A DNA stretch of 12,547 bases from assembly GCA_015222855.1 (NCBI GenBank), contig JADFWA010000241.1, positions 1 through 12,547 of the forward strand. The letters run 5' to 3'. Below, piece by piece: positions 1-12,547 of the stretch (position 1 is the stretch's first letter; every line of letters starts with the position of its first letter). This DNA comes from Pseudomonadota bacterium (GTDB lineage: Bacteria > Desulfobacterota > Syntrophia > Syntrophales > JADFWA01). The notes under the pieces were generated by a model. That model did no database searches. It saw only the letters and a list, made by a program, of their open reading frames with translations, and had not been told where the DNA came from. The position numbers were made by a program, and so were the translations under genes.

Positions 1-2
1 AG

Positions 3-29
3 GAATACATTGAGTATTTTGAGGATTAA
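3..29 (+). other. possible 3' end of an upstream gene
   Basis: One frame reads EYIEYFED followed by TAA at 27-29, which has the acidic look of a real protein C-terminus. Only eight codons are visible, so the product cannot be named. The rest of 30-118 shows no coding signal or clear regulatory site. The reading could be chance. Confidence 0.2.
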
Positions 30-118
30 AATCTGAACCTGACGCAGAGATTGCGGAAAATAGCCATTCTCGGACAGCCTCCTGGATGAAGGCAAATAAT
101 CTACCTCCACACAGCTAC

Positions 119-180
119 CGGTCGGGTATAAAACCCGACCCTACAATTTTGTAGGGTGGCATTTTACATGCCACCGCATC
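119..180. repeat. 62-bp triple-hairpin repeat, copy 1
   Basis: Three perfect 8-, 6- and 8-bp stems sit back to back: GGTCGGGT/ACCCGACC (120-127 with 133-140), CCCTAC/GTAGGG (139-144 with 151-156) and GGTGGCAT/ATGCCACC (155-162 with 168-175). Neighbouring stems share two bases, so they compete. A second copy lies at 7801-7862 and differs at only two positions, both in loops. This copy ends 7 bases before the rsmA start codon and occupies the place where a Shine-Dalgarno sequence would be. It is probably a dispersed, non-autonomous palindromic element. Confidence 0.85.
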
Positions 181-187
181 ACATTTA

Positions 188-1039
188 ATGACAACACCCA
201 GAAATATCCTCAAAAAACATGGAATCCGTCCCCTCAAGCGATTGGGGCAATCCTTCCTTGAAGACAGGAACATCACAGCAAAAATTGTATCCATCCCCGA
301 CATAAAAAGCGACGATATCGTCGTTGAGATAGGTTCCGGGTTGGGAATAATGACCGCCTTGATCGCAATGGGGGCAAAAAAGGTCATCGCCCTCGAAGTG
401 GACAAATACATGGTGGATATCCTGCGGGAAGAACTGAAAGACCTTTCCAACGTGGAAATAGTCCGGGCAGATGTCCTTAAATATGATTTCTCTTCAGCCT
501 GTCCCGAGTATCCATCAAAAAAGTTAAAAGTTATCGGCAACATACCCTACAATATCTCGTCACAGATATTGTTCCGCCTCATTGAATTCAGGAACTGCCT
601 TTCGTCAATGACCCTGATGTTCCAAAGAGAGGTTGCAGAAAGGATAATGGCATCCCCGGGAACGAAGGAATATGGTATACTTTCCGTCGTTGTTTCAATG
701 TATACAAAACCCTCACTGGAAATGGCAGTGCCGGCCAGTTGCTTTTATCCAAAACCGAATGTGGACTCTGCTGTACTAAAGATGATCGTTCGGGAAAGTC
801 CCCTGTTTGACATAAAGGATGCGGATTTTTTCCTGAAGGTGGTTAAGGCCTCATTTTCGAAAAGAAGGAAGACGCTTTTAAATAATTTGAAAGGCTTAGA
901 TCTATTGAAATCGTCTAAAAAGGATGTGGCCGGAATCCTTGAGCTTCTGGGAATAGATGGCAACAGAAGGGGAGAAACACTGACGGTGGAGGAGTTCGGT
1001 AAATTGAGCAACGCCCTTCTTCAGTCACAAACTTCTTGA
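188..1039 (+). CDS. rsmA: 16S rRNA (adenine1518/1519-N6)-dimethyltransferase RsmA/KsgA
   Basis: This enzyme dimethylates two adjacent adenines in the 3'-terminal hairpin of 16S rRNA, using SAM, during late 30S assembly. The 283-residue protein has the usual family length. It begins with the family's LKKHGI...LKRLGQSFLED segment (the usual GQNFL reads GQSFL here). The SAM-binding motif I is EIGSGLG (residues 47-53) and the catalytic motif IV is NIPY (118-121). The C-terminal domain carries FSKRRKTLLNNL. The ATG at 188 fits the family N-terminus, but no Shine-Dalgarno precedes it because a hairpin repeat ends just upstream. Its stop codon lies inside the -35 box of the panC leader promoter. The methyl donor is made by metK further downstream. 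Confidence 0.96.
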   Translation: MTTPRNILKKHGIRPLKRLGQSFLEDRNITAKIVSIPDIKSDDIVVEIGSGLGIMTALIAMGAKKVIALEVDKYMVDILREELKDLSNVEIVRADVLKYDFSSACPEYPSKKLKVIGNIPYNISSQILFRLIEFRNCLSSMTLMFQREVAERIMASPGTKEYGILSVVVSMYTKPSLEMAVPASCFYPKPNVDSAVLKMIVRESPLFDIKDADFFLKVVKASFSKRRKTLLNNLKGLDLLKSSKKDVAGILELLGIDGNRRGETLTVEEFGKLSNALLQSQTS

Positions 1040-1064
1040 CAAATACAGGCTATTTTGTTAGAAA
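1036..1064 (+). promoter_or_regulatory. sigma70-like promoter for the panC leader
   Basis: A perfect -35 box TTGACA (1036-1041) is followed by 17 bases and a -10-like TAGAAA (1059-1064, four of six consensus positions). The rsmA stop TGA (1037-1039) lies within the -35 box. Transcription would start near 1071, just ahead of the bulged stem at 1081-1110. This is inferred from consensus match and spacing only. Confidence 0.6.
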
Positions 1065-1080
1065 GCCCACAATCTATTGA

Positions 1081-1110
1081 CCGCTTGGATCCGGTTTCGG
1101 ACTGAGACGG
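1081..1110 (+). promoter_or_regulatory. pan-type RNA motif (candidate riboswitch aptamer) upstream of panC
   Basis: The transcript folds into a 12-bp hairpin: CCG/CGG at the base, a bulged A1107, then C1084-G1106, U1085-A1105, two adjacent G.U pairs (1086/1104 and 1087/1103), G1088-C1102, a bulged A1089, then UCCG/CGGA closed by a GUUU loop. A stem with two bulged adenines, one on each strand, upstream of pantothenate genes is the hallmark of the pan RNA motif, known from Firmicutes, Chloroflexi and Deltaproteobacteria; its ligand is not known to me. Published pan RNAs are often tandem; only one is seen here. The 3' strand (1104-1115) can alternatively pair with 1151-1162, 11 of 12 positions counting one G.U, which would break the terminator at 1149-1181. 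The inferred logic is that a folded motif permits termination and an unfolded one permits panC expression. Confidence 0.72.
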
Positions 1111-1148
1111 AAGGCAGAAAGTTTTTGTTTATTGAGATATTGAATCTT

Positions 1149-1181
1149 AAGCCTCCCGTCTTGCGCGGTGAGGCTTTTTTT
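1149..1181 (+). terminator. intrinsic terminator in the panC leader (attenuator)
   Basis: The stem pairs AAGCCTC (1149-1155) with GAGGCTT (1170-1176) and continues CCG/CGG (1156-1158 with 1166-1168) past one bulged T1169. The loop is 7 bases, and the T-run covers 1175-1181. It ends only 16 bases before the panC ATG, so it can scarcely be just the end of rsmA: it must either attenuate panC or be bypassed. The segment 1151-1162 is also the partner of the antiterminator strand 1104-1115. Confidence 0.85.
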
Positions 1182-1197
1182 GTGGGGTTTTAAGGCT

Positions 1198-2055
1198 ATG
1201 GAAATTATCAAATCGGTAAGAAAGATGCAGGAATTTTCGGAATCCATGAGAAACAGTGGAAAGAAAATCGCCTTTGTCCCCACCATGGGCTACTTCCACC
1301 GCGGCCATCTAAGCCTTATGGAAGAAGGGAAAAAGCTGGGGGACTGTCTGGTTATAAGTATCTACGTGAACCCGACCCAGTTCGGTCCCGAAGAGGATTT
1401 AGAGAAATATCCGAGAGATTTTGAACAAGACGGAGAGCTTTCCGAAGATGTCGGCGTGGATGTGATCTTTTATCCTCCGAATAATGAGATGTATCCGGAA
1501 CACTACCAGACATATGTTGACGTGGAAGGGGTAACCAGGAACCTGTGCGGCCTGTCGAGACCCGGTCATTTCAGGGGCGTTACAACGATCTGCGCAAAGC
1601 TCTTCAATATCGTCAAACCTCATGTGACAGTCTTCGGCAAGAAAGATTTCCAGCAGCTCACCGCGATAAAAAGGATGGTAACGGACCTCAATATGGATCT
1701 TGAGGTTATAGGAATGCCCACGGTGAGGGAGGCGGATGGTCTTGCCATGAGTTCGAGAAACACCTATTTGAAAGAGGAAGAGAGAGCGTCCGCTCTCAGT
1801 CTGAGCCGTTCTCTCAAACTTGCAAAGGAACTCTATGAAGATGGGGAAAAGAACGCGGGCAAGATAATAGACGAGGCCAAAAAATTTATTGAGGGGCATC
1901 CTCATACAAAGATCGATTACGTGAAGATCTGTGACACCGGTACAATGGAAGATGTCGAATATCTTGAAAACGAAGCCGTTATAGCGCTGGCGGTACGAGT
2001 GGGTAAAGCAAGGCTTATAGACAATTACGTATTCGGAGAACCGCTGGACATATAG
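1198..2055 (+). CDS. panC: pantothenate synthetase (pantoate--beta-alanine ligase)
   Basis: This cytosolic enzyme joins pantoate and beta-alanine using ATP (via pantoyl-adenylate) to make pantothenate, the CoA precursor. The 285-residue protein has family length. It shows the HIGH-type nucleotide-binding motif PTMGYFHRGH (28-37), the SIYVNPTQFGPEEDLEKYPRD segment, FGKKDFQQL, and the KMSKS-like region DGLAMSSRN. An in-frame GTG at 1168 would add ten residues, but it lies inside the terminator hairpin; the ATG at 1198 matches the family N-terminus. The ribosome site is weak (GGGG at 1184-1187; AAGG is too close). panD follows after 65 bases and supplies beta-alanine. Regulation is probably by the leader at 1071-1181. 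Confidence 0.96.
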   Translation: MEIIKSVRKMQEFSESMRNSGKKIAFVPTMGYFHRGHLSLMEEGKKLGDCLVISIYVNPTQFGPEEDLEKYPRDFEQDGELSEDVGVDVIFYPPNNEMYPEHYQTYVDVEGVTRNLCGLSRPGHFRGVTTICAKLFNIVKPHVTVFGKKDFQQLTAIKRMVTDLNMDLEVIGMPTVREADGLAMSSRNTYLKEEERASALSLSRSLKLAKELYEDGEKNAGKIIDEAKKFIEGHPHTKIDYVKICDTGTMEDVEYLENEAVIALAVRVGKARLIDNYVFGEPLDI

Positions 2056-2065
2056 ATAAGATAAG

Positions 2066-2106
2066 GGTCAAAGGTCAAAGGTCAGAGGTTAAAGGTTAAA
2101 GGTAAA
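2066..2106 (+). repeat. 7-bp tandem repeat array before panD
   Basis: Five heptads run head to tail: GGTCAAA (2066), GGTCAAA (2073), GGTCAGA (2080), GGTTAAA (2087) and GGTTAAA (2094), followed by a six-base unit GGTAAA (2101). The array ends directly in the panD ribosome site (AAAGGAAGG, 2104-2112). Its purine-rich units resemble a Shine-Dalgarno. Other 7-bp-period arrays lie at 2528-2584, 5933-5974 and 9399-9461; this one has no inverted arm. Confidence 0.8.
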
Positions 2107-2120
2107 GGAAGGTAAACAAT

Positions 2121-2471
2121 ATGCAAAGATTCGTTTTGAAATCAAAAATCCACAGGGCAACCGTAACCGATGCCGATCTCGGTTATGAGGGAAGTATTAC
2201 AATCGATGAAGGACTTCTGAAGGCTACGGATATCCTGCCGTATGAAAAAGTAGACATATACAATGTATCGAATGGTGAAAGATTCTCAACCTACGCCATA
2301 AAAGGCAAAGAAGGTTCCGGCGAGATATGCCTCAATGGAGCCGCTGCAAGAAGGTGCTCCAGGGGCGACATAATCATCATAGCAAGCTATGTCATTGTGG
2401 ATGACGCCGCCGCAAAAGACTGGTCTCCCAAATGTGTATACCCGGACGGAAATAACAGGATTAAGGGTTAG
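2121..2471 (+). CDS. panD: aspartate 1-decarboxylase (pyruvoyl-dependent)
   Basis: PanD decarboxylates L-aspartate to beta-alanine, the co-substrate of PanC encoded just upstream. The 116-residue proenzyme has the typical length and cleaves itself between Gly24 and Ser25 (YEGS, residues 22-25); Ser25 becomes the pyruvoyl cofactor. Other family marks are the N-terminal KIHRATVT, the [13 protein letters not shown] segment, the NGAAA stretch and [10 protein letters not shown] good ribosome site (AAGGAAGG) precedes the ATG. panB, which makes ketopantoate, is not in the window, so the pathway set here is incomplete. Confidence 0.96.
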
Positions 2472-2522
2472 CCGTCCTGCAAAGGTCTCTATAAATCCCA
2501 TGGCCTGCCGCCACAACAACGC

Positions 2523-2587
2523 ATGAAAGGCGCAAGGCACAGGGCAAAAGGCAAAGGGAAGAAACCTTTTAACCCTTAGCCTTTCAT
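2523..2587. repeat. inverted 7-bp repeat array forming a large hairpin
   Basis: A perfect 9-bp inverted repeat, ATGAAAGGC (2523-2531) and GCCTTTCAT (2579-2587), closes a structure whose left arm is five heptads (AGGCGCA, AGGCACA, GGGCAAA, AGGCAAA, GGGAAGA; 2528-2562) and whose right arm is three reversed heptads (ACCTTTT, AACCCTT, AGCCTTT; 2564-2584). It lies between panD and the DUF502 gene. The function is unknown: a transcript-end structure or a relic of palindromic repeat growth. Confidence 0.7.
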
Positions 2588-2637
2588 ATAAATAGTTATT
2601 GAAAAGCCAACCCCTTTCTGTTATGAGTTCTCCCACT

Positions 2638-3282
2638 ATGAAAAGTATGAAAAGGAAAATTAAAGGCACATTTTTGGCCGGTATCGCCGTTATCATCCCG
2701 ATAGGATTAACGGTTTATATACTTATTTTCATGATAAACTTAATGGATAACCTGCTGAAGATTATCCCACACAGATTTCAACCTGACGAACTGCTCCCCT
2801 TTCATATACCGGGACTCGGCGTAATATTTACATTGATAATGATTTTTGTTATCGGTCTTATTACCAAAAGTTACCTCGGAAATAAACTTGTCGGGCTGGG
2901 TGAATGGTTTGTCCACAGGATACCTTTTGTGAGAGGTGTTTATCAGGCAACAAAACAGCTTGTTGACACCATATTCAGTGACAAGTCCCAGAGTTTCAAG
3001 AAGGTGGTTATTGTAGAGTATCCCCGTAAGGGGATGTACGTTATCGCCTTTGTAACGGGTGAAGCGAAAGGAGAGGTTCAAACAAAGACGGCAAAGAAAT
3101 GTATAAATCTCTTTGTCCCTACCACACCCAACCCTACATCCGGCTTTTATATAATGGTGCCTGAAGATGATGTGATTAGAATGGATATGACTGTGGAAGA
3201 GGCATTTAAACTTGTCATCTCGGGCGGCATAGTCGCACCTACGGAACAGAAGGGGGCTAATTTTAAATTAAGAAAAAACTGA
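2638..3282 (+). CDS. DUF502 family inner-membrane protein
   Basis: The family has no firmly assigned reaction. The protein (214 residues from this start) has a basic N-terminus, a first membrane helix at about residues 10-33, a second at about 58-78 (GLGVIFTLIMIFVIGLI), then a soluble domain with the family stretch IPFVRGVYQATKQ and the FVPTTPNPTSGFYIMVP block. The start is uncertain: TTG 2599, ATG 2623, ATG 2638 and ATG 2647 are all in frame and none has a clear ribosome site. The basic residues just before the first helix favour 2638 or 2647. It sits between panD and metK and probably shares their transcript; 36 bases separate it from metK. Confidence 0.88.
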   Translation: MKSMKRKIKGTFLAGIAVIIPIGLTVYILIFMINLMDNLLKIIPHRFQPDELLPFHIPGLGVIFTLIMIFVIGLITKSYLGNKLVGLGEWFVHRIPFVRGVYQATKQLVDTIFSDKSQSFKKVVIVEYPRKGMYVIAFVTGEAKGEVQTKTAKKCINLFVPTTPNPTSGFYIMVPEDDVIRMDMTVEEAFKLVISGGIVAPTEQKGANFKLRKN

Positions 3283-3318
3283 AACGGATGGACTCGTAAA
3301 AACTAAAAGGAGAAGAAA

Positions 3319-4500
3319 ATGCATATAACGGCTGAAAGTATCAAGGTAGGACATCCCGATTTAGTGGCTGATGCCATTGCGGCGGATGTCATAGCCGATA
3401 TTCTGGATAAAGAACGCAAACTCGGAATGGATATAAATTCAATGCCACATTGCGGTCTTGAAGTGTTTTTAGGAAAGGGGTTTTGCATCGTAGGCGGCGA
3501 GGTGACCACGAGGGTTTATGTCGACATAGAGAATTCTGTTCGTAAGACGGTGCTGTCCCTTGGTTACGACAATTTCAGGGTTGGACTCAACGGAAATTCC
3601 ATGGGAATCTTCAATGCCATTATCCCGCAATCTCCAGACATCAACATCGGCACCAGGGCTGACCTGGGCAAGCATAAGGAGATCGGTGCCGGAGACCAGG
3701 GTATTATGTATGGATTTGCCGTCAACGAAACCCCTGAATTGCTGCCGCTCACTTATGTCTTGGTAAACAGGATGATGAGGGCATTTGAAAATTGCGGAAA
3801 TCCTGTATTTGCCCCGGATGGTAAAGGACAGGTGACCGTAAATTATGGTGACGATGGTGTGCCCATAAGAGTTTCAAAGGTTCTAATGTCCAACGCCATC
3901 GATTATCGCCATGTTCCGGACAGTTTCAAAGGCAGCGTAGAGGCACAGGCCAAAGAAATCGCCTTCAACAGCCTTGGTGAATGGGTGGATAAGGATACGG
4001 AATTCCTGTTCAATCCCACAGGTGAATGGAATGCGATCAATTCTTGCAGCGCCGCAGATTCAGGGATCACAGGACGCAAGCTTGTCGTCCAGTTTTACGG
4101 AGGATATCCAGGCGCACAGTTGGGTGGCGGTTCGGTAGTCAATAAATCACCGGAAAAGGTGGATTGTTCCGCGGCGTTCGGCGCACGGCACGCGGCCAAG
4201 AATATTGTAGCGGCGGGTCTGGCTGCCAAGTGTTCGGTTCAACTGGCCTATGCCATAGGTGTCGCCAGACCCATGTCCATCTATGTCGATACCTTTAGAA
4301 CGGGGATTATTCCCGATAGAAAGATCGACGACATTGTAGGAGATGTTTTTGATCTGACCCCCGGAGGAATGATTGAACGTTTCGACCTTCTTAATGGAGA
4401 TGTTTACAGAAAGTTGCCCAGAACTTTATTTATGGATGATTATCTCTGGGAAAAAACGGATAAAGTAGATGATGTGAAAAAAGCGGCAGGTATTGAGTAG
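3319..4500 (+). CDS. metK: S-adenosylmethionine synthetase, divergent form
   Basis: MetK makes SAM from methionine and ATP, releasing phosphate and pyrophosphate. The 393-residue protein spans all three repeats of the fold. Conserved features include GHPD (11-14), VGGEVTT, QSPDIN, GAGDQGIMYGF, DGKGQVTV, GITGRK and the C-terminal PWEKTD-like YLWEKTD. It departs from the usual signatures: GHPDL replaces GHPDK, the glycine-rich signature reads GGGSVVNKSPEKVDCSAAF where GGGAFSxKDPxKVDRSAAY is usual, and GAGDQGxxxGY ends in F. The catalytic lysines and aspartates I can align are kept, so it should be active. A strong ribosome site (AAAGGAG, 3306-3312) precedes the ATG. ahcY downstream completes the SAM/SAH cycle. 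No SAM riboswitch fits the short upstream gap. Confidence 0.93.
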   Translation: MHITAESIKVGHPDLVADAIAADVIADILDKERKLGMDINSMPHCGLEVFLGKGFCIVGGEVTTRVYVDIENSVRKTVLSLGYDNFRVGLNGNSMGIFNAIIPQSPDINIGTRADLGKHKEIGAGDQGIMYGFAVNETPELLPLTYVLVNRMMRAFENCGNPVFAPDGKGQVTVNYGDDGVPIRVSKVLMSNAIDYRHVPDSFKGSVEAQAKEIAFNSLGEWVDKDTEFLFNPTGEWNAINSCSAADSGITGRKLVVQFYGGYPGAQLGGGSVVNKSPEKVDCSAAFGARHAAKNIVAAGLAAKCSVQLAYAIGVARPMSIYVDTFRTGIIPDRKIDDIVGDVFDLTPGGMIERFDLLNGDVYRKLPRTLFMDDYLWEKTDKVDDVKKAAGIE

Positions 4501-4518
4501 CTTATAGCTGATATGTCC

Positions 4519-4540
4519 TGGGGGCCATAGAAGGCCCCCA
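4519..4540 (+). terminator. GC-rich hairpin after metK, probable terminator
   Basis: A perfect 8-bp stem TGGGGGCC/GGCCCCCA (4519-4526 with 4533-4540) has a six-base loop ATAGAA and begins 19 bases after the metK stop. The downstream T-run is short (TTTT at 4545-4548), so termination may be partial, with read-through to ahcY. Confidence 0.55.
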
Positions 4541-4561
4541 AGCTGTTTTCAATAACCTTCA

Positions 4562-4576
4562 TCCGCCTCAGGCGGA
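4562..4576. repeat. 15-bp palindrome TCCGCCTCAGGCGGA, copy 1
   Basis: Seven-base arms around one central base form a near-perfect palindrome. The same word with a G centre recurs at 6024-6038. It lies in the metK-ahcY spacer. Confidence 0.65.
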
Positions 4577-4606
4577 CAACAAAAACATAAAACTTCCGCT
4601 TCAAGT

Positions 4607-4642
4607 CCCTCTCCCCTCGTGGGAGAGGGTTAGGGTGAGGGG
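4607..4642. repeat. C/G-rich hairpin repeat, copy 1
   Basis: CCCTCTCCC (4607-4615) pairs with GGGAGAGGG (4621-4629) over a five-base loop and is followed by a G-rich tail (GGTTAGGGTGAGGGGG). Related units, in the opposite orientation, lie at 6193-6249 and 11192-11242. It ends 27 bases before the ahcY start. Confidence 0.7.
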
Positions 4643-4651
4643 GAAAGCTAA

Positions 4652-5926
<1,275 letters not shown>

Positions 5927-5932
5927 CAGTAT

Positions 5933-5974
5933 AGAGTTCTGAGTTCAGAGTTCAGAACTCTGAGTTCTGAGTTT
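5933..5974. repeat. 7-bp repeat array with internal inversion
   Basis: Six heptads run from 5933: AGAGTTC, TGAGTTC, AGAGTTC, AGAACTC, TGAGTTC, TGAGTTT. The fourth is inverted, which creates a 17-base palindrome (CAGAGTTC A GAACTCTG, 5946-5962). The array starts 6 bases after the ahcY stop. The same GAGTTC word dominates the array at 9399-9461. Confidence 0.8.
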
Positions 5975-6009
5975 AAAGCTTGATGCTCTTACTTGACGGA
6001 AGAGGTTGT

Positions 6010-6056
6010 ATGGGTGGCATGGATCCGCCTGAGGCGGATTTGTCCGTGTCACCCAT
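6010..6056. repeat. nested hairpin containing palindrome copy 2
   Basis: The outer arms ATGGGTGGCA (6010-6019) and TGTCACCCAT (6047-6056) pair over ten positions with one G.U. They enclose the palindrome ATCCGCCTGAGGCGGAT (6023-6039), the second copy of the 15-bp word at 4562-4576. It lies in the 333-bp spacer between convergent ahcY and livF (5927-6259), where I see no coding sequence. Confidence 0.65.
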
Positions 6057-6094
6057 GACGAGCATTAATGTGAATATCTTGAATTATCAAGTTC

Positions 6095-6120
6095 GTAGGG
6101 GCGGGGTTTATCCCCGCCCG
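6095..6120. repeat. 26-bp GC hairpin repeat, copy 1
   Basis: GGGCGGGG (6099-6106) pairs with CCCCGCCC (6112-6119) over a TTTAT loop, preceded by GTAG. An identical 26-base copy lies at 11161-11186. It has no T-run, so it is better read as a dispersed repeat than a terminator, although it could still act as a transcript end in this convergent spacer. Confidence 0.8.
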
Positions 6121-6192
6121 TAAGTGGGTGTTTAGCCATGCATGACGAGTAGAATGATTCCGAAATAACATAGCAATATGTTATATGTTTTA

Positions 6193-6249
6193 CCTCCATC
6201 CCCCTTCCCTCCCCTAACCCCTCCCATCGAGGGAGGGGGATATGGGTGG
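6193..6249. repeat. C/G-rich hairpin repeat, copy 2 (reverse orientation)
   Basis: CCCCTCCC (6218-6225) pairs with GGGAGGGG (6231-6238) over ATCGA. A C-rich tail (CCCTTCCCTCCCCTAACC) lies on the left, so the unit is reversed relative to 4607-4642. Weaker outer pairing (CCATCCCCC with GGATATGGGTGG) is possible. It ends just beyond the livF stop codon. Confidence 0.65.
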
Positions 6250-6259
6250 AACCCTCAAC

Positions 6260-6967
6260 TTACAACCCCAGATACGCCTTCTTGACCCCTTCGTTTGAAA
6301 GCAGGTTCTTTGCGGAATCCGCAAGGGTTATTCTGCCGGTTTCCATCACATAACCCCTGTTGGCCACCTTCAGCGCCAGGTGCGCATTCTGCTCCACGAG
6401 GAAAACGGTTGTATTGTGTTCCGTGTTTATCTTCCTTATGATCTCGAATATCTGCTGGACGATAATGGGTGCAAGTCCCAAGGAGGGTTCATCCATGAGA
6501 AGGAGCCGGGGTTTGGCCATAAGAGCCCTCGATATGGCGAGCATCTGCTGTTCTCCCCCGCTCAATGTCCCACCGGCCTGATGCCGTCTCTCGGCAAGAA
6601 TCGGAAAAAGGTCGAATATGTATTCCATATCCTCCTTTATGCCCCCCTTGTCGGTTCGCAGAAATGCCCCCATATCCAGATTTTCCATAACGGTTAAGTG
6701 TGGAAAAATGCGGCGCCCTTCCGGAACCTGGCTGATACCGAGCGAAACGATCCTGTTCGGGGGAATATTATGAACAGGTTTACCCATGAAAAGTATTTCG
6801 CCCGATCTTGGGGGCACTATCCCCGAAATCGACATGAGTGTCGTGCTCTTCCCTGCCCCGTTGGCGCCGATAAGTGTAATAATCTCTCCTTCGGAAACCT
6901 CTATGTTGACATCCTTCAACGCGTGAATGTTTCCGTAAAAGGTGTTTACATCTTTCAGTTTAAGCAT
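6260..6967 (-). CDS. livF: branched-chain amino-acid ABC transporter ATP-binding protein LivF
   Basis: LivF is one of two ATPases that would power the LivHM permease for leucine, isoleucine, valine or related substrates on the inner face of the membrane. The 235-residue protein has Walker A GANGAGKST (34-42), a Q-loop region SLGISQVPEGRRIFPHLTV typical of LivF, signature LSGGEQQ, and Walker B LLLMDEPSLGLAP followed by the LVEQN H-loop region. Its ATG (6965-6967) overlaps the end of livG by 8 bases, so translation is probably coupled. GGGGAAGAG lies just upstream as ribosome site. In this locus the permease genes are missing or broken, so the ATPase may be orphaned. Confidence 0.95.
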   Translation of the reverse strand: MLKLKDVNTFYGNIHALKDVNIEVSEGEIITLIGANGAGKSTTLMSISGIVPPRSGEILFMGKPVHNIPPNRIVSLGISQVPEGRRIFPHLTVMENLDMGAFLRTDKGGIKEDMEYIFDLFPILAERRHQAGGTLSGGEQQMLAISRALMAKPRLLLMDEPSLGLAPIIVQQIFEIIRKINTEHNTTVFLVEQNAHLALKVANRGYVMETGRITLADSAKNLLSNEGVKKAYLGL

Positions 6968-7757
6968 CGAACTCTTCCCCGAGATATGCCTTTATTACGA
7001 CATGATTATTTTTCACCTCATCGGGCGTGCCCTGCGCAATTTTCTTTCCGTAATCCATGACAAATATCCGGTCGGACAGACTCATTACAAGCTTCATATC
7101 GTGTTCGATCAGCAGGATGGAAACCCCTTCCTCGTCACGTATCCTCACTATAAGATCGTCAAGTTCCCTGGTTTCCTGGGGGTTCATACCCGCGGCCGGT
7201 TCATCCAATAGAAGCAGGAAAGGCTCTGTGGCCATGGCCCGTGCGATTTCAAGGCGTCTTTGCGCCCCGTATGGAAGATTCTTGGCAAACTCATTAACAT
7301 ATTCGGTAAGGCCGATCTTTTCCAGAATATCGTAGCTGTATCGCACCACCTCTTTCTCTTCCTCAACGGTTGACCTTCCCCTGAAAACAGCCCCCGCGAC
7401 ACCTGAAGACATGCGGCAATGGCGGCCGATCATGACATTCTCAAGAACGGTCATATTGGAAAAGAGGCGTATATTCTGGAAGGTGCGGGCCATGCCTTTC
7501 TCAGTAACGTGGTTCGGCTTTAACCCGTTTATTCTCTCCCGGTTTTTTCCGGGGGGTGAAATCAGCATGTCCCCTTCTGTAGGGTCGAACATCCCGGTTA
7601 TGCAGTTAAAAAAGGTGGTCTTTCCCGCGCCATTCGGGCCGATAATGGCCACGATCTCCCCTTCCACGACATCAAGATCAAGGTGATCCAGCGCCCGAAG
7701 ACCTCCAAAGTCCATCGTCAGTTTTTTAACTTCAAGTATCGGTTCCATTGGTTTCAT
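6960..7757 (-). CDS. livG: branched-chain amino-acid ABC transporter ATP-binding protein LivG
   Basis: LivG is the second ATPase of the Liv-type importer. The 265-residue protein has Walker A GPNGAGKTT (40-48), the LivG-type insert around TEKGMARTFQNIRLF, signature LPYGAQRR, Walker B LLLLDEPAAGMNP and the EHDMK H-loop. An alternative ATG three codons in (7748) gives MEPILEVKKL, and neither start has a strong ribosome site. It overlaps livF by 8 bases. Upstream, a 108-base gap holding the second 62-bp triple-hairpin repeat separates it from the truncated livM; liv genes are normally tightly packed, so the repeat probably inserted here. Confidence 0.95.
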   Translation of the reverse strand: MKPMEPILEVKKLTMDFGGLRALDHLDLDVVEGEIVAIIGPNGAGKTTFFNCITGMFDPTEGDMLISPPGKNRERINGLKPNHVTEKGMARTFQNIRLFSNMTVLENVMIGRHCRMSSGVAGAVFRGRSTVEEEKEVVRYSYDILEKIGLTEYVNEFAKNLPYGAQRRLEIARAMATEPFLLLLDEPAAGMNPQETRELDDLIVRIRDEEGVSILLIEHDMKLVMSLSDRIFVMDYGKKIAQGTPDEVKNNHVVIKAYLGEEFDA

Positions 7758-7800
7758 TCACTTCAGATATTGTGAAAAAATCGCCTTCGGGCGAAGCATT

Positions 7801-7862
7801 CGGTCGGGTATAAAACCCGACCCTACAATTTCGTAGGGTGGCATTTTATATGCCACCGCATC
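7801..7862. repeat. 62-bp triple-hairpin repeat, copy 2
   Basis: It is identical to 119-180 except at two positions (7832 C for T and 7849 T for C), both in hairpin loops, so every stem is kept. It lies 3 bases past the livM stop and before livG in the minus-strand operon. Both copies sit in the same orientation on the + strand. Confidence 0.85.
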
Positions 7863-7865
7863 CAG

Positions 7866-8285
7866 TTATGTATGATTTTCGCTGTTGTCTGTTGTGCCGT
7901 GATATTCATATGTCCGGCGTACATTGGTGATGAAGCCCTGGGGACGAAAGACCATCATTATTACCAGTATGGCCCCGAAAAGCAGCATCCTGTATTCGGA
8001 AAACGCCCTGAGGTATTCAGGTGTAAGGATCAGGACAAGAGCCCCGAAAATAACTCCCACGATCGACCCCATGCCTCCCAATACAACAATGCAGAGGACT
8101 ATGATCGATTCCCAGATGGTAAAACTCGCAGGGTTGATAAAGGTGGTCTTCGCCGCGAATACCACCCCCATCATTCCCGCCCACGTCGCGCCAAGCGCGA
8201 ACGCGGTCAGCTTGGTCTTTGTTTTATCAATCCCCATGGCCTGGCACGCAATCTCATCCTCCCTCAAGGCTATCCATGCCCTGCC
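7866..8285 (-). pseudogene. livM: livM, 5'-truncated branched-chain amino-acid permease
   Basis: From residue GRAWIALREDEIACQAMGID onward the reading frame matches the C-terminal part of LivM: the EAA-like cytoplasmic loop, then hydrophobic segments (AFALGATWAGMMGVVFAAK, SIIVLCIVVLGGMGSIVGVI, MLLFGAILVIMMVFRPQGF). Only 139 codons remain of about 300-330, so the first five or so membrane helices are lost. The frame stays open to an ATG at 8468, but the extra 61 residues do not resemble LivM. No livH or binding-protein gene is present upstream; a divergent dehydrogenase gene starts instead at 8612. Deletion linked to an insertion element is the likeliest cause. A chimeric assembly join is the alternative. 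Confidence 0.8.
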
Positions 8286-8288
8286 ATA

Positions 8289-8405
8289 AAAAATGAACTT
8301 TAAACCTGATGGCGCCTTCTTCTTACAGCTTTTCGAATACGGGTTAGATTGGATGCCCCAACGGCGCAGTACCTCGCTGATATTGCCGTTTTCCTTATAA
8401 AGAGA
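8289..8405 (-). mobile_element. possible transposase helix-turn-helix relic fused to livM
   Basis: The minus-strand frame reads LYKENGNISEVLRRWGIQSN followed by a lysine-rich stretch ending APSGLK. This resembles the N-terminal helix-turn-helix of IS3-type OrfA transposases, where a segment like 'ISEVCREHGIS..YYRWKKK..EGLK' is common. Only about 38 codons are present, the start and catalytic domain are absent, and no terminal inverted repeats or target duplication are identified. The stretch upstream (8406-8470) is AT-rich compared with the flanking genes. The call rests on remembered family resemblance. Confidence 0.35.
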
Positions 8406-8569
8406 GTTCACCACCAAAAATAAAATTAGCCGAAAAATTTTACACAAAAAAGTTGCTCTATATATCAAAAAGTGCTACAGCAAAGCCGCTGTGCGTGTGG
8501 GGGGAGTAACATCCAGTGCGTAGACATTGAGACCTTTGTATTACACTCAGGATAGGGCGTAAGAAGTTT

Positions 8570-8603
8570 TATAATAGGTAAATTACAATAACTTAAAAAG
8601 GAG
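8570..8603 (+). promoter_or_regulatory. -10 box and strong ribosome site for the dehydrogenase operon
   Basis: A perfect TATAAT lies at 8570-8575, with no good -35 box at the normal distance (8547-8552 reads TCAGGA), so an activator may be needed. A strong ribosome site AAAAGGAGG (8596-8604) precedes the ATG at 8612. This spacer is divergent from the liv remnant. Confidence 0.45.
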
Positions 8604-8611
8604 GGGGTGTT

Positions 8612-9379
8612 ATGAAAGTACAAGATTGTATTGCAGTTGTTACCGGTGGTGCATCTGGATTAGGAGAGGCTACTGTACGCAATTTAGTGAGCGGGGGGGC
8701 GCGTGCGGCCATTCTTGATATTCAGGTGGACAAAGGGGAGACGCTGGCAAATGAGCTGGGGGATAACGTTATATTTACCAACGCGGATGTCACCAGCGAG
8801 GAGAATGTTCAGGCCGCAATAGATAAAACAGTTGATACATTCGGCGGGATCAATTGCGTGATCAATTGTGCCGGAGTGGGAGACCCGGGCAAACTGCTCA
8901 GCAAGAGAGGGCCCATGCCCCTGGATTTCTTCAATAAGGTCGTGGGTATTAACCTTGTCGGCACTTTTAATGTTATAAGGTTGGCCGTTGAAAAAATGGT
9001 TAATAATACCCCGAACGAGGATGGCGAGAAAGGGGTTATTGTCAACACCGCGTCCGTCGCCGCATTCGATGGTCAGATTGGCCAGCCGGCATATGCTGCC
9101 TCCAAGGCAGGTGTCGTGGGTATGACCCTTCCGATCGCAAGGGAGTGTGCCAGTTATGCAATCAGGGTGGTAACGATTGCTCCCGGTCTATTCAATACCC
9201 CGATGCTGGAAATATTGCCGGAAGAGGCGCGAGAGGCCCTGGGTAAGATGATTCCATTTCCGTCTCGTCTGGGAAAACCTCACGAGTATGCACAATTGGC
9301 CCAACACATTATTGAAAATACAATGCTGAATGGAGAGTGCATCAGGCTTGATGGCGCCATCAGGATGGCGCCAAGATAA
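8612..9379 (+). CDS. short-chain dehydrogenase, HSD10-like 3-hydroxyacyl-CoA dehydrogenase
   Basis: This is a classical SDR of 255 residues: dinucleotide motif TGGASGLG (11-18), Asp36 at the end of the second strand (favouring NAD over NADP), the NCAG motif, and catalytic Ser148, Tyr161 and Lys165 (YAASK). The sequence tracks mitochondrial HSD10 (type 2 3-hydroxyacyl-CoA dehydrogenase) closely, including NTASVAAF, VGMTLPIAREC, APGLFNTPML, PFPSRLG and the C-terminal RLDGAIRM. It therefore probably oxidises a 3-hydroxyacyl-CoA to a 3-oxoacyl-CoA, which the thiolase encoded next could cleave. BbsC/BbsD of anaerobic toluene degradation are also SDRs, but here only one copy is present. It heads a four-gene co-directional run. 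Confidence 0.9.
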   Translation: MKVQDCIAVVTGGASGLGEATVRNLVSGGARAAILDIQVDKGETLANELGDNVIFTNADVTSEENVQAAIDKTVDTFGGINCVINCAGVGDPGKLLSKRGPMPLDFFNKVVGINLVGTFNVIRLAVEKMVNNTPNEDGEKGVIVNTASVAAFDGQIGQPAYAASKAGVVGMTLPIARECASYAIRVVTIAPGLFNTPMLEILPEEAREALGKMIPFPSRLGKPHEYAQLAQHIIENTMLNGECIRLDGAIRMAPR

Positions 9380-9398
9380 AGCTCGTAGTTTAAAGAAT

Positions 9399-9461
9399 AG
9401 TTCCGAGTTCAAAGTTCAAAGTTCCGAGTCTTTGAACTCAGAACTCAGAACTCAGAACTTT
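9399..9461. repeat. inverted 7-bp repeat array between dehydrogenase and thiolase genes
   Basis: Four heptads on the left (AGTTCCG, AGTTCAA, AGTTCAA, AGTTCCG; 9399-9426) face four reverse-complement heptads on the right (GAACTCA three times, then GAACTTT; 9434-9461) across the centre AGTCTTT. In the hairpin the AGTTC/GAACT cores pair and the two variable bases bulge. The structure ends just before the thiolase ribosome site, so it could alter the ratio of the two products. Confidence 0.8.
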
Positions 9462-9478
9462 TACAAAAGGAGGCAGAA

Positions 9479-10654
9479 ATGAGGAGAGTTGCTATAGTTG
9501 GCACAGGCCATACAAAATTTATGTTTAACTCGCCAAAGTCGGGAGTAGAGCTGCTCGCTGAAGCGTCCATGGATGCAATCAATGGGTCAGGCTTGAAGCC
9601 CAAAGATATACAGGCCATTTACTGTGGTAATGTCCTGGGCGATTTTTCCGAGGGACAGGGCATGATACAGTCCTATCTTGCCGACGATATCGGATGTTTC
9701 AATGTCCCTGCCAGCAGGTTTGAAGGCGCGTGCGCTTCGGCAACCATGGCGATAAGAGATGCCTATACGTGGGTCGCATCGGGCTTTTATGACATAGTGT
9801 TGGTGGGTGGAACGGAAAAAGCGACAGCAATGGGAACACCTCTGGCAACACGAACATTTGCCATGTTTAGTGATGGACGCTATGAATATCCGTCAGGTAT
9901 CACCTTCCCCGCAGTTTTTGCCATGCTGGCTCACCTTTATTCAAAGAGATACAACATACCATTGGAAAAGCTTAAAGAGACACTGGCGCTGGTATCGGTT
10001 CAGTCACATGAGTATGGTGTGAAGAATCCAAATGCACAGTTTCAAAAGGAAATAACAACGGAACAGGTATTGAGAGGCTTTATGGTTTCTTCTCCCTTGC
10101 AGTTACTCGATTGTTGTCCTTTCTCCGACGGTGCGGCCGCGCTTGTTGTAGCCTCGGAAGATGTGGCAAAAAAGCTGACCGATAAGCCGATTTACATTAC
10201 CGGTGTCGGCCAGGCCTCATCAGGGAAGTTGAGCGCTCAATACAAGTATCTACCAAGATTGAGGGCACGAGAGGTGTCTGTTAAACAGGCTTATGATATG
10301 TCCGGGTTGAAACCGGAAGATATTGATGTCTGCGAACTTCACGATTGTTTCAGTATCGCAAGCCTGATCGCGGCAGAAAGTCTCGGCTTCGCTGAATTCG
10401 GGAAAGCGGGTGAACTCTGGGAGAAAGGTGAAACCAGAATCGGAGGCAAAATACCCATAAACGTTTCCGGAGGATTGAAATCCAAGGGACACCCCATAGG
10501 AGCTACCGGAGCATCTCAGGCCTATGAGATTGTACGCCAATTAAGAGGTGAATTGGTAGACCAGGGAAGACAGGTAGAGGGAGCCAAGGTAGGCCTCGTG
10601 GATACGTTAGGCGGAGACGGAGTAATTGTTAGCCTGATTCTTAGTGCTGATTGA
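9479..10654 (+). CDS. SCP-x/BbsB-like thiolase (acetyl-CoA acyltransferase family)
   Basis: This thiolase-fold enzyme would cleave a 3-oxoacyl-CoA with CoA, or act in the condensing direction. The 391-residue protein shows nucleophile Cys85 (EGACAS), the HDCF block (His288-Asp289-Cys290-Phe291) and GGLKSKGHPIGATG with His338. The C-terminal catalytic Cys of biosynthetic thiolases is absent; in the SCP-x group the HDCF cysteine replaces it. Such thiolases usually need a DUF35 partner, and one is encoded 22 bases downstream. BbsB of benzoylsuccinyl-CoA thiolase (toluene pathway) belongs to this group, as do steroid side-chain and archaeal acetoacetyl-CoA thiolases, so the substrate is open. A strong AAAAGGAGG ribosome site precedes the ATG. 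Confidence 0.9.
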   Translation: MRRVAIVGTGHTKFMFNSPKSGVELLAEASMDAINGSGLKPKDIQAIYCGNVLGDFSEGQGMIQSYLADDIGCFNVPASRFEGACASATMAIRDAYTWVASGFYDIVLVGGTEKATAMGTPLATRTFAMFSDGRYEYPSGITFPAVFAMLAHLYSKRYNIPLEKLKETLALVSVQSHEYGVKNPNAQFQKEITTEQVLRGFMVSSPLQLLDCCPFSDGAAALVVASEDVAKKLTDKPIYITGVGQASSGKLSAQYKYLPRLRAREVSVKQAYDMSGLKPEDIDVCELHDCFSIASLIAAESLGFAEFGKAGELWEKGETRIGGKIPINVSGGLKSKGHPIGATGASQAYEIVRQLRGELVDQGRQVEGAKVGLVDTLGGDGVIVSLILSAD

Positions 10655-10676
10655 TAATTTAAAGGAGGCGAATAAG

Positions 10677-11087
10677 ATGGAATATAAGCTTACTTACCAG
10701 ACTTACAACGAAGCTCTCAAAAAAGACAAGCTGCTCGGATTGAAATGCAATAATTGTGGAACGATCACATGTCCACCAAAGATGACCTGTCAGGAGTGTA
10801 CCGGTACGGATCTGGAAGTTGTTGAATTGAGCGGCAAGGGGGAGATTGCAACCTTTACCACCAGCTTCGTGGCGTCCTTAGGACGAGAGGGTGAAGCCCC
10901 ATATACCATAGTGCTTGTTGAACTTGAGGAAGGGGCATGGTTAATGGGCAATCTGATCGACATCGATCCCAGTAAGGTCGGTATGGAATTGATAGGAAGA
11001 AAGGTAAAATTAGGGCACAAAGTGTACCCTGGGGACCTGTACTCTGCTGGTGAGGGGGTAAGGCCGCTCTTCAGTTTTGCGGATTAA
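10677..11087 (+). CDS. DUF35 zinc-ribbon/OB-fold protein, thiolase partner (BbsA-like)
   Basis: The 136-residue protein has an N-terminal helical stretch, a rubredoxin-like zinc ribbon with Cys24, Cys27, Cys38 and Cys41 (CNNC...CQEC), and an OB-fold from about residue 50 (GKGEIATFTT, YTIVLVELEEG, LIGRKVKLG). In known systems such as BbsAB, and in archaeal thiolase/HMG-CoA synthase complexes, DUF35 proteins bind a thiolase or bridge it to another enzyme and help hold CoA. The ATG at 10677 has AAAGGAGG at 10661-10668. An upstream in-frame GTG at 10644 overlaps the thiolase gene and adds eleven non-family residues, so it is not used here. Adjacency to the thiolase supports a two-subunit enzyme. 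Confidence 0.9.
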   Translation: MEYKLTYQTYNEALKKDKLLGLKCNNCGTITCPPKMTCQECTGTDLEVVELSGKGEIATFTTSFVASLGREGEAPYTIVLVELEEGAWLMGNLIDIDPSKVGMELIGRKVKLGHKVYPGDLYSAGEGVRPLFSFAD

Positions 11088-11093
11088 AAGTTG

Positions 11094-11154
11094 TTTGTTG
11101 GGTTGGGAGCCCTGCGGGAGGACATAACGCCCTCCTCTGCATATGTTCAACAAA
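11094..11154 (+). terminator. weak two-tier hairpin after the DUF35 gene
   Basis: TTTGTTG (11094-11100) can pair with CAACAAA (11148-11154), enclosing GGAGG (11117-11121) with CCTCC (11131-11135). It begins 6 bases past the stop codon. There is no T-run, so it may be an RNA-processing or partial termination structure, or nothing. Confidence 0.3.
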
Positions 11155-11160
11155 AGCCAT

Positions 11161-11186
11161 GTAGGGGCGGGGTTTATCCCCGCCCG
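11161..11186. repeat. 26-bp GC hairpin repeat, copy 2
   Basis: It is identical over all 26 bases to 6095-6120 and in the same orientation, with GGGCGGGG/CCCCGCCC arms around TTTAT. It lies in the 188-base spacer before the dehydratase gene, directly beside another repeat at 11192-11242. Confidence 0.8.
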
Positions 11187-11191
11187 AAAAA

Positions 11192-11242
11192 ATCACCCTC
11201 ACCCTTCCCTCCCCCTGAAGGGGGAGAGATTGAAGGAAGGGG
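11192..11242. repeat. C/G-rich nested hairpin repeat, copy 3
   Basis: The inner arms CTCCCCC (11209-11215) and GGGGGAG (11220-11226) sit over a TGAA loop. The outer arms CCCTTCC (11202-11208) and GGAAGGG (11235-11241) enclose them. It is related to the units at 4607-4642 and 6193-6249. It ends about 20 bases before the ribosome site of the next gene. Confidence 0.7.
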
Positions 11243-11275
11243 TTATTTTCGTACTAAACAGAGGAGATGAATGGT

Positions 11276-12521
11276 ATGAGTGACGAAAAGAAAAAAAAGA
11301 AGAAAGCCATAAACAGGCTGAAAACGATGTACCCCCTTCGTGCTAACATAGACAAGGGGTATGAAAGAAGTGTGGAAGCCACCAAAGCGGGGAAACCTAC
11401 TGCCTGGAGCATGGTTAACTGGTGGGAGGCTGACCCTATCCTTAAGGCCATGGATATAGAGATAGTCTACCCGGAAAACTATGGCGCTGTCTGCGCCGCT
11501 TTTGGAAAGGCCCAGGCTTTTTTAGACCGCTCCGACGCGGAGGGCTTCCCCACACATATGTGTGGCTATGCCAGAAACTGTATCGGCTATGCGGCAAAAA
11601 TGAAAGAATTGGGTGAAATTCCATCTGACGCGCCCATGGGCGGCATGCCCAAACCAATGCTGTTGCTCTGTTCAGGCGCGCTGTGTGATGCCAGGATTAA
11701 GTGGTTCCAGTCCCTGGGACGCTATCTGGACGCTCCGGTGTGGACAGTGGAAATGCCACATCCCGGAGTGGAAGAGAGCCAGATGCCGGGTGTCCGTGAG
11801 AAGGCAATTGATTTCATGGTTAAAGAACTGAGGGAATTCGTTGTCTTTCTGGAACGCCTGACCGGCAGGAAGATGGACTGGGACAAATTGGACGAGGTGG
11901 CAAACGATTTAATAGCAATTAATAAAATATGGTATGATCTTAACGAAATGCGTAAGGTGAGACCATGTCCCATGCACTCCCGGGATTTCTGGAGCTGTAT
12001 GAATGCCTCCCTTTTCCCGGCGGGAGACCCCAAAGAAGCATTGAGATTATACCAGGATATGTATGACGAGGTAAAGCAGAGGGTAGATGACAAAATCGGT
12101 GCCGTTGCTAATGAGAAATACAGGATGATGTTTGGTGAACTTCCCCCGTGGCATGCACTCAAGATCTTCGATGAGCTGGCGGAAAGAGGCTGGAATTTTG
12201 TTATCGAGAGCTGGGCGTATCAGGCACCCAAGCCCATGGATTACAGTAAGATCAGCGATCCCTTGGAGCGTATCGCCACTCAGACCTACCGGTGGCTCAC
12301 CGGCTACTTTGAGGATGCCCTCAAAGAGAAGGAATACATGGGGTATTTCGCTTATCCCTACATAGAGTGGGCCAGGACTTACCAATGTGATGGAGGATTG
12401 TTCCATCCACTTCTTACCTGTCGCACAGCAACCAATCACCTGATTCTCGCCCAGGACCGACTGTTAAATAAGTGGAATGTGCCTTCCATGATTGCTGAAG
12501 GGGACATCGTCGATCTTAATC
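11276..12521 (+). CDS. 2-hydroxyacyl-CoA dehydratase family subunit (HgdB/BcrB-like), 3' end missing
   Basis: Members of this family use a subunit-bound [4Fe-4S] cluster and single-electron chemistry for radical dehydration of (R)-2-hydroxyacyl-CoA, or, as BcrB/BzdO-type subunits, for benzoyl-CoA ring reduction. The 415 visible residues have Cys96 (MCGY), Cys132/Cys137 (LCSGALCDARIKWF) and Cys382 (LLTCRT) where the family places its cluster ligands, plus RNCIGYA, the LREFVVFLERLTGRK helix and the MIAEGDIVD segment near the C-terminus. Roughly 40-60 residues are probably lost beyond the contig end. ATG 11276 is 9 bases from GAGGAG (11261-11266); the in-frame ATG at 11267 is too close. The N-terminus is lysine-rich (six in a row). 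A partner subunit and activating ATPase would be expected downstream. Confidence 0.85.
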
Positions 12522-12547
12522 CTGTCTCTTATACACATCTGACGCTG
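12522..12547. other. Nextera (Tn5 mosaic-end) sequencing adapter, artefact
   Basis: CTGTCTCTTATACACATCT (12522-12540) is the Tn5 mosaic end used in Nextera libraries, and the following GACGCTG is the start of the reverse complement of the Read 1 adapter. It continues the dehydratase reading frame by chance (VSYTHLTL), but those residues are not biological. The genomic sequence ends at about 12521. Confidence 0.95.

Follow-up and report, generated by a model that had tools for sequence, protein, structure and literature searches.

We found that the panC-panD genes in a 12,547-nucleotide stretch of DNA (the window, meaning the whole stretch analyzed) are preceded by a single-stem pan RNA and an intrinsic terminator. 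This leader is probably a pan-family transcription attenuator that is OFF when the pan hairpin is formed. Comparison of related sequences supports the hairpin, the terminator, and the mutually exclusive pairing predicted to connect them; where transcription starts, which state is OFF or ON, and that the signal is an end product are inferred. The pan hairpin appears to decide whether copying of panC-panD stops early, here and in many other bacteria.

The pan family itself is not new: its RNAs have been known since 2010 (Weinberg et al. 2010, PMC2864571), and the literature, in the portions accessible to us, treats pan as a motif, an Rfam annotation, or part of an operon listing. We found no pan ligand, binding protein, or mechanism in the open literature; earlier notes on terminators may exist in subscription papers or in the 2010 supplements. 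To this, our analysis adds a single-stem attenuator form, its presence across an order, additional taxonomic groups and target genes, and evidence for the switch. The promoter, sensor stem, and terminator fit into roughly 150 bases, and natural variants are plentiful, some of them compensated, which makes the mechanism directly testable.

The panC-panD leader and its single pan stem

All features of the locus are on the forward strand. The upstream gene is rsmA/ksgA (188 to 1039; NCBIfam TIGR00755, 258.6 bits, cut-off 171). Downstream are panC, encoding pantoate-beta-alanine ligase (1198 to 2055, with its ATG at 1198; TIGR00018, 331.5 bits, cut-off 212.75), and panD, encoding aspartate 1-decarboxylase (2121 to 2471; TIGR00223, 153.2 bits, cut-off 106). 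The predicted promoter (1036 to 1064) consists of TTGACA at 1036 to 1041, a 17-nt spacer ending in TGT, and a −10-like TAGAAA at 1059 to 1064; the rsmA stop codon overlaps its −35 box. Read this way, the sequence places the start of transcription near 1071, approximately 10 nt 5' of the pan stem. The output of a generic promoter scan did not include this promoter. TTGAC occurs within 75 nt 5' of the pan core in 66 of 70 panC leaders (reversed word, 1 of 70) and 20 of 25 DUF2520 leaders (reversed word, 0), and in 13 of 80 panB leaders (reversed word, 4); many panB-linked copies lie behind an upstream gene and overlap it.

The pan stem spans 1081 to 1110, with bulged A1089 and A1107, tandem G.U pairs (G1087.U1103 and U1086.G1104), and a loop at 1094 to 1097. 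A first-pass annotation of the window had proposed this stem, and we recovered it as the minimum-energy fold of positions 1079 to 1116 (−14.0 kcal/mol). That annotation had also named a search with the Rfam pan model (RF01749) as a check. With cmscan, the window contains no match to any Rfam family at the gathering cut-off; at a lax threshold, pan was the best family and the only one with E < 0.1 (E = 0.0023), scoring 29.8 bits against the gathering score of 36.2, and its E value against the whole 1.9-Mb genome was 0.003. Eight other lax Rfam matches in the window looked like chance and were set aside.

The shortfall is general. Although 57 of 60 genomes of the order match RF01749 at a very lax threshold (E ≤ 10), only 2 of the 60 reach the cut-off, as do 2 of 17 core-bearing loci from diverse groups, both from Bacillota. 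At its cut-off, the two-stem Rfam model therefore misses most pan loci in the samples tested. Because scores below the cut-off are common across pan loci, we regard them as a property of that model rather than of this locus and do not count the score as grounds for exclusion from the family; membership rests instead on comparative evidence. The model aligned its first stem onto the promoter region of the window, ahead of the predicted start, where it would not be transcribed, and the short distance from that start to the stem leaves no space for a tandem first stem. Judged by promoter position, the window copy is thus single-stem and lacks the tandem arrangement of most but not all family members. 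It does have the stem with two conserved bulged adenines and the location upstream of panB, panC, or panD that mark the family. Pan membership, the single-stem form, and the panC-panD context all recur in relatives, which bears out the first-pass assignment.

Our alignment of the panC class comprises 54 leaders; 13 exact duplicates were omitted, as were 16 identifiers excluded by hand on sight of the leaders. In this alignment, 95.1% of pan-stem cells are paired, compared with at most 46.8% in slid registers. Cells changed on both sides numbered 26, compared with 7.1 in shuffled alignments, and the covariation score was 0.152, compared with 0.095 (0 of 500 shuffles as high for either of these or for the paired cells). 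Neither the number of pairs changed on both sides (388 of 500) nor the number of further pair types (34 of 500) was outstanding against shuffles, so three of the five measures indicate covariation of the stem. Compensation is seen, for example, at the fifth pair (U-A/C-G) and at the outer pair (C-G/U-A/A-U).

Distribution and targets of the pan core

We searched for the core pattern GCTTGGATCCN{3,14}GGACYGRGAC, which tends to favor single stems. Of the 155 genomes of the order, 130 contain it, and none contains the reversed pattern. Among the 25 core-negative genomes, 18 had no PanC match at E ≤ 1e-15, several of these being incomplete. Of the seven that did have PanC, four (L181 to L184) carry a variant pan stem directly upstream, two (L185 and L186) have a different leader with a terminator, and one (L187) has neither. 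The L185 and L186 leaders combine a promoter, a terminator, and a shared sequence, GCAGGCCCGGACAAAACTGGAC...ATACG, with no pan stem; the shared sequence is possibly a replacement regulator.

In a sample of the phylum, the core was found in 113 of 395 genomes. A set of 150 loci gave 148 core matches, representing 147 distinct places. The first pantothenate-linked gene lies within 2.5 kb downstream in 135 of the 148 (panB in 67, panC in 41, DUF2520 in 24, and panD in 3), and panB, panC, or panD is the first such gene in 111. Pfam searches of 143 downstream frames agree, with PF02548 in 64, PF02569 in 43, PF10728 in 23, and PF02261 in 3. Among the matches listed, those linked to pan genes carry the labels Deltaproteobacteria/Thermodesulfobacteriota, Nitrospinota, Acidobacteriota, Bacillota, Chloroflexi, Binatia, Myxococcales/Polyangium, and Dadabacteria, at least eight phylum-level labels in all; these labels come from the titles of records that are mainly metagenome bins, where binning errors may occur. 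When plasmids were searched with the pan core of Mesobacillus, one match came up, on a Priestia plasmid.

The pan regulon points to new pantoate-pathway genes. The DUF2520 gene under pan control (24 loci, including L007, L030, and L031) is a candidate ketopantoate reductase; it is a Rossmann/DUF2520 gene followed by panB in 22 of the 24. We considered the name PanG for its product and dropped it, since YkpB of Bacillus subtilis has been termed PanG and falls in the same ortholog cluster as PanE (PMC11487621, in the part available to us); NCBIfam gives no family above cut-off for the DUF2520 protein.

Thirteen of the 148 core matches had no match to a pantothenate seed gene. Three of these (L039, L045, and L131) precede hxlB. 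We judged four core matches (L044, L066, L081, and L130) to be chance; at L080, L128, and L139 the downstream stretch ends too early to show a target, and L116 and L125 have no pantothenate seed gene within the available stretch. At L053 (5422 to 6009), a pan stem and matching terminator are followed by a first long frame for a BioY/ECF substrate-binding component, possibly serving uptake of pantothenate or a precursor; a second promoter-like stretch lies between the stem and this gene.

Most pan RNAs were reported to be tandem, which implies that single ones exist, and a dimeric protein-binding motif was suggested from the tandem form (Weinberg et al. 2010, PMC2864571, in the part available to us); Bacillus subtilis is among the bacteria reported to carry a pan RNA. 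A second stem of matching sequence type is absent from all 196 pan-gene-linked loci (178 distinct), a count that reflects a core pattern favoring single stems. A divergent first stem was found by pattern at two of the 196 (L058 and L077). The hairpin before the core at these loci, and by eye at L004, reads GGGC(A/G)GUAUC...GAACUGCACC, with bulged adenines at the same places and other base pairs; the tandem RNA at L004 precedes a gene that reads as panB. The wide use of single stems weakens the argument for a dimeric binding motif.

Pairing between the pan stem and the terminator

The intrinsic terminator (1149 to 1181) comprises a hairpin at 1149 to 1176 and a tract of seven U at 1175 to 1181; positions 1147 to 1178 fold at −16.3 kcal/mol, and the U-tract ends 16 bases before the panC ATG, as the first-pass annotation had reported. 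The predicted antiterminator 5' arm (1104 to 1115) consists of the pan-stem 3' strand plus its flank, with GGAAGGC at 1109 to 1115, and its 3' arm (1151 to 1162) is the 5' arm of the terminator. Folding upheld the proposed pairing at 11 of 12 positions, with standard pairs throughout and a single mismatch, A1111.C1155. If the RNA is cut before the terminator 3' arm (1071 to 1163), its minimum-energy fold is the antiterminator (−24.7 kcal/mol); the whole leader (1071 to 1181) folds into the pan stem plus terminator at −35.9 kcal/mol, compared with −31.7 kcal/mol with the antiterminator forced. Predicted folding and comparison give one mark of a transcription attenuator, two exclusive folds of which one contains an intrinsic terminator. 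The first-pass annotation had called this the layout of a transcriptional riboswitch. The exclusive folds stand and recur in relatives; the word riboswitch goes beyond the evidence, since a protein is just as possible an effector for such an attenuator.

Between stem and gene, 116 of 135 loci have a terminator-like hairpin, including all 41 of the panC class; none was detected in the other 19. The covariation score of the terminator hairpin was 0.262, compared with 0.225 in shuffles (0 of 500 as high). We then compared the duplex energy of each locus's pan 3' strand and flank with its own terminator 5' arm against that with the arms of other loci, a swap test that is free of any register. The wide set retained 154 of 212 matches after dropping 16 without a pan gene, 23 without a terminator, 18 duplicates, and 1 in which the elements were too close. 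Own duplexes averaged −13.67, compared with −12.07 for swapped ones (z −8.9, 0 of 20,000 permutations as good), and a reversed-arm control for composition gave z −3.0; because related sequences are not independent, none of the z values here are to be read as probabilities. By class, z was −7.3 for panB (control −2.1), −4.2 for panC (control −1.1), and −3.4 for DUF2520 (control −2.6), the last indicating little beyond composition. The panC test was not significant on the first 40 loci (z −1.0) and became so only with the wider set of 67.

Flank-only swaps were not significant (z −1.4), and an anchored flank test was weak overall (z 1.6; DUF2520, 3.8; panB, 1.8; panC, −0.9). In 110 of 154 loci, the terminator 5' arm was in the top 5% of equally long segments from its own locus, and in 66 it ranked first. 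In the 54 panC-class leaders, 79.3% of antiterminator cells are paired, compared with at most 54.2% in slid registers; covariation in these columns is not above shuffles (430 of 500 as high), so pairing in this class is mostly conserved sequence rather than covarying. The antiterminator arms in the window are supported by their pairing and the swap test, the 5' arm also by the ranking within each locus. A crude energy comparison preferred the pan stem, with the antiterminator better in 5 of 41 panC, 1 of 20 DUF2520, and 2 of 51 panB loci, and is biased because its constraint blocked the whole pan 5' strand. A MAFFT alignment of panB and DUF2520 terminators chose the U-tract as the best register and was discarded.

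Compensated three-way changes, involving both strands of the pan stem and the terminator arm, were found in at least three lineages. At L003, L175, L176, L177, L179, and L180, the outer pan pair changes from C-G to U-A (..UCGCUUGG/..GACGAAAGG) together with a terminator arm of CCUUUCG; these loci are all from one genus and may represent a single event. Separate cases are L246, in which a CUGCC/GACAGAGGG pan stem accompanies terminator CCUUCUGUC (−16.5), and the tandem L004, in which CAGGGUAG accompanies CUAUCCUG (−13.4). At L019 the outer pan pair is changed and the terminator is not; at L013, L019, and L115, complementarity to the retained terminator is weak. The compensatory changes that the first-pass annotation expected in relatives are thus present for the bulged stem, and for the antiterminator in some lineages but not, against shuffles, in the panC class to which the window belongs.

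Leader ends were also folded for 18 loci, most of them lacking a terminator. In several of them (for example, L094, L095, and L107), the likely ribosome site lies inside a hairpin, and at L111 the pan 3' strand continues into GGAGGU six bases before a likely ATG; other loci of the 18 had neither arrangement. At loci of these types, a formed pan hairpin would likewise lower expression.

Pan RNAs in genomes without a PanB match

A pan RNA lies directly upstream of hxlB-hxlA/rraA at eight loci (L045:2704-5587, L131:4147-7348, L039, L204, L253, L254, L256, and L259), and panE comes next in L045 and L131, the two that are long enough to show it. Four genomes, G194, G229, G286, and G534 (the last from a chromosome record, CP070843.1), have a pan stem ahead of hxlB and an HxlA/RraA fusion; in G155, a pan stem precedes panC, and none was seen before hxlB. 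No PanB (PF02548) was detected in any of these five genomes (completeness 85 to 95% where given), and PanC was found in all four of G155, G194, G229, and G286. The pan RNA before hxlB-hxlA/rraA in four genomes without a PanB match suggests a PanB-independent route to pantoate: HxlB and HxlA would release formaldehyde, and an RraA-like aldolase would join it to 2-ketoisovalerate, replacing PanB. A literature search over the sources accessible to us listed no report of such a replacement.

Proposed mechanism and alternative explanations

Under the attenuator model, transcription would begin just 5' of the pan hairpin, and an effector reporting enough pantothenate or CoA-pathway compound would stabilize the hairpin, directly or via a protein. 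While the hairpin holds, its 3' strand would be masked, the terminator at 1149 to 1176 would form, and panCD would be OFF. When the hairpin opens, 1104 to 1115 would pair with the terminator 5' arm and block the terminator, leaving panCD ON, such that the pan hairpin would act as an anti-antiterminator. Since the targets identified are nearly all genes for making pantothenate, the expected signal is a sufficiency of pantothenate or CoA.

This order of elements and OFF logic is that of the PyrR-controlled pyr attenuators, in which a bulged hairpin acts as anti-antiterminator, followed by an antiterminator and a terminator, with the end product switching expression off. The likeness drawn is one of layout, and a binding protein is known for pyr but not for pan. 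Transcriptional riboswitches with terminator platforms likewise have a sensor fold and an antiterminator that share one strand and exclude each other; the pan sensor differs in being one short hairpin. Compared with the published pan motif (RF01749; Weinberg et al. 2010, PMC2864571, in the part available to us), the window copy shares the stem with two bulged adenines, matches the consensus of the second stem, and occupies the same kind of site, upstream of panB, panC, or aspartate decarboxylase genes. It differs in its single stem, the predicted promoter directly upstream, the explicit attenuator, and its score below the gathering value, and the copies in relatives extend to DUF2520-panB and, in genomes without a PanB match, to hxlB-hxlA/rraA.

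Two readings keep the same switch and differ in the effector. There is close to an even chance that a protein binds the pan hairpin as a PyrR-like anti-antiterminator. A small, simple stem with two bulged adenines would suit a protein, and one hairpin of some 30 nt would make an unusually small aptamer for a metabolite. For the tandem form, protein binding has already been suggested (Weinberg et al. 2010, PMC2864571, in the part available to us), yet tandem copies appear dispensable given the stem counts above. Some genomes that carry pan RNAs have no PanB match, which excludes PanB, among the enzymes of the pathway, as the general binder. Direct binding of pantothenate, a CoA precursor, or CoA to the single hairpin, as in a metabolite riboswitch, we rate somewhat below even. 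This would fit the conserved bulges and high conservation across the phylum-level labels, a conservation partly built in by a search pattern that fixed much of the core, as well as the attenuator or ribosome-site platforms and the 135 of 148 matches before pantothenate-linked genes. Against it are the compact size and two reviews stating, in the parts available to us, that a CoA riboswitch is not known. A bolder version, which we consider improbable, is that the hairpin alone serves as a minimal aptamer, with pantothenate or a CoA-pathway compound as its ligand, and that its regulon exposes a PanB-independent ketopantoate route through HxlB, an HxlA/RraA aldolase, and PanE; if true, this would place the hairpin with the smallest riboswitches found in nature and bring the missing CoA-branch riboswitch a step closer.

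The other two readings change the switch itself. A bulged stem ahead of a terminator resembles the RAT sites bound by BglG-type proteins, in which case the pan stem would be an antiterminator whose formation means ON. RAT stems, however, overlap the terminator 5' arm, and the pan stem ends at 1110 with the terminator beginning at 1149; the overlapping pairing is the alternative one, which makes this reading very unlikely. Slightly less likely still, in our estimate, is that the terminator simply serves rsmA and its complementarity to the pan stem is coincidental. The gene ends at 1039, and our scan placed only one terminator-like site on the forward strand between 900 and 1300, the one ahead of panC. 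A like pairing nevertheless recurs ahead of panB and DUF2520 genes, and own pairing beats swapped partners overall and among panB loci, so this reading was already disfavored.

Coding overlap and stem variants

Counting repeats, 51 of the 196 pan-linked loci have an upstream frame of 100 amino acids or more that ends inside the pan stem (for example, L094:3617-4261, L036:2289-2936, and L050:4007-4645). The tail P-L-G-S, encoded by the pan 5' strand (CCGCUUGGAUCC), is present in 49 of these 51, and all eight scanned frames of this kind are deoxynucleoside kinases (PF01712). Of 30 loci of this kinase family drawn independently, 11 had the PLGS tail; 4 of these had the strict pan core, and most of the others had a pan-like hairpin by eye. 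As read from these sequences, the RNA element sets the C-terminus of the predicted protein at kinase-linked pan loci. Four kinase-linked loci (L222, L226, L230, and L236) carry CCGCUGGGAUCC, in which one tandem G.U pair is replaced by G.G or G.A.
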